The notes under the pieces: generated by a model
Told to the model about the DNA's origin: nothing
The model's database searches: none
Seen by the model: the letters and a program-made list of their open reading frames with translations, nothing else
Translations under genes and position numbers: made by a program
Part shown: positions 1-64,000 of the stretch, piece by piece
Numbering within the stretch: the first letter of the stretch is position 1
Layout: every line of letters starts with the position of its first letter
Source of the DNA: Planctomycetaceae bacterium
Lineage (GTDB): Bacteria; Planctomycetota; Phycisphaerae; UBA1845; UTPLA1
Length of the DNA stretch: 64,000 nucleotides
Direction of reading: 5' to 3'
NCBI GenBank assembly: GCA_006969385.1
Contig: CP030884.1
Location: forward strand, 5,264,249-5,328,248

Positions 1-3000
1 GATCTTTGGTGGAAAATAGTTTTCGTCGGTGTGCTGACGGCCTTCGCCTGGGCGTCGGTCTTCCCGCTCGATAGCAAAGTGAAGTGGGGTATCGACCTTG
101 CCGGTGGATACAGCCTGCTCTATGAAATCGACGACACGGGCCTGACCGGCACCGACCGGGCGCAGCTTTCCAAGAACGTGATGAGCGTGCTGCAGAAACG
201 CGTGGACCCGCAGGGCGTGTTCAACCTCGTGTGGCGTCCGATCGGTCACAACCGCATCGAAATTCAGATGCCGCGCCAGGCCGAGGAAGTCACCGAAGCC
301 CGCCAGAATATTGAGACGTATAAGCAGGAACTGCAAGACTCGGTAATTCGCCGCAGCCAAGTGCTCTCTGCCGTGGCGCGCGACCCAGCCGACCGCGGTG
401 CCGTGCTGGAGCGCCTCGCAAAGGGCGATCAGCGCCGGTTGACTGCATTGCAGACAGCCGCCGCGGCCTACGACGAAGTGAAAATCACCGAAGCGGAATA
501 CGAGGCGCGCAAGGCGCAATTGGCCAGTTCGAAACTCGATCGCGACGCGGTCGTGGCCTGGACGAAGCTATCCAAAGAAGATCGCGACGCCAGCATCGAC
601 GAGTTGGTGGCGGGTATAGAAGATCGCCGCGCACAACTGCTTTTCGCCGCCCAAGCCTGGGATCGCGTGGCGCAGGCCGTTGAAGAAGCAGCCGACGCCA
701 CCACGCAACCTGCCGCCAAAGTAGAACGCCTCGAACGTCTGTTTGAATCCGCCATCAATCGCGTCATAAATCTAGGCAGCGATATCGATGCGATGACCGA
801 CGGCGTGACCATCGATACCGTCATCGAAAAGCAGGAAGCCCTCGATAAGGCGGTTGCCGATGTGCTCGCCACCAACGTGCAGATCGACAAGCTGCAAATC
901 TGGCTCGAAAGCGATTCTGAAGAACGCGCCGACCAAATCGAGGCGATCAAGAAGAACAATCCCGAACTCGAGGCCACCATCGACGGCCTTGTCACCGCCT
1001 ACGACGATCTCAACAAGAAGAACCGCAAGAGCGGCGGTCGCTTGGCCGATCCGGCTGACTTGCAGCGGCTGCTGCGCGGTGCCGGTGTATTGGAGTTCCG
1101 CATCCTGCCCACGCGCGATGCCGGTAACAACTTCCAAACCTATCGCGACGATCTAAAGAAATACGGCCCGCGCCCGCAACCGGGCGAAGAAGTCTATCAG
1201 TGGTTCGAGATCGAAGATGCGGTGGACTTCCTACGCACCTCGCGCGAAGAACTCGCCGGAAACTTCGAAGCGATCAAGCAATCGACCATGTACATCGTGG
1301 AACGATTCGGCGATCGCTACTACGTTTTGGCATACATCTCGGACGACGCCTCGATGACGCGCAAGGGTGGTACCGAAGAAAAACCCTGGTCGCTCAAGAG
1401 CGCTTACCAAACCAGCGATGAAAGCGGTCGCCCCGCCATCGGTTTCCGACTCGACGAAATCGGCGGTAGCAAGTTCGCCCGCCTCACGCGCAAGCATCGC
1501 GGCGGCCAGTTGTGTATCTTCCTCGACGATCAAGCCGTCTCGTCGGCAACCATCAACGATGTCATTCGCACCAGCGGTATCATCATGGGGAACTTCACGC
1601 CGCAGTACGTGCAGGATTCCATCAAGAAACTCAACGCCGGTAGCCTGCCGCAAAAGGTCAAGGACCCGCCCATCAGCATTCGCGGCATCGGCCCGCAACT
1701 CGGTGCGGCCAACAAAGCCGCCGGTCTCCGCGCCGCCATGCTGGGTAGCGTGTTCGTCGCCTTGTTTATGCTGGTTTATTACTTCTACGCGGGCGGTATC
1801 GCCGTCATCGCCGTCGGCATCAACATTTTGTTAATCGGCGCCATGATGTCGGTGCTCGGCGCCACTATGACGCTGCCGGGTATTGCCGGTTTGGTATTGG
1901 CCATCGGTATGGCCGTGGACGCAAACGTTCTCATTAACGAACGCATTCGCGAAGAACTCAAGAAAGGCACGGCCATGCGCATGGCCATCAAGCTCGGTTA
2001 CGAGCGCGCCTTCCGCGCCATTCTTGACTCGAACGTGACGACGGTGCTTACCTGTGTGATTCTCTACGTCGTCGGTAGCGAGCAGGTGAAGGGCTTCGGT
2101 CTGACGCTGGGCGTGGGTGTGTTTATCAACATCTTCACGGCCTACTTCATCACGCGCATGTTCTTCGATTACATGTCGATGATTTCGGTGCCGAAGGATA
2201 TCAAGCGGCTGCCGGTTATCTCGGCGCTTGTGGTCGCAGGCATCGGCTTGGCGCTCTACGCCATCGGTTATTTCACCTCTACGCCGGAAACTCGCGCCGA
2301 ATCAGTCGGCATCGGCTTCGGCAGCACCCTGCTGATGTTGGTGGCACCGTGTATCCTCGGTGTCCTTGTGCTCATGCTCATCTTCCGAGCGGTGCATAAA
2401 GACCGTAAGGACCTGCCGATGTTGAGCATCATCGGTATTCCCAAAGTCGATTGGGTCGCCAAACGGGGCGTGTTCTTCGCCATCTCCGGCATCGTGATCG
2501 CCGCCGGTATCCTTGGGCTCGTCGGCCTCAAGTCGGAAAATATCTTCGACATCGAATTCCTCGGTGGAACGGCGGCACAGATCGAACTGGTCGACAATAA
2601 TTCGTTCGACGCCGGCGGCGACGTGCCGACGCAAATCGCCGAGCGCTTGGCTAAATCGGCCGATGCCCTCGAAGGCTACGCCGACCAAATCAAGGACGGC
2701 GCGACCGTCGAAGAATCCCCCGCCGGCTTGGTGCTCAAGTCCGACGTCGCCGCCGGTAAGCTCGATCCGATCTTGCGGGCCGAGTTCTTCGACGAACTCA
2801 ATCAACTTCAGCCGGTCACCTACGACGATCCCAACGCAAAACGGCTGACGCTAACGCTCAAGGAAGAAGTCAACCTCAACGGCGACGATTTGAAGAAACG
2901 CTTGAGTAATCGTCTTGAGAAAGCCGCGGCCGCCGTACGCACGGCGCAGGTACAGACCAACTCCGCCTTCGGCACCGAAGACGGCGGCGAGTCGTACACG

Positions 3001-4113
3001 ATCGTGTCGCGCGAAACGTCGAAGGAAATTGTGGTTGCCGCCATTCTCGAAAACATGGCATCCGACCTGAAGGTCAAGCCGTCGCTTAGTTTCGAGATCA
3101 AAACCAATCCGGGCACAGGCAATCCGTTCTTCCCGCTGGCGACGACCGACCCGCGCGATCTGAATCTCGACATCACCGACGCGGCCGCCGCCGCCATCGA
3201 CCTGACCGAGTGGCAAGGCGGCGTGGCTATCGTGCTCGACAACATCACGCCGGCCCGCACGCTCAAGCAACTGAGCGAGCGACTGGACGCGATGCGCCTG
3301 CAACCCGGCTTCGAGCAGTACGGTTGGCGGGAATCCGAAGTGTTCGGCCTCCGCCGAGCCGCAGGTGGCGACACCTTCGAAGAAGTGATGGTCGTCGTGG
3401 CCGACGAGAACTACCCATTGCTCGACAAGAGCGGTGTCGTTTCCCCGATTTGGGAACGGGAATTGGCCCAACCCGAGGTCGAGTTGATCGAAGCCGCCCT
3501 CCAGCAGCAGCAATCACTGCAGCAGGTCACCCAGTTCGACAATCAGGTCTCCGGCGAATCGCAGATTCAGGCCGGTCTGGCGATGGCCCTCAGTTGGCTG
3601 CTGATCATCGTGTTCGTCTGGATTCGCTTCGGCAACATCCGCTGGGGTGTGGCCGCCGTGATTGCACTGGTTCATGATGTCCTGATCGCCCTTTCGGCGG
3701 TAGCAGCCACCTATTACGTCGCGCAATATGTGCCGGCTTTGGGCAATCTGCTCATGATCGACAAGGTTTTCCGCATCGATTTGGCGATGGTGGCGGCCTT
3801 CCTGACGGTCGTGGGTTACTCGGTCAACGATACCATTATCGTGTTCGACCGCGTGCGTGAAAATCGGGGCCGACAGGCCGATGCGACGCCGGCGATGGTG
3901 AATGAGTCGATAAACCAAACCCTGTCGCGAACGATGCTTACGTTGTTGACCTCGCTTATCACCGTTTTTATCATGTATGCGTTCGGTGGCGACGGTATCC
4001 ACAGCTTCAATTACGTGTTGCTGGTGGGTTTGATCGTCGGTACGTATAGTTCCATTGGCATTGCCAGCCAATTCCTACTCAGGAAGACGGTGCTTGCCAA
4101 AGCCGCCGCGTAG
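1..4113 (+). CDS. secDF: SecD-SecF fusion translocase subunit (5' end outside window)
   Basis: Accessory Sec translocase subunit that uses the proton motive force to pull exported proteins across the inner membrane. A GTG lies at 31, but the frame is open to base 1 and those codons encode half of the expected first membrane helix, so the true start lies upstream. Counting from base 31: SecD signature GIDLAGG at 20-26, a charged helical region at about 85-335, the SecD periplasmic fold to about 550, membrane helices from about 570 with GMAVDANVLINERI near 625, the SecF half from about 806 with the variant signature EFLGG near 843, and the SecF motif VGYSVNDTIIVFDRV near 1261. At over 1360 residues it is much longer than ordinary SecDF fusions (about 740-1000), because both periplasmic regions are enlarged. 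Confidence 0.95.
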   Translation, partial: DLWWKIVFVGVLTAFAWASVFPLDSKVKWGIDLAGGYSLLYEIDDTGLTGTDRAQLSKNVMSVLQKRVDPQGVFNLVWRPIGHNRIEIQMPRQAEEVTEARQNIETYKQELQDSVIRRSQVLSAVARDPADRGAVLERLAKGDQRRLTALQTAAAAYDEVKITEAEYEARKAQLASSKLDRDAVVAWTKLSKEDRDASIDELVAGIEDRRAQLLFAAQAWDRVAQAVEEAADATTQPAAKVERLERLFESAINRVINLGSDIDAMTDGVTIDTVIEKQEALDKAVADVLATNVQIDKLQIWLESDSEERADQIEAIKKNNPELEATIDGLVTAYDDLNKKNRKSGGRLADPADLQRLLRGAGVLEFRILPTRDAGNNFQTYRDDLKKYGPRPQPGEEVYQWFEIEDAVDFLRTSREELAGNFEAIKQSTMYIVERFGDRYYVLAYISDDASMTRKGGTEEKPWSLKSAYQTSDESGRPAIGFRLDEIGGSKFARLTRKHRGGQLCIFLDDQAVSSATINDVIRTSGIIMGNFTPQYVQDSIKKLNAGSLPQKVKDPPISIRGIGPQLGAANKAAGLRAAMLGSVFVALFMLVYYFYAGGIAVIAVGINILLIGAMMSVLGATMTLPGIAGLVLAIGMAVDANVLINERIREELKKGTAMRMAIKLGYERAFRAILDSNVTTVLTCVILYVVGSEQVKGFGLTLGVGVFINIFTAYFITRMFFDYMSMISVPKDIKRLPVISALVVAGIGLALYAIGYFTSTPETRAESVGIGFGSTLLMLVAPCILGVLVLMLIFRAVHKDRKDLPMLSIIGIPKVDWVAKRGVFFAISGIVIAAGILGLVGLKSENIFDIEFLGGTAAQIELVDNNSFDAGGDVPTQIAERLAKSADALEGYADQIKDGATVEESPAGLVLKSDVAAGKLDPILRAEFFDELNQLQPVTYDDPNAKRLTLTLKEEVNLNGDDLKKRLSNRLEKAAAAVRTAQVQTNSAFGTEDGGESYTIVSRETSKEIVVAAILENMASDLKVKPSLSFEIKTNPGTGNPFFPLATTDPRDLNLDITDAAAAAIDLTEWQGGVAIVLDNITPARTLKQLSERLDAMRLQPGFEQYGWRESEVFGLRRAAGGDTFEEVMVVVADENYPLLDKSGVVSPIWERELAQPEVELIEAALQQQQSLQQVTQFDNQVSGESQIQAGLAMALSWLLIIVFVWIRFGNIRWGVAAVIALVHDVLIALSAVAATYYVAQYVPALGNLLMIDKVFRIDLAMVAAFLTVVGYSVNDTIIVFDRVRENRGRQADATPAMVNESINQTLSRTMLTLLTSLITVFIMYAFGGDGIHSFNYVLLVGLIVGTYSSIGIASQFLLRKTVLAKAAA

Positions 4114-4173
4114 GTTCGACCGCGGCGGTTGGAATCGCTAGGATGGCTTAACGCAGACGTCAAGGAGGATGTC

Positions 4174-5433
4174 ATGGCCACAGAATCGCGCATCGGTATT
4201 GCGTTCGGGTTTGTAATCGTCGCGATTGCAAGCGTGTATTTCATCTACGGCTCGGATCGTTCAGACGGCGATCTCCTGCTCACCGATGAGAAGGTCGCCA
4301 AGACCGACGCCAAAAAAGATGTAACCCAACCGTCGACTGCGTCGATACCCAAGAAGTCCAACACGACGCCGAACGCCGCCAACACGCGGCGCTCGGCGTC
4401 TTCTCATTCCAACGGTTCGCGCAACAGCACGGCCAAGCCCGCCGCCAACAAGGCACCAAACAACACACGCGTTGCCAACGGCGGCAATCGGAAGTCAACG
4501 AGCGCGACCAAGCCAACTCCCCGCCGCAACAAGCCCAACCCTGTATTGGCGCGCAACAACAACACCGTGCCCACGCGGCGCGATCCGATGCGCATCACCA
4601 AGGGCGCGGACGACGCAACCAAGACGGAAAAAGAAGCGGAAGCAACCAACCCGATCACGCGCATCGCGCGCAATCAGGCGGACCGCACGCCGTTTCGCGG
4701 CCCCACGCCGTTGAATTCCAACGCATCGAAGAGCCTCGTCGACGCAACCGAAAAGAACCTTAAAGAAGCGGAAGCGTCGAAAGGCGACGGAGCCAAGCCG
4801 GAAGAGCAAACCAAGCCGGTCGTGCGTCGCACGCCGAATCGTACGCAGCCGATCAGCGACCGCGTGGCCGACCCGGTCCGCGCCGCGCGCGCCCGAGCGC
4901 GCCGAACGGGCTCCGACGCAAACGCTACCACGCCTCCGCGACGATCCAACAATACCGTCGCACGCGGCACGGGCATTGATGTAACCGGCAAGACCAAGCG
5001 GTCGGACATCGGCGTGATGCAGGTTCATACCGTCGCGTCGGGTGATACGCTCTCCGAAATCTCGATGCGTTATTACGACACGTCGCGCAAGGTCGATGAG
5101 ATTCTCGCCGCCAATCCGGACATCAAAAGCGCGACGGCATTGAAGATCGGCCAGAAGATCAAGATCCCGGCGGCCAACGCGCAGGCCGCAGCGGCAACCG
5201 AAGAGACGATCGAAAAAATCGTCGCCAAGATGGAAGAGGCCGATGCAAATCGGACCAACAGCAAGGCTGCCCGTACTTACACCGTAAAGAAAGGCGATAC
5301 GTTTTACAGCATCGCCGAAGAAATCTACGGCTCCGCCTCGCGCTGGCAGGATATCTTCAAAGCCAACAAGCGGGTGGTGAAGAGTAAGCCCAAGAATCTC
5401 AAGCCGGGCATGGTGTTAGAGGTTCCGGCTTAG
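4174..5433 (+). CDS. Membrane-anchored protein with two C-terminal LysM domains
   Basis: The start is the ATG at 4174, preceded by AAGGAGG at 4162-4168; a longer TTG-initiated frame at 4129 lacks such a site. Of 419 residues, about 5-25 form one membrane helix or uncleaved signal anchor. A long low-complexity linker rich in Asn, Thr, Arg, Lys and Pro follows. Two LysM domains lie at about 283-333 (HTVASGDTLSEIS) and 367-419 (YTVKKGDTFYSIAEEIYG). LysM binds N-acetylglucosamine in peptidoglycan, so the protein probably spans the periplasm to the cell wall. It follows secDF by 60 bases in the same direction and may share its transcript. No catalytic domain is visible; a structural or scaffold role is inferred. 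Confidence 0.85.
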   Translation: MATESRIGIAFGFVIVAIASVYFIYGSDRSDGDLLLTDEKVAKTDAKKDVTQPSTASIPKKSNTTPNAANTRRSASSHSNGSRNSTAKPAANKAPNNTRVANGGNRKSTSATKPTPRRNKPNPVLARNNNTVPTRRDPMRITKGADDATKTEKEAEATNPITRIARNQADRTPFRGPTPLNSNASKSLVDATEKNLKEAEASKGDGAKPEEQTKPVVRRTPNRTQPISDRVADPVRAARARARRTGSDANATTPPRRSNNTVARGTGIDVTGKTKRSDIGVMQVHTVASGDTLSEISMRYYDTSRKVDEILAANPDIKSATALKIGQKIKIPAANAQAAAATEETIEKIVAKMEEADANRTNSKAARTYTVKKGDTFYSIAEEIYGSASRWQDIFKANKRVVKSKPKNLKPGMVLEVPA

Positions 5434-5503
5434 GGCGTTCTCATTCGGTTGGATGACTGGCGATTTCCATTACTGGCAATCGCAGAAAGTGCAATTAATC
5501 ATA

Positions 5504-6928
5504 CTACGCCGTCGGAGTTTCCGGCGGCGTTTCTTTTTGGGCTCGCCCTGCACGCAGCAGTTGAACCATCTGCCCCACCAACAACACGATCAACACGCCC
5601 GCAATCCAAACGCCGACGGGTTGATCGAACCAACGAAACTCGCGCAGCTTGTCGGATATCACGCGACCGGCCACGCCGTCTTCGGGATTGGCCCACACCC
5701 ACGCCTGATTGACGGTGACGCACAGCGCCATCAATAACCAACTCAACCACCAGGTCCAGCGCGATTCGTAAGCAAACAACCACAACGCCGCCGCCGGTAG
5801 CAGATAACGCTCGTGCATCTGGGTCGATACCACAAAGAACGCCAACGACAACACGCGCACCGCAGCGCGCAGAACGGCTTGCTTACCGCGCGCCGTGATG
5901 AGCCGCGCAATCACCAGCACCCACACGCCCAATAGCAACGCAAAGCCGATCGTGCGCGGCGCGAGGCGCAACACCCAGGCCGCGTCGTCCGGTCGATACC
6001 ATTGCGATAATTCGGGCGCATCCAAATGGTTTTCGGCCACCGGCGAGAAGAGAAACCAACCGCTAAACCCGTTGAGATGTACAAACGGATAGTACGAAGC
6101 CGCTTGCGTGTAAGCCGCCAGCATCGGCCGCAACATAGTTACAAACGGCAGCACGACAGCGCCAACCGTAATTCCGATCGCAATTAGCGCCTTTCCCCAG
6201 CGCTGCGTGTCGCGCCCTGCCCAAGCAATCAACAAATAGGCGAACACCGGCACCAGCATCGCCGCCTGCGCCTTGATAAGAAACGCCAGAAAAGCCAGCA
6301 CCACCATGGCGATCATTCGATGCCGTACGCCACACCACAATGCCGCAACCAATAACAGCGCCAAAATCGAATCGACCTGTCCCCAGAGCGCCGCGTTATG
6401 AATCGCTGCCGGTAGCAGCGCGTACGCCAATCCCACCGCCCACGCCGACCGCGTGCGCCAACAGCGTCCGACGATATAGGCCAAAAACCCCGCCAACCAG
6501 ACATCGCATAACACGCTTGGCGCTTTCAGAATCGCATACGCCCGTCTTGTCGCCGGCGTACGCGCGCCTTCATAAATCGAACGGATCAAATCCGGCCCAA
6601 ACGTCTCGCCCGGCGGCGCGATTACGTCGTAAGCCGATGCTAACCCGCGCAATACGAACACATATCCCGGCGGATAGTTGCAAACCGGCCTGCCCGACAA
6701 CTCGTTGGTTTGATAAACCGCCGACAGCCCTTCGCTTTTCGAGAGGTAAGCCCAATAAGCAAATTGCGACACGTCCGCCGGAAAGCCCGGCTCGGTCATA
6801 AACGGCATGCGCGCCGCCAACGCCACTATCACGGCAAAGACCACTGCCGCCCACGTGCCGCGCGTGGCTGCGCGGCAACCAGTGTCGGTCAATGCGTCGC
6901 CCTTCGTTGCATCTACTGCTGATGACAA
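5504..6928 (-). CDS. Polytopic membrane protein, GT-C type glycosyltransferase-like
   Basis: A 474-residue protein with about ten hydrophobic helices across its length. After the first helix comes an acidic loop (EPGFPADVSQFAYWAY), the placement typical of the catalytic loop in GT-C mannosyl- and glucosyltransferases that use polyprenyl-phosphate sugars. Downstream are NYPPGY and WGQVDSILALLLVAA, patterns common in GT87/DUF2029-like and PMT-like families. The role inferred is transfer of a lipid-linked sugar to a cell-surface glycan or protein. The start is uncertain: the TTG at 6928 is the longest choice and another TTG lies near 6892. It converges on the LysM gene and diverges from motA. 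The exact family and substrate cannot be read from the sequence. Confidence 0.7.
   Translation of the reverse strand: MSSAVDATKGDALTDTGCRAATRGTWAAVVFAVIVALAARMPFMTEPGFPADVSQFAYWAYLSKSEGLSAVYQTNELSGRPVCNYPPGYVFVLRGLASAYDVIAPPGETFGPDLIRSIYEGARTPATRRAYAILKAPSVLCDVWLAGFLAYIVGRCWRTRSAWAVGLAYALLPAAIHNAALWGQVDSILALLLVAALWCGVRHRMIAMVVLAFLAFLIKAQAAMLVPVFAYLLIAWAGRDTQRWGKALIAIGITVGAVVLPFVTMLRPMLAAYTQAASYYPFVHLNGFSGWFLFSPVAENHLDAPELSQWYRPDDAAWVLRLAPRTIGFALLLGVWVLVIARLITARGKQAVLRAAVRVLSLAFFVVSTQMHERYLLPAAALWLFAYESRWTWWLSWLLMALCVTVNQAWVWANPEDGVAGRVISDKLREFRWFDQPVGVWIAGVLIVLLVGQMVQLLRAGRAQKETPPETPTA
5506..5538 (+). terminator. Intrinsic terminator between converging genes
   Basis: A 10-base stem (ACGCCGTCGG with CCGGCGGCGT, one T-G pair) and a 5-base AGTTT loop are followed by TTTCTTTTT on the plus strand. 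It ends the secDF-LysM transcription unit and overlaps the last codons of the converging minus-strand glycosyltransferase gene. Confidence 0.8.
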
Positions 6929-7152
6929 AACGCGGCCCTACCGTTCATTCCGAATGCTCAACTGTCGTAACCCGCAATTCTTGCGCGTCGCCGCCTAATT
7001 CCGCGACCAACCATGCTCGGCGCTAATTGATAACTATAACCGGTCCGAGATTGGACCGATGAGCCTAGCGCGTCAATGCGCGCCGGGCCATGCTGCCCGG
7101 CCGCAATCGAGAACCGTTCTCCCGCCCCTTACGGAGGAGGCAACGCGACGAT

Positions 7153-7935
7153 ATGGATATCGGAAGCGTCATCGGGCTGGTCGCCGCATTCGGCCTGCTC
7201 TTCTACTCACTATTCAGCGGTGCCGAAGGCGAAATCGGCGCGTTCATCGACATCCCGTCGGTCGCGATGGTCGGTCTGGGGACCGTCTTCGTGACGCTGC
7301 TATCCGTGCGGCTCGAACGCTTCCTCGGGTTCGCCAAGATCGCCAAGAAGGCCTTCTTCAACCCGTCGGAAAAGCCCACCGCGCTCATCAAACAGCTCGT
7401 GCAGCTAGCCGATGTCGCACGTCGCGAGGGTATTCTCTCGCTGCAAAATTCCATCGGCGAGATTCAGGATCCCTTTCTTTCCAACGGTTTGCAAATGGTC
7501 GTGGACGGCACCGACGCCGATACGGTCAAACAGGTGCTCGATTTGGAAATGGACGCCATCGATCAGCGTCATTCCGAAGGCAAAACCGTGCCCGACATGA
7601 TGGGCAAATACGCACCCGCGTTCGGCATGGTCGGTACGCTCATCGGTCTGGTGGTCATGCTCAAGAATATGGACGACCCCACCAAGATCGGCCCCGGTAT
7701 GGCCGTCGCGTTGTTGACGACCATGTACGGCGCCATCATCGCCAACTTTTTTGCGCTACCGTTGGTGGACAAACTCTCCGCCAAGCACGACGAAGAAATG
7801 CTCTATCTCGAAATTGCCAAAGCGGGAATTCTCGGCCTACAAGCCGGTGACAACCCGCGCATGCTCGAAATGAAATTGATGGTGTTCCTGAATCCAAAAC
7901 AGCGCGCCGCAGCGGCCGCCGAAGCAGCCGCATAA
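7153..7935 (+). CDS. motA: Flagellar motor stator protein MotA
   Basis: Ion-channel subunit of the flagellar stator, which couples ion flow to rotor torque with MotB. The ATG at 7153 gives 260 residues starting MDIGSVIGL; a purine-rich AGGAGG lies at 7135-7140, a slightly long spacing. Four membrane helices are visible with the large cytoplasmic loop between helices 2 and 3. The conserved motif GKYAPAFGMVGTLIGLV and the helix YGAIIANFFALPLVDKL contain the two prolines needed in MotA channels. The C-terminus is alanine-rich. motB follows after 186 bases holding two palindromic repeats. A proton or sodium preference cannot be decided, and no other flagellar gene is in the window. Confidence 0.93.
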   Translation: MDIGSVIGLVAAFGLLFYSLFSGAEGEIGAFIDIPSVAMVGLGTVFVTLLSVRLERFLGFAKIAKKAFFNPSEKPTALIKQLVQLADVARREGILSLQNSIGEIQDPFLSNGLQMVVDGTDADTVKQVLDLEMDAIDQRHSEGKTVPDMMGKYAPAFGMVGTLIGLVVMLKNMDDPTKIGPGMAVALLTTMYGAIIANFFALPLVDKLSAKHDEEMLYLEIAKAGILGLQAGDNPRMLEMKLMVFLNPKQRAAAAAEAAA

Positions 7936-7950
7936 TTCACGCGAACCAAA

Positions 7951-7975
7951 CACCGGTTACAAACCGGTGCCACAG
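7951..7975 (+). repeat. Extragenic palindrome, family A, copy 1
   Basis: Arms CACCGGTT and AACCGGTG enclose ACA and are followed by a CCACAG tail. It is the first of two copies in the motA-motB gap; identical copies lie at 8067 and 26081. Confidence 0.85.
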
Positions 7976-8066
7976 TAGTCAGAGCCGCGCCCGTAAGGAA
8001 GCGGTCACCGCTGGGCGTCGCGGGAACGAAAATACGCAGGAGAAACCCCTGCGACGCAAACAAAGA

Positions 8067-8091
8067 CACCGGTTACAAACCGGTGCCACAG
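8067..8091 (+). repeat. Extragenic palindrome, family A, copy 2
   Basis: Identical to the copy at 7951-7975, 116 bases downstream and just ahead of the motB start. The pair could form stem-loops in the motA-motB transcript; an effect on stoichiometry is inference. Confidence 0.85.
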
Positions 8092-8121
8092 CGCAGACGA
8101 AACGACAGCGAAGAGACCGAC

Positions 8122-8907
8122 ATGGCCAAGAAATGCAAATGTCCACCCGCCGGCGCGCCGCTCTGGGTTATGACCTACGGCGATATGATGTCGCTGTTGT
8201 TGTGTTTCTTCATTCTGTTGGCGGCCATGGCCAACTTTGACGATCGCGACAAGCTTTTCATGGCGGCAATCGCGGCCATTCGCAAAGCATTCGGCGACTC
8301 GGGCCAGTCGGGTTACTTCCCCGATAACGAAGTCGACTTCAAAAGCTTCATGGTGAAGTTCGAGACGTTCTACATTCCCAACAAAGAAAAGAATTACGGC
8401 CACTCCGACGAGCCCGGCATCGACGGCAAGTTCTACCGCGTCAAGAAAGTGCGCGACGGCGTGGAAGTCGCCGTCGGCGGACCCATCGCGTTCGGACGCT
8501 TCAGCGCCGACCTCGAGCCCGAGGCCGACGCGTGGCTGGCTCAATTGGCCGGCGAACTGAAGGGCAAGAAAAACAAGCTCGATATTCGCGGCCATTCGAC
8601 CAACGAGCCACTCCCGTTGGAATCGCAATTCCGCGATCCGATCGACCTGGGCTATGCCCGCGCCCGCGCCGTGCGCGACCGACTCGTTGAATTGGGTGTC
8701 GATCCGCGCGCCATTCGCGTTTCATCGGCCGGCAGCTACGAACCCGTCGTACGTCAGACCTACAACGACGCCCGCCGCGCCGCCAATCGCCGCGTGGAGA
8801 TCCTCGTCACGCAGGCGCTAATCGACGACTACAAAGCGGCCGCGTTAACGACGGAAGAACTCTCCGAACAAGCCACCGGCGACGCCACGCCCGCTGTCGC
8901 TCCGTAA
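8122..8907 (+). CDS. motB: Flagellar motor stator protein MotB (OmpA-like peptidoglycan anchor)
   Basis: Stator subunit that anchors MotA channels to peptidoglycan. The ATG at 8122 gives 261 residues; a longer in-frame start at 8083 falls inside a repeat and is rejected. Near the N-terminus PLWVMTYGDMMSLLLCFFIL is the MotB plug and membrane helix, with the ion-carrying Asp at residue 21. A linker follows, then an OmpA C-terminal domain with DIRGHST, a DLGYARARAVRDRL helix and RRAANRRVEILV, the usual peptidoglycan-binding signature. The cysteine-rich start (MAKKCKCPP) resembles other MotB/PomB-type proteins. It pairs with motA and is probably co-transcribed. Confidence 0.93.
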   Translation: MAKKCKCPPAGAPLWVMTYGDMMSLLLCFFILLAAMANFDDRDKLFMAAIAAIRKAFGDSGQSGYFPDNEVDFKSFMVKFETFYIPNKEKNYGHSDEPGIDGKFYRVKKVRDGVEVAVGGPIAFGRFSADLEPEADAWLAQLAGELKGKKNKLDIRGHSTNEPLPLESQFRDPIDLGYARARAVRDRLVELGVDPRAIRVSSAGSYEPVVRQTYNDARRAANRRVEILVTQALIDDYKAAALTTEELSEQATGDATPAVAP

Positions 8908-8958
8908 CCTTCCCATCACTACACCGACCCCAACCGACCGCGTCGATCATCAGAAAAG

Positions 8959-8997
8959 AAACGGCCCATCAATTCGATTTGAATTGATGGGCCGTTT
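8959..8997 (-). terminator. Intrinsic terminator, long perfect stem
   Basis: A 17-base perfect inverted repeat (8959-8975 with 8981-8997, loop GATTT) sits between the converging motB and PilZ genes. On the minus strand it runs into TTTCTTTTC, a proper U-tract for the PilZ gene. On the plus strand the U-tract is short, so any action on motB would be weaker. Confidence 0.8.
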
Positions 8998-9056
8998 GAA
9001 GTCTATTCTGCTGTCAAGCAATCGAGGCGACCGGCTCGCCAATCATCTGCAACCGC

Positions 9057-9515
9057 TTAATTCACCGTCGCCAATTCCTGATCTTTCGCAGTCACACCCG
9101 CCCAGCGACCGGTATTGCCGAACAACCCGTCGTCGTTCGAAAACGTCGGTACATCGCTGCGATTGTCCAACCCATCGACCGGGCCGTCACTCAAACAACC
9201 TTCGCCATTGGTCTGCAGGAATCGAATGCCCACGCGCGACACATCGCGCTGCGGGTGCCGCACACTGCAAACCAGGCCGGTCTCCACGCGCGTCTCGGGC
9301 ATGTCTTCATTATTCAGCGGATACTGAAACTCGATCTGCACCCGTTCGCCGATGCCGGGGGCGTTACCGTTGGTCGTCATCAAACCTGCACCGCTATGCG
9401 AAAGGTCGATGAGCTGACCGGGGCTCACCCCGCCCATGCCGTCGACGGCTAGCTGAATGGGTGCGTCGGCGCGGACGCGGGTTTCACGGCGGCGTTCGAT
9501 TGAGTTCAGATCCAT
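9057..9515 (-). CDS. PilZ-domain protein, probable c-di-GMP receptor
   Basis: A 152-residue single-domain protein. The N-terminus holds the PilZ arginine motif (ERRRETRV, residues 7-14). About 25 residues later comes DLSHSGAGL, matching the D/N-x-S-x-x-G element, the second half of the c-di-GMP site. The beta-barrel core extends to about residue 105 (VGIRFLQTN). The last 45 residues are polar and look unstructured. The start ATG at 9515 has GAGGT eight bases upstream. Location beside motA-motB is consistent with a YcgR-like brake on motility, but this is inferred from neighbourhood only. Confidence 0.85.
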   Translation of the reverse strand: MDLNSIERRRETRVRADAPIQLAVDGMGGVSPGQLIDLSHSGAGLMTTNGNAPGIGERVQIEFQYPLNNEDMPETRVETGLVCSVRHPQRDVSRVGIRFLQTNGEGCLSDGPVDGLDNRSDVPTFSNDDGLFGNTGRWAGVTAKDQELATVN

Positions 9516-9804
9516 GGTGGGCTACCTCGTGCTGCACGCCGCGGAATGGCGGCGGGGCCAAATCGGCTCGCTGCGCTCTCATCGGTTCGCATACCGCGCC
9601 AGTTCAGCTTCGATTCGTCCGCTATCGTGAAGCGCTCCCGACCGCACCAATTGCCCCGATCCTCTCGGCCCCATTCGTCGCTCTCGGACCGTGCAAGATT
9701 TGCCGCTTTCAGGTACGCTTGCCCCGCTGATGAACCCGAAAACCGCGTATCGGCCCCAAACGAAACGCCGATACGAAGCGCAATACCTGCGGAGCCCTGA
9801 ACCA

Positions 9805-11634
9805 ATGCTTTGGTCCAACTTTTTCATCACCACCTCGAAGGAAACTCCCAAAGACGCCACCGCCGCCTCGCACCGACTGATGCTGCGTACCGGCATGGTC
9901 CGACAGCTCTCCGCCGGCGCATATTCCTATCTGCCGCTCGGCTTTCGCAGCCTGCGCAAAGTCGAGAAAATCGTGCGCGAAGAAATGAACCGTGCCGGCG
10001 CTATCGAACTCATGATGCCCGTGCTGCATCCGATCGATCTTTGGCACGAAACCGGTCGCGTCGAAGCCATGGGCGATGTATTGCTGCGCTTGGGCGGCCC
10101 CGAGGGTGACTGGCGCACGCAAACCGTGCTTGGCCCCACGCACGAAGAAGTCATCACCGAAATCGCGCGGGCGTATCTGAACAGTTACAAGCAACTGCCC
10201 GTCAGCATGTATCAGATTCAGGTCAAGTTCCGCGGCGAAGCCCGTCCCAAGAGCGGCGTGCTGCGCACGCGCGAATTCCTGATGAAAGACGCCTACAGCT
10301 TTCACGACACCGTCGAATCGCTCGATGCCGTCTATCAGAAAATGTACGACGCCTACTGCCGCATCTTCGCCCGCTGCGGTCTGCCCTACGTCGCCGTCGA
10401 AGCCGAAAGCGGCCCGATCGGTGGCGACGCCTCCCACGAATTCATGGTGCTCACCGATGCCGGTGAAGACGTCGTCGCGCTCACCGACAATCAGGACTAC
10501 GCCGCCAACACCGAACGCGCCGTTTGCGCCCCGCTGCCGCAAGACGACGCGGCCATGGCCGATATCGCCGAAATCGAAACCCCCAATCAACGCACCATCG
10601 ACGAGGTTTGCGCGTTCCTCAAAAGCGAACCGCGCCAGATGATTAAGACACTTGTCTATACCCTCGCCTACGGCACCGACAAGAAGCGCGCAACGAAAAC
10701 CGTCGTCGCGCTCGTGCGCGGCGATCACGAAGTAAACGAAAACAAACTCGACCGCGCGGCCATTGCGTTATTAGCCAAAACACTCGGCGATGAAACTTCA
10801 AGCCCCAAGCCCCAAGCCCCAAGCCTAGACTTGGCCGACGAAGCCACCATCAAAGCCCTCACCGGTGCCGACGTCGGCTTTGCCGGTCCGCACAGCCTGA
10901 CGGGCGACTATTTGCTCGTCGTCGATCAGGCCGTTTCCGTCATGCGTAACGGCGTGACTGGTGCCAACAAGACTGGCTATCACGTGCAAAATCTCAACCC
11001 GGGGCGCGACTTTGCCATCGAGGGCGAGACCGTTAGCGTCGCAGACATCCGAAACGTCACGGATGGCGACCAATCGCCCAAGGGCAGCGGCGCAGCAATT
11101 CGCTTGCGCAAAAGCATCGAAGTCGGCCACGTCTTTAAGCTCGGCACCAAGTATTCCGAATCGATGAAGGCCACCTATTTAGACAAAAACGGAAAAGCAA
11201 AGCCGCTGATTATGGGTTGCTACGGCATCGGTCTCAATCGCATCATGGCCAGCGCCATCGAAGCCCATCACGACGACGGTGGCATCATTTGGCCCATGTC
11301 GATCGCGCCGTTCCAGGTGCTCATCCTCGCGCTCGACCCCAAAGAAGAAGATGTGATGAACACCGCCCGCGCGTTACACGACGAACTGGAAGCGGCGGGC
11401 ATTGATGTATTGCTCGACGACCGCGACGAACGCGCCGGCTTCAAATTCAAAGACGCCGACCTGATCGGCATCCCGGTCCGCGTCACCATCGGCCGCAAAG
11501 GCCTCGCGGATGGCGTCGTAGAACTCAAACGCCGCGCCGGCGACGAGATCGACAAGATCGCCCCCGGCACCGCCGCCGCGCGGGTGAAGGAGATGGTGAA
11601 GGGGGAGTTGCAGCGGTTGGATGCGGGAAAGTGA
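9805..11634 (+). CDS. proS: Prolyl-tRNA synthetase, bacterial long form
   Basis: Charges tRNA-Pro with proline. The ATG at 9805 starts MLWSNFF, the usual bacterial N-terminus; the 38 extra in-frame codons upstream look non-coding. The 609-residue protein has class II motif 2 around residues 139-162 (RPKSGVLRTREFLMKDAYSFH), the YbaK-like editing insertion at about 240-420, and motif 3 near 471 (GCYGIGLNRIMASAIE), followed by the anticodon-binding domain. The editing insertion contains a 7-base tandem repeat (10799-10825) coding for SSPKPQAPS. The gene stands alone with the same orientation as the unknown gene downstream. Confidence 0.96.
   Translation: MLWSNFFITTSKETPKDATAASHRLMLRTGMVRQLSAGAYSYLPLGFRSLRKVEKIVREEMNRAGAIELMMPVLHPIDLWHETGRVEAMGDVLLRLGGPEGDWRTQTVLGPTHEEVITEIARAYLNSYKQLPVSMYQIQVKFRGEARPKSGVLRTREFLMKDAYSFHDTVESLDAVYQKMYDAYCRIFARCGLPYVAVEAESGPIGGDASHEFMVLTDAGEDVVALTDNQDYAANTERAVCAPLPQDDAAMADIAEIETPNQRTIDEVCAFLKSEPRQMIKTLVYTLAYGTDKKRATKTVVALVRGDHEVNENKLDRAAIALLAKTLGDETSSPKPQAPSLDLADEATIKALTGADVGFAGPHSLTGDYLLVVDQAVSVMRNGVTGANKTGYHVQNLNPGRDFAIEGETVSVADIRNVTDGDQSPKGSGAAIRLRKSIEVGHVFKLGTKYSESMKATYLDKNGKAKPLIMGCYGIGLNRIMASAIEAHHDDGGIIWPMSIAPFQVLILALDPKEEDVMNTARALHDELEAAGIDVLLDDRDERAGFKFKDADLIGIPVRVTIGRKGLADGVVELKRRAGDEIDKIAPGTAAARVKEMVKGELQRLDAGK
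10799..10825 (+). repeat. CAAGCCC heptanucleotide tandem repeat inside proS
   Basis: Nearly four copies of CAAGCCC lie within the editing-domain coding region. The unit is not a multiple of three, so gain or loss of one copy would shift the reading frame. Confidence 0.85.
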
Positions 11635-11721
11635 TGGCGACGCCGGATGCTAATGGCCACTTAACGCTAATATCTACATGTGGTGGGTTTCACCCGCCCA
11701 ATTTTACAGGGACAACCCGCC

Positions 11722-12210
11722 GTGCTAGCAATAAGTGATACGGATTGGTGGGCCATTGACTACTACGGGCATCTAGGCCAGTTCGCAAATTGCGCTAAAG
11801 GTGCAATCCCTCTCTTTTACATACAAAATCAAGATTATCTAGACGCATGGTACGATAGGCTTACTGAAATATATCCACCGAGAACTGAGGCTCTACTGAC
11901 ACCGATCGCTTTTCAAAGACAGCTTAAGCAACGAAACACCGACCATTCCAATTATAAAGAATGGTCAGCTCGTGGCTTTTATTCATTTGATTTGAGTGAT
12001 GACCTAGAGAACGAATACACCGTTTCAGAGAATGGAATAAACGGCACCTACGTCTATCATCTCATCTGTACGCCGGATCAGCCAATTCACGTTAAACAAC
12101 TGCCAACCGAAATAGCAGCACTCATGCCTCGCATCGACGACCCGACAGTCGATTTTCGGAAACTCAACAAGGTACAACTGAAACCGGGATTCGCAAACAT
12201 AGAGTTCTAA
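11722..12210 (+). CDS. Unknown protein, about 162 residues
   Basis: No family recognised. The GTG at 11722 is preferred because ACAGGGA lies about nine bases upstream; an earlier GTG at 11680 adds 14 residues. The product starts MLAISDTDWWAIDYYGHLGQF, has no signal peptide or membrane helix, is rich in Tyr, Trp and Asp, and has the acidic mixed composition of small soluble cytosolic proteins. Some bacterial immunity-type proteins resemble it in size and composition, but no neighbouring toxin supports that. Base composition is visibly more AT-rich than proS, and the gene opens an accessory stretch ending at about 14.1 kb, so acquisition by transfer is plausible. Confidence 0.55.
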   Translation: MLAISDTDWWAIDYYGHLGQFANCAKGAIPLFYIQNQDYLDAWYDRLTEIYPPRTEALLTPIAFQRQLKQRNTDHSNYKEWSARGFYSFDLSDDLENEYTVSENGINGTYVYHLICTPDQPIHVKQLPTEIAALMPRIDDPTVDFRKLNKVQLKPGFANIEF

Positions 12211-12479
12211 TCACCTTCGCGTAACTCTTTAGTGCGGGATCCGGTGCCCAATGTTGGTACTCCAACATGGGGGCACGATTTGGTTCTAGCGGCGGCGCGA
12301 AGCATCCCCTCCGTCCATCACTAAACAATCTCAGCCCCCTAGTCAGAGTACCGACGCAAGCCCACCGACCGCTCAGCACACACGCTCGGGTATAATTCGG
12401 CATGCTAGTAGATAAATGAAAACTGGCGATGGAATTGCAATCGAGTTTTAACAGCGACAACGTGTTTGGAGATTAAGCG

Positions 12480-13115
12480 ATGTTGAAATTAACGAAACGA
12501 TCGGGGCGTCTACAGAAAAGTGCAACGATTATCGCGGTGGTACTGACTGGTATCGCAGTTTCAGCCCTCGCAGAAAATAACGAGGATAAGGAAAACACCC
12601 ATCTCGACATGTCGAGCAGATTGTCAGCAGTAGTTCGTTCAATAAAGCAGAGTAGCAAAGACAACATTGTTGTTACTGTTCGAATTGTTAATAATAGCAG
12701 AGATGACATTTTGGTCGACAAACGTCATCTGGATTTCTATCTCCCAGCTACGGCCAGATTATTTCAATCTAAGACAAAGAAGGTCTTTCAGGTAAATGCA
12801 TTTAAGAACCTACACGCGATGACTCAAAGTAATGAATTTATCAAAATCGCGGCTCACCGTCATGTTGATCAATCGTTCGAACTTAATTTTGAAAAAGACA
12901 AACTCTACATGAGCCTTTCCGACGTCCCATTTTCCCACTCGTTTCAAATAGTTGAGCGGTTGGAGGAAGGTGACTACGCCATTTCGCTGGCTCTGGTCCT
13001 GATGCTTAATGATCCGGATAAACGCTTTCAAAATCGAATCGGCAACCGGGCCTATACCCGCGTAGCTTGCGAAAACCTCAGTTGGTGGAGCTACGCAGAA
13101 GGTAATGAGAAGTAG
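12480..13115 (+). CDS. Unknown exported protein
   Basis: A 211-residue product. The ATG at 12480 follows TTGGAGATT, with GGAG about ten bases upstream. Residues 1-32 form a signal peptide: a basic start (KLTKRSGRLQK), the hydrophobic stretch IIAVVLTGIAVSALA, and a likely cleavage after SALA. The mature part is charged, with alternating beta-strand patterns such as NIVVTVRIVNNS that resemble an immunoglobulin-like fold, but no named domain is recognised. It lies in the same AT-richer accessory stretch as the preceding gene, separated by 270 bases in which I see nothing. Function unknown; a periplasmic or surface location is likely. Confidence 0.6.
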   Translation: MLKLTKRSGRLQKSATIIAVVLTGIAVSALAENNEDKENTHLDMSSRLSAVVRSIKQSSKDNIVVTVRIVNNSRDDILVDKRHLDFYLPATARLFQSKTKKVFQVNAFKNLHAMTQSNEFIKIAAHRHVDQSFELNFEKDKLYMSLSDVPFSHSFQIVERLEEGDYAISLALVLMLNDPDKRFQNRIGNRAYTRVACENLSWWSYAEGNEK

Positions 13116-13180
13116 TTGGTTTGGGGCCGGGGGCCGGTGGGCCGGTGGCATGCCTACCGCTGAGCTAGTCTAGGTCCTTC

Positions 13181-13541
13181 GCGGGTGCCATGCCGACCTA
13201 TCCGCGGTGCGTTTGTACATCTAATTATCGTTAGCTTTTTCGGGAACACACAACCGCGACACCGACATCAAGGTCGGCATGCCTCACACACGAAAATCTC
13301 GTACTCAGAAGTTGCATTCAGGGAATCGGAACATCGTCGTCAATATCTAAGACTATCTACGTTTGAAGCGTTTGCGCGTCTCAAGCATGCCGACCTTTGC
13401 GTTGGTCGGTCGATTGGGTGATCCCGCGCGATCTTACCTGTCTTTAGACCCGTGACATTTCTTCGGTTGGGTCGGCATGGCACCCGCGCGGCGGGCAAGT
13501 CCATTCCCCATCGGGTCGATGATCCGACCTACGTGACAGCG
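13181..13541 (+). repeat. Nested inverted-repeat element, family D, copy 1
   Basis: A 361-base unit directly followed by a second copy. Outer arms GGGTGCCATGCCGACC (from 13183) and GGTCGGCATGGCACCC (ends 13485) are inverted repeats. Inside lies a second pair, AAGGTCGGCATGCC (13270) and CAAGCATGCCGACCTT (13382), the latter followed by TGCGTTGGTC. No credible reading frame is present. The same design recurs at 13542 and 55652. Confidence 0.85.
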
Positions 13542-13904
13542 CGGGTGCCATGCCGACCTAACCGCGGTGCGTTCGTGCATCTAATTATCGTTAGCTTTTT
13601 TTTTCGGAGACGGACAACCGCGAAACCAACTCCAAGGTTGGCATGCCTCACACACGAAAATCTCGTACTCAGAAGTTGCATTCAGGGAATCGGAACATCG
13701 TCGTCAATATCTAAGACTATCTACGTTTGAAGCGTTTGCGCGTCTCAAGCATGCCGACCTTTGCGTTGGTCGGTCGATTGGGTGATCCCGCGCGATCTTA
13801 CCTGTCTTTAGACCCGTGATATTTTTTCGGTTGGGTCGGCATGGCACCCGCGCGGCGCGCAAATCCAATCCCAGTCGGGTCGTTGATCCGACCTACATGA
13901 CAGC
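13542..13904 (+). repeat. Nested inverted-repeat element, family D, copy 2
   Basis: Tandem copy of the preceding unit, almost identical over its length. It differs mainly by a longer T run after GTTAGC and scattered substitutions, including one in the inner left arm (AAGGTTGGCATGCC). The similarity indicates a fairly recent duplication. About 260 bases without a recognisable feature follow before the GH30 gene. Confidence 0.85.
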
Positions 13905-14163
13905 CAAGACAACGACGCACATTACGCACCAACCCGCGCGCCGAGCAGGCGCTGTCATCGATGCCTGCACCCATGCTCCCAAACCGAAACAAAATTTGCG
14001 CACGTTTGCGCGCGTTTGCATCGTTTGGCCCACGCAATCCCTTGAAACTGTTCCGCCATTCGATCCCCCCACCAACATCCCTTAAACTCCGTGATTCCCA
14101 AAAACAAACTAACACCCAAAAACCACCAACCCGTGGCCGCGACCGAATCACGGAGCAAACGTC

Positions 14164-15606
14164 ATGACCAAACGGCTCAGCCTATCCGCCCTTATCATCC
14201 TTTGCATCACCACCAGCATCACTCATGCCCAAAGCTGGCGCGGCGATGTTTGGATCACCGCCCGCGATACCGATCAGCGCTTGACCAAAGCCAAGACCAT
14301 CAACCCCAAACCTGTGGCGCAGCCGACCGAGTTTCAGAAGTTCATCTTCATCGACCCGACTGCCAAGTTTCAAACGGTCGTGGGCATCGGCGGCGCGCTG
14401 ACCGACGCGGCCGCCGAGACCTATGCCGAGCTGCCGCCAGCTACGCAACGCAAAATCCTCGAAGCCTACTACAGCCGCGACGAAGGCATCGGTTACACCA
14501 TGGCCCGCACGAGTATTCATAGCTGCGATTTTTCCAGCGAGAGCTTTACGTATGTCGACGATGGCGACAGCGCGCTAGCCTCGTTCGACATCGCGCGCGA
14601 CAAACAATTTCGCATTCCGTTTATCAAAGCGGCGATGGCCGAAGCCGAGAAGGCCGGTCATCCGCTTAAGCTGTTCGTGAGCCCGTGGAGCCCACCGGCG
14701 TGGATGAAGACCAACAACAGTATGCTCAAAGGCGGCTCGCTCTTGCCCGAGCATGCCGCCACTTGGGCCAACTACTACGCGAAGTTCATCAAAGCTTACG
14801 AAGCGGCGGGCGTGCCGATTTGGGGGCTAACCGTGCAGAACGAACCGATGGCCGTACAACGCTGGGAGTCTTGCGTGTACACCGCCGACGAAGAGCGCGA
14901 CTTCGTTAAGAACCATTTGGGACCGACGCTCAAGAATGCTGGGCTCGGCGACAAGAAGCTAATCGTTTGGGATCACAACCGTGGGCTGATGTACCATCGT
15001 GCCAATACAATCCTGAGCGACAAAGACGCGGCCCAATACGTTTGGGGTGTCGGCTTTCACTGGTACTTGGCAGATCGCTTTGAAAACGTGCGCTTCGTGC
15101 ACGAGCGCTACCCCAACATCGGGCTCGTCTTCACCGAAGGCTGCGCCGAGCATTACGATGGCGATCGTATAAACGACTGGCAATGGGGCGAGCGCTACGG
15201 TGAGTCGATGATGCACGACTTCAACAATGGTGCCGTCGCATGGAATGACTGGAACGTGGTGCTCGATGAGCGCGGCGGTCCCAACCATGTGGGTAACTAC
15301 TGCTACGCCCCTATCCACGCCAACACCCAGACGGGCGAACTAACGTTTATGAACTCGTATTACTATCTCGGGCACTTCTCAAAGTTCGTGCAGCCCGGCG
15401 CGCGACGCGTGATCGCGTCGGCGATGTGGGATGAGTTATTGCAAACAGCCTTCGTCAACCCCGACGGGTCGGTCGTCGCCATCTTTATGAATGCCACCGA
15501 GGAAGATCACGAGATTGGCCTCTCGATGAACGGCCAGGCGGCGGAACTAACCAGCCCGAAGCGCTCGATGATGACAGTGGTGATGCGGATGGAGCAGGTG
15601 GAGTAA
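14164..15606 (+). CDS. Exported GH30-family glycosidase
   Basis: A retaining beta-glycosidase of the glucosylceramidase-like GH30 family. The 480-residue protein starts at ATG 14164 with a signal peptide (about 1-22, cleavage near THA-QS). The TIM-barrel domain carries the family motifs FVSPWSPPAWMK, TVQNEP with the acid/base Glu at 227, and FTEGCAE with the nucleophile Glu at 325. The C-terminal strands (VIASAMWDELLQTAFVNPDGS) form the usual side beta-domain. The length fits GH30 subfamily 1 or 2, which includes beta-glucosidases and beta-1,6-glucanases; the substrate is not readable. It converges on the sigma/anti-sigma pair. Periplasmic or surface glycan breakdown is the likely role. Confidence 0.9.
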   Translation: MTKRLSLSALIILCITTSITHAQSWRGDVWITARDTDQRLTKAKTINPKPVAQPTEFQKFIFIDPTAKFQTVVGIGGALTDAAAETYAELPPATQRKILEAYYSRDEGIGYTMARTSIHSCDFSSESFTYVDDGDSALASFDIARDKQFRIPFIKAAMAEAEKAGHPLKLFVSPWSPPAWMKTNNSMLKGGSLLPEHAATWANYYAKFIKAYEAAGVPIWGLTVQNEPMAVQRWESCVYTADEERDFVKNHLGPTLKNAGLGDKKLIVWDHNRGLMYHRANTILSDKDAAQYVWGVGFHWYLADRFENVRFVHERYPNIGLVFTEGCAEHYDGDRINDWQWGERYGESMMHDFNNGAVAWNDWNVVLDERGGPNHVGNYCYAPIHANTQTGELTFMNSYYYLGHFSKFVQPGARRVIASAMWDELLQTAFVNPDGSVVAIFMNATEEDHEIGLSMNGQAAELTSPKRSMMTVVMRMEQVE

Positions 15607-15714
15607 GTATGTTCAATCTGAGTCGAGTCCGACCTGTAAAATAACGCGAGGCCGAGGTGGCGTCCTAGACACCAACCCGGCCTCACATTGCAAGAGATTT
15701 TTATGATAGCGAGC

Positions 15715-16134
15715 TTAGCCGTTTAGCAATGCTCGAGCGTACTCATCCGGCGACATCGTAATCTCACCGTTTCGCATCATCTCGATCATCACCGGAATGT
15801 CCTTCCCATTCTTGACACCGTCGCCATTGAAGTCGCCTTCGATGGTGTTACAGGTTTCCGGGCCTGTGACGGACTCAATCGTGTTTTGGACAATCGGGCT
15901 GCCGCTCCCCTCAGGCGCCCAAGACGGCCCCACGAACAGCACAGCGACTGCGGCTGCCGCAGCCAGCGGAACCACTTTCCAGAACCGAGCCTGCCAGGAT
16001 TGCTTCGGGCTCTGAGCCGAAACCGTCGTGGCCTGCCACGGGTAGCTGGTCGTCGCACTGTCGAACGCACCGGCCTGGCGGGCGTCACCGAGTGTGACGA
16101 GCAGGGATTCCAAATTGCCATTTTGTGTAGTCAT
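15715..16134 (-). CDS. Putative membrane anti-sigma partner with dockerin-like calcium loop
   Basis: A 139-residue product. The ATG at 16134 has GGAG seven bases upstream and lies 16 bases after the stop of the ECF sigma gene, so the two are surely co-transcribed. About 60 polar residues come first, then one membrane helix (VPLAAAAAVAVLFVG), then an outside tail. The tail has DFNGDGVKNGKD, which fits the D-x-N-x-D-G-x-x-N-x-x-D dockerin/EF-hand loop exactly, followed by a helix (IPVMIEMM). Genes next to ECF sigma factors often encode their membrane anti-sigma factors, so that role is inferred. No zinc-binding anti-sigma motif is visible. A calcium-dependent input is a hypothesis. Confidence 0.6.
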   Translation of the reverse strand: MTTQNGNLESLLVTLGDARQAGAFDSATTSYPWQATTVSAQSPKQSWQARFWKVVPLAAAAAVAVLFVGPSWAPEGSGSPIVQNTIESVTGPETCNTIEGDFNGDGVKNGKDIPVMIEMMRNGEITMSPDEYARALLNG

Positions 16135-16150
16135 CGTTGAACTCCGTACG

Positions 16151-16753
16151 CTATTGCGTCTCACCCAAGGCGCGCGCAGAAAATTCTGCCGGAATCTCGA
16201 TATTTTTTTTCGCCAGGCAGCGGCGGAGCTGCTCCAGCACCCCCGGCACGCGCGAGGCCCGCAGCGTGGCCTCCGGAACGCTAAGTTCTTGTGCGATCTG
16301 CCTTAACGACGCCCCCTCAAAGAAGCGCCGCCGCACAATCAGGCCATCTTCGTCCGATAATTTCGCCACGCATTCATTGAGCGAAAAAAGCACCTCCGCC
16401 TCCTGCGCCAGCGCTTCCGGCGACAAATCGTCCGTCGGGCCATCCGCAGCGACGTCCACATCCTCATTTTGCTGCAACGTCAACCGGCCCTGGCGGCAGT
16501 ATTCGCGGTACACATTCCGCACGATCGCAACCACCCAAACCATAAAGTCGTATTGTGGGTTGTATTTCGAGCGCTGATGAAAGGCCCGCGTCCAGGCCTC
16601 ATTGAGCAGATCGTCCACCCAGTCCGCCCGATGCGAAATCCGCCACGCCACCAGCCGCACCCGCTGGTGGTATCGGTCGTACAACCGCTCAAACGCACGG
16701 TCATCGCCCCCGGCGAGCGCTTCACAAAGTTCACGGACGGTCGGTTCGCTCAT
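16151..16753 (-). CDS. ECF-type RNA polymerase sigma factor
   Basis: A 200-residue alternative sigma factor. Region 2 (about residues 15-85) contains FERLYDRYHQRVRLVAWRI and the core-binding and -10-melting segment with DDLLNEAWTRAF. Region 4 (about 115-185) has a helix-turn-helix: EDGLIVRRRFFEGASLRQIAQEL then VPEATLRASR. The composition resembles the large planctomycete/verrucomicrobial ECF families, which are hard to assign finely. It is transcribed toward the putative anti-sigma gene downstream and is probably regulated by it. The target regulon is unknown; the neighbouring GH30 gene is convergent and need not be part of it. Confidence 0.88.
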   Translation of the reverse strand: MSEPTVRELCEALAGGDDRAFERLYDRYHQRVRLVAWRISHRADWVDDLLNEAWTRAFHQRSKYNPQYDFMVWVVAIVRNVYREYCRQGRLTLQQNEDVDVAADGPTDDLSPEALAQEAEVLFSLNECVAKLSDEDGLIVRRRFFEGASLRQIAQELSVPEATLRASRVPGVLEQLRRCLAKKNIEIPAEFSARALGETQ

Positions 16754-17218
16754 ACGTCTCTTGATTCTGACCGGTCAGGGCCGACCTCGCTACTCTGCTG
16801 ACTCGTGGCCGGGTTTCTAGCCTATCCGGTAGATAAATCGGGTTTACGAAGCGGGGTCTTTGAAAGCAGGGTCGAATTGTTGATGGTTTGAGTTCGGGTG
16901 TAACGTCATATCGCGCGGGGGCACTGCTCACAGAGCAGTGGCACAGCGGTAGCGTTGTGACACGACCGCGGCGCAACTTTGACGATTCACCTCGGTTTCA
17001 AGTTTGCCGACTAACATCCCGAGCGTTTGACTGCGGCTACGCGCGACGACCATGGATGGGTAAAGCTTTGTGTGAGACGTCGGTGAAACTTCCGTCGCCC
17101 CTTGGCTACGCAATTTGAGCGCATACACTGCGGTAAAAGTTTTCGCCTACGGGGATAGCTGCGCCCGCGCGTCGCGATTGCCGAAGAATTAAGGCGAAGC
17201 TTCCGAACGGAGACCTGC
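16754..17218. other. Divergent intergenic region, 465 bases
   Basis: Lies between the divergently transcribed sigma gene and pnt operon and must hold both promoters, but I cannot place -35/-10 boxes with confidence. It contains one family A palindrome variant at 16922-16946. Confidence 0.5.
16922..16946 (+). repeat. Extragenic palindrome, family A, compensated variant
   Basis: Arms CACTGCTC and GAGCAGTG around ACA, then GCACAG. Length, loop and tail match the copies at 7951, 8067 and 26081, while all five inner stem pairs differ in a compensated way. Confidence 0.8.
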
Positions 17219-18385
17219 ATGAAAATCGGCGCGCCGAAATCTCATATCGAAGGGGAACACCGGGTCGCTCTGGTGCCCGAGACGGTTACCAAACTCAAGA
17301 AACTCGGCCTCGACTGCGTCATCCAAGCTGGTGCCGGCATGGCCGCCGGCTTTCCCGACGACGCTTATACCGCTGCCGGCGCAACCACCGCCGATAGCGC
17401 ATCGGATCTGAGCAACCAATGCGAAGCCATCGTCCTCACGCATCCGCCCACCGATTCCGAGTTCACTTGGCTGCGCAGCGGTCAGATGCTCTTCTGCGTG
17501 TTGCAACCGTTGGTGAATCACGAATTGGTGAAGCGCCTCGCCGATCATGGCGTGATTGCGATTGCGATGGACATGATGCCGCGCATCAGTCGCGCGCAAA
17601 AGATGGACGTGCTCAGTTCGATGAGCACCGTCGCCGGATACAAAGCGGTGCTGTTGGCTGCGTCCGAACTCGACAAGATGTTCCCGATGATGATGACGGC
17701 CGCGGGCACGATTACGCCGGCCAAGGTGCTGATCCTCGGCGCGGGTGTTGCGGGCTTGCAAGCTATCGCCACGGCGCGCCGTTTGGGTGCCGTCGTCGAA
17801 GCGTTTGACGTTCGCCCCGCCGTGAAAGAACAAGTCGAATCGCTCGGTGCCCGCTTCGTCGAAGTCGCCGCTTCTAACGAAGACGCCGAAGACGCGGGCG
17901 GCTACGCCAAGGAAATGTCCGAAGAATACAAGCAGAAGCAAGCGCAACTGATCGCCGATCATTCCGCCGAATCCGACATCATCATTTCGACAGCGCTGAT
18001 CCCGGGACGAAAAGCGCCGATCCTGATCACCAACGAAACGCTCGGTCGTATGCGGCCCGGCTCAGTCGTTGTTGACTTGGCTGCCGAAGGCGGCGGCAAC
18101 TGCGAATCGACCAAACTCGGCGAGCGCATCGTTCACGACGGCGTGGTCATCCTCGGCCCGCAAAACATCCCGGCGTCGATTCCCTATCACGCCAGCCAAA
18201 TGTATTCGCGCAACATCATGGCCTTCCTGCAGGACCTTACCAAGGAAGGCCAAATCCAACTCGATAAATCCGACGAGTGCGTTACCGGCACCGTCATCAC
18301 CGAAGGCGGCGAGATCGTGCACGCGCGCACGCGCGAGACGATGAAACTCGAGCCGTTGGCCGCCGCCGAAGGGAGCCCCGCGTAA
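17219..18385 (+). CDS. pntAA: NAD(P) transhydrogenase subunit alpha, part 1 (domain I)
   Basis: NAD(H)-binding peripheral domain of the proton-translocating transhydrogenase, which interconverts NADH + NADP+ with NAD+ + NADPH. The 388-residue protein starts MKIGAPKSHIEGEHRVALVPETV, the alanine dehydrogenase/PNT N-terminus. It has the RAQKMDVLSSM segment and a Rossmann motif (VLILGAGVAGLQAIATARRLGA) at about 178-199. The chain ends before any membrane helix, as in split, bacterial three-gene versions. pntAB follows three bases after the stop, pntB next, giving a tight operon. The start ATG at 17219 is preceded by CGGAGACCTGC, with GGAG about eight bases upstream. Confidence 0.95.
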   Translation: MKIGAPKSHIEGEHRVALVPETVTKLKKLGLDCVIQAGAGMAAGFPDDAYTAAGATTADSASDLSNQCEAIVLTHPPTDSEFTWLRSGQMLFCVLQPLVNHELVKRLADHGVIAIAMDMMPRISRAQKMDVLSSMSTVAGYKAVLLAASELDKMFPMMMTAAGTITPAKVLILGAGVAGLQAIATARRLGAVVEAFDVRPAVKEQVESLGARFVEVAASNEDAEDAGGYAKEMSEEYKQKQAQLIADHSAESDIIISTALIPGRKAPILITNETLGRMRPGSVVVDLAAEGGGNCESTKLGERIVHDGVVILGPQNIPASIPYHASQMYSRNIMAFLQDLTKEGQIQLDKSDECVTGTVITEGGEIVHARTRETMKLEPLAAAEGSPA

Positions 18386-18388
18386 ATC

Positions 18389-18670
18389 ATGGATGCGATC
18401 ATCACGCTACTAACGATCTTCGTTTTGGCGATCTTCATCGGCTTCGAAATCATCACCAAGATTCCGCCGACGTTGCATACGCCGCTCATGTCGGGCTCTA
18501 ACGCGATCAGCGGCGTCACGCTTATCGGTGCCGTCGTTGCCGCAGGCAGCGATGTGCCCATCTTACCGCAAGCGCTCGGCTTCTTGGCCGTCTTGTTCGC
18601 CACCATCAATGTGGTTGGCGGTTTCCTGGTCACCAATCGCATGCTCAGCATGTTTAAGCGGAAGGGATAA
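18389..18670 (+). CDS. pntAB: NAD(P) transhydrogenase subunit alpha, part 2 (membrane)
   Basis: A small 93-residue membrane protein corresponding to the N-terminal half of the domain II channel. It has three hydrophobic helices (IITLLTIFVLAIFIGFEII, ISGVTLIGAVVAAG, LGFLAVLFATINVVGGF). The segment TLHTPLMSGSNAISG is the family's highly conserved signature near the first loop. It ends FKRKG. It is sandwiched between pntAA and pntB with near-zero spacing, so the three products form one complex in the inner membrane. Confidence 0.94.
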   Translation: MDAIITLLTIFVLAIFIGFEIITKIPPTLHTPLMSGSNAISGVTLIGAVVAAGSDVPILPQALGFLAVLFATINVVGGFLVTNRMLSMFKRKG

Positions 18671-18674
18671 GCTC

Positions 18675-20141
18675 GTGCTGGCAGCTTCCAACGCACTCCT
18701 CATTAACGGTGCCTATTTGTTGGCATCGATTCTGTTCATCTTCGGCCTCAAGGGGCTGACGCATCCGAAGACGGCCGTGCGCGGCAATTTGCTTGGCGCG
18801 CTGGGCATGTTGGTCGCCGTCGGCGTGACGCTGCTCGATCAACACATCGTCAGTTTCCCCGTCATGATTGCTGGCCTCGTCATTGGCACCGGCATCGGTG
18901 CGTTTCTCGCTATTCGCGTTGAGATGACGGGCATGCCCGAACTGGTGGCCGTGTTCAACGGATTTGGTGGCGTCGCTTCGGTTTTTGTTGCCGGTGCCTG
19001 GATGCTTTCCGGTGGGGATGAAGGTTTCAAAGAAGGTTTGGTGCGCGGGGCGCGCGACCTGATCGGTGTTGAAAACTCAGCGGCGCAAATCGCACTCATG
19101 CAAGGCACCATCGCCGCGACGGCTTCGGCGCTGATCGGGGGCGTAACGCTGCTCGGTAGTCTCGTCGCGTATGGCAAACTGGCCGGTGTGAAATGGGTAC
19201 CCGAAGGCGAATTCATCCCGGCGCAAAAGATCCTTAACGCCGCCCTATTCTTGCTCGGCATCTTTCTGTGCTACCAATCGGTTATCAATCCCGACAACGG
19301 CCTGTTCTTCCTCGGCATCGTGTTGGTCTCGTGCATTCTCGGCGTCACGCTGGTCACGCCCATCGGCGGTGCCGACATGCCCGTCGTCATTGCGCTGCTT
19401 AACTCGTATTCGGGTTTGGCCGCCGCCGCGACTGGCTTCGTCATCAGCAACAACGTGCTCATCATCGCCGGCTCTCTGGTGGGTGCCTCCGGCCTCATTC
19501 TTACCAGCATCATGTGCAAGGCGATGAACCGTAGCCTCGCTAATGTGATGTTCGCCACGATGGGCCCAAGCAGCAGCACGGCATCGGCCGACGATGTGTA
19601 CGAAGGCAAAATCAAAAGCACCTCCGGCGATGAAGTCGCCATGTTGCTCGAAACCTCCCGTCGCGTGGTCATCATTCCCGGTTACGGTATGGCCGTGTCG
19701 CAGGCGCAACACGCCGTGCGCGATTTGGCCAATCTGCTCGAATCGAAGTTCGGTGCCAACGTCGACTTCGCCATTCACCCCGTCGCGGGTCGCATGCCCG
19801 GCCATATGAACGTGCTGCTTGCAGAGGCAAACATCCCTTACGACAAGCTGCGTGAGATGGACGACATCAACCCGGAGATGGATCAGGTCGACGTCGCCAT
19901 CGTCATCGGGGCCAACGATGTGGTGAACCCCGTCGCGCGTACCGACCCCAGTTCTCCGATCGCGGGCATGCCCATCATCGACGTCGATAAGGCCCGCACC
20001 GTGATCGTGATCAAACGCAGCCTGAGCCCCGGTTACGCCGGCATCCCCAACCCTCTCTTCGCCGCTGACAACACGCTGATGTTCTTTGGCGACGGTAAGA
20101 AGGCGTTTCAAGAGATGATCGAAGCGTTGAAGGAAGCTTGA
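18675..20141 (+). CDS. pntB: NAD(P) transhydrogenase subunit beta
   Basis: Carries the rest of the proton channel and the NADP(H)-binding domain III. The GTG at 18675, with AAGGGA at 18662-18667 overlapping the pntAB stop, gives 488 residues. A much longer in-frame start inside pntAB is rejected. About nine membrane helices fill residues 1-260, including MTGMPELVAVFNGFGGVAS. The domain III motifs follow: VVIIPGYGMAVSQAQHAV, HPVAGRMPGHMNVLLAEA, VVIGANDVVNPVA and the terminal GDGKKAF. Last gene of the pnt operon, supplying NADPH at the expense of the proton gradient. Confidence 0.95.
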   Translation: MLAASNALLINGAYLLASILFIFGLKGLTHPKTAVRGNLLGALGMLVAVGVTLLDQHIVSFPVMIAGLVIGTGIGAFLAIRVEMTGMPELVAVFNGFGGVASVFVAGAWMLSGGDEGFKEGLVRGARDLIGVENSAAQIALMQGTIAATASALIGGVTLLGSLVAYGKLAGVKWVPEGEFIPAQKILNAALFLLGIFLCYQSVINPDNGLFFLGIVLVSCILGVTLVTPIGGADMPVVIALLNSYSGLAAAATGFVISNNVLIIAGSLVGASGLILTSIMCKAMNRSLANVMFATMGPSSSTASADDVYEGKIKSTSGDEVAMLLETSRRVVIIPGYGMAVSQAQHAVRDLANLLESKFGANVDFAIHPVAGRMPGHMNVLLAEANIPYDKLREMDDINPEMDQVDVAIVIGANDVVNPVARTDPSSPIAGMPIIDVDKARTVIVIKRSLSPGYAGIPNPLFAADNTLMFFGDGKKAFQEMIEALKEA

Positions 20142-20353
20142 TCGATTTGGCGATCGGGTGATTTTTTGATTTGGTGATTGAGGATTTGCGGGTTGAGAAC
20201 GCCCGCGCGACATAGCCGTTTACGCAAAACGTGCGTCAGCACGTCAGAGCCGCGGGCTATCGCCCGCAGGGATTTACGGCGACCGGAAACGCCATTTTCT
20301 TAGAATCCTTTCACCATTAAACGCCAGCTAGCCATCCCATAGAATATGTGCTG
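20142..20353. repeat. Intergenic stretch with two small palindromes
   Basis: Downstream of pntB lie two adjacent stem-loops: ACGTGC-GTCA-GCACGT (about 20229-20244) and GCGGGC-TAT-CGCCCGC (about 20252-20267). The second is preceded by GTCAGAGCCGCG, a string also present at 7979-7990 in the motA-motB gap. A weaker GATCG/CGATC stem with a T6 run near 20165 could end the pnt transcript. Confidence 0.5.
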
Positions 20354-21007
20354 ATGGCCACACAATCGTCTGTTAACCTGCGACGGCGAATTCGACTTGG
20401 GCGAACGTTCTACTGCGTCACGAATCTCACCGTCGCATGTTTCATCATCCTTGCCGCTACCGGGCTTATCGAAGTTCTGATATTCAACTATGAGTATTGG
20501 TATCGCAACAACCGCGGGAGAATTCGATTTGACATTGGATTTGCGGATCACGGAATCCTCTTCAATCTTGAAAGATACAAAGGAAGCAATACAAGCTTCG
20601 ATGAGTACCTTCGGAATCACGCAAATGACGATGGCTGGTTAGATTCGGGCTGGGAGACCATACCAAGGATGCGCGGATTTCTTAATGCCCGCTACTTTGA
20701 AACACCAACATTCGGCGAATATTGCTCCGGGAAGCACATAATCGTAACTAGAAATGCCTGCGCCAACTGCCCTCAACGTAATGCATCGATCCCTATGGTG
20801 TATGTCGCTTTGCCTCTCTGGTTCGTTCAATTGCCCGCCGGATTACTATTGGCGATTCTGACCTACTTTCGCTGGCGCCGTTTCAACCCCGCCGCCTGCC
20901 GCAAATGCAGCTTCAATCTTCGCGATAATGTCAGCGGCATCTGCCCCGAATGTGGAACACCGCTTTCCGAACTGAATCAAATGTTGAACAAAGCCCAAAG
21001 TCCATAA
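20354..21007 (+). CDS. Small membrane protein with C-terminal zinc ribbon, dispersed paralog
   Basis: A 217-residue product using the ATG at 20354 (a GTG two codons earlier is possible; no clear ribosome site). One membrane helix near residues 25-45, an outside domain of about 100 residues, a second helix (YVALPLWFVQLPAGLLLAILTYF), and a cytoplasmic CX2C-X11-CX2C zinc ribbon (CRKCSFNL, ICPECGTP). This is the same plan as the ten-gene array at 26683-31282, with identical cysteine spacing but diverged sequence (SFNLRDNVSG instead of GYDLTGNESG). Function unknown. It stands alone between pntB and the phosphatase gene. Confidence 0.7.
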   Translation: MATQSSVNLRRRIRLGRTFYCVTNLTVACFIILAATGLIEVLIFNYEYWYRNNRGRIRFDIGFADHGILFNLERYKGSNTSFDEYLRNHANDDGWLDSGWETIPRMRGFLNARYFETPTFGEYCSGKHIIVTRNACANCPQRNASIPMVYVALPLWFVQLPAGLLLAILTYFRWRRFNPAACRKCSFNLRDNVSGICPECGTPLSELNQMLNKAQSP

Positions 21008-21116
21008 TATGCATGCAAACAACGTCACTGTCTGCCGGAATGAAACCTGGATTCAATCGTCGAAACTTTCTTTCTTACCTGAGTCAATAAGTAAACGCTG
21101 CTTCACTCTGGTATAT

Positions 21117-21683
21117 TCATGGTTCGTCATTTAATGCGCGGCTGCGCCACCCGCGCTTCTCCAATCCACGAAAGTTCCGTTCCCGCGAAATAGACTGCAG
21201 GTATTTAAGCAAAAGCGCTAGCTCATTGTCATCATCATCACCTTCGAACGGTCTCACGTATATCGCGTTGCCGTAGTTGCGTGCCATCTTGGCGGGCGTG
21301 TCATCGACAAACAAGATTCGCTCGAGTGCATAGCCGAGGCGTTTGACCTTCTTGAGGTCTTTAAGAAAAACCGTTTCCCTTGTTTCTTCGTGCATTCTCG
21401 GCGTACAGCGGTCGCGCGACCAAACAAAGCGCCACCCGATGTCGTTAGGCCGGATGGCCGCCGCGACCTGATTAACGTACAAACTTGTTGCCGAGGACCA
21501 AACCGCCAACTCATACATATTCGCGATACCAGTCAAGAATGCGTCGAGCCCGGGGCGGCGATAGACGTGATAGGGGCCCACTTGAAAATCCGCATCACGA
21601 TGCAAGACGGTCTCCGAGCCGTAAATGAGGCTTTCATCGAGGTCCAGTACCAAAAGTGGTCGATGTTGAAGATTGCTTTCCAA
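21117..21683 (-). CDS. FCP1/SCP-like (NIF domain) HAD phosphatase
   Basis: A 188-residue HAD-superfamily protein. Motif I is DLDESLIYG (nucleophile and acid/base Asp residues near 14 and 16), motif II AVWSSAT, and the C-terminal motif FVDDTPAKMARNYGNAIYV. This combination and the short, cap-less length match the FCP1/SCP C-terminal-domain phosphatase fold, best known from eukaryotic RNA polymerase II and also found in some bacteria. The start is the TTG at 21683, the first possible after an in-frame TGA; a strong ribosome site is lacking. Substrate unknown: a phosphoprotein or small phosphoester. Base composition is lower in GC than the flanking operons. Confidence 0.75.
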   Translation of the reverse strand: MESNLQHRPLLVLDLDESLIYGSETVLHRDADFQVGPYHVYRRPGLDAFLTGIANMYELAVWSSATSLYVNQVAAAIRPNDIGWRFVWSRDRCTPRMHEETRETVFLKDLKKVKRLGYALERILFVDDTPAKMARNYGNAIYVRPFEGDDDDNELALLLKYLQSISRERNFRGLEKRGWRSRALNDEP

Positions 21684-22169
21684 TTCTCATCTTTTCAAAT
21701 AAATACAATCCGTCGCGGCGCAGTCACCCACGAATCACTCGGCCCGACTCTCATTTTTCTGATTGACGGCCCCAATCGCTCGGCATCTCCGGTCGGCTTA
21801 GCTGTTAGCTTACCCGAACGTTAATGTTGTCTCCCGAAATGCCAGCTGATTCGATTGGATTCTACCCCAATTTTGACGACCGAGTCTTCTGGAATGACAC
21901 GAATCAGACAATTCTTGATCGCGCGTATTGAAACCGGACATTCAATACCGCTCGATCGTTTCTTACCTCTGACGACCCTCATCGTGCACTGCCTGTATTC
22001 GCCGCTGTCACCAACTGCGAACCGCAGGTGTCGCGGCCAGCCACCCATCCCCCCCGAAAATCCGGTATAACCTTGCCGTTATTGAAGGAAGTTGATCGGC
22101 GTTAAGATCAAGCCGCTCGCAAGCGGTAACAAAATACCGCCCGTACGTTAAAACGGCAGCCACCCACGC
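21684..22169. other. Intergenic region, mostly non-coding
   Basis: 486 bases between the phosphatase gene and mlaE. Apart from the possible CsrA-like reading frame at 21821-21982 I see no supported gene, repeat or RNA. The mlaE promoter must lie toward the right end. Confidence 0.4.
21821..21982 (-). CDS. Possible divergent CsrA-like small protein
   Basis: A 53-residue frame starting MRVVRGKKRSSG from the ATG at 21982. Its C-terminal part, RVIPEDSVVKIGVESNRISWH, follows the CsrA pattern of strand-turn-strand ending in V-K-I-G-V-E then a hydrophobic-x-x-H position, and the length fits CsrA (55-70). The N-terminal MLVL-R motif is only loosely kept (MRVVRG) and no good ribosome site is visible. 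CsrA-family proteins bind GGA motifs in mRNA leaders. Similarity is by eye; it may be chance, and the longer frame from 22048 is an alternative. Confidence 0.3.
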   Translation of the reverse strand: MRVVRGKKRSSGIECPVSIRAIKNCLIRVIPEDSVVKIGVESNRISWHFGRQH

Positions 22170-22952
22170 ATGAAGAGCATCCAACAACTCGGCGACTTCT
22201 TCATCTTCTCCTGGCAGGCCTTTGCCGCCATGTTTCGTGGGGGGTTCGATCGGCGTAATTGGCGGCTGCTGATTCCGCAGCTCTACGAAGTGGGCTATCG
22301 CTCGCTGCCCGTGATTCTCATCACCGGCGCCTTCGTCGGCATGGTGATCGCCGTGCAGGCCGTCGAGCAGTTTCGGGCGATGGGCCTGGAAGAACGGATG
22401 GGCACGCTCGTGAATCTCTCCGTCGTGCGCGAACTCGGCCCCGTGCTGGCCGGCATCATGCTCGCCGGTCGCATCGGCGGCGCGCTGACGGCCGAACTCG
22501 GCACCATGAACGTGACCGAGCAGATCGACGCCCTTCGCAGCATGGGCGTCAATCCGATGCGTTATCTCGTCGCCCCGCGCGTGCTGGCGTGTACCGTGCT
22601 GACGCCGACGCTCACATTTTTTGCCGACTTCACCGGTGCCGCCGGTGGTTGGTTCGTTTCCGTCGTGGTCGAAGGCGTGCCCGCCGGACCTTACTGGGAT
22701 TTCACGCAGCAAAGCGTTACCAACTTCGATCTGTACAGCGGCATCTTTAAGAGCGTGTTCTTCGGTGCGGCGCTCGGGCTGATTGCCTGCTTTTGCGGAT
22801 TCAATTGTCGGCCCGGGGCGTCCGGCGTGGGCAAGGCCTGCACGACATCCTTCGTCATTTCGTTTATCGCCATCCTCGCAATCGATTTCGTCCTCGCGCA
22901 AATCTTGCAGGATATTCAGCTCTCGATTTACGGCTTCCAGCCTGTGTTGTAA
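22170..22952 (+). CDS. mlaE: MlaE-family lipid ABC transporter permease
   Basis: Membrane subunit of an MCE-type phospholipid transporter linking inner and outer membranes. The 260-residue protein has about five or six helices and the MlaE core motifs GAFVGMVIAVQAVEQFRAMG, VVRELGPVLAGIMLAGRIGGA and EQIDALRSMGVNPMRYLVAPR. Start ATG 22170 gives MKSIQQLGDF. The ATPase gene follows after 11 bases and the MCE protein gene after that, the common E-F-D order. The complex implies a true outer membrane in this organism. Substrate and direction of transport are not determined. Confidence 0.93.
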   Translation: MKSIQQLGDFFIFSWQAFAAMFRGGFDRRNWRLLIPQLYEVGYRSLPVILITGAFVGMVIAVQAVEQFRAMGLEERMGTLVNLSVVRELGPVLAGIMLAGRIGGALTAELGTMNVTEQIDALRSMGVNPMRYLVAPRVLACTVLTPTLTFFADFTGAAGGWFVSVVVEGVPAGPYWDFTQQSVTNFDLYSGIFKSVFFGAALGLIACFCGFNCRPGASGVGKACTTSFVISFIAILAIDFVLAQILQDIQLSIYGFQPVL

Positions 22953-22963
22953 TCATCGCCGTC

Positions 22964-23743
22964 ATGCCACCCTACGACCCACCACTGATCGAGCTCAAAC
23001 ACGTCAGCAAACGCTTCGGCAAGCTGGTCGTGCTCGACGATCTGTCGCTCAGCCTCAATCGCGGCGAGACGACCGTCGTGATTGGGGAATCGGGTACCGG
23101 CAAAAGCGTGATGCTCAAACACATCGTCGGCCTGATTCGACCCGACGAGGGCGAAGTCTGGTTTGACGGTCAGCGCATCGATCAACTGCCCGAGCGCGAT
23201 TTGGTGCCGATTCGCAAGCGGATGGGCTTCTTGTTTCAGATGGCGGCGTTGTTCGACTCGCTGACGGTTGGCGAAAACGTGGCCTTCCCGCTGACCGAAC
23301 ACAGCAAATTTGACCAAGCGAAAATTGATGAGATCGCGTCGGAAAAACTGCGCATGGTCGGCCTCGACGGTTTACAAGAGCGCCGCCCCGGTCAGATTTC
23401 CGGTGGTCAGAAGAAGCGCGTGGCCTTGGCCCGGGCGATCGCGCTTGACCCGGAAGTGGTCTTTTACGATGAACCGACGACGGGGCTCGACCCCGTACGC
23501 GCCGATGTCATTAACGAGTTGATCCTGAAATTGAAACGCGAATTGTCGGTGACGAGTTTGGTCGTTACGCACGATATGGTCAGCGCGTTTAAGGTTGGCG
23601 ATCGCGTCGTCATGCTCGATCGCGGTAAGATCATCGCCGACCATAAGCCCGACTGGTTTAAGACATGCGACGACCCGCGCGTGCGGCGCTTTGTCGATGG
23701 CAAAGCCGGACCGGAAGATTTGGAAGCGTTGGAGAATGATTAA
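22964..23743 (+). CDS. mlaF: MlaF-family ABC transporter ATPase
   Basis: The nucleotide-binding subunit that energises the MlaE permease. The ATG at 22964 gives 259 residues; a longer frame reading back into mlaE is rejected. Walker A GESGTGKSV, Q-loop region FLFQMAALFDSLTVGENV, ABC signature ISGGQKKRVALARAI, Walker B VVFYDEPTTGLDP and the H-loop histidine in VVTHDM are all present. The segment MAALFDSLTV is typical of the Mla/MCE subgroup. Starts 11 bases after mlaE. Confidence 0.94.
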   Translation: MPPYDPPLIELKHVSKRFGKLVVLDDLSLSLNRGETTVVIGESGTGKSVMLKHIVGLIRPDEGEVWFDGQRIDQLPERDLVPIRKRMGFLFQMAALFDSLTVGENVAFPLTEHSKFDQAKIDEIASEKLRMVGLDGLQERRPGQISGGQKKRVALARAIALDPEVVFYDEPTTGLDPVRADVINELILKLKRELSVTSLVVTHDMVSAFKVGDRVVMLDRGKIIADHKPDWFKTCDDPRVRRFVDGKAGPEDLEALEND

Positions 23744-23749
23744 CACGAT

Positions 23750-23780
23750 GGGTGCCCCACCCTTTCCAAGGGTGGGGGAC
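23750..23780 (+). repeat. Extragenic palindrome, family B, copy 1
   Basis: Begins GGGTGCCCC and ends GGGGGAC, with arms ACCCTT/AAGGGT around TCC. It starts six bases after the mlaF stop; three relatives lie at 23836, 23874 and 26149. Confidence 0.8.
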
Positions 23781-23835
23781 AACCGATTTGCGCCAGGACC
23801 AATGCCGACTCGAAAGGACGCACGTTAGAGCGATA

Positions 23836-23866
23836 GTCCCCCAGCCCCGGAGGGGCAGGGGCACCC
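23836..23866 (-). repeat. Extragenic palindrome, family B, copy 2 (inverted)
   Basis: On the minus strand it begins GGGTGCCCC and ends GGGGGAC, with arms that pair CCCC with GGGG around a short loop. The ends are conserved and the centre differs from copy 1. Confidence 0.75.
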
Positions 23867-23873
23867 GCGGGTT

Positions 23874-23904
23874 GGGTGCCCCGTCCTTTCCAAAGATGGG
23901 GGAC
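23874..23904 (+). repeat. Extragenic palindrome, family B, copy 3
   Basis: Same conserved ends as copy 1, with inner sequence GTCCTT-TCC-AAAGAT that is less perfectly paired. Three copies within 155 bases separate mlaF from mlaD and might attenuate transcription into mlaD. Confidence 0.75.
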
Positions 23905-23938
23905 GCCCCCCGCGGATAACATAGCCTGAGGAACAACC

Positions 23939-24964
23939 ATGGCCGATCATAAACATCAATCCACCATCGTCGGCGTCTTCGCCCTTACCAGCCTTATCCT
24001 GATCTTCGTGCTCACCATGATGTTCAGCGGCGGCACGTCGATCCTCGATCGGTCGTACGAAGTTAACGTGCAATTCGCCGAATCCGTCGACGGCATCAGC
24101 ATCGGTCAGCCGGTCACGCTCATCGGCAAGCGCGTGGGTGAGACGAAAGAGATCAGCTTCTGGGATAAGAGTGATGTAAGCAAAGGCATCCGTATCACCA
24201 TGAAGATCGACGAGAAATACGGCATCCCCGCCAACGCCAAAGTCGAAGTCGCGCCCGGTCTGATCCAGTTCGGCCGCCCGCCGATTCGCATCGTGCTGCC
24301 CGAAACGGGTGCCGCCGCCGAAACCCTCGCCAAAGACGGCAGCGGCAAACTCGTCGGCGATGTCGTGAACATGCAGGATCAGGTCGTACCGCGCGAAATG
24401 CAGGAGAGCATTCTGCGCGTCGCCGATGAAATGGCCGAGTTGGCCCAATCCCTCAAGCCCGTTGCCACCAACCTTGAGAAACTGCTCGCACCGCGCTCGA
24501 TAGACTCGGTCGACAATCAGGAGTTCGTCGCCAATGTGGCGACGGTTATCGAGCGTTTCGATGCCACGCTGCGTAACTTCAATTCGATCATCGCGGATGA
24601 AGAGAACCTGACCAATTTCCGCACGTCGCTGGCCAACGTGCGCAAAATGTCAGAAGAAGGCGTCGAAGCTATGGCGAACATCCGCGTCGTCTCGGCCCGC
24701 AGTCAGGAAGTCGCCGCCAACGCCACCAAGCTATTGCAGGAGATGACGGACCGAATGGATCAGATGTCGTCGGTGCTTGCCAAGATGGATAGCGCGTTCG
24801 CCAGCCTCAACGATCGGCGCGGCACCATCGGTTCGTTGTTAAACGACAATCGTCTATATGAAGAGATGATTCTGGCGGCGCGCCGGCTCACCAAGGCGCT
24901 CGACGACGTGCGCGAGGTACTCGACATCGCCAAGAAGGGCGAATTGCGGATTAAGGCGTTCTAG
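23939..24964 (+). CDS. mlaD: MlaD-family MCE protein
   Basis: The periplasmic substrate-binding MCE subunit. Of 341 residues, 10-30 form the single membrane anchor (TIVGVFALTSLILIFVLTMMF). The MCE domain at about 40-125 contains VQFAESVDGISIGQPVTLIG and KVEVAPGLIQFGRPPI. The remaining 215 residues are predicted helical and coiled (VATNLEKLLAPRS, ATKLLQEMTDRMDQMSSVL), which in longer MCE proteins form the tube or needle crossing the periplasm. It follows mlaF after 195 bases of palindromic repeats. Complete with mlaE and mlaF; MlaB and MlaC partners are not in the window. Confidence 0.9.
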   Translation: MADHKHQSTIVGVFALTSLILIFVLTMMFSGGTSILDRSYEVNVQFAESVDGISIGQPVTLIGKRVGETKEISFWDKSDVSKGIRITMKIDEKYGIPANAKVEVAPGLIQFGRPPIRIVLPETGAAAETLAKDGSGKLVGDVVNMQDQVVPREMQESILRVADEMAELAQSLKPVATNLEKLLAPRSIDSVDNQEFVANVATVIERFDATLRNFNSIIADEENLTNFRTSLANVRKMSEEGVEAMANIRVVSARSQEVAANATKLLQEMTDRMDQMSSVLAKMDSAFASLNDRRGTIGSLLNDNRLYEEMILAARRLTKALDDVREVLDIAKKGELRIKAF

Positions 24965-25056
24965 CGTGAGCGAACGAATCATCTAAAGGATGCTTAACGG
25001 AAAGCGGCCATACGTATGCACGGCCCAGCTACTGCTTACCGTCGCGCGCCACACAT

Positions 25057-25081
25057 AGCCCCCGGCCAATGGCCGGGGGCT
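25057..25081 (+). repeat. Perfect 11-base-arm palindrome after mlaD
   Basis: AGCCCCCGGCC-AAT-GGCCGGGGGCT, between mlaD and the converging adenosyltransferase gene. There is no U-tract, so it is more likely a dispersed palindrome than a terminator, though it could act as a barrier. Confidence 0.75.
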
Positions 25082-25133
25082 AATTTGGGTGACGATGAAT
25101 GTAAATTTTGTCGGCAGCTACCACGCCTCGCCC

Positions 25134-25703
25134 CTACCGCCCCTGCCACACAACATCGCCGTCGCCGGTCACATGATTCACCCAGCGCGCCCATGCGAAG
25201 AACAAATCGCTTAGGCGATTCAAATAAATGATCACTTGCTCGTTGATCTCCTGCTGACCCGCCAGATACACCACGGCGCGCTCCGAGCGCCGACAGACCG
25301 TGCGGCAGATGTGCAGGTGCGCCGCAATCACCGAGCCACCCGGCAACACGAACGCCTTTAATTCGGGCGATGCGGCCGCCGCTTCATCGATCCAGCCTTC
25401 CAATTGCAACACCGCCGCTTCCGACATCGGTCGAATATGCTGGCGGGCATCGGTATTGAGCGGCGTGGCGAGATCGGCACCGACATCAAACAACTGATGC
25501 TGCACGGTACTGAGCTTTGCCAACAGCGCGTCGAACTCGGGCCGTTTGTCGGCGCGACGCAACTCACCCGCGGCTACGCCCACGCACGAATTGAGTTCGT
25601 CCACATGGCCGTAACTATCGACGCGCAGGTTGCACTTGGCCACCCGATCGCCATTGAACAACATCGTCGATCCGTCGTCACCACCCTTGGTGTAAAGCTT
25701 CAT
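25134..25703 (-). CDS. PduO-type cob(I)alamin adenosyltransferase
   Basis: Transfers adenosyl from ATP to cob(I)alamin to make coenzyme B12. The ATG at 25703 has GGAGGAG about nine bases upstream; that site is itself inside a longer TTG-started frame, which is rejected. The 189-residue product has the PduO/MMAB signatures: KLYTKGGDDGSTMLFNG (ATP-binding N-terminus), DSYGHVDELNS, FVLPGGSVIAAHLHICRTVCRRSER and YLNRLSDLFFAWARWVN. It is of the typical length. No B12 riboswitch or B12-dependent enzyme was recognised in the window. Confidence 0.93.
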   Translation of the reverse strand: MKLYTKGGDDGSTMLFNGDRVAKCNLRVDSYGHVDELNSCVGVAAGELRRADKRPEFDALLAKLSTVQHQLFDVGADLATPLNTDARQHIRPMSEAAVLQLEGWIDEAAAASPELKAFVLPGGSVIAAHLHICRTVCRRSERAVVYLAGQQEINEQVIIYLNRLSDLFFAWARWVNHVTGDGDVVWQGR

Positions 25704-25832
25704 GCCGCGCCGCTCCTCCAAGCGTTTTTATTACTCGTCTGCGAGTGTGCTCTCAAATCGTCTTACTACAAGCACGAGCGAAGTTCCCGTCGCTGCCCTC
25801 TGGCACCTGATTGCATCCGGTGGTCCGCGCTT

Positions 25833-25862
25833 TGGCACCGGTTTTTAACCGGTGATCTGCCA
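25833..25862 (+). repeat. Family A-like palindrome with TTT loop
   Basis: Arms ACCGGTT/AACCGGT as in the other copies, loop TTT instead of ACA, and an outer pair TGGCA/TGCCA. Confidence 0.7.
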
Positions 25863-26080
25863 CGCCGAAACTCAAAGCTCGCCAGTGTAACCGCCCCTTG
25901 CAGCGATGCACGCTAACCGGTCATGATCCCCTTACCCCTCTGGAGTTGGGAGAAATTTTCTCGCGCGACTATTCCCGAGCCGCGCGCTAAGTCCCACCCG
26001 CAGATCGTCGATTATCCACCGCGCATATCGTTCGACCAAAAAGCGCTGGTCAATTTCCGAAGCCGTCGCGCCTCGCCGAT

Positions 26081-26105
26081 CACCGGTTACAAACCGGTGC
26101 CACAG
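26081..26105 (+). repeat. Extragenic palindrome, family A, copy 3
   Basis: Identical over 25 bases to the copies at 7951 and 8067, about 18 kb away. Its right flank GCGCAG is also shared with the copy at 8067. Confidence 0.85.
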
Positions 26106-26148
26106 CGCAGGTTTTGCTAACTCGCAATTGGCTCAGATGCTGGTTTCC

Positions 26149-26181
26149 GGGTGCCCCTGCCCTTGTCTACGGCTGGGGGAC
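26149..26181 (+). repeat. Extragenic palindrome, family B, copy 4
   Basis: Starts GGGTGCCCC and ends GGGGGAC as in the mlaF-mlaD copies; the centre is longer and imperfectly paired. Confidence 0.65.
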
Positions 26182-26336
26182 ATCACCGGGTTTCCACTCC
26201 TATTCTGAGGCTGGCGGATTTCAAACACGAGCTCGGACCTCTAGAGTTCAAACACGCCAAAATGTCCTTGCTCCAGCCCATCATCCTCATAAAACCCGCG
26301 ATAAATCTGAAAACTCGCGCTTTCTTCTTTTTTTTC

Positions 26337-26366
26337 TTGACGCTCCTGCGATCACAAACCTAACCT
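26337..26366 (+). promoter_or_regulatory. Candidate sigma-70 type promoter of an RNA gene
   Basis: TTGACG at 26337-26342, an 18-base spacer and TAACCT at 26361-26366, preceded by a T-rich tract. The -35 box differs from consensus by one base and the -10 box is weaker. A start near 26373 would produce the structured transcript listed next. Confidence 0.45.
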
Positions 26367-26560
26367 ATGGGTGTGGAAGGACATTCCTCGATCAGCCACG
26401 GGCAAAACATGGGCGCCTGTCGGTCAGTCGAGCGAACCTTTCCGCCGGACGGGCAGGTGCCTGTCTGTGGTAGCCGGTAACGACGGTCGCCGGCATGGGC
26501 AAGGCCCTAGTCGCTCGCAGGTCACACTCCAGAGCGATAAGGGAAACCCGCCCTTGAAAT

Positions 26561-26602
26561 AGGAGGTGATCCATGACCAGTGAGTGTATTATGCTGCCGT
26601 AG
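26561..26602 (+). promoter_or_regulatory. Extended Shine-Dalgarno and nine-codon reading frame
   Basis: AGGAGGTGATCC at 26561-26572 is complementary over all 12 bases to the canonical 3' tail of 16S rRNA. It directly abuts ATG at 26573, which opens a nine-codon frame (MTSECIMLP, TAG at 26600-26602). It lies within the RNA candidate. It may be a leader peptide, or the RNA may bind ribosomes by base pairing. Confidence 0.4.
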
Positions 26603-26645
26603 TTCGCAGCGAACGTGGCTGCAACACGGCAGCTTCAAGAAATGA

Positions 26646-26684
26646 GAAACGACCGTCTCCAGTGAGGCGGTCGTTTCTTTTTTT
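26646..26684 (+). terminator. Strong intrinsic terminator
   Basis: A 14-base stem GAAACGACCGTCTC with GAGGCGGTCGTTTC, tetraloop CAGT, then CTTTTTTT on the plus strand. It sits between the plus-strand RNA candidate and the converging minus-strand array, whose last stop codon overlaps the T run. On the minus strand the U-tract is weaker (TTTCTCATTTC), so it may act both ways. Confidence 0.85.
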
Positions 26685-27124
26685 ACGCAGTGGGATTTTC
26701 GACGGTGACCGGTGCGTTGCATTCGGGACACGCGCCACTTTCATTGCCCGTGAGGTCATACCCGCAGGTTTGGCAATAACCTTTTGGGCTGTCTGCGCGA
26801 TTTTCGCCAGAGGATGAATAACAGCGACCATGATATGAGGTTGGTAAACCAATGGGGAAGGCAGAACTCAACTGCCCAGTTACCTGAGCGGCTCTTCTTA
26901 AATTCAAAGCTCGGCCATCCCAAATCTCTCTCTTGTTTTGGTGGGCCTATCGAATACGACATATCGAGTGAATAGCCAGGTAATTGCCATACCCGAATTC
27001 CTTTTCGATCAACGAGAATTTCCGCAACCTCGATGTCCGCGAATAGTGATGCCATCTCTGATATCGCAGCTAGAAATATGAATAACAATGCGAACCCAAG
27101 TGTAAGGTACCTCATCCAGGTCAT
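26683..27124 (-). pseudogene. Zinc-ribbon membrane protein array, member 10 (frameshifted)
   Basis: Last gene of the array. The ATG at 27124 overlaps the previous stop as ATGA. Reading frame 1 gives an N-terminal helix, an outside domain (EILVDRKGIRVWQLPGY) and a second helix (WFTNLISWSLLFILWRKSRRQPK). It then runs into nonsense and a stop at 26756. The expected zinc ribbon (GYCQTCGYDLTG, ACPECNAP) continues in another frame to the TAA at 26683. The break is at the T4 run at 26782-26785, where one extra base relative to the paralogs separates PK from GYC. Either a real frameshift, a sequencing error at a homopolymer, or a programmed shift. The other nine members are intact. Confidence 0.75.
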
Positions 27125-27576
27125 GCAGCCACCTCAACCGTCATATAGCATTCGGGACACACTCCGCTTTCATTACCAGTGAGGTCGTATCCACAGCCTT
27201 GGCAATGGCCGCGAGGATATCTTTGACGCAACAGAAATACGACTAGGTACAGCATCCAAGAAAACGAATTCGTGACCCAATGAGGGATAAACACCCTTCC
27301 ATTTCTTGGCCGAGATTGATATCTGGCCAAGGCAGAGTCAACGTCAATGTTCATCAATCGATACCAAGCAAGCTCATCACGTTCGAGCCGTCGCAAATAC
27401 AAGCCGCGTGACGAAGACGGACCGTAGTCACGCCACGAGACCAATATGCCCGAACGAAACGAATCGCAATGAATGTGTCGCCGCTCCCCAAACGAGATAG
27501 GAAACTGATACGAGACCAGCCATAACAACAGGGTCGTACAACAAACAAAGAGCAAGAAAATCCGTAGAATTTTCAA
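27121..27576 (-). CDS. Zinc-ribbon membrane protein array, member 9
   Basis: A 151-residue member. The start is TTG at 27576, overlapping the upstream stop as TTGA, which points to translational coupling. The N-terminal helix ILRIFLLFVCCTTLLLWLVSY leads to an outside domain with SFRSGILVSWRDYG. The second helix (WVTNSFSWMLYLVVFLL) and a basic stretch precede the ribbon: CQGCGYDLTGNESG then CPECY. The ribbon, expected on the cytoplasmic side, would bind one zinc. The outside domain diverges strongly from its neighbours while the second helix and ribbon are conserved. Function unknown. Confidence 0.75.
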   Translation of the reverse strand: MKILRIFLLFVCCTTLLLWLVSYQFPISFGERRHIHCDSFRSGILVSWRDYGPSSSRGLYLRRLERDELAWYRLMNIDVDSALARYQSRPRNGRVFIPHWVTNSFSWMLYLVVFLLRQRYPRGHCQGCGYDLTGNESGVCPECYMTVEVAA

Positions 27577-27995
27577 TCTGTCACCTCAGTCGCGGCATTA
27601 CACTCCGGACACGCCCCGCTTTCGTTGCCCGTTAAGTCGTAACCACAACCTTGGCAATGACCTTTCGGTTGGCGCGACGAAAAAAGTCGGAGCCCAAGGT
27701 AAGCCAAGCCCGTAACCGTCATATTGAGCCAATGCGGCGCGATTAGGTGAAACATACCCGCTACTTGCAAATACGGCGCAGTCCAAAAACGACCGAGCAC
27801 GGGAAGATCTTTGTTATACACTTCGCCGTGCCCTTCGGGCGGATAATACCAAATGACGACGCATCCCCTGTAGTTAGCAATCGCAAGTCGCTTCGTCGGA
27901 AAAAGCATGTGGGTTCGATGAACGTTACCAATCACGCAGCATGTAACTGCCAAAAGAAAAAAGGCCAAAAACAGCGGTCGCAGCACTTTTTTCAT
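27573..27995 (-). CDS. Zinc-ribbon membrane protein array, member 8
   Basis: A 140-residue member starting at ATG 27995, which overlaps the previous gene's stop as ATGA. A longer frame upstream (to 28145) reads the previous gene's ribbon in a wrong frame and is rejected. Basic start MKKVLRPLF, helix LFLAFFLLAVTCCVIG, outside domain with IANYRGCVVIWYYPPEG, second helix WLNMTVTGLAYLGLRLF, then RQPKGHCQGCGYDLTG and ACPECNA. It shares the short beta-strand pattern 'G-x-hydrophobic-x-hydrophobic-x-W' with other members. Function unknown. Confidence 0.75.
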   Translation of the reverse strand: MKKVLRPLFLAFFLLAVTCCVIGNVHRTHMLFPTKRLAIANYRGCVVIWYYPPEGHGEVYNKDLPVLGRFWTAPYLQVAGMFHLIAPHWLNMTVTGLAYLGLRLFSSRQPKGHCQGCGYDLTGNESGACPECNAATEVTD

Positions 27996-28417
27996 AGTAT
28001 TACCTCCGCATTGCACTCCGGACATACCCCGCTTTCGTTGCCCGTTAAGTCGTAACCGCACTGTTGGCACGAACCTTTCGGATGCGTCAGTGTTTTTCGG
28101 CGCAATAAATAGTACGACAGCCAAACGCCAAGGTTGATAAACCAATGCGGGATTGAGATGGCAAGCGTCCAGTTGCCCGAGATCGGATCGTTGGAATAGC
28201 CATACGAAGGTAGATGAAGAAACGTGCCGCGCGGCGCATCGAAGTCGATCTTTTTGGGTGATTTGTTACCGCTCAAACGCCAAACGGTGTATCCGTTTCG
28301 AGACATGAAACCCGAAACCGCCTGATACCTCACCGTGACCGCCAACATCGTCGAGAGCAATGCCAACAAGACGAAAATCAATCCGAATACGAAGGTAATG
28401 GACCTTAGGGTGTTCAA
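27992..28417 (-). CDS. Zinc-ribbon membrane protein array, member 7
   Basis: A 141-residue member starting with TTG at 28417 (TTGA overlap with the upstream gene). The N-terminal helix ITFVFGLIFVLLALLSTMLAV is followed by an outside domain containing SRNGYTVWRLSG and a glycine- and proline-rich section. The second helix (FINLGVWLSYYLL) and the ribbon (CQQCGYDLTGNESG, CPECNA) end the protein. HPKG before the first cysteine pair is shared with member 6. Function unknown; co-translation with the rest of the array is implied by the overlap. Confidence 0.75.
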   Translation of the reverse strand: MNTLRSITFVFGLIFVLLALLSTMLAVTVRYQAVSGFMSRNGYTVWRLSGNKSPKKIDFDAPRGTFLHLPSYGYSNDPISGNWTLAISIPHWFINLGVWLSYYLLRRKTLTHPKGSCQQCGYDLTGNESGVCPECNAEVIL

Positions 28418-28899
28418 GGGTTCGCCTCGATCATTGTACTACATTCGGGGCACGCGCCGCTTTCGTTGCCGGTGAGGTCGTAACCACAACTTTGGCAATG
28501 GCCTTTGGGATGCTTGCGCGATTTTCGCCAGAGGATGAAGAACAGCGACCATGCGATGAGGTTGGTGAGCCAGTGGGGAATAACAAGCGTATGGTATGCA
28601 ACCTTGTCGCCATCCGACATGACTGAATAAGACGGAAGCAGGAATATCGCCCCATCGGAGGGCCACAGTTTCCAATATTCAACACTGGACTTGTCCACGC
28701 GATTCTTGCGAGTGGCCCGCTCTTGCCGATCCAGTAACCGCTGCGGAATATCAACGAAACTGACAACGATGCAACCCCGCGTAATCAAAAATGAAGGACC
28801 AACAGGGGGCCCCAGGCGGACCGTCGACAGGAATGCAGCCGCCCAGACAATTGACACCAATATGGCAAGCACCGCCATCAATCGTGAAAGCAACTTCAT
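28414..28899 (-). CDS. Zinc-ribbon membrane protein array, member 6
   Basis: A 161-residue member with an ATG start at 28899, overlapping the upstream stop as ATGA. The helix LMAVLAILVSIVWAAAFL leads to an outside domain with ITRGCIVVSFVDIPQ and a charged segment. The second helix and its junction (PHWLTNLIAWSLFFILWRKS) are nearly identical, also in DNA, to members 4 and 10. Ribbon: HCQSCGYDLTGNESG then CPECS. No catalytic residues are recognisable in the outside domain. Confidence 0.75.
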   Translation of the reverse strand: MKLLSRLMAVLAILVSIVWAAAFLSTVRLGPPVGPSFLITRGCIVVSFVDIPQRLLDRQERATRKNRVDKSSVEYWKLWPSDGAIFLLPSYSVMSDGDKVAYHTLVIPHWLTNLIAWSLFFILWRKSRKHPKGHCQSCGYDLTGNESGACPECSTMIEANP

Positions 28900-29348
28900 T
28901 CGGCCGCCTCTACCGCCGCGTTACACTCCGGGCACGCCCCACTTTCATTGCCCGTCAGATCATAACCGCACGACAAACACCGGCCCCTGCTCGCCCATCT
29001 TTTGCGCCGTCGCACTTTGCGACCCATCAACCACCATGGCGGTAACAACACGGCGATGATCAACCAAAAGGGAATAACAGCCATAACATCATTGACAAAC
29101 AAAGCGGGGAACCACACACGATCGCTATGTCTGCAAACAAAAAATCTCGGCCCGTTGTCATATTGCATGAACGCTTCTGCCAGACCACCATCAGCCGAGC
29201 TTCTGTTGTAAGATAACTCTATGCGGCCTTGGCCCACGCAGACGATGACGTAGGGATGTCCATAAACGATAGAATACGACGGCAAAAGCGCGCAGAACAC
29301 GAATGACACGATGAGAATACCGAACAATAGATGGCGTAATCCCGTCAT
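28896..29348 (-). CDS. Zinc-ribbon membrane protein array, member 5
   Basis: A 150-residue product using the ATG at 29348, which shares a base with the upstream stop (TGATG); a GTG one codon earlier is possible. The helix HLLFGILIVSFVFCALL is followed by an outside domain with VGQGRIELSYNRS. The second helix (VMAVIPFWLIIAVLLPPWWL) is followed by an arginine- and lysine-rich strip RKVRRRKRW and a ribbon RCLSCGYDLTGNESG, CPECNA. The RC-LSC variant of the ribbon is shared with the relic at the head of the array. Function unknown. Confidence 0.75.
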   Translation of the reverse strand: MTGLRHLLFGILIVSFVFCALLPSYSIVYGHPYVIVCVGQGRIELSYNRSSADGGLAEAFMQYDNGPRFFVCRHSDRVWFPALFVNDVMAVIPFWLIIAVLLPPWWLMGRKVRRRKRWASRGRCLSCGYDLTGNESGACPECNAAVEAAE

Positions 29349-29797
29349 CACCGATCATTCTGGCCTGCCGCCAGTCCACACTCCGGACACGCGCCGCTTT
29401 CATTGCCGGTGAGGTCGTAACCGCACCTTTGGCAGTGCCCCGTTGGTTGCTTTAGCGATTTTCGCCAGAGGATGAGGAACAGCGACCATGCGATGAGGTT
29501 GGTGAGCCAGTGCGGCAGAACAAGATAGGTAAGCCGGCCATCCGGACTGCCGTTTATATTTAGTGCTTGCACACGATAGCCAGATGCGAACGCATCGACA
29601 ATGCTGCCTGCAGGTGGGAGCAGTGAAATAGACCATGAACCAAATCCATTCGGCTGCCAATAGATCTGTATCGAACCTCGTTCAACTTGAATCTGGGCGT
29701 GCCGCGACGCAATCAGCGCCATTGAGAACTGCGCAAGCACGGTAAGTCCTAAGCAAGGAACGGCAACGAGCAGCGAGCATCGCGTTAGCCACTTCAT
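29348..29797 (-). CDS. Zinc-ribbon membrane protein array, member 4
   Basis: A 149-residue product from ATG 29797 (ATGA overlap); the frame extends further upstream through the previous gene's ribbon and that part is rejected. The helix SLLVAVPCLGLTVLAQFSMAL is followed by an outside domain with VERGSIQIYWQPNG and a proline-rich loop. Then LPHWLTNLIAWSLFLILWRKS, very close to members 6 and 10, and the ribbon HCQRCGYDLTG, ACPECG. The C-terminal tail GLAAGQNDR is unique to this member. Confidence 0.75.
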   Translation of the reverse strand: MKWLTRCSLLVAVPCLGLTVLAQFSMALIASRHAQIQVERGSIQIYWQPNGFGSWSISLLPPAGSIVDAFASGYRVQALNINGSPDGRLTYLVLPHWLTNLIAWSLFLILWRKSLKQPTGHCQRCGYDLTGNESGACPECGLAAGQNDR

Positions 29798-30183
29798 GTT
29801 GACTCCTCTACATATGCCCCACACTCCGGACAAATACCGGTTTCGTTACCGGTCAGATCATAACCGCAAGGGATACATAGATAGACGCCTTCACTTCGCA
29901 AGTTGCGTCGCAATCGTCGCCGAATTGACTGTCGAGAGACGGCGTATGCAGCAAACATTGACGGTATCGACATAGCCAAATAGGCCAAACTGTTGGCCCA
30001 ATGAGGAACATGCGAATGCAAAAGTACTTCGTATAGCGCGACCAAAACAGCGAACATGCAGGCGTAAAACACGATGAGCCAACGCGAATGCTTCCAGCCG
30101 ACGCTCTGTAGCGCCTTCTGCGGTTCCTCGAACCGCTCCAACTCGGGAAGCCACCGGAGGTATGGCCACATCCCGCGCCTCAT
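29794..30183 (-). CDS. Zinc-ribbon membrane protein array, member 3
   Basis: A 129-residue product from ATG 30183 (ATGA overlap). It differs from its neighbours: about 35 cytoplasmic residues come first (MRRGMWPYLRWLPELERFEE), then two close helices (WLIVFYACMFAVLVALYEVLL and ANSLAYLAMSIPSMFAAYAV) with only a short outside loop. A basic strip RRRLRRNLRS precedes the ribbon LCIPCGYDLTG, ICPECG. The outside domain of the others is therefore missing here, which may mean a regulatory or assembly role. Function unknown. Confidence 0.72.
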   Translation of the reverse strand: MRRGMWPYLRWLPELERFEEPQKALQSVGWKHSRWLIVFYACMFAVLVALYEVLLHSHVPHWANSLAYLAMSIPSMFAAYAVSRQSIRRRLRRNLRSEGVYLCIPCGYDLTGNETGICPECGAYVEEST

Positions 30184-30686
30184 ACGCCGACCCGCACGAC
30201 CGTGCCGCATTCCGGGCACACGCCACTCTCATTGCCTTGCAGGTCGTAGCCGCATCGATCACACGGGTGCATCACTTGGCGACGCAAACGACGGCGACGG
30301 TAAGCGCGGATGAAGAAGATGGCGGGGTAAATGGCGGTGAAGATAGCGATGAGCCAAGCGTCAATCATTATCAAGTTATAGATGATACCAGACGGATGAT
30401 AAACGCCACTAAAACCTTCGCGCTTTGCCGAAATCAAAATCCCACAAGCACGATGGGTGTAATCTCCTGAATACAATTCGGATTTATAATCACGTGCTCG
30501 AACTGTCACTAACGCATTGGACTGAATCGAAACAATAATTTCGTTGGTTCCCCCGTACCCCCTTAGTCGGCCTTCATCAAGAGGGTAGATACGAATCTTA
30601 CGCGCGGGGATAACCGCCACTAGCGTGGCTGTGACCGTAACCAACAACAGCAGCGCAACCACTCCTCGATGCCACCACTTCCACAT
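30180..30686 (-). CDS. Zinc-ribbon membrane protein array, member 2
   Basis: A 168-residue member from ATG 30686, overlapping the upstream stop as TGATG. It has the N-terminal helix VVALLLLVTVTATLVAVI, an outside domain rich in beta pattern (NEIIVSIQSNALVTVRARD), a second helix (MIDAWLIAIFTAIYPAIFFI), a basic strip (RRRRLRRQ) and a ribbon PCDRCGYDLQGNESG, CPECG. The ribbon has LQG in place of LTG, like the relic. Function unknown. Confidence 0.75.
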   Translation of the reverse strand: MWKWWHRGVVALLLLVTVTATLVAVIPARKIRIYPLDEGRLRGYGGTNEIIVSIQSNALVTVRARDYKSELYSGDYTHRACGILISAKREGFSGVYHPSGIIYNLIMIDAWLIAIFTAIYPAIFFIRAYRRRRLRRQVMHPCDRCGYDLQGNESGVCPECGTVVRVGV

Positions 30687-31282
30687 CAGCCCGAGACCTC
30701 AGTCTTGCTGGTTGGTTCAATTGGGGTCCCGCATTCGGGGCAGGTTCCAGACTCATTTCCGGTGAGATTATACAGGCAGTGCGAACAATGACCGTCACGC
30801 ATTCGTCGCCTGCTTATTGCCCCGCCAATTATGGGAGTGAGACAAATGAATGAGATAGTGCTCGGTAGCCAAAATGGGATAGTCGCCGACCAGATAAAAT
30901 GGCTCGAATTCACGCCACGTTTCAGCATTTGTAGAGTTTCGAGCGCGCCGTCGGCATGTTGATTTCCAGATATTGCATAGATTCTAGGCCAATGTATTCC
31001 TAAACGATGGCGATACCTAAATACTGAAGAAGTTTGATTGCGATGAAGGCGGTCTCCAAAGCGGCCGGATATTAATTGGAAGCCCGCATATTTAAAGTCT
31101 TTGACTTCAATTGCTCCATCACGGACCTTCACGACCCAACGGCTACTGTTGCGATGGTCGAGTGGATACCAAGAATAGAAGACGGTAAATACCCAGCCGC
31201 CGAGTGATACGACAAACGCGGCACTCCAGACAGCAATCCATGCATTTCGCGCTCGTCGCTTAACTTTCCGACTTATGCCCAT
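30686..31282 (-). CDS. Zinc-ribbon membrane protein array, member 1
   Basis: First intact member, 198 residues from ATG 31282. The frame extends to 31360, but that part reads through a relic ribbon in the wrong frame. The N-terminus is basic (MGISRKVKRRARN), followed by the helix AWIAVWSAAFVVSLGGWVFTV and the largest outside domain of the set (KVRDGAIEVKDFKYAG, then a His/Arg-rich section). The second helix (TIPFWLPSTISFICLTPIIGGAI) leads to the ribbon HCSHCLYNLTGNESG, CPECG. LYNL instead of GYDL marks it as a diverged member. The array promoter is probably upstream of the relic or of the GPP34 gene. Confidence 0.75.
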   Translation of the reverse strand: MGISRKVKRRARNAWIAVWSAAFVVSLGGWVFTVFYSWYPLDHRNSSRWVVKVRDGAIEVKDFKYAGFQLISGRFGDRLHRNQTSSVFRYRHRLGIHWPRIYAISGNQHADGALETLQMLKRGVNSSHFIWSATIPFWLPSTISFICLTPIIGGAISRRRMRDGHCSHCLYNLTGNESGTCPECGTPIEPTSKTEVSG

Positions 31283-31385
31283 ACTCAGCCCCGCGATCGC
31301 TGCACTTGCCCGATTCACTGCCTTGCAGATTATACCCGCACGATAAACAGCGGCCCGCATTTGCCGATCGTTGCCGCCGCTGATT
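31260..31385 (-). pseudogene. Relic of an eleventh zinc-ribbon array member
   Basis: An open stretch of 41 codons without its own start encodes only the ribbon end: RCLSCGYNLQGSESGKC, then SDRG where all others have CPECG, so the second cysteine pair is broken, and then a stop at 31260. The start RRQRSANAGRCLSC resembles member 5 (RRKRWASRGRCLSC). It lies right after the stop of the GPP34 gene and overlaps the start of member 1. Confidence 0.65.
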
Positions 31386-31390
31386 TCACG

Positions 31391-32098
31391 CTAATTCGTC
31401 GCCGCCACGATCGTTGTCGCCATCACGCTCGGCATGATCGCCGCCATCATCATGGCAGCCTGGGCCGCTTGCACCGCTTCTTTGGTGGCTTTGCCCATTA
31501 ATTCGCCTTGCGTGATCTGTTCGATGCGCTTTTTCTGTTTCTTCAATTCAGCCTTTTTGAAATAGATGCGCAACAAGTCCGCCGCGTGCGCCAGTGAAAT
31601 CAGAATCGCCGTGCGCGGGTCGATCTTATCCGTATCGGTGAAGATCGCGCGTTCGAGGCGCTCTTTCATCTTGCGTTCCGGCTTGGGGTCGAGTTCGGGA
31701 TAGACCGTGCGATTGAAGATCAGCAGCACCTTCTGCTCGTCGGCTTTTAGGATGCCTTTTTTGCAGAGCTCCAACGCGACGCGATGGTGCAGGCGATGCA
31801 ATCCGGCAAACCGTTGCACCCAAGTGGTGGCCGCTGCGCGCCGTTTAGCGGTGCGAATCTTGCGTAGCGCTTCGTCGATGATGGCATCGCCCAGCGGCGT
31901 ACCGTCAATGAGGTTGACCATGCCGCGCGAACCTTCTTCGATCTCCACGCGTCCGGTCATTACCAATTCCGCCAATATCCCCCCGCCCATCGCCTGCGCG
32001 TACATCGCACCAAACTCGGGCGTGCCGAGCTTGTCGCTGAGCGCAAGCAGCATGATTTCTTCGTGTAAAAACAATTGGTTTGTTCGACGGCCGGCCAT
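31391..32098 (-). CDS. GPP34-family protein
   Basis: A 235-residue protein whose N-terminus (QLFLHEEIMLLALSDKLGT) matches the GPP34 family start, followed by the expected helical repeats: GGGILAELVMTGRVEIEE, GTPLGDAIIDEALRKIR and TAILISLAHAADLLRIYF. In eukaryotes the family member GOLPH3 binds phosphatidylinositol 4-phosphate on Golgi membranes; bacterial members are common in actinobacteria and scattered elsewhere, with mostly unknown function. The C-terminal tail is methionine- and alanine-rich (AAMMMAAIMPSVMATTIV). It lies five bases before the relic of the zinc-ribbon array in the same direction, so co-transcription is plausible. No signal peptide. Confidence 0.85.
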   Translation of the reverse strand: MAGRRTNQLFLHEEIMLLALSDKLGTPEFGAMYAQAMGGGILAELVMTGRVEIEEGSRGMVNLIDGTPLGDAIIDEALRKIRTAKRRAAATTWVQRFAGLHRLHHRVALELCKKGILKADEQKVLLIFNRTVYPELDPKPERKMKERLERAIFTDTDKIDPRTAILISLAHAADLLRIYFKKAELKKQKKRIEQITQGELMGKATKEAVQAAQAAMMMAAIMPSVMATTIVAATN

Positions 32099-32407
32099 CA
32101 GAGCCCTCCAAATATCATCACGGCAACCAGTTCAAATACCAGAATCATGGTAAACAAGCCGCTATCCACAGCCCATTACAAAACAACCGCCACCTTATAA
32201 ACAAACAAAGCCGGCCTTGGCGTTGCTACCTCCAAGACCGGCTGATGAAAATCGAAGCTATCCGCACAAATTTGTTAGCGTGCGGCCGAATTGAGAATAC
32301 GCATTCTAAGTCTTTTAGCAGAATGCAGCATTGTGGTACTGCCCTCTCGGCGGCGAACGCAGGCGAGACGCCTTTGCCACAGTCACTGATTCTTTTTTCC
32401 TCTCCAC
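32099..32407. other. Intergenic region, 309 bases
   Basis: Holds the minus-strand terminator of the PEP-CTERM gene at 32203-32243 and, toward 32100-32200, presumably the promoter for the GPP34 gene and possibly the whole zinc-ribbon array. No coding sequence is supported. Confidence 0.5.
32203..32243 (-). terminator. Intrinsic terminator (minus strand)
   Basis: On the minus strand AGCCGGTCTTGG pairs with CCAAGGCCGGCT (12 pairs, one G-T), 11-base loop, then TTGTTTGTTTATAA. It ends transcription from the PEP-CTERM gene before the GPP34 gene. Confidence 0.7.
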
Positions 32408-33331
32408 CTAGCGCCGTCGTCGCAACGAGACGCAACTACCGATCAGCAGCAGCGCCATACTGGTCGGCTCCGGAATGCTCGACGGCGTGATGTATCGAAA
32501 GCTCGCGCCTTCGACAAAAATATCCGCATCCGTCCGGAACCAAGTACCGTTGGTCCAAGCGATGCCGCCGTTGCCCAGTTCGTAGGCCGCGCGCGGTCCG
32601 AACGGATCACCCGCCACAATGCCCACGAACGTGCCGTCGGGCATATATTCGTACACACCGCTCGGTAACGAGAACCCGCCGACGATCAGATTGCCGTTGC
32701 TGCCGCGCACGTTGATCTGCTGCGGAAAGTCGATGCCGTTCACACCGTCGCTTGTCACCAGCGTGCCGAGATAGGTGCCGTCGGGCAGATAGCGATCGAT
32801 GCCGTCATTGCCCGTGTCGCTATTGGTCACCAGAAGTTCGCCGTTGAAAAACTTAACGTCCTGATAGCTAACGTCGTCGTCGAGACGACCGTTGAAGATG
32901 CCGGTCACACTCGCTGTCGCGACGTCGACCGTAACCAAACCTTCACCAAAGGTTGCGCCGGCCGAACCCTGAGCCACGTAAACGGTGTTGCCGACCACTT
33001 CCATACCACGGATGTTGTTCAATTCCGGCGAGGTAATCGCGCCGATCGCGGCACCCGCCGCATCGAAGCGCCAAATGCGATCGGCCACCTGATCGCTGAC
33101 CCAGAATTCATTACCGACTTCGAGGACTTCTATCGGTGTCGACGATACGCCGGCATTGGAAGCCGCCAATCCCACGTCAAGAAAGTTGGGATTCACCAAT
33201 GAGCCATCGAAGGCGTTTACGGCAATGACCCGATCGTTGGTCGATTCGGGGATGAGCAGGAACTGGCCGAAGGCCACGCCGTGGGTCGTGCCGAGGATGA
33301 ATACTGTGGTAAAAAGATAACGCTTCAACAT
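32408..33331 (-). CDS. PEP-CTERM beta-propeller-like exported protein
   Basis: A 307-residue product from ATG 33331, with GGAGG about ten bases upstream; a longer frame to 33526 is rejected. Signal peptide MLKRYLFTTVFILGTTHGVAFG. The body shows repeated NHL/six-bladed propeller-like strands: VIAVNAFDGSLV, IWRFDAAGAAIG, GIDRYLPDGTYLG, VYEYMPDGTFVG. The C-terminus is a PEP-CTERM sorting signal: PEPTSMALLLIGSCVSLRRRR without the last residue would already suffice (PEP motif, hydrophobic helix, Arg cluster). Exosortase recognises such tails and the protein then goes to the surface or matrix; no exosortase gene is in the window. Confidence 0.85.
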   Translation of the reverse strand: MLKRYLFTTVFILGTTHGVAFGQFLLIPESTNDRVIAVNAFDGSLVNPNFLDVGLAASNAGVSSTPIEVLEVGNEFWVSDQVADRIWRFDAAGAAIGAITSPELNNIRGMEVVGNTVYVAQGSAGATFGEGLVTVDVATASVTGIFNGRLDDDVSYQDVKFFNGELLVTNSDTGNDGIDRYLPDGTYLGTLVTSDGVNGIDFPQQINVRGSNGNLIVGGFSLPSGVYEYMPDGTFVGIVAGDPFGPRAAYELGNGGIAWTNGTWFRTDADIFVEGASFRYITPSSIPEPTSMALLLIGSCVSLRRRR

Positions 33332-33582
33332 GATCGATTCGCCTCCAATAAAAATTGCCAATGGGCCCGATTCCGCCAATTCAAACGGTGTTACGATAAA
33401 CCAAAGTGACCCGTACTTGCAACGTTTCGCGTGGTATAGGAGTTGGTTCGCTCGTGAATGACTTCGATTTTTGGCAAGTCTGCCGAGCAGGCGCACCAAC
33501 AGTATGCCAGCCACTGCCATCATCAAACGATGGCTGCCAACCCGCTGTTGCTGACGGGTGCAGCGACAGGAGCATATTAATT

Positions 33583-34104
33583 ATGGAAATCTACCGAACC
33601 GGCCCCACCACCGACAGACTTACCATGCGGGCAATGAATGCCGACGACGCCGAGGCGTTCTATCGACTCAACAGCGACGCCGATGTGATGCGCTTTACGC
33701 ACGAGCCGCTGTGCCCGTCGGTCGATGAAGCCCGCACCGCCATCGAGAGCTATCCCGATTTTGAGCGCTACGGCTATGGTCGCTGGGGATGTTTTCTGAA
33801 GGCCGGCGGGCCGATGATCGGCTTTTGCGGGTTGAAATATCTGCCCGAGTTTGACGCCGTCGATATCGGCTATCGATTGTTGCCCGAGTATTGGGGGCGC
33901 GGGCTTGCGACCGAAGCGGCCCATGCCACGATTACTTTTGGTTTCGAGACGTTGAAACTTCGCCAAATCATCGCCCTCACCATCGCGGAAAACGCCGGCT
34001 CGATTCGTGTGCTGGAAAAAATCGGCATGCGTTGCGCCGGTGCGGTCGAATACGACGGGTTGAAGCCGCTGAAATACGTGATCGACGCTGAATCAAAGCG
34101 ATAA
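33583..34104 (+). CDS. GNAT-family N-acetyltransferase (RimJ/RimL-like)
   Basis: A 173-residue acetyltransferase. The ATG at 33583 has AGGAG nine bases upstream; the longer frame to 33406 is rejected. It starts with the RimJ/RimL-type ERL-like motif (TDRLTMRAMNADDAEAFYRL), has IGYRLLPEYWGRGLATEAAHATI with the acetyl-CoA loop motif (R-x-x-x-A-T-E-A), and ends with IAENAGSIRVLEKIGMRCAG. This subgroup acetylates N-terminal residues of ribosomal proteins or small amines using acetyl-CoA. The target is not readable. It diverges from the PEP-CTERM gene. Confidence 0.88.
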   Translation: MEIYRTGPTTDRLTMRAMNADDAEAFYRLNSDADVMRFTHEPLCPSVDEARTAIESYPDFERYGYGRWGCFLKAGGPMIGFCGLKYLPEFDAVDIGYRLLPEYWGRGLATEAAHATITFGFETLKLRQIIALTIAENAGSIRVLEKIGMRCAGAVEYDGLKPLKYVIDAESKR

Positions 34105-34275
34105 AGAAACTCATATGCTTGCTTTGCGGACATACCAGATCGTAAAGGTCGAAGATTCACGTCCAATAAAATCAGCGCACCGATTCATCGACTGCCTTCG
34201 ATTTCAGATCATGTGCGGCACAATCGGGCCAAATTTTGTGATCAAAGCCGGCCCACTAGCCGTCGCCGATTCGGA

Positions 34276-34307
34276 TTGAAACAGTTCCATAACTGAAACA
34301 GTTTCAA
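34276..34307. promoter_or_regulatory. Candidate operator, inverted GAAACAGTT sites
   Basis: TTGAAACAGTT (34276-34286) and AACAGTTTCAA (34297-34307) form an imperfect inverted repeat around ten bases. The same half-site recurs 80 bases downstream. Confidence 0.4.
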
Positions 34308-34384
34308 GAACTTAGCGTCACAACGGTGTGTTGAAAATATGGATTCGATGTGAGCAATCCGTTAACATTGAGTTCAAGAAGTGC

Positions 34385-34406
34385 GAACTGTTCGCGGAAC
34401 AGTTTC
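34385..34406. promoter_or_regulatory. Candidate operator palindrome GAACTGTTC-GCG-GAACAGTTTC
   Basis: A near-perfect palindrome ending 44 bases before the ATG of the PEP-CTERM gene, built on the same half-site as the pair at 34276-34307. The spacing suits a repressor or activator of this gene. Confidence 0.45.
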
Positions 34407-34449
34407 AATTGAATCCACATTTTGTTTTGGTCTTGGAGGATTAAGAACC

Positions 34450-35163
34450 ATGCGTCGTTTACTTGCAATGACGGTTGCCTTGCTCTTGGCAGCTTCGTCG
34501 GCTCAGGCTCAGGTGACGGTCAACGTGCCTCAGTCGGATGCACCTTGGCTCGGCTTTATGAACGTTTTTGAACTGCCGGAAAATGGTGGTGGCTTCGTCT
34601 TTCCGAGTGGCTGGGGAATCGCGGATTTGGTTGTTAATTTTGACGACGCCAATAACAAGTTCACGTTTTCGCCCAACACCATCGGCGACCCTAACGAGTT
34701 TTGGTATCAAAACACCACCGGCATGGCTCCCGATCCCACGAATCCGGGTGGTCCCGGCCAGCGCGGTAACAAGGTGATGGAAGCCAATCTATTCATCGAA
34801 GTTGCCGACAACTCGCTGTCCGGCACGACCGTGACCTTTGAGGGTGAAATCCTCTCGAATACTTACACCGATGCCCACGATGGTTTCATCTTCATTCGCG
34901 ACTTCGCTCCCGACTTTTCGTCGTTCAATGAAACGATTATCCCAGTCGTGCCGGGTCCCTTCAGCCTCAGCCTTGCCACGTTGGCACCGGCTGATCCGAT
35001 GAACCCGCGCAAGGTGCAATACGGCTTCCAAAGCGTTGGTGAAAACGTCTGGATCACCGACACGGCGCCGTTCGGTAACTTCATGGTCGCCACCATTCCT
35101 GAGCCGGCCACGCTGTCGCTGCTCGGCTTGGGTGCCGTCGCTCTGCTCCGCCGCCGCCGCTAA
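34450..35163 (+). CDS. PEP-CTERM exported protein
   Basis: A 237-residue product from ATG 34450, preceded by GGAGGA about 12 bases upstream. Signal peptide MRRLLAMTVALLLAASSAQAQ. The mature part (VTVNVPQSDAPWLGFMNVFELP, VVNFDDANNKFTFSPN) is a beta-rich domain of about 180 residues seen in other PEP-CTERM proteins but without a named function. It ends with a typical sorting signal: IPEPATLSLLGLGAVALLR plus terminal arginines. A strong terminator follows 30 bases later, so it is a single-gene unit with its own regulatory region. Confidence 0.88.
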   Translation: MRRLLAMTVALLLAASSAQAQVTVNVPQSDAPWLGFMNVFELPENGGGFVFPSGWGIADLVVNFDDANNKFTFSPNTIGDPNEFWYQNTTGMAPDPTNPGGPGQRGNKVMEANLFIEVADNSLSGTTVTFEGEILSNTYTDAHDGFIFIRDFAPDFSSFNETIIPVVPGPFSLSLATLAPADPMNPRKVQYGFQSVGENVWITDTAPFGNFMVATIPEPATLSLLGLGAVALLRRRR

Positions 35164-35194
35164 AGCGACGACCGAGTAAGAAATCGAAACTACA

Positions 35195-35233
35195 AAAGCC
35201 GTCGTGGTTTGCCACGACGGCTTTCTTTTTTTT
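35195..35233 (+). terminator. Strong intrinsic terminator after PEP-CTERM gene
   Basis: A 13-base perfect stem AAAGCCGTCGTGG with CCACGACGGCTTT, loop TTTG, then CTTTTTTTT. It lies between this gene and the converging lipoprotein gene. Confidence 0.9.
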
Positions 35234-35246
35234 GTTGCGCGACGAA

Positions 35247-36104
35247 TCAAAACTCCGGCTCCGGTGGAAACAGCGAATCGCGCAGCGCTGCCAACTCTTC
35301 ACACGTATCGATCTCGTCATCTATCGGAATCAAAATGATCGGGTTCAGTCCGGAGTCGCGGAACTGATCCGGATTATTCGGCACATTCAAGATATCGAGC
35401 GACGCGCCCAATACGACCTGCTCCGAATCGTCGATGACGTTGCCGCGCAACGAGCCATCGCTATAGAGCGTCATGTCGTTTTGAAAGATTTCGCGCCGCG
35501 CGATGTAGATCTCACCCTCGATGAATCCGAAGAGCGTGACAAAGACCGTTACGCCCGGCTTGCCGTCGTTATCGTCATCCGCCGCCGTCACCATTTCCGG
35601 ATCGGTAGATAAGGGCTCGTCCGCGTTGCCCGTCGCGCCGATCAAGGTGGGCGTCGCCGGTCGATAGACCTTCCACTGGCCATCTTCTTGGAACACATCG
35701 ACCAACGCGCGCCGGGGCACAATCGCCTGCGTCGCCGCATCGGGAAAGCGCGTCTCGAAAGGCTGATTCGCCTTGTACGACGCGGAACAAAAGCGATCGA
35801 CCTCATCTAACTCGCCGTCTTCCAATTCAAAGTCGGTGAACCCATACGAAATAACGAACGTCGACAACGGTCCGTTGGGCGTTTCGCCGTCGTACGCAAC
35901 CACATCAAAGTGCGCGTAATGCCCGGCGATTTCCGCTTTGGCTTCTTCGACCGTCGCGGGCGGCACCCAATCCGCATCGTTCTGCGGCAGCGGGTACAGC
36001 GGGCTAGCGGGCCAAGGTAAAGGAAGCGAACAACCGGCGAGCGCGACCGCCGCCAAGCACCAAGCGGATCTGGCCACAGCCCGCCGCAATAAATCACAAA
36101 CCAT
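35247..36104 (-). CDS. Unknown lipoprotein
   Basis: A 285-residue product from ATG 36104 with AGGGA about eight bases upstream. It begins with a lipoprotein signal (ARSAWCLAAVALAGC) and the Cys of the lipobox near residue 25. The mature part is acidic, with EEAKAEIAGHYAHFDVVAYDGETPNG, DNDGKPGVTVFVTLF and EEGEI-like beta strands. The fold may be a lipocalin-like barrel, but I recognise no family. Monocistronic, converging on the PEP-CTERM gene. Localisation to the periplasmic face of a membrane is the only firm inference. Confidence 0.7.
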   Translation of the reverse strand: MVCDLLRRAVARSAWCLAAVALAGCSLPLPWPASPLYPLPQNDADWVPPATVEEAKAEIAGHYAHFDVVAYDGETPNGPLSTFVISYGFTDFELEDGELDEVDRFCSASYKANQPFETRFPDAATQAIVPRRALVDVFQEDGQWKVYRPATPTLIGATGNADEPLSTDPEMVTAADDDNDGKPGVTVFVTLFGFIEGEIYIARREIFQNDMTLYSDGSLRGNVIDDSEQVVLGASLDILNVPNNPDQFRDSGLNPIILIPIDDEIDTCEELAALRDSLFPPEPEF

Positions 36105-36462
36105 GAGAGAATCCCTCGCAGAATCGACTATTGGAATAATAGGGATGATAGCTTCTTCGCGCGAATTTTGGCGGTTTCTCGTTACTAGCGGGCAGTTTGA
36201 CGGCGCTGGCCGGACTGCAGCAAAAAATATCAATAAACCTTGCTGTTGGGTTGGGAATCAAACACTTCTTAATACCATGCCGTTGTGTTGGCGTGCCGCC
36301 AGCTTGTCGCTACAATCAAGTGTTTATGATCATTCGAGAATCGCGAGACGACTATCCACGAGCATTGGGATAACTGGTAGTCGATCCTTGTAGATGACTC
36401 GCCAAAGCCCGTCGGGCCGCAACGGTCTCTCCCGAGCATTACTTAACATATAAAACTCGCGC
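36105..36462. other. Intergenic region, 358 bases
   Basis: Upstream of the lipoprotein gene and downstream of the eight-haem cytochrome gene. I see no gene, repeat or clear hairpin; the lipoprotein promoter should be near the left end. Confidence 0.4.
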
Positions 36463-38493
36463 TTACTTCAAGTGACACGACAAACAGAGTTCGTCGCGGT
36501 CGAGGCGTAGATCGATCGCGCGGTCTGTTGCGTCGGTTGCGTAGCTACCGAGTTGCGAGCCCGTTGGAAAGAGCCCCGGTGCGTGCGGATTGTGGCAGGT
36601 ATAGCAGGTCACCTTTTGGTTCGTCAGCGGCAGCACGCTGTTTTGATAACCTGCGGATCCGTTCGCGGATATGCCGCCCGCGCGTTCGGCCATGCGGGCA
36701 CGAATCTTGCGCGTCGTTGCTCGTTCGACGTGGCCTTCGGGCGAGTAATCCCAATGCTTCGTGTGACACGTCAGGCATACATCGGACGAATCCGCCCGCA
36801 GTTCGGCAATGCCCATCCGTTGCCCCGACCGATCGCTGCTCGGCTCACCGACATGACAGAACGTGCACGTGTTGGTGCGCAGGCTGCCATCGGCGGCGAT
36901 CTGATCGTGCGGGCTCAGTCGCCAATCGTCCGTCGGCACGTGACACTTCGTGCAAAACGCCATCGGTTGTTCGGGATCGTGATGACGCAACAACGCCGGG
37001 TTTACCATAGGGCGCTGCGCGTTGGTGTTGCAGTGCCGCTGAATATCGTGACACGTGATGCACGAAAGAAGGCCATCGTTTAACGGCCAAGCCGTCGGCG
37101 TATGAATGTCATCGTGTTGGGCCAAGCGGCCGATCGGATGCGGTTCCAAACTCGCCTTCTTGCCGTCGTGACAACTCAGGCAGTTTTTATCCACCTCATC
37201 GGCGGCAATGGGCAACGCGCGCGGCCCTTGCATTTGATGACAGTCATTACAACGGCCAGCGTCCCAATGCGGATTGCGCACCGAGGCACCGGCGACCCGC
37301 GTTTTTGATGGGCGTCGTTGCGAGGCCAGCCGTACTGCCTCGTTCGCCGCCGTCGAACACCATGCATAAAGCCGAACACCCGGTTCATCGAGTTGCTCGG
37401 CGACGGCGATCAAATAGTCCGCACGCACGCCAGTCGGCAAACGCGACGATTCGACAACACTTAAAGGTGCCACGCAAATACCGGCGGGCATCGATAGCGC
37501 GCCCGCGCCGCTATCGGGCTCACCAAAACCGAGCAGCGCCTTTCCATCGGGCGTAAACGCATGCACGCGTTGCGATGCGGCATCGACGACGAACACCGTA
37601 CCGTCTGGCCCGACGGCGACATCTTTCGGACGACCGAAGCTTCCCACGCGATCGCCGGAGCGCCCGATCATCTGCTGCCAAGCACCATCCGCATCGAACA
37701 CTTGCACGCGGATGTTCAACATATCAACCACAGAAACCGCCCTGCTCGGCCCCACCGCCATGCCCAAGGGCACGCCGAACTGACCGCGCTGATTGCCGCG
37801 CGCGCCGATGCTGCGCCGATGCGTTCCCGATGCCGCATCGAACACGTCAATACAATTACCAGTGGCGTTACTCACCCATACAGCGCCATCGACGAACACA
37901 GCATCGGCCGGTCGAAATTGATCATCTAGCGTGAGCTTCGATTGCAATGAACCATCCGCTTGATACACATGCACTGCAGCGGCCCCCGCATCGGCCACGG
38001 CCACGCGACCATCGTTCGCGACCGCAATGCCCACCGGCTTCTGCGGCACCGGTCGCAACGGCAACTGCGACAACTTGCCTCCGGCAAACGTGAACACGGC
38101 ATTCAATGCCGAATCGCAAATCAGCATTTCGTCGCCACGCGCCGCCAACGCCACCGGTTTTACCAATCCCAACGGCGGCTCGGGCACCGTGCCAAAGAAA
38201 AATTCGCTCAACTTGGCCTCGGTGCCGGATAGCCTTCGACGCGGCGACAAGTTACCGAGCGGCACGACATACTCGCCGCGCCCTTCGAGCGCAGCCTGGC
38301 GATGTTGCACTGAAGCACGATCAGAGGTTGCATCATGCCGACAACTCAGCACCGTCAGCATCATCGTCATTAAGAGCACCAGCTTGGTGCCAATTTCGAT
38401 ACGATCGCCGCGCGTATATCGGAAAGTTTCGCGGCCCTGCGCGTCATTTTGCGCAGGCGGAGATGGGCGGTTGTCGTTTAAAGTCGATGACAT
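36463..38493 (-). CDS. NHL-repeat octahaem c-type cytochrome lipoprotein
   Basis: A 676-residue protein from ATG 38493 (a GTG at 38502 is possible), overlapping the upstream gene by 16 bases. A lipoprotein-type signal ends in MMLTVLSC near residue 50. Residues of about 90-370 form an NHL-type propeller (VGIAVANDGRVAVADAG, GMAVGPSRAVSVVDMLNIRVQVFDADG, DVAVGPDGTVFVVDAASQRVHAF). The C-terminal third has eight CXXCH haem sites (CNDCH, CLSCH, CITCH, CTKCH, CTFCH, CLTCH, CYTCH, CLSCH), several in doubled-CXXCH pairs. Haem would be attached by the ResB-CcsA system encoded nearby. Predicted role: periplasmic or outer-membrane electron carrier within a porin-cytochrome conduit; the propeller may hold it to partners. 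Confidence 0.88.
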   Translation of the reverse strand: MSSTLNDNRPSPPAQNDAQGRETFRYTRGDRIEIGTKLVLLMTMMLTVLSCRHDATSDRASVQHRQAALEGRGEYVVPLGNLSPRRRLSGTEAKLSEFFFGTVPEPPLGLVKPVALAARGDEMLICDSALNAVFTFAGGKLSQLPLRPVPQKPVGIAVANDGRVAVADAGAAAVHVYQADGSLQSKLTLDDQFRPADAVFVDGAVWVSNATGNCIDVFDAASGTHRRSIGARGNQRGQFGVPLGMAVGPSRAVSVVDMLNIRVQVFDADGAWQQMIGRSGDRVGSFGRPKDVAVGPDGTVFVVDAASQRVHAFTPDGKALLGFGEPDSGAGALSMPAGICVAPLSVVESSRLPTGVRADYLIAVAEQLDEPGVRLYAWCSTAANEAVRLASQRRPSKTRVAGASVRNPHWDAGRCNDCHQMQGPRALPIAADEVDKNCLSCHDGKKASLEPHPIGRLAQHDDIHTPTAWPLNDGLLSCITCHDIQRHCNTNAQRPMVNPALLRHHDPEQPMAFCTKCHVPTDDWRLSPHDQIAADGSLRTNTCTFCHVGEPSSDRSGQRMGIAELRADSSDVCLTCHTKHWDYSPEGHVERATTRKIRARMAERAGGISANGSAGYQNSVLPLTNQKVTCYTCHNPHAPGLFPTGSQLGSYATDATDRAIDLRLDRDELCLSCHLK

Positions 38494-39179
38494 GCGAGGC
38501 ACAGTTGGCTACCGCGGTTCGATCTGACCAGCATGCCGGGATGACGCCCGGCGTTATGCGGATCGTGACAGGATATGCATTGCACGCGCCCATCCGGCAA
38601 GGGGATGGCGTCGTCGCCGGTCGTGAAGCTGGCAGCCGGCTGATAATGCGGATCGGCAACGGGATAGGCCACTCCGATGGGATGGCCGGTCAAACCGCCG
38701 ATACCCAATTGAGAAGAACCCAATTGCCGCGCCAGCCCGGTGGCATGTGACGCGGTATAAACATCGGACGCAATCACGCCGTCGTGACAACTGAGACACA
38801 ATAGCGATGGCCCGTCCAACTCGATACCCACGGCTTCGTAAGGTCGCAAGCGATCGCTCGCCGCCGGTCGTTTATCGAGCAATGGTGCCTTGGCATCGGC
38901 GATGTGGGGCGTATGACAAGGTGTGCAAAGATCGCGCGGATGCGCGCCATCCTGCGTGAAATCGTGAGCGCTACCGATGATGCCCGCCGCCAGGAAGGAC
39001 TCGATCGATTCGACATCGCCGAGTTTATTCGGGCTTGGGCGCGCATCGCTGAGTTGAGCATTATCAACGCCGGTCGTTTCGTCGGTGCAGGCGACCAACA
39101 GCAACGCCGCCGTCGCCACGGTTAGCACGAGCAGTAGCGCGAAGCGATGGATGTTGGATGTAGTGGACAATTTGCTCAT
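38478..39179 (-). CDS. Tetrahaem c-type cytochrome lipoprotein (doubled CXXCH)
   Basis: A 233-residue protein from ATG 39179 with the lipoprotein signal FALLLVLTVATAALLLVAC. Four CXXCH sites: LCTPCHTPH, LCLSCHDG, QCISCHDPHN and LCLACHRL, spaced as in the doubled-CXXCH family, whose members carry electrons in the periplasm or on the cell surface. Its stop overlaps the start of the octahaem gene downstream, so the two are co-translated. The gene diverges from the beta-barrel gene across a 210-base region that must contain both promoters. Confidence 0.88.
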   Translation of the reverse strand: MSKLSTTSNIHRFALLLVLTVATAALLLVACTDETTGVDNAQLSDARPSPNKLGDVESIESFLAAGIIGSAHDFTQDGAHPRDLCTPCHTPHIADAKAPLLDKRPAASDRLRPYEAVGIELDGPSLLCLSCHDGVIASDVYTASHATGLARQLGSSQLGIGGLTGHPIGVAYPVADPHYQPAASFTTGDDAIPLPDGRVQCISCHDPHNAGRHPGMLVRSNRGSQLCLACHRL

Positions 39180-39389
39180 AGCAGATTCGCTCGATCCGAT
39201 TCATCTGGTATGGTAAGGCAATTCGTGTTCGGCGCGAATACAAGTTCGAAAACACTGGCACCAACCCATTCGCATGGCGCGGTTGACTTCAAAGCAAAGT
39301 CGCTCACGCCGGTGCATGGCAGAGAGCTTGCAGTGTTTACGTTCGGGAATTGCACGACGTGTAAATGAAATGAATAGGACCCGTGTCGT

Positions 39390-41519
39390 TTGCGTAACGA
39401 TCGACCGCGCACCATCCTAGTGATCGCGATCTGCGGATTCTGCTGCGCGAGTTTCAGCGTCGTTGCGGAAGATAACGCAACGCAAGGCGATACCAGCGCC
39501 GAACCAACGTCGAGTGAATACAACTACGACGACTATTACGCCGAGCCCCAAGACACCAAGCCCAGCCCGCTGAGTCTCGAATACTTTGCGCTAGACCTGC
39601 AACTGGAAGCACAAGCCGAACGGCGCACCGTGCGGACCGACGGCCAGGGCTTCGGCCTACCCAATTTCGCGCAAAACAACCGTTTCTACCGCATTCAGGA
39701 AACGATGGGCTTACAGGCCGGCGGCGAAGTCGGGCGCGAACGGCGCTGGATGCGTTACGACACCGAATTCCGGTTTGGTCTGTCGCACGAGCGCTACGTC
39801 GAAAACTCACCCGCCGGCAATCTCGAAACCAGCCCCGACAGCACCCTTTTACAGTACGACATCAACTTGGAACTATTTCCAGCCGGAAAACTGTCCGCCA
39901 CTGCCTTCGCATCGAAGCTGCAGGATCGCATTCAGCGCCCCTTTCTGCCCAGCCTGGATCGACGAGCCGAGCGCTACGGCATAGGATTGTTTTATCACGA
40001 TCCCAAGTTGCCGATGCAGTTGACCTACGAACACACGTTCGACGACTTAACGAGCAATTCGCGTTTCTTGCTCGACGATGAAGAGCGCGCCGAAGACACG
40101 CTGCGCTACGAGCTAACCTGGCAACCGACGCAACATCACTCGCTGAATCTTCAATACGAATACGAACGCCGCACCGAGCAATACTCCGGTACGCGCAATA
40201 CCTTCAATACCGAACGCAACTACCTGATATTGAATCACGCCCTGCAGTTCGGCGATCAACATCGCAACCGCCTCGACACGATCTTTCGCATAGAAGAAGA
40301 AAGCGGCGACCTGCCGCGCGATGCGCTGGAATTCGCCCCCAGCCTGCGACTGCAACACAACGATAACCTGTTTACCAGCTACCGGGCACAGTATCTCAAG
40401 CAATCGTTCTTTAACCTCGATACCGACACGTTGCGCGGCGATTGGAACATTACGCATCAACACGACGACGGCCTCACCAGCACCTTCGGTGTGTACGGCC
40501 TGCGGCAAGACACCAATCTCAACGCCGACACCACCGAATGGGGCGTCAACGCCAACTTCGCCTATACCAAAGAAAACCGCCTCGGTCGTTTCTCGTCGAG
40601 CCTTTCGTACTTGCATTCCGATACCCAAACCAACGACGGCGGGCGCGGCGGGGTCGTCACGTTCGAGTCCGTCACCTTTCGCGACCCGCTGCCCTCGCAG
40701 TTGGCCCAACTCAACGTCGACCTCAACAGCATCGTCGTATGGAGCGCCAATCGCGCCCGCGTCTATATCCCCGGGCGCGACTTCTTGGTTCTGCCCATCG
40801 GCGGCGTGACCTCGCTGGTGCGCGTACGGAACGGTCGTATCGCCGACCGCGAGACGGTGCTTGTAAGTTACACCTATCGCACGTTCAACGACTTTCACGT
40901 CAGCCGCGATCGGCTTGATTGGCGCATCCAACAGCAATTCGACAACGGCTTCGATGTGTATTACGCACTCTCGTTGCAAGACGAAGACATCGACCGCAGC
41001 AATTTTCTGGTGTTTCAGGAGCGCAACATCAACCGCCATCGCCTCGGTACCGTGTATCGCAAAGAGCGTTGGAGTGCCGGTCTCGAACTCGAATACAACG
41101 ACGATTCGATCGATCCGTTTATGGCCGTGCACACCAACGGCGACGTTTCGATTTTGCAGAACGCCCATCATCAACTCAACGCGCGCGGCACTTATTCGTT
41201 CTTTCGCTTCGAGGGGCAAGACTTTTTCCGCCCTCGGCAAACCAATCTTGTCGACGTCGGCCTGCAATATCGCTACTTGTTCAATCAGGATTTGGAAGCC
41301 AACGCCACCGCCAGCTATCGCTACGAAAGCGATACGCTCTTTGGCGAAACCAACGGTGTCGATCTAACTGCCGGGCTGGCTTACAAAATCGGCCTGTTTT
41401 CCGTGTTGCTGGAAGTCGAATACGATGCGCTCGATTTGCCGTCGTCGACGGATAACACCGCCGCCGTTTGGCTCAAGTTCCGCCGCGACATTCCGATCAT
41501 CGGGGAGGCGCGACGATGA
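39390..41519 (+). CDS. Predicted outer-membrane beta-barrel of a porin-cytochrome conduit
   Basis: A 709-residue exported protein (TTG start at 39390, signal RTILVIAICGFCCASFSVVA). After a short acidic linker the whole chain is alternating, amphipathic strand pattern with many Tyr, Phe, Asn and Arg (YEYERRTEQYSGTRNTF, SYTYRTFNDFHVSRDRLDW, GLQYRYLFNQDLEANATAS), as in large outer-membrane beta-barrels such as the MtrB/PioB and Geobacter OmbB-type porins. Direct family membership cannot be proved by eye. Position supports the role: cytochrome genes lie on both sides, and the next gene overlaps its stop codon. It would hold a multihaem cytochrome in the outer membrane. The start lacks a strong ribosome site. 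Confidence 0.75.
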   Translation: MRNDRPRTILVIAICGFCCASFSVVAEDNATQGDTSAEPTSSEYNYDDYYAEPQDTKPSPLSLEYFALDLQLEAQAERRTVRTDGQGFGLPNFAQNNRFYRIQETMGLQAGGEVGRERRWMRYDTEFRFGLSHERYVENSPAGNLETSPDSTLLQYDINLELFPAGKLSATAFASKLQDRIQRPFLPSLDRRAERYGIGLFYHDPKLPMQLTYEHTFDDLTSNSRFLLDDEERAEDTLRYELTWQPTQHHSLNLQYEYERRTEQYSGTRNTFNTERNYLILNHALQFGDQHRNRLDTIFRIEEESGDLPRDALEFAPSLRLQHNDNLFTSYRAQYLKQSFFNLDTDTLRGDWNITHQHDDGLTSTFGVYGLRQDTNLNADTTEWGVNANFAYTKENRLGRFSSSLSYLHSDTQTNDGGRGGVVTFESVTFRDPLPSQLAQLNVDLNSIVVWSANRARVYIPGRDFLVLPIGGVTSLVRVRNGRIADRETVLVSYTYRTFNDFHVSRDRLDWRIQQQFDNGFDVYYALSLQDEDIDRSNFLVFQERNINRHRLGTVYRKERWSAGLELEYNDDSIDPFMAVHTNGDVSILQNAHHQLNARGTYSFFRFEGQDFFRPRQTNLVDVGLQYRYLFNQDLEANATASYRYESDTLFGETNGVDLTAGLAYKIGLFSVLLEVEYDALDLPSSTDNTAAVWLKFRRDIPIIGEARR

Positions 41520-42844
41520 CCGACCGAACCCGAAAACGTGCCACCAATAAACTTGCTGCCGAGCGATATTCCGTAGGTGTAAGTCTTGGTCAAATGATCA
41601 GACTTGGGCGAATAAGCAGACTTGGGAAAATGAGCAGACTTGATCGAATAACCGCTCACGATTCCCAAAGTCCCCCTCCCTTGCAGGGAGGGGTTAGGGG
41701 AGGGTTGCAGTCCTCGAGTGAACCGAATCATTTTGAATCGAACGCCATCTCCCCAAAAGCACCACGAGCCGCACTAAAGATCCGCACGATTTACTCAATC
41801 GTGTCGCTTCTCTTGTTAGCGACAATTCCGTCCGCCTGCCAACAACCCCAACGCGTACCCCAATTCCCGGCACGCGGCTTCACCCGCGTTTGGCCCCCCG
41901 CGCCCGACACGCCGCGCATTCGCTTCGTCGGCGAAATCGTCGGTGAAGCCAGCTTCGGTCGCGCCGGTAGGATCAAATCCCTCGGCGAAATCTTCACCGG
42001 CCCCGCGCCCGCGCTGCGTTTCACTACCCCCATGGCCGTCGCCGTCAACGGTGAGCGCGCCATCGTCGCAGACGCCCAAGCCGGAGCCGTCTTTATCTGC
42101 GACCTACTACGCCGCGCGGTCACAGCAGTACGCGAGGCCGCCGGTGAACCCTTCGCCTGGCCTATCGATGTCGTCGCGCTCGATAGCGGTTTCGCCGTGT
42201 GCGACAGCCGCCGCGCCGCCGTATTTATGTTCGATGCCAACGGCACTTTTCAGCGCGCTTTTGGAAAAGGCAACCTGCAACGCCCCTGCGCGCTTACGTG
42301 GAACGCTGCCGCCAACGAACTATGGGTGCTGGACGCCGGCGCGCATGCCTGCGTCGTGTTTGACGCCAACGGTCGGCAGTTACGCAAAGTCGGCGGGCGC
42401 GGTGTGGATCCCGGTAAGTTTAACTTCCCCGCCGGCATCGGCTGGCGGCGCGGCACCGGCATCGCCGTGGCCGATTCGATGAACTTTCGCGTGCAACTGA
42501 TCGATAACAGCGGCAGCGCCGACACGGTCTTCGGCAAGAAAGGCGACGCCGCCGGCGATTTCGCCATGCCGCGCGATGTGGCCGTCGATTCGGATGGCAA
42601 TATCTACGTGCTCGACAATCAATTCGAAAACGTGCAAATCTTCAATCGCGCCGGTCAATTACTGATGGCATTCGGCGGCGAGGGACAACGACCCGGCGAG
42701 TTCTATCTGCCCGCCGGCATTACCATCGACGAGCGCGATCGCATCTGGATAGCCGACGCATACAATCGCCGCGTGCAGGTGTTTCAATACCTCTCCCAAC
42801 GCGACGTCACGAAGGTCAATAATGAAACCAACGCCGCAGAATAA
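41516..42844 (+). CDS. NHL-repeat lipoprotein
   Basis: A 442-residue product. The ATG at 41516 overlaps the barrel gene's TGA (ATGA). The first 85 residues are unusual: a threefold six-residue repeat (MIRLGR-ISRLGK-MSRLDR) and SPPPLQGGVRGG, the translation of a family C palindrome. Only then comes the secretion signal (TIYSIVSLLLLATIPSAC), so a shorter protein from an internal start is possible. The mature part is a six-bladed NHL propeller (GMAV-like ATP to FNFPAGIGWRRGTGIAVADSMNFRVQLID, DVAVDSDGNIYVLDNQFENVQIF, GITIDERDRIWIADAYNRRVQVFQ). Similar lipoproteins accompany porin-cytochrome clusters, where they are thought to assist assembly. Confidence 0.85.
   Translation: MTDRTRKRATNKLAAERYSVGVSLGQMIRLGRISRLGKMSRLDRITAHDSQSPPPLQGGVRGGLQSSSEPNHFESNAISPKAPRAALKIRTIYSIVSLLLLATIPSACQQPQRVPQFPARGFTRVWPPAPDTPRIRFVGEIVGEASFGRAGRIKSLGEIFTGPAPALRFTTPMAVAVNGERAIVADAQAGAVFICDLLRRAVTAVREAAGEPFAWPIDVVALDSGFAVCDSRRAAVFMFDANGTFQRAFGKGNLQRPCALTWNAAANELWVLDAGAHACVVFDANGRQLRKVGGRGVDPGKFNFPAGIGWRRGTGIAVADSMNFRVQLIDNSGSADTVFGKKGDAAGDFAMPRDVAVDSDGNIYVLDNQFENVQIFNRAGQLLMAFGGEGQRPGEFYLPAGITIDERDRIWIADAYNRRVQVFQYLSQRDVTKVNNETNAAE
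41594..41647 (+). repeat. Three tandem 18-base repeats inside the NHL lipoprotein gene
   Basis: Units at 41594, 41612 and 41630 share AGACTTG and differ at few positions, encoding MIRLGR, ISRLGK and MSRLDR. They keep the frame and lie before the secretion signal. Confidence 0.8.
41672..41709 (+). repeat. Family C palindrome within coding sequence
   Basis: CCCCCTCCC-TTGCA-GGGAGGGG followed by TTAGGGGAGGGTTG. It is read in frame as SPPPLQGGVRGG. The same unit occurs outside genes at 63057 and, diverged, at 55469. Confidence 0.85.
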
Positions 42845-44594
42845 TCCGACCGCTCACAATACAAACGTCGATCACACGGAATGGGCGCGCGCCGTATGGT
42901 GCAGCGCCATCGCATTGGCGGGTTGCATCATCACACTTACCGTCGCTTGGGCGGATGAGTCGGTCGTGATCTCGACGCACAACCTTTCCGCCAGCGGCCC
43001 CGGCACGATTCGCGCGCTCAACGAAAATCGCGTCTGCATCTTTTGCCACACGCCGCACAACGCCAGCCCGCAGGCGCCGCTCTGGAATCGTCATAACCCC
43101 ACGACGTACTATCGCATCTACAACAGCAGCACCACCGACGCCCGCATCGACCAACCCGGCGGCGATAGCAAGATGTGTCTCAGTTGTCACGACGGTAGCG
43201 TGGCGATGGGCCTCGTTCTCAATCGCGACGAACCCATACCGCTCAATCATCCGTTCATGCCATCGGGCCGTAGCAATCTCACCAACGATTTGTCCGACGA
43301 TCACCCCATCGGCTTTCGCTTCGATCGCCAACTCACCAATCGCGATCGCCAATTGCGCTTGCCCGATCTCGTTAGCCGCGAAATCAAACTCGGCGATCGC
43401 GGCGAGATGGAATGCACCGCCTGCCACGATGCGCATAACAACGAGCTCGGTAACTTTCTACGCATCACCGAACGCCAAGGCGCGTTGTGCAACACCTGTC
43501 ACAGTCTCGATGGTTGGTCGTCGAGCAGCCATGCGCGCAGTTCCAAAACCGTGCCCGCGACCCTATTCAACGGTGAAGTGCCGCAATGGCAGACCATGTC
43601 CGACGTCGCCTGCGGTGCCTGTCACGTCTCGCACAACGCACTACAACCCGAACGATTACTGCGCGCGCGCTCGTTCGATTTGTGCATTCGCTGTCACGAC
43701 GGCATCTCGGGGCGCGATATTCAAAGCGTGCTCAATCAACGTAGCGGCCACCGGGCGCGACGCTTTATCGATGTCCACGATCCGGCGGAAAACCCACTGA
43801 CGATGCGACCGCACGTTGAATGTGTCGATTGCCACAACCCCCATGCGGTGCGCGACAATCCGGCGGCGCTGGTTTCGCCACTCGCCGATGGTTCGCCGCG
43901 CGTGCCGCCCGCGATGGAATTTATACAAGGCGTCACGTTGGGCGGCACCGTCACCGACCGGGCGAACTTCTATTATGAAGTGTGCCTGCGCTGCCACGCG
44001 GATAACCCCGCGCCGGTGCGCAATCGCATTATTCGCCAGCGTGATAATGCCGGCAACATTCGGCGCGACATTCTGCCGACCACGGCCTCCGCCCATCCGA
44101 TCGCCATCGCCCCGCGCAATCTGAACGAAACGCCCAGCTTGCTACCCGAGTTTCGCAACCTCACGACCATTTCCTGTCAGGAATGCCACAACAATCCCGA
44201 CGCCCGCCAGCTCGGCGGTGCCGGGCCCAACGGTCCCCACGGATCGCGCTTCGATTTTCTATTGTCGGAGAATTATGAAACGCAGGACTTCACGATGGAA
44301 TCACCGCAGTCGTATGCGTTGTGCTATCGCTGCCACGATCGCGCGTCGATTCTTAGCGACGAAAGCTTCGAGTTCCATCGCCTGCACATCGTGAATGGTC
44401 GATCACCGTGCAGTTCCTGCCACGATCCGCACGGCGTAAGCGGCAGCCGCTCGCAACACAGCAACCTGATCAACTTCGATATCTCGATTGTCAGCGGCGC
44501 GCGCTTGTTTAACGACACGGGCACCCAAAGCGGCAGTTGTACACTAACCTGCCATGGCGTCGCGCACGTGAACTTCACGTATGGCACGCCCTGA
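42822..44594 (+). CDS. Dodecahaem c-type cytochrome (doubled CXXCH), exported
   Basis: A 590-residue protein from ATG 42822, overlapping the previous gene by 23 bases. Signal segment VWCSAIALAGCIITLTVAWA (about 26-45). Eleven CXXCH sites are visible (CIFCH, CLSCH, CTACH, CNTCH, CGACH, CIRCH, CVDCH, CLRCH, CQECH, CYRCH, CSSCH) plus a terminal CTLTCH, a CX3CH motif that can also bind haem. Several are doubled-CXXCH modules with HNPH- or DPH-type distal residues. It is the largest cytochrome of the cluster and the best candidate to reside in or outside the barrel as the surface electron outlet. The electron acceptor is unknown. Confidence 0.9.
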   Translation: MKPTPQNNPTAHNTNVDHTEWARAVWCSAIALAGCIITLTVAWADESVVISTHNLSASGPGTIRALNENRVCIFCHTPHNASPQAPLWNRHNPTTYYRIYNSSTTDARIDQPGGDSKMCLSCHDGSVAMGLVLNRDEPIPLNHPFMPSGRSNLTNDLSDDHPIGFRFDRQLTNRDRQLRLPDLVSREIKLGDRGEMECTACHDAHNNELGNFLRITERQGALCNTCHSLDGWSSSSHARSSKTVPATLFNGEVPQWQTMSDVACGACHVSHNALQPERLLRARSFDLCIRCHDGISGRDIQSVLNQRSGHRARRFIDVHDPAENPLTMRPHVECVDCHNPHAVRDNPAALVSPLADGSPRVPPAMEFIQGVTLGGTVTDRANFYYEVCLRCHADNPAPVRNRIIRQRDNAGNIRRDILPTTASAHPIAIAPRNLNETPSLLPEFRNLTTISCQECHNNPDARQLGGAGPNGPHGSRFDFLLSENYETQDFTMESPQSYALCYRCHDRASILSDESFEFHRLHIVNGRSPCSSCHDPHGVSGSRSQHSNLINFDISIVSGARLFNDTGTQSGSCTLTCHGVAHVNFTYGTP

Positions 44595-44599
44595 TTGCC

Positions 44600-46714
44600 T
44601 TATGCGTAACTGTGCAAACCCACGATATAGAAGTTCACAAACGCCCAGTTAAACGCCATCATCAAACAGCCCAGCACCGAGAGCCACGCCGTCCAGAGGC
44701 CGCGCTGCTTCGTCACAAAGCGCGCGTGAATCAGAATGGCATATATGATCCACGTGTTGAGCGCGAAGACTTCTTTCGGGTCCCATCCCCAAGGGCGGCC
44801 CCAGGAATAGTCGGCCCAGACGGCCCCCAAGATCACGCCGACGAACAAAATCACGAACACAATGTTGAGAATGATCAGATGGCTCCAGTCGATCTGATGC
44901 AACCACGCGGGCAATTTCTTCGACGACGATTCATCACCCGGCATGCCGCCTGCCAGGATCGGACGATGCGACCGTAACGATGGCCCCGTGAGCGCCGCCG
45001 CCCCACCGCCGGCCAGCGCCAACGCCGGCGTGGCCGCGAATAAACCGCGCCGCTGAATTACCAAACCGATGCCGGTTGCCATGACCCAAGCCGCGCCTCC
45101 GAAGGTAAACGCCAAACTCATGCCGCGCACGAATCCCAAATTGCCGATCGCAACCGTCGCAAAAACCAAAGTTGCCACCGAGACGGCCGTCAGCGCGATT
45201 CCGCCCGCGCTGCGGCGCATCAAGAACAACAACAGCAGCACTGCCGCCCCCGCCGCGTATGCAAACGACGGCGCGATGAACGCGCGCTTGGTGATCTCTG
45301 CCGCTGCATTGGTTTCAAACGCAAAACTCGCCAGCAACCATAAGACGACGCCACCTGTTGTCACGATCAAACCGGCTTCGGCCGAGCGGGCCGGCGCTTG
45401 CGTGAAGTAGTAGCCAAATAGGTAGATCACGGCAATGACGGACGCCAGGAAGATCAGCGCGTAACTTGCAATGATCAGTACCGTATGAATGCGCAGCATC
45501 ACATCGTCGAGAATGCCCATGATGCTGGTCAGTGTACCGCCGCCGGGAATGACGTAGCCGCCGAGAATCAGCGCCAGAAAGCCCGTGACGTGCGAACCGA
45601 TGACAAAGACGCGTGTCTTAAAGCGCCACTCGGCCAGCAGCCCGCAGGCAATGCCGATCCATGCCGACCCGACCACCGCTTCGAACATATTGGCCACTGG
45701 GATGCGCCCGAGGATTTGCCAGCGCAAGCCGATGCCATAACCGTGCACGCTCATCGCTACGATCAGCAAGATCATCGACGCCACCCACGGCCAGTGCCAC
45801 TTGGTCACGAACGCCATCACACCGATCAGCGCGCCCAGCAGGTAAAACCAATAGCCCCACGTGAACTTGCCCCACGCATAGTATTGTGCTTCGGCAGCGC
45901 GCTGGGCCGCGCTCGGATACACGCCCGCATCCGCCAGCGTCGGCAGCGCCGCCGCCAAGTCGTTGATCCCGGCCTGTACCTGCGCCGCATCACCATTTTG
46001 CCAACCCAAGCCCAACCGCGCCCACGGCTTCATCACGGCCAGCGCCTGCTCCGTTGAAATACCTTTAATCGGGCGCGCTTGGCGCTGCAGCGTGGCGGCA
46101 TCGACATACTCGGGCGGCAAGTTGGCCTTCAACTCGTCGGTGGTAAACCACGGTGCCGACGCATCGCCGCCCGGCTGCGGCACGATGCGCATGATGCGAT
46201 CCAGAAACTTCGCCACTGCTTCGGCATTGCGCACGCGGCGCATCGCCGTCACCATCACGGCGCGCGGCTCAAGTTCGGCGATGCGATCTTCGACCGTCGG
46301 GTCACTCAGTTCGCGCGGCGTCATGTAGCCCGTCTTCTGAATGCGCTGTCGGCGCACCTCTGTCATATGGGCCGACAGGTGAATGCGCGCGCCCTTGTCT
46401 TTCAGACGGATCACCGGCGTATCGGCGTAGGCCGCGCGATTGAAAAGCCACTCCATCAACGACGCCATCGGCGAAAGGCCGGGCAGATGCTCTTTGCCGT
46501 ACATCGCCGTCATCGATTCGCGCGCGAACGAATCCAGCGTTTTGTAGCGACCGCCATCCTGTACGGCGATCAATCGGGCTTGCTGCCAATCGATCTGGCC
46601 GTCCAGCTCAACCGCCTGTTGCGATGCGGCAAAGGGCTGATCTTCTGCGGCGATCAACAGACCGGGCGCAGCCAGCGTGAATAGAAATGCGACGAGAAAG
46701 TGTGATCGGATCAT
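44600..46714 (-). CDS. ccsA: System II cytochrome c maturation protein CcsA (ResC), extended
   Basis: Carries haem across the membrane for attachment to apocytochromes. The ATG at 46714 gives a 704-residue product starting with a signal (FLVAFLFTLAAPGLLIA). About 250 periplasmic residues follow, and then a polytopic domain of about ten helices. The tryptophan-rich haem-binding WWD signature is present as WADYSWGRPWGWDPKEV. Conserved histidines sit in HTVLIIASYALIFL and HARFVTKQRG. The N-terminal extension is larger than in a minimal CcsA (about 320). It lies 65 bases downstream of resB in the same direction and converges on the dodecahaem gene. Confidence 0.9.
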   Translation of the reverse strand: MIRSHFLVAFLFTLAAPGLLIAAEDQPFAASQQAVELDGQIDWQQARLIAVQDGGRYKTLDSFARESMTAMYGKEHLPGLSPMASLMEWLFNRAAYADTPVIRLKDKGARIHLSAHMTEVRRQRIQKTGYMTPRELSDPTVEDRIAELEPRAVMVTAMRRVRNAEAVAKFLDRIMRIVPQPGGDASAPWFTTDELKANLPPEYVDAATLQRQARPIKGISTEQALAVMKPWARLGLGWQNGDAAQVQAGINDLAAALPTLADAGVYPSAAQRAAEAQYYAWGKFTWGYWFYLLGALIGVMAFVTKWHWPWVASMILLIVAMSVHGYGIGLRWQILGRIPVANMFEAVVGSAWIGIACGLLAEWRFKTRVFVIGSHVTGFLALILGGYVIPGGGTLTSIMGILDDVMLRIHTVLIIASYALIFLASVIAVIYLFGYYFTQAPARSAEAGLIVTTGGVVLWLLASFAFETNAAAEITKRAFIAPSFAYAAGAAVLLLLFLMRRSAGGIALTAVSVATLVFATVAIGNLGFVRGMSLAFTFGGAAWVMATGIGLVIQRRGLFAATPALALAGGGAAALTGPSLRSHRPILAGGMPGDESSSKKLPAWLHQIDWSHLIILNIVFVILFVGVILGAVWADYSWGRPWGWDPKEVFALNTWIIYAILIHARFVTKQRGLWTAWLSVLGCLMMAFNWAFVNFYIVGLHSYA

Positions 46715-46779
46715 CGGAATTCTTCTCTTAGGATCGTGAAACTGTCGAACTTCCAAACTTCAATACACCAAGATGCAAA

Positions 46780-49098
46780 TCAGGCGGTGGCTTTCCGACG
46801 CTTCTTCAGAATCGGCTTGACGTAGAACGCATACCAACAGCCGATCGTGATCAGCACGCACCCCAAGACCATCGGAATGATGCCGTTGCGGTTGCCGACC
46901 CCCAAAATGGTGTAACTCCAGTTATCTTTCGCGGCCCCGCTCTGAAATAGCGTCCACGCACCCGCCTTGCAGGTCTCGTTGGTGTACACCATACCCGGTT
47001 TGGGCTTGGCACTTGGGCCGTCGACCACGACAAAATCGCTACGCCAACTTTCGACGTTCTGCCGACCGGGGAAGTACGTCACACTCAACTTACGCGCCGC
47101 GATATCCACACCCAACTCATGTGCCAATCGTGAATAGATCAATTCCCAGTTGCGTCCGTCGGGCGTCTCAAAACTCAACGGTCGCGCATCCACATGCGGA
47201 TACTGGCTGAACAAACACCAACGCGTGTCTTGCCAACCATCGAGTTCGCCCTTACCGGCAAACTCAACGCGAATCGAAGACATCGACCGCGCTGCGATGT
47301 TCGGTCGCCGCCGATCCAATGGTTCGATCACCGGCGTGTGCAGATAACGACCGCGCGGGAAATAGTCGGCCAACGTTAAGTCCAGGTGCGTACGCCCCAC
47401 CGTGATCGTTTGCGTTTGCCCCACCGGCAACTCGAAGCGATGCACGCGACCGGTGGCATCGAACACACCCAGCAGCATCGGCTCATTGGGCACCGCCACC
47501 AGCATCATCCAACCGTTGGCCGACGAGCGATAGTTCAAGACCAAATTGGGATCGTACGGCCCTTCGCGATGGCGCACGCCTTTTTCGTCAATATCCTGCG
47601 ACAAATGCGGGAAGCGTTGAATCACCGTGCGGTTGTAACTCAGCTCCCCGTTGGTCACATCGACCGACGCCATCGGGGACACCGCGTTTTCAAAGCCCGG
47701 CGTCATCAGCGGCCAACTGGGCATCACATTTTTGATCGTGAGTTGATACGGCGTACCCTCTATCGGAATCACATCGCCCGCGCGAATAGCGAATGTTGCC
47801 TTTGCGGGTGGGTCCTTCACTTCGACCGTCAGTTCGTGTGCCCCGACCAGCTTAGATAAGAGCGCCTCGCGCTCGGCCACGCTGTCGACCACACGAAACT
47901 CGATCGGAATCGACGCCGGTATCAGCGAGTCCTTCGGGCTGTTGGCAAACAACGAAAACGTGCGGCTCATGTTGCCGGCGGAAAGTTCCAGATTGATTGC
48001 GGGGTTGTTTTCACTACCACCGCCGACAGCAACCTTCTTCAAATCGGCGATGTACGGCACAAAGCCGGTGATCGTCATATCGAATGGCAATCGCTCATCG
48101 CTCAGCTTGATCGGCAAACGCCAATGCTCGAGCCCCTTCGTCGGAATATTGATGCCGGCCAACTCAACGTGCGGGCTGCTTCGCTTCGACGGCATCGCAT
48201 TCCCATCGCGATCCTGCAATACGTAACCCTTATCCAAATATCGTTCGCGGTAAATCGGCAACCCTTCCACCGGCAAATCAACCGACTCGGCCGCACCGGC
48301 TTCACGCACATACAGCGTCGGCGTTTCGTTATCGTAGAACTCCGTCACCGCCGGGTACGAAATCAACCGTGCCTGCAAGCGCTCATCGCCAAAGGATGCT
48401 GCAGCGCCATTCGCCGTCAATTCGATCGGCTCGACAGTGCCATTTCCCATGCGCGCTTCGACTGCACAACGCTGCAAGGCACCGGTGTCGTCGTGCTCGG
48501 CACCAGTGACCGTCAGCGATACATCGCCACCGAAGGCCGGCATAAACGTCTCCCAGCTAGACGCTTCATCCGCCAGTATCGTGGCAATCACACGCTCCTC
48601 GCCCGCGACGTTGGCGATTAATTCGATGCGCGGCGACCGCAGCACCACATCGCCTTCGATCTTGGTACCAAAGTAGTAAATCGAACCGCCGATCAGCAGC
48701 AGCAAGCCCGTGTGCACCGTCAACACACCCGCGTTGATCATGTTGAACTTGATGCGCGTGATCGTGGCGACCGTCAGAGATATCGCTAACAGCACACACA
48801 GCGCCACGAATATCCAGTGGCGAAATATCTGCATCTCGGTCATCTCGAGCGCGCCGCGCACCTGCGGCAGGGCCGAAGCCAACGACGCATACACGAGAAT
48901 GAGCGACATTAACGTGATGCCAAACCGAACGCTGCCAAACAGGCGAATGAGCGGGTGTCGCCGTCGCTGCAGTTGGCGCTTGGCTTCGTCCGCGGCGGCG
49001 GGTTCCGTTTGAGGGGCCATGCGCGCGGGCGGACGGTCGCGTCGAACTGTGTCCACTTCGGCTTTATACACCGGCGAGCTGGTATGTTGCTGAATCAT
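46780..49098 (-). CDS. resB: System II cytochrome c maturation protein ResB (Ccs1), large form
   Basis: Partner of CcsA that receives apocytochrome and chaperones haem ligation. ATG 49098, with AAGGGA just upstream, gives 772 residues. The pattern is that of ResB: about 50 cytoplasmic residues, the helix pair around FGSVRFGITLMSLILVYASLAS and WIFVALCVLLAISLTVATI, a third helix (VLTVHTGLLLLIGGSIYYF), a very long periplasmic region of about 580 residues and a final helix (GIIPMVLGCVLITIGCWYAFYV). The periplasmic part is larger than in Bacillus ResB. It is placed upstream of ccsA and beside the cytochrome genes it would serve. Confidence 0.85.
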   Translation of the reverse strand: MIQQHTSSPVYKAEVDTVRRDRPPARMAPQTEPAAADEAKRQLQRRRHPLIRLFGSVRFGITLMSLILVYASLASALPQVRGALEMTEMQIFRHWIFVALCVLLAISLTVATITRIKFNMINAGVLTVHTGLLLLIGGSIYYFGTKIEGDVVLRSPRIELIANVAGEERVIATILADEASSWETFMPAFGGDVSLTVTGAEHDDTGALQRCAVEARMGNGTVEPIELTANGAAASFGDERLQARLISYPAVTEFYDNETPTLYVREAGAAESVDLPVEGLPIYRERYLDKGYVLQDRDGNAMPSKRSSPHVELAGINIPTKGLEHWRLPIKLSDERLPFDMTITGFVPYIADLKKVAVGGGSENNPAINLELSAGNMSRTFSLFANSPKDSLIPASIPIEFRVVDSVAEREALLSKLVGAHELTVEVKDPPAKATFAIRAGDVIPIEGTPYQLTIKNVMPSWPLMTPGFENAVSPMASVDVTNGELSYNRTVIQRFPHLSQDIDEKGVRHREGPYDPNLVLNYRSSANGWMMLVAVPNEPMLLGVFDATGRVHRFELPVGQTQTITVGRTHLDLTLADYFPRGRYLHTPVIEPLDRRRPNIAARSMSSIRVEFAGKGELDGWQDTRWCLFSQYPHVDARPLSFETPDGRNWELIYSRLAHELGVDIAARKLSVTYFPGRQNVESWRSDFVVVDGPSAKPKPGMVYTNETCKAGAWTLFQSGAAKDNWSYTILGVGNRNGIIPMVLGCVLITIGCWYAFYVKPILKKRRKATA

Positions 49099-49568
49099 CA
49101 ATTCCCTTTGCTACCCAACTGTGGCAGTCTGTCGACCGCGATGACTTCGGAATCGATTGCTAATTTTAAGGCGAAATCGCGTCGAACAAAATGCGCATCG
49201 GGCGAGCAATCGAGGATACGCGAGGTCTTGTTACCACCCGTCGATCCGACACGCATGGCCAAAATACTGTTCAACCCTTCATTGCGATCACCGAATGACG
49301 AACGGTGCAAGAATCGTGCCGAACGGTGATGCACGCTTGCCTCTTGGAATCGAATCGCAATGACGTCCGGCTAATCGACATCGCCACGAAATCGCGCACC
49401 GTGCGAAGAAATCCGCAATCATGCTGCAGGCCAAAATCGGGAAGAGGTAAACACGAATCGACAGCAAGCTGGATCCAAAAACACCATGTTTCCAATTGAA
49501 AAGAGACACGATCGCCGCGCCATCCCGTGCCGTCGGTCGTGTCTCGAAAGGCAGCTAGCTGAAGTAAC
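49099..49568. other. Intergenic region, 470 bases
   Basis: Upstream of resB and downstream of the CBS gene. Short open frames (for example on the minus strand 49271-49603) show no ribosome site and overlap the CBS gene's end. No repeat or hairpin of note; the resB promoter should lie here. Confidence 0.4.
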
Positions 49569-50414
49569 TCAAATATTCGTCGACCGTTCGATATCAGTTG
49601 CAAGGCGCAGACAATCTGTGTCCGTCACGATGCCAACGAGAGCGTCATGGTCGACGATCGGCACGCAGCCGATGTGATGCGTGGACATCAGCCGACAGGC
49701 GTCGCGCATGGATGCGTTTTTCTTCAGCGTTCTTACAGAATGGGACATCACTTCCAACACCTTCGTGGTGCCGAAGAAAACATGCCCATCGTGTTCAGCC
49801 AACTCGTCGCTGACCGAATCTTCGCCGCACGCGCGCCGCAAATCCCGGTCGGTCAAAATGCCGAGCAGTTGTTCGCCGACCACCACCGGCAGATGGTGAA
49901 TCGCCGAGTCTTTGAAGAGCCGCGACGCTTCAAACAGCGCATCCCCCGGGGCGATCGTCTTCACATTGGCCCGCATGCGCTCCTCGATCGGGCTGTCCAG
50001 CAACTCATGATCGTAAGTCGAGAACAGCCGCAACAGGTCGGTGCTCGTCACCACGCCGAGAACCGTCGCGTCGCGAATCACAAGCAGCGCGTGGAATCGT
50101 CCTTCGACCATCATGCGGGCGGCGTCGGCGGGCGATGCCTTCGGGTCGAGATACAACGCCGGGCTCGACATGATCTCGCGCACCGTGCGCGGACCGACAA
50201 CTTCCCGGTCGGTCGCGGCTTCGCGCTCGACCTCCAACTTCCAACCGACGGCCAACAACACGTCGCGATCGGAGACCATGCCCACCGCCCGTCCCGCCTC
50301 GATGACCGGCAGGTGGCGAATCTCGTGTTCTTCCATGAGCGAAATTGCCTTGTCGAGCGAATCATCCGGGCCAATCGAAATCACATACGGTTGTGCAAGG
50401 TTGCCGAGCATCAT
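49569..50414 (-). CDS. Four-CBS-domain protein
   Basis: A 281-residue protein with nothing but CBS domains, arranged as two Bateman modules. The ATG at 50414 has ACGGAGG about nine bases upstream. The repeated signature is visible in SLMEEHEIRHLPVIEAGRAVGMVSDRDVL, MMVEGRFHALLVIRDATVLGVVTSTDLL, LFKDSAIHHLPVVVGEQLLGILTDRDL and LMSTHHIGCVPIVDHDALVGIVTDTDCL. CBS pairs bind adenine nucleotides such as AMP, ATP, NADH or SAM and act as energy sensors. No effector domain is attached, so it probably acts on a partner. It diverges from the pyruvate:ferredoxin oxidoreductase gene, which may be the link. Confidence 0.88.
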   Translation of the reverse strand: MMLGNLAQPYVISIGPDDSLDKAISLMEEHEIRHLPVIEAGRAVGMVSDRDVLLAVGWKLEVEREAATDREVVGPRTVREIMSSPALYLDPKASPADAARMMVEGRFHALLVIRDATVLGVVTSTDLLRLFSTYDHELLDSPIEERMRANVKTIAPGDALFEASRLFKDSAIHHLPVVVGEQLLGILTDRDLRRACGEDSVSDELAEHDGHVFFGTTKVLEVMSHSVRTLKKNASMRDACRLMSTHHIGCVPIVDHDALVGIVTDTDCLRLATDIERSTNI

Positions 50415-50745
50415 GGTTAATTCCTCCGTGCGGAACGGCTGATCCACCGCCTCCCGTGAAGGCTTAATGCACGTGTCATGCCACGGTTGCTAGCTAGGCG
50501 AATGTGGCTAATTGCGGTCGTAGCCTCATTACTATCGTCACCGCGCTCGACACCCGCTGTTGCTGCGGGGATTTCCGCGACCGCTTGCAAACAAATCCGC
50601 AGCCCACACCCCCGTTTACCCGCAGTCCGTCTCATACGCCCGATTATCCACTGGTCCGCCGATTGCAATGTTCCTTGGCGGACAACGATCCAGACCAACG
50701 CATCCTTTCAATGGAGTCGGCAGCCCCGCCCAGGAGAGCAAGCAC
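50415..50745. other. Divergent intergenic region before the PFOR gene
   Basis: 331 bases between the divergent CBS and PFOR genes. Promoters for both are expected, but I cannot define them. Frames running through it are extensions of the two genes or short. Confidence 0.4.
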
Positions 50746-54327
<3,582 letters not shown>

Positions 54328-54348
54328 CGCCATGTAAAGGAACTCGTG

Positions 54349-55338
54349 ATGAACCTATCCACACGCTATCTCGGAATGAATCTGGCGAACCCGCTGGTAC
54401 CGTCGGCCGGGCCGATGACGGCCGACCTGACCACGCTGCGTCAACTCGAAGACGCCGGTGCCGCGGCGGTCGTGTTACCCTCGCTCTTTGAAGAGCAACT
54501 GCGGCATGAGGCGTTCGAACTCGATCATTTTATGGACCACGGTACGGAGAGCTTCGCCGAATCGCTCTCATACTTTCCTGAGGTCGGCGATTTTCGGCTG
54601 GGGCCCGATGATTACCTGCACCATATCGAAAGTGCCAAGCGCACCATCGATATCCCGGTCATCGCCAGCCTCAACGGCGCGGCCTTGGGCGGTTGGACGC
54701 AGTACGCGCGCGAAATCGAACACGCCGGTGCCGATGCGCTGGAGTTGAATATCTATTACGTGGCGGCGGAGTTCGATACGTCGAGCGCGCAAGTCGAGCA
54801 GCGTTATGTCGACATCCTGCGCGCCGTAAAGTCGACCGTGAATATTCCGCTGGCCGTGAAAATCGGCCCGTACTTTAGCTGCCTGCCCCACTTTGCCCAA
54901 CGGCTCGATGAAGAAGGTGCCGACGGCCTGGTGCTGTTTAATCGCTTCTATCAACCCGATATCAATCTGGAAGATTTGACGGTGGGCCCCAACCTCGTCT
55001 TGTCCGACTCGCCCGAATCGCGCTTACCCATGCGCTGGATCGCTATTCTGCATGGTCGCCTCGGCCTAAGTTTGGCCGCGACATCGGGTGTGCATACGGC
55101 GGCCGACGTATTGAAACTGGTGATGGCCGGCGCGGATATCACGCAGATGTGTTCGGCGCTGCTCAAAGGCGGTTGCCGCGTCGTGCATGACATACTAACC
55201 GACTTGCGGGAATGGATGGACGAAAACGAATACGAATCCATCGAACAAATGAAAGGCAGCCTCAGCCAACGCGCCTGCCCCGACCCCGCAGCGTTCGAAC
55301 GCGCGAATTATATGAAGACGCTGCAGCAGTATGTGTAG
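54349..55338 (+). CDS. Dihydroorotate dehydrogenase-like flavoprotein
   Basis: A 329-residue FMN-type TIM barrel of the PyrD family. The ATG at 54349, three bases inside a GTG alternative, has AAAGGAA upstream. Motifs: NPLVPSAGPMTADL, DALELNIYYVA, IPLAVKIGPYFSCLPHFA, and the FMN-phosphate end ATSGVHTAADVLKLVMAGAD. It lies 21 bases after PFOR. This 'PyrD-like' protein occurs next to pyruvate:ferredoxin oxidoreductase in many bacteria, so it is more likely linked to that electron transfer than to pyrimidine synthesis; the true reaction is not established. The typical catalytic base region of class 1 enzymes is altered (FNRFYQPDIN). Confidence 0.85.
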   Translation: MNLSTRYLGMNLANPLVPSAGPMTADLTTLRQLEDAGAAAVVLPSLFEEQLRHEAFELDHFMDHGTESFAESLSYFPEVGDFRLGPDDYLHHIESAKRTIDIPVIASLNGAALGGWTQYAREIEHAGADALELNIYYVAAEFDTSSAQVEQRYVDILRAVKSTVNIPLAVKIGPYFSCLPHFAQRLDEEGADGLVLFNRFYQPDINLEDLTVGPNLVLSDSPESRLPMRWIAILHGRLGLSLAATSGVHTAADVLKLVMAGADITQMCSALLKGGCRVVHDILTDLREWMDENEYESIEQMKGSLSQRACPDPAAFERANYMKTLQQYV

Positions 55339-55468
55339 TGCGATGACGTGTGAGTAGCGCGCTAAAGCGCGGGTTGTGATGTGACCGAGACGCCGTAAAC
55401 ATCAATCATCAAGGCGACGGATGAAGGTGAAGTACCACATCCACCTTAAAAAAGTGGGTGACGTCTAC

Positions 55469-55507
55469 TCCCTCTCTCGCGCAGGGAGAGGGCTGGGGTG
55501 AGGGTAT
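55469..55507 (+). repeat. Family C-like palindrome, diverged
   Basis: CTCCCTCTCTC-GCGCA-GGGAGAGGG followed by CTGGGGTGAGGGTA, the same layout as the copies at 41672 and 63057 with changed arms. Confidence 0.75.
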
Positions 55508-55651
55508 TTGCTTGGGTTCAAATTTTAGGCACCCACACAATTATTGTGGATGCGGCAGTAGCGTGGGTCGTACCCGACCCACCGAAACACCGGCGACGTT
55601 GATTAACACCCGATCTCGATGCTCTTACTGGCCCTCGTTGCTCTACCAAAC

Positions 55652-55952
55652 GGGTGCCATGCCGACCCAACCGCAGCAATGCACGATGTTATTGAAAGGC
55701 AACTTCGCGCGGGATCAATCGAGTGCGAACGGATTCGAAGGTCGGCATGCTTGAGACACGCGAGTACGCCATATATTGATAATGGTCAATATTGATCACC
55801 ATACACCAATACGCTGAATCAAACATACGAGTAGGAGGATGTCATGCGTGAAGCATGCCGACCTTTGCGTTGGTCTCGCGATTGTGTGCCCCCAAGGTAT
55901 CTTACGACAAATAGGTTCATAGCGTCACGACGGATGGGTCGGCATGGCACCC
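55652..55952 (+). repeat. Nested inverted-repeat element, family D, copy 3
   Basis: Outer arms GGGTGCCATGCCGACC (55652) and GGTCGGCATGGCACCC (ends 55952), inner arms AAGGTCGGCATGCTTGAG (55738) and AAGCATGCCGACCTT (55851), the latter followed by TGCGTTGGTC exactly as in the copies at 13181 and 13542. The intervening sequences are unrelated by eye, so only the arms and their order are conserved. Confidence 0.8.
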
Positions 55953-55983
55953 TGCATTTAGCAGTAGGGTCCAAAGCGAAATA

Positions 55984-56006
55984 ACCGGGCTAATTTACCG
56001 CCCGGT
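55984..56006 (-). terminator. Possible terminator of the response-regulator gene
   Basis: Stem ACCGGGC/GCCCGGT with a nine-base loop; on the minus strand it is followed by TATTTCGCTTTG. It lies 23 bases beyond the stop codon. The U-tract is modest. Confidence 0.5.
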
Positions 56007-56028
56007 CTACTTTCCCCTTCCCTGCCCT

Positions 56029-57390
56029 TCAGAGCATACCGTAGCGCTCCATGCGATAGCGCAATTGATCGCGCGAGAGGCGTAGCAACTTGGCGGCGCG
56101 GGTTTGGTTGTTTTCGGTCTGTTCCAAGGCCTTGCGCACCAGGCGTTCTTCGATGTCCTGAATACTGATGCCGTCGGCGGGGATATCCGTGGGTACCAAG
56201 GTCGGTCGTGCCGCGACTGTCGGGCCGATGGTGAGGTCGGCCGCTTCGATGGTGCCGTTCTTGCAAAACAGCACGGCGCGTTCGATGGTATTGCGCAGTT
56301 CACGCACGTTGCCCGGCCAACCGTATTCCTTGAGCTTCTGCACGCCGGCGTCCGAAATTTGGCGTGGCCCGCGGCGAAACTCCGTCGCGAATTGATCGAC
56401 GAAAAACTCCGCGATGATGCGGATATCATCGCCACGCTCGCGCAGCGGCGGCAGCTCGATCGGAATAATGTTGATGCGATAGTACAGGTCTTCGCGAAAC
56501 TGCCCGTCGGCGATCAGCTTTTCCAAATCGCGATTGGTGGCCGCGATGATGCGCACGTCCACAGCGATATCTTTCACACCGCCCACGCGTCGAAACGTTT
56601 TCTCTTCGAGAAAACGCAACAGCTTTGCCTGCAAGTTCAGCGGCATATCGCCGACTTCATCGAGAAAAACCGTCCCGTGATCGGCCAATTCAAATAAGCC
56701 TTTCTTTTGTTGCTTAGCGTCGGTGAACGCACCGCGTTCGTGACCGAAGAGTTCGCTTTCGAGCAGTGCTTCGCTAATCGCCGTGCAGGTGATGTTCATG
56801 AACGGTCGATTGGCGCGATCCGAGTTGTAATGAATCGCCTTTGCCACCAGATCTTTGCCGGTACCGCTCTCGCCGCGCAAGAACACGGTGGAAGCGCCGC
56901 TCTCGGCCACATCCTGAATCATACCGAACAAGCGAACGATCTGCGGGCATTTGCCGAGGATGCGATCGAAACCGAATTCCTTTTTCATTTGCGCGCGAAA
57001 GTCGCGCACCTCGCGTTTAAGCCGCGTGGTTTCCAGCGCTTTCGCCACCGTCAGCATTAACTCGTCCATATTGAACGGCTTGCTCACGTAATCGAACGCG
57101 CCCAGCCGCATTGCTTCGACCGCGTCTTCGACGTTGCTATACGCCGTCATCATCAACACGACGATATCTTCATCGCCGGCGCGAATCTGACGCAGGACTT
57201 CCAGGCCGGTCATCCCCGGCAGTTTGTAGTCGAGCATCACGAGGTCAAACACGCCCGATTCGAGTTTCTCTAGACCTTCCGGCCCGTTCTCGGCTTCGTC
57301 GACGCGGTAGCCTTCCTCTTCAAAGCGCTGTCGGAGCGACCAACGAATCAGTTTTTCATCTTCGATGATCAGAATGCGTGGCGTACTCAT
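56029..57390 (-). CDS. NtrC-family sigma-54-dependent response regulator
   Basis: A 453-residue transcription activator. Receiver domain at 1-120 with acidic pair at 11-12, phospho-acceptor Asp54 (MLDYKLPG) and Lys104. AAA+ domain with Walker A GESGTGKD (173-180), sigma-54 contact loop GHERGAFTDAKQ (the usual GAFTGA reads GAFTDA), Walker B FLDEVGDM and RVGG-type sensor motifs. A C-terminal Fis-type helix-turn-helix (TRAAKLLRLSRDQLRYRMERYG) ends the protein. The kinase gene lies immediately upstream, stop and start separated by two bases. Phosphorylation by the globin-coupled kinase is inferred from this pairing. Its target promoters should be of the -24/-12 type; I did not find a convincing one in the window. 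Confidence 0.94.
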   Translation of the reverse strand: MSTPRILIIEDEKLIRWSLRQRFEEEGYRVDEAENGPEGLEKLESGVFDLVMLDYKLPGMTGLEVLRQIRAGDEDIVVLMMTAYSNVEDAVEAMRLGAFDYVSKPFNMDELMLTVAKALETTRLKREVRDFRAQMKKEFGFDRILGKCPQIVRLFGMIQDVAESGASTVFLRGESGTGKDLVAKAIHYNSDRANRPFMNITCTAISEALLESELFGHERGAFTDAKQQKKGLFELADHGTVFLDEVGDMPLNLQAKLLRFLEEKTFRRVGGVKDIAVDVRIIAATNRDLEKLIADGQFREDLYYRINIIPIELPPLRERGDDIRIIAEFFVDQFATEFRRGPRQISDAGVQKLKEYGWPGNVRELRNTIERAVLFCKNGTIEAADLTIGPTVAARPTLVPTDIPADGISIQDIEERLVRKALEQTENNQTRAAKLLRLSRDQLRYRMERYGML

Positions 57391-57392
57391 AG

Positions 57393-58724
57393 TTATACCT
57401 TTTCGGAATCGCCGGCGCCGCTGTTGCGGTCGCCGAAATCGATCGTTACCTGCGTTCCTTCGTTCGGTTTACTCTCGAGCGCAATCGTGCCGCCGTGAGC
57501 CGTAATGATTCGGTGACAAATCGACAGCCCCAGCCCCGTACCTTTGGCTTTGGTGGTAAAGAACGGCTCCCATACGCGCGGCAAGACTTCCGGATCGATG
57601 CCGACACCGTTGTCGACAATCGCCAGCCGCGCGCCGGCACCTATACGTTGGATGCGACATTGCACGGTGCCTTTGCGACCGCACGCATGGGCAGCGTTGA
57701 TGATGACGTTCATCAACACCTGTTGCAGTTGCGCTTCGTCGCCGATCATTTCAATCGAGTCGTGCTCGGCATCGACGGTTATCTTGACCTGCCCCAGGCC
57801 CGATTCGCGCCGCACGATCATGATGACGCGCCGCACGAGGCTGACGAGATCGAGCGGGCCGCGCTGCGGCGGCTTGGGGCGCGCGTAAATCAACAAATCT
57901 TTCACAGCGGCATCGAGACGATTGATTTGCTTGAGGGCCTCGTCCATCACTTCGCGATGCGGGTGTTTTTCGGCCAACCCATGGCGAATAACTTGCAAGG
58001 CACCGCTGATGCCGGCCAATGGGTTCTTGATTTCGTGTGCGACCGACGCGGCCAGTTCGCCCAAACTCGCGAGATGCCGTGCTTCGTCGAGCCGCTTCTC
58101 GAAGCGTACGGACTCGAGCGTTTTCAGACGCGCCATCAGATCCTCGTGATAAGACTGATTCATAATCGCCAATTCGAGATCGAGGATTTTTTCCAATGCC
58201 GCCCGATATGCCGCACGATCGGTCAAATCGAGCCCATCGATCTCACGCAGTAGCGACCGCCGGACGACGTTCATCGCCGTAAACATGAGGTATTGCGGCA
58301 AGTTCACACGCACATGCGTATGGCCGATGTCGAGGCTCTTTTGGTAATAGGCGTCGCCATATTCGCCGCCAAGCAGTCGGCTGAACCACAATGCCAGCGA
58401 CTGACGAAGGCGGTCGATCTGGTCGGTGTCACCGGCGAAGACCTCCATCGCGCGCGGGTCGCTTTGCAGGATGGCGTAAAATTCCGCAACAAGCGACGGA
58501 ATCCGCTTCGTCAGCGGTTCGGCCAACTCGGCGAGCAGTTGGGCGTCTGCGGTTGAGAAATCCACGTACCGTTTCATGTCATCGAAACAGGAAGCGTCCA
58601 TACCGCGATTATAAGTCGGTAAATGCGGATTCATTCTGCCAAACTTCCGTGACGCCTCGGTATTTGAGGCATCCCAATCGGGTTTGAGTTCAAGCGAGAT
58701 ATGTTCGGAAGGTTTCGTTGCCAT
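57393..58724 (-). CDS. Globin-coupled sensor histidine kinase
   Basis: A 443-residue kinase from ATG 58724 (a GTG two codons earlier is possible). No membrane helix. Residues of about 50-190 match a sensor globin: FSTADAQLLAELAEPL, SLVAEFYAILQSDPRAMEVF, LRQSLALWFSRLLGGEYGDAYY, and DIGHTHVRVNLP, where the second His (137) aligns with the proximal haem ligand of globin-coupled sensors (I-G-x-x-H-x-R). A HisKA domain follows with the phospho-acceptor in SVAHEIKNPLAG (His230). The ATPase domain has N-, G1- and G2-type motifs (VIINAAHAC, IVDNGVGIDP, GTGLGLSI). Haem binding of O2, CO or NO likely controls autophosphorylation and the NtrC-type regulator encoded next. Confidence 0.88.
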   Translation of the reverse strand: MATKPSEHISLELKPDWDASNTEASRKFGRMNPHLPTYNRGMDASCFDDMKRYVDFSTADAQLLAELAEPLTKRIPSLVAEFYAILQSDPRAMEVFAGDTDQIDRLRQSLALWFSRLLGGEYGDAYYQKSLDIGHTHVRVNLPQYLMFTAMNVVRRSLLREIDGLDLTDRAAYRAALEKILDLELAIMNQSYHEDLMARLKTLESVRFEKRLDEARHLASLGELAASVAHEIKNPLAGISGALQVIRHGLAEKHPHREVMDEALKQINRLDAAVKDLLIYARPKPPQRGPLDLVSLVRRVIMIVRRESGLGQVKITVDAEHDSIEMIGDEAQLQQVLMNVIINAAHACGRKGTVQCRIQRIGAGARLAIVDNGVGIDPEVLPRVWEPFFTTKAKGTGLGLSICHRIITAHGGTIALESKPNEGTQVTIDFGDRNSGAGDSEKV

Positions 58725-59082
58725 GAGCACTAGAACGAAAGAGGTGCAATTCTCGGGCCAGTCGCTAAGCCGATTGCGGAATTGTTCTGATCGGCCCCGA
58801 AGCCTGTGATAAGAGAATTAAGAGATGGAAACCAGGATTCCCGCCTGCTTATCGCGACCCACCCATTTTCGGTAGGCAAATTGCACCATTCATTTCCAAA
58901 TTGCACCATTCGCATCCGAAATGGCCCGCCGCGATTGCCTTGCCGGTTTCAGACAGCCAAAATCCGCTTCATGCCTCCGCGACAGACTCTCTGAGTCAAC
59001 TGCGGATATCTCCTTTTTGATGCCATATTTCCGATTTGCCGTGGAACTTACTCGTCCGCGCCCAACCACAAGGCCCGATCCT
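58725..59082. promoter_or_regulatory. Divergent regulatory region with ATTGCACC repeats
   Basis: 358 bases between the divergent kinase and mannosidase genes. CAAATTGCACCATTC occurs twice in direct orientation 20 bases apart (58877 and 58896), and GGTGCAATTC, the inverse of the core, lies at 58743 close to the kinase start. These may be operator sites for the kinase-regulator pair or the mannosidase. Confidence 0.4.
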
Positions 59083-62000
59083 ATGCACGTTAGACGTATC
59101 CTTGTCGCCGCCCTGCTGATCATTTCCGTCGTGCCATTCACCTTTGCCGAGGATGGTGGTGAAAACGCCGCCCAACGACTTTCGCGCGAAGGCCACGACC
59201 GAAGCGACATCGCCGAATCCGAGAACAAGGCGCTCTACTGCGTCGGCTACGCCCACCTCGATACGCAATGGCGCTGGGACTTCGTCAAGACGATCGACGA
59301 TTACGTGCGCAACACGCTCGACGATAACTTCGCGCTGTTCGAGAAGTATCCGGAGTACGTGTTCAACTTCACCGGCTCGGTGCGTTACGAGATGATGAAG
59401 GAATACTATCCCGAGCGCTACGAGCGGCTTAAGCAATACATCGCCGACGATCGTTGGTACGTATCGGGCTCCAGCGTTGACGAAGGCGACGTCAACGTGC
59501 CCTCGCCCGAGTCGATTATTCGACAAGTCTTATACGGCAATCTTTACTTCAAACGCGAATTCGGCAATGTCAGTAACGACTACATGCTGCCTGATTGCTT
59601 CGGCTTTCCCGCATCGATGCCGTCGATTTGGGCGCACTGTGGATTGCTCGGCTTTTCGACGCAGAAGCTCACCTGGGGATCCGCCGTCGGCATTCCCTTT
59701 CCCGTTGGTGTTTGGGAAGGACCCGACGGCAACAGCGTGTTGGCCGCGCTCGACCCGGGTCCGTACGTCGGGGCGATCAAGGGCCGCGTCGATCAGAATG
59801 CCGAATGGCTCGGTCGCGTCGATCAACACGGCAAGCTCTACAATATGTGGGCCGACTATCACTACTACGGCGTTGGTGACATCGGCGGCGCGCCACGCGA
59901 AGAAGACGTAAAGAACTACATCGCCAGCGGTAAGGCATCGGACCGCAAGATGGACGTCAAACTCGCGACGTCCGAAGAGTTGTTCCAAGACATTACGCCC
60001 GGCATACGCACGAAACTGCCGCGTTTTAAGGGCGACATGCTGCTGACCGAACACTCGGCCGGCACGCTGACATCCCAAAGCTACATGAAGCGTTGGAACC
60101 GCAAGGCCGAACAGCTTGCCGACGCCGCCGAGCGCGCCGCCAGCATCGGTTACGCTCTTGGCCAAATGGAATACCCGCGCGATAAACTCGAACGCGGATG
60201 GGTGCGGCTGCTGGCCAACCAAATGCACGATATCCTGCCCGGCACCAGTATCCCGCGGGCTTACCGTTACTCGTGGAATGACGACGTCATCGCACTCAAC
60301 CTGTTCGCGGATGTACTGACACATGCCGTGGGCCGCGTGTCGTCGCAACTCGATACGCAAGTTGAAGGTCGCCCCCTCGTCGTCTTTAACCCGCTCGATA
60401 CCGACCGCACCGATGTCGTGGAAGCCAGCATGCCTAACGCAGGCAGCGCATCCGTGCGCATGTTCAATCATCAAAATCGCGAGGTGCCGTCGCAAGTCGT
60501 ATCGCGCGATGGTAACGACCTGCACTTTATCTTCATGGCGTCGATGCCCGCCAACGGTTTCGCCGTGTACGACGTTCGTCCGTCGGATAAAGGCTTCAAA
60601 GATGATCGCGGCCCGCGCGCGACGGATCGTCTTCTGGAGAATGCAGCCTACCGCGTACGGTTGAATGCAGCCGGTGACATCGCCGAAATCGTCGACAAGA
60701 CGAACAACCGCAACCTTCTATCCAAACCGGCCACGCTGCAATTCACTTACGAACGACCGCGACACTACCCCGCATGGAACATGGATTGGGAAGACCGCAA
60801 GAATCCGCCCGTCGGCCAAGTCGACGGCGCGCCGTCAATTCGCATCGTGGAGAACGGGCCCGTCCGGGCGACCATCGCCGTCACGCGTTGGGCACGCGAT
60901 TCCAAGGTTACGCAGTATATTCGGTTGTTGCGCGACGAGCCGGGCGAACTGGTCGAAGTTGCCGCCGAAATCGACTGGCAATCGACCCAGTGTGCTTTGA
61001 AAGCGGCCTTCCCCTTGAGCGTTAGCAACGAACAGGCGACGTACAACTGGGGAATGGGCACGATCGCCCGCGGCAACAACGAACCTAAGAAGTACGAGGT
61101 GCCGTCTCACGAATGGTTCGATCTGACCGATGCGTCGGGCGAATACGGCGTCACGATTCTCGAAGATTCCAAGTTTGGTTCGGACAAGCCCGCCGACAAC
61201 GAAGTGCGCCTCACGCTGCTCTACACGCCCGGCGTGCGAAGCTCGTACATGGATCAACACAGCCAGGATTGGGGCGTGCACGACCTGCGCTACGCCATCT
61301 TCGGCCACCAAGGTGATTGGCACGCGGCTAACAGCGAGTGGCGCGGCCGCCGGTTCAATCAACCGTTGCGCGGCTTTTGGTGCGATAAACACGTCGGCAG
61401 CTTGGGCCGCTCGTTTGCATTCGCACATAGCAACACGCCGCAAGTCGATATCCGTGCCATCAAGCGCGCTGAGGAAAGTAATCGAATTATCGTGCGCGTG
61501 CAGGAGTTAACCGGAAAGCCCGCGAAGAACGTCAGCATCGCCTTTGCGACCACCATTGCCGCTGTCGATGAAGTCGACGGTCAGGAACGCAAACTCGAAT
61601 CGCTTAGCAGCGACGGAAAAACCTTCCAGTTCGACGTCGGTGCCTATGGCATGCGAACCTTCGCGTTCGAGCTTGGCAATATGGCTGACACCACTTCCGA
61701 CGGGCAAAGCGGCACGCAAATCGCACTCGAGTTCAACGCCGACGTCGCTTCGTCCGACGACGATCGGTCCGATGGGAATATGGACGCACACGGTCGCAGC
61801 TATCCGGCCGAGATGTTACCGACAAACCTTACCGATAACGGCATCGCGTTTGGTCTCGGTTCGACTGCGGCAGGTGCCAAGCAAGCGGTCACCTGCAAGG
61901 GCCAACGCATCCATCTCGGTAACGCCAAGGGCAACGAGATTCACTTGCTCGCGGCTGCCACCGAAGACGTCAGCACCACGTTTATGGTCGGCGACCGCCC

Positions 62001-63000
62001 GCAATCAGTTGGCATCCAATCGTGGACTGGTTTCGTCGGCCAATGGTACGATCGCGTGTTCGATCGCACGTTCGGCGAGAACGACCATCATTGCGACGGC
62101 AAAGTCGTGTCCATCCTGCCGGCGTTTATCAAGCGCGATGCGATCGCATGGTTTGCCACCCATCGGCACGACCCGGCCAATGGCAACGAGTCGTATCGGT
62201 TCAGTTATCTGTATCACTACGTACTACCGCGAAATGGCGCCGACGAAATCACGCTTCCACATGATGAGCGCGTGCGCGTGTTCGCGATAACCGTTGCAGA
62301 AGGCAGCCAGGCGGCCGCGGCGGCGGCGCTCTATGACGACTTTGCCGATAGCAAGCCGATTACCGTTCGCCATAGTTACTCCGACGAAAAGTTGCCCGTT
62401 TTTGGCGAACGCAAGCCGAACGAGCACGTCGCGATTGCCCGCGCCGAATCGTTCGCGAAGCTAACAACCATCAAGCCACGCACCGACGACGATATCGACG
62501 CAGCCTCCGGCGGCGAATTCGATTTTAAAGTCTTCGCGCCGCGATCCGAGTTGGAAATCCATCATCAATCGGGCGTCGTCGACGGCAAGATCGCGCGTCT
62601 CAATGACGGTGAAGTTTCGCAAAACAATGACGACACGCAGCGCAGCGTGTGGTACGACAACGAAGGGCGCTTCACGCTCGACTTGCAAAAGCCGCGCACG
62701 ATTCAACGCATCGACACCTATTCGTGGCACGTTTCTGATCGCGCACCACAGTACTTTTCCGTTTGGGGTAGCTACGAAGAGAACATGCCCGACGGCGATT
62801 TCAAAGCCGGCGGTCAGGGCGATCGTTGGGAGTTAATCGCCGTCGTCGATACGCGCGCTCTCGGTGATGGCGGTGTGCATGCCACGCGCATCGAACGTGC
62901 GGATAAGCCGATGGGCCCCTACCGCCACTTGCTATGGGTGTGCGAAGACATGGGCCACGGTACGTTCTTCACTGAGATCGATATGGACTTTGCCGAATGA
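59083..63000 (+). CDS. Exported GH38-family alpha-mannosidase with C-terminal carbohydrate-binding region
   Basis: A 1305-residue protein from ATG 59083, beginning with a signal peptide (HVRRILVAALLIISVVPFTFA). The upstream in-frame extension to 58921 is rejected. GH38 zinc-site and active-site motifs: VGYAHLDTQWRWDF (near 52), LPDCFGFPASMP with the nucleophile Asp171, and NQMHDILPGTS. These are followed by the central helical domain and the beta-sandwiches (VFNPLDTDRTDVVEA). The last 200 residues contain FTLDLQKPRTIQRIDTYSWH, resembling a discoidin-like (F5/8 type C) binding module. It would remove alpha-mannose from mannans or glycoproteins outside the cytoplasm. It diverges from the globin kinase. 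Confidence 0.93.
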   Translation: MHVRRILVAALLIISVVPFTFAEDGGENAAQRLSREGHDRSDIAESENKALYCVGYAHLDTQWRWDFVKTIDDYVRNTLDDNFALFEKYPEYVFNFTGSVRYEMMKEYYPERYERLKQYIADDRWYVSGSSVDEGDVNVPSPESIIRQVLYGNLYFKREFGNVSNDYMLPDCFGFPASMPSIWAHCGLLGFSTQKLTWGSAVGIPFPVGVWEGPDGNSVLAALDPGPYVGAIKGRVDQNAEWLGRVDQHGKLYNMWADYHYYGVGDIGGAPREEDVKNYIASGKASDRKMDVKLATSEELFQDITPGIRTKLPRFKGDMLLTEHSAGTLTSQSYMKRWNRKAEQLADAAERAASIGYALGQMEYPRDKLERGWVRLLANQMHDILPGTSIPRAYRYSWNDDVIALNLFADVLTHAVGRVSSQLDTQVEGRPLVVFNPLDTDRTDVVEASMPNAGSASVRMFNHQNREVPSQVVSRDGNDLHFIFMASMPANGFAVYDVRPSDKGFKDDRGPRATDRLLENAAYRVRLNAAGDIAEIVDKTNNRNLLSKPATLQFTYERPRHYPAWNMDWEDRKNPPVGQVDGAPSIRIVENGPVRATIAVTRWARDSKVTQYIRLLRDEPGELVEVAAEIDWQSTQCALKAAFPLSVSNEQATYNWGMGTIARGNNEPKKYEVPSHEWFDLTDASGEYGVTILEDSKFGSDKPADNEVRLTLLYTPGVRSSYMDQHSQDWGVHDLRYAIFGHQGDWHAANSEWRGRRFNQPLRGFWCDKHVGSLGRSFAFAHSNTPQVDIRAIKRAEESNRIIVRVQELTGKPAKNVSIAFATTIAAVDEVDGQERKLESLSSDGKTFQFDVGAYGMRTFAFELGNMADTTSDGQSGTQIALEFNADVASSDDDRSDGNMDAHGRSYPAEMLPTNLTDNGIAFGLGSTAAGAKQAVTCKGQRIHLGNAKGNEIHLLAAATEDVSTTFMVGDRPQSVGIQSWTGFVGQWYDRVFDRTFGENDHHCDGKVVSILPAFIKRDAIAWFATHRHDPANGNESYRFSYLYHYVLPRNGADEITLPHDERVRVFAITVAEGSQAAAAAALYDDFADSKPITVRHSYSDEKLPVFGERKPNEHVAIARAESFAKLTTIKPRTDDDIDAASGGEFDFKVFAPRSELEIHHQSGVVDGKIARLNDGEVSQNNDDTQRSVWYDNEGRFTLDLQKPRTIQRIDTYSWHVSDRAPQYFSVWGSYEENMPDGDFKAGGQGDRWELIAVVDTRALGDGGVHATRIERADKPMGPYRHLLWVCEDMGHGTFFTEIDMDFAE

Positions 63001-63056
63001 TTGCGCGGCGCGATTCAAAATTTCGATTAGCAACAAGATGCGGCGTTGCGATAGCT

Positions 63057-63093
63057 CCCCCTCCCTCGCGGGGAGGGGTTAGGGGAGGGTTGC
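63057..63093 (+). repeat. Family C palindrome, extragenic copy
   Basis: CCCCCTCCC-TCGC-GGGGAGGGG followed by TTAGGGGAGGGTTG, nearly identical to the in-gene copy at 41672. It directly precedes, or overlaps, the start of the last gene. Confidence 0.85.
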
Positions 63094-63110
63094 ATACGAG
63101 GCAATGCAAC

Positions 63111-64000
63111 GTGTTTGCACGTGTTGATGTTCGCTTCATTCGAAATGCAACCGCCCTATTATTCACACTCCTCGCAGCCTTGACTTTTCCCACCCTTACC
63201 CGCGCGCACTCCATCGTCGTGCATTCCGGCACTGTGCAATGGGAAGGTAGCGAGCTTTGCATCCAACTCGGAGCTGATGCGCACGTACTGGAGCACGAAA
63301 CTAACGCGTTGGGCGAGAATTTATCCCCCACGCAGATGCTCGCGCGACTGGCACGCAGCATCATGGTGGTCGGTCACGAATCAGGACCGATACATTTGGT
63401 TCGCATCGAAACAACTGCATCGCCGGCCGGTGTAAAAACTTTCTATACGATTCCCCCATCGGTCAGTGCCGTCGCGCTGATTCACCAGACCGATCACCGC
63501 ACGCTCGGCCCGCTCGCACGCCAAATTCAACTCGGCCTTAAGCAACCCGACGGGACCATCGCGCGACACCTGCGATTAACGTCGCGCGGCAACCATGCTG
63601 TTCTACTGCGCGGCCAGCCGACCATCGAGCCGTCCGGCGTCGATCCCTTCGTTGAGCCCGTCATGCGAATTATCACCAGCCCCGACGGTTCAACATTGCA
63701 AATCGACTACCCAGCTCGTTTGTTGGCGACTTGGTCAGAGATGACGGCATTTGAAGCGAACTCCATCACGACGGCAGAGTTCGATCACTTGAGGCTATTC
63801 GTTCATGTTTGGGCCAACTCAAACATCTCGTTATTGGATCATCCGTCCGATTCGCAACACATGCCGCAAAAGCCGAGTTTCGAGATCATGTTGATCGACC
63901 CAACCGGCCAGAACATTACCCAGCCAATCGGCAAACCCGTCGCCACAGTCACGACGCGAATCCGCTGTATCATCAACTTGCCGAAGGTGGAAAACAAGAA
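63111..64000 (+). CDS. Unknown exported protein (3' end outside window)
   Basis: The frame with codons starting at 63111 is open to the end of the window, about 296 codons. GTG 63111 gives MFARVDVRFIRNATALLF, then a hydrophobic segment TLLAALTFPTLTRA, a signal peptide with cleavage near TRA-HS. A TTG at 63090 inside the family C repeat is an alternative start. The mature part begins HSIVVHSGTVQWEGSELCIQL and shows beta-rich, soluble sequence (LRLTSRGNHAVLLRGQP, TLQIDYPARLLATWSEMTAF, LRLFVHVWANSN). I recognise no family. It follows the mannosidase in the same direction by 110 bases. Confidence 0.6.
   Translation, partial: MFARVDVRFIRNATALLFTLLAALTFPTLTRAHSIVVHSGTVQWEGSELCIQLGADAHVLEHETNALGENLSPTQMLARLARSIMVVGHESGPIHLVRIETTASPAGVKTFYTIPPSVSAVALIHQTDHRTLGPLARQIQLGLKQPDGTIARHLRLTSRGNHAVLLRGQPTIEPSGVDPFVEPVMRIITSPDGSTLQIDYPARLLATWSEMTAFEANSITTAEFDHLRLFVHVWANSNISLLDHPSDSQHMPQKPSFEIMLIDPTGQNITQPIGKPVATVTTRIRCIINLPKVENK

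Follow-up and report, generated by a model that had tools for sequence, protein, structure and literature searches.

A ten-gene array of overlapping paralogs for predicted membrane ribbon proteins in a Phycisphaerae genome

Several described systems resemble parts of the locus reported here. Type VII secretion loci carry tandem arrays of membrane immunity paralogs. TcaA is a single-copy protein of 454 residues with an N-terminal ribbon. This staphylococcal membrane protein is reported to carry a zinc ribbon (PMC10611510). Overlapping gene pairs are coupled by termination-reinitiation (PMC6728339, PMC10666635), and genes joined by a short overlap encode heteromeric-complex subunits more often than others do, at 30% versus 7% in E. 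coli (PMC10666635). Within the window, as we call the whole 64,000-nucleotide stretch of DNA that was analysed, direct reading of the DNA places ten ribbon genes head to tail on the minus strand (31282-26683), each with a CX2C-X11-CX2C motif (Table 1).

Table 1. The ribbon-gene array of the window and the elements that flank it
Feature	Position	Strand	Description
Ribbon relic upstream of g1	31270..31376	-	GRCLSCGYNLQGSESGKCSDRG...; related to the g5 lineage; present leader of g1
g1	30686..31282	-	198 aa, type I (lineage 1), largest outside domain of the array; ortholog at locus L055
g2	30180..30686	-	168 aa, type II (lineage 2), long basic linker before the ribbon
g3	29794..30183	-	129 aa, type III (lineage 3), N-terminus PELxRF, without outside domain
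g4	29348..29797	-	149 aa, type I (lineage 4), modelled (mean pLDDT 79.7)
g5	28896..29348	-	150 aa, lineage 5; alternative GTG start possible at 29351
g6	28414..28899	-	161 aa, lineage 4
g7	27992..28417	-	141 aa, lineage 4, TTG start
g8	27573..27995	-	140 aa, lineage 4
g9	27121..27576	-	151 aa, lineage 4, TTG start
g10	26683..27124	-	lineage-4-like, frameshift just before the ribbon
Terminator-like hairpin, 16 pairs	26644..26679	-	directly after g10; T run on the + strand side; z -3.1
Junctions g1/g2, g4/g5			TGATG (direct DNA reading)
Junctions g2/g3, g3/g4, g5/g6, g7/g8, g9/g10			ATGA (direct DNA reading)
Junctions g6/g7, g8/g9			TTGA (direct DNA reading)

Array layout and probable coupling signals

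An earlier, sequence-only reading of this DNA had held that all nine junctions overlap by one or four bases and that the array should be translated as a coupled series. The overlaps are confirmed at 9/9 junctions by direct reading of the DNA, and the coupled series gains probable support from them together with an embedded Shine-Dalgarno-like GAGG and a bias towards TGA stops. Among the family members of the host genome, 16 of 42 non-terminal genes have GAGG or GGAG shortly ahead of the stop codon, versus 1 of 52 that are terminal or single (p 4e-6), and TGA stops are commoner in the non-terminal members (28/42 versus 22/52, p 0.02); the control in these comparisons is the set of terminal and single genes. 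In other genera the GAGG/GGAG signal is weaker (18/71 versus 14/93, p 0.11), and TGA ends 59 of 71 non-terminal genes versus 56 of 93 others (p 0.002). GAGG lies exactly 12 bases before TGA at seven of the nine window junctions, and thus the VE/EA-like protein tail doubles as a likely ribosome-binding signal. Overlaps in related loci were counted as the availability of a start codon at -4 or -1, which is not a proven start; so counted, an overlapping start is offered at 48 of the 90 junctions in other genera, and more often at those involving a type II member (23/29) than between two type I members (15/36, p 0.003; the types are described below). Coupling looks selected, to judge from the embedded GAGG and the TGA stops that mark non-terminal genes. 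The enrichment of overlapping pairs for heteromeric-complex subunits is support, not proof, for an assembly of the products; the proportion of such pairs that encode complex subunits is only about 30% in E. coli (PMC10666635), which counts against one.

A strong hairpin (26679-26644) ends the array, and the same terminator also follows the syntenic array at locus L055 of a same-genus genome, G001. The promoter scan gave no sigma-70-like site for the array, and the window holds no Rfam families or tRNAs. The GPP34 gene (31391-32098) was considered as an operon partner and rejected on the evidence of G001, where it is separated from g1 by a methyltransferase-like gene of divergent orientation.

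Protein plan and distribution of the family

The ribbon is the sole part common to all ten genes; it reads C-X2-C-G-Y-D-L-x-G-N-E-[ST]-G-x-C-P-E-C in nine of them, the variant in g1 being CSHCLYNL. Its likeness is more than chance, ribbon dN between array paralogs being 0.02-0.39 with a mostly saturated dS. Most members have two hydrophobic segments around a domain of roughly 60-110 residues, and the plan proposed in the first reading (helix, outside domain, helix, basic strip, ribbon) fits most of the array; it does not extend to g3, in which two adjacent helices leave no outside domain, nor to the frameshifted g10. The same reading took the second helix and the ribbon to be conserved, which holds for the ribbon; likeness in the second helix is limited to g4, g6-g9 and the g10 fragment, those of g1, g2, g3 and g5 being different. 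Both the N-tail (mean charge +4.5) and the strip before the ribbon (+2.6) are basic, from which we infer, by the positive-inside rule, that the two ends of the protein probably lie in the cytoplasm.

Three types are distinguished by their sequence marks: the N-terminus LKWxG, PLWxP... and GHCQxCGYDL in type I; the N-terminus MIRKA or MWKWLH and the linker YPxxAFIRGPLRRxRRR in type II; and PELxRF, with no outside domain, in type III. Profiles (HMMs) of the types, built only from other genera, assign g1 to type I, g2 to type II, g3 to type III and all later genes of the array to type I, with g1 and g5 only narrowly I over II. The first type III profile consisted of two sequences, and a later five-row profile, three rows of which come from the host genome, left the result for g3 unchanged. 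In the structural model of type I, made for g4, TM1 is followed by three strands, a loop of low confidence, a further strand that continues into TM2, and the ribbon; the type II model is poor (pLDDT 64). With the type I model neither Foldseek at E <= 0.001 nor a Foldseek search of viral models returned a relative, and the best VIA match reached Z 5.9 with rmsd 8.5 over 67 residues, for a model whose outside loop is of low confidence. An absence of fold relatives of this kind would not make the fold new.

Scans of Pfam and NCBIfam gave no model above cut-off for the family. Short Pfam ribbons score below their curated cut-offs (DUF7129 at 18.9 bits versus 30, Zn_ribbon_15 at 20.4 versus 28.9), a sequence search of the PDB returned unrelated low scores only, and in the literature search neither the ribbon peptide nor a description of the family was found. 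The family is a class-restricted one without name or domain model. A profile of the helix plus ribbon has 94 matches at E <= 1e-5 in the single contig of 5.48 Mb that makes up the host genome, solitary as well as in arrays, where chains reach ten or eleven genes and most are coupled. A loose ribbon motif occurs in 61/61 sampled relatives at 1 to 55 copies each, and a stricter ribbon pattern in 4 of 149 sampled genomes of the phylum, all of them MAGs of the same class, Phycisphaerae. Within that class, 43 of 150 genomes match the complete type I model at E <= 1e-10. The best 80 loci of a GTDB scan belong to Phycisphaerae or Planctomycetota MAGs, except for two labelled 'bacterium' (from the same MAG) and one with an Acidobacteriaceae label.

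The sequence-only reading would have failed if in relatives these genes were always dispersed and formed no coupled arrays; the profile search of related genomes shows, for many Phycisphaerae, both dispersed members and coupled arrays. Many type I members are solitary elsewhere, and type III members mostly so; therefore no member strictly needs an array. Clustering of the neighbours revealed no conserved partner gene and no recurrent redox, defence or toxin neighbour. Structure searches without a relative, the lack of a conserved partner and the frequency of solitary members speak against an assembly. It is very improbable that the metal site binds iron and that the proteins are membrane rubredoxins passing electrons: the CX2CGY...CPxC pattern is like the short rubrerythrin/rubredoxin-like knuckle, and RUBY_RBDX and Zn_ribbon_LapB give weak, sub-threshold matches, but these lie far below the cut-offs, and no redox partner recurs nearby.

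Lineage order, selection and turnover

In a tree of the array members from the host and a same-genus genome, the genes group by lineage across arrays, not by array. The lineage order in the window is 1-2-3-4-5-4-4-4-4-(4); a second array (2481392-2486163) opens with a short ORF that stands apart and then has 5-5-x-y-2-3-4-5-4-4, and a third (77053-79152) has 1-2-3-4. The window array shares a colinear run of six (2-3-4-5-4-4) with the part of the second at 2483379-2486163 (longest-run shuffle p 0.0003) and a run of four (1-2-3-4) with the third (longest-run shuffle p 0.008). Across these runs the paired genes are only 33-46% identical, and hence the gene order is old. As the tree and the runs portray it, the array is made of five distinct lineages in a fixed order, not of ten copies of one gene, and the recurrence of that order in three arrays supports the view that the members are distinct subunits and not copies. 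The order may be kept by function, or it may simply have been inherited when the block as a whole was duplicated early on. Colinearity that possibly reflects only such an old block duplication speaks against an assembly.

The syntenic locus of G001 comprises an ortholog of g1 (89% identical, omega 0.19), a g2-type gene whose outside domain differs from that of g2, and a non-ribbon gene coupled by ATGA; g3-g10 are missing. With two ribbon genes at that locus versus ten here, the content turns over fast, and the same set of subunits is not kept as a unit between species; since only g1 and a different g2 are present there, an obligate ten-subunit complex is excluded.

The first reading saw in the outside domains the divergence expected of receptors or displayed variants, and this part is not supported. 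In four ortholog pairs from two same-genus genomes the overall omega is 0.17-0.30 and that of the outside domain 0.16-0.24, and orthologs are more alike in the outside domain (85-93% identity) than in the helix-ribbon end (78-79%). The outside domains of orthologs are therefore constrained, which argues against a fast-diversifying receptor set, and those of paralogs differ because the lineages are old. A diversifying set of receptors, decoys or displayed variants that all act on a single partner in the cytoplasm would explain the shared ribbon, the unlike outside domains of the paralogs and the different outside domain of the g2-type gene next to a g1 that is 89% identical, but in view of purifying selection on domains no more variable than the ribbon end we regard this explanation as improbable.

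The frame of g10 (27124-26756) ends in ...RRQPKRLLPNLRV*, and its ribbon follows in the next frame with a stop at 26683; the frameshift site, which has an extra A, reads CCCAAAAGG versus CCCAAAGG in the sister gene g6, and may reflect either decay or a fault in the assembly. Immediately upstream of g1, the remnant of a ribbon, GRCLSCGYNLQGSESGKCSDRG, is recognizable (profile match at genome positions 5295547-5295630, E 3.4e-7) and has 80-84% DNA identity to the 3' ends of intact genes in loci L054 and L004, so that an eleventh gene was once there and has since been lost. Members with internal stops are found in other arrays also. Between g4 and g6 the dS of TM2 is 0.38 and the outside domains do not align; the helix-ribbon likeness of g4, g6 and g10 looks like the result, in part, of recent local sequence exchange.

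These observations, with the many solitary members, would be expected of a tandem family that evolves by birth and death without forming a complex: its content would change as genes are duplicated, deleted and exchanged by way of ribbon ends that are nearly identical, the overlaps would be inherited with the duplicated unit, and the proteins would act alone or as homo-oligomers in an envelope task. We consider this a real possibility, ranked second to a coupled assembly, as it does less well with old, deeply diverged lineages that keep a fixed order in three arrays, with a GAGG signal nearly confined to non-terminal genes, and with overlaps that are commoner at junctions involving type II. The fast change of gene content between close species and the tandem arrangement of small membrane proteins also bring to mind an array of immunity or defence proteins against phage or the toxins of competitors. 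There is little to commend this idea, however, given the absence of a worthwhile PADLOC match (best E 0.024, in 1 of 35 members) and of a recurrent defence or toxin neighbour, the slow outside domains, and scores of copies present as ordinary chromosomal genes.

A candidate envelope assembly and its likeness to known systems

Tentatively, we favour a reading in which the genes encode subunits, translated together, of an envelope assembly specific to this lineage; the ribbon, taken to be a cytoplasmic zinc ribbon, would be their shared docking or assembly module. The array would be a polycistronic operon with translational coupling, made up of ancient paralogs of a family restricted to Phycisphaerae. 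After finishing one gene, a ribosome would re-initiate on the next at the start codon that overlaps the stop, with the aid of the GAGG encoded in the tail of the upstream gene, and the products would in this way be made side by side and in linked amounts. Except for g3, the intact products are predicted to be small membrane hairpins, with a short basic cytoplasmic N-terminus, TM1, an outside domain that is probably small, beta-rich and Trp-rich, TM2, a basic strip, and a C-terminal ribbon presumed to be cytoplasmic and metal-binding. The distinct lineages would most likely be subunits of a hetero-oligomeric envelope assembly, the role of each being set by its outside domain, and the ribbon may be a common docking or assembly module used also by scores of other proteins of the cell. 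The array may give rise to one complex or sensor, as first suggested, but the neighbour clustering gave no recurrent partner gene. What the sequence itself shows is the family, the gene order, the overlaps, the bias in GAGG and TGA, purifying selection and turnover; topology, metal binding, coupling in vivo and the hetero-oligomer are inferred. The favoured assembly and the solo-acting, birth-and-death family can both be partly true, as a flexible assembly with a changing number of subunits. A bolder proposal, that of a Phycisphaerae-specific envelope machine with at least five old subunit lineages in one coupled chain in fixed order, and with a single cytoplasmic ribbon-binding factor serving these and roughly 90 ribbon proteins, seems to us rather unlikely.

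If the neighbours do assemble, they would represent a new envelope complex of planctomycetes, bacteria whose envelope is unusual, and a natural case of subunit number varying between sister species.

Among the known systems, the immunity arrays of type VII secretion loci are alike in having small membrane paralogs in tandem at variable copy number; in contrast to them, the present array has no toxin partner and slow outside domains, and it is likened to them by description, not by sequence. The Pfam ribbons PF23455 (DUF7129), PF12773 (DZR), PF17032 (Zn_ribbon_15) and PF18073 (Zn_ribbon_LapB) have the same CX2C-X(10-12)-CX2C knuckle; the likeness is limited to the ribbon, with scores below every curated cut-off shown. 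Proteins of the TcaA type are alike by description, with a cytoplasmic zinc ribbon joined through a membrane helix to an outside domain, whereas the array proteins have a C-terminal ribbon, a two-helix hairpin, a small outside domain and many paralogs. From the coupled operons of heteromeric complexes (PMC6728339, PMC10666635) the array differs in that all its putative subunits are paralogs of one family, that gene number changes between close species, and that the complex is a putative one; it is like them in the one- or four-base overlap at every junction, the intragenic Shine-Dalgarno-like motif, the apparently distinct subunits and their fixed order.

Neighbourhood of the array

The array is immediately preceded upstream by a gene for a GPP34 (Golgi phosphoprotein 3) family protein (Pfam E 3.7e-47), and this linkage is broken in the sister genome. 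There, the last gene of the syntenic array is joined by an ATGA overlap and encodes a 134-aa soluble protein without a ribbon, for which no Pfam match was found. Some 6 kb away from the array, the opposite strand carries an additional solitary family member (ribbon CRKCSFNLRDNVSGICPEC).

Coordinates of the features
Feature	Location	Strand
GPP34 family gene	window 31391-32098	-
Solitary family member	window 20348-21007	+
Last gene of sister-genome array	L055:5447-5851	
Seven-gene cluster (L020)	own genome 5358066-5366023	
Gene following third array	L001:4401-5057	-
Variant type I gene	L166:7680-8123	

Other ribbon proteins of the same genome

The seven-gene cluster is a distinct class of ribbon proteins in tandem, with the ribbon N-terminal (CPKCDYDL...CPEC). 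The membrane-protein gene immediately following the third array (77053-79152) encodes a C-terminal ribbon of another kind (CPSC...FCGECG), and its outside domain, judged by eye, looks NTF2-like.

Family members elsewhere

Type I genes form arrays of seven to eight genes each at L152-L153, G034:C18 and G034:C92, with internal stops in some genes and junctions without overlap. The ribbon of the variant type I protein starts with CKCGYDLTGN, the first Cys pair being altered. One family member (L128) is located on contig PMMJ01000320, labelled Acidobacteriaceae; the contig may have been misbinned, or the gene may have been transferred.
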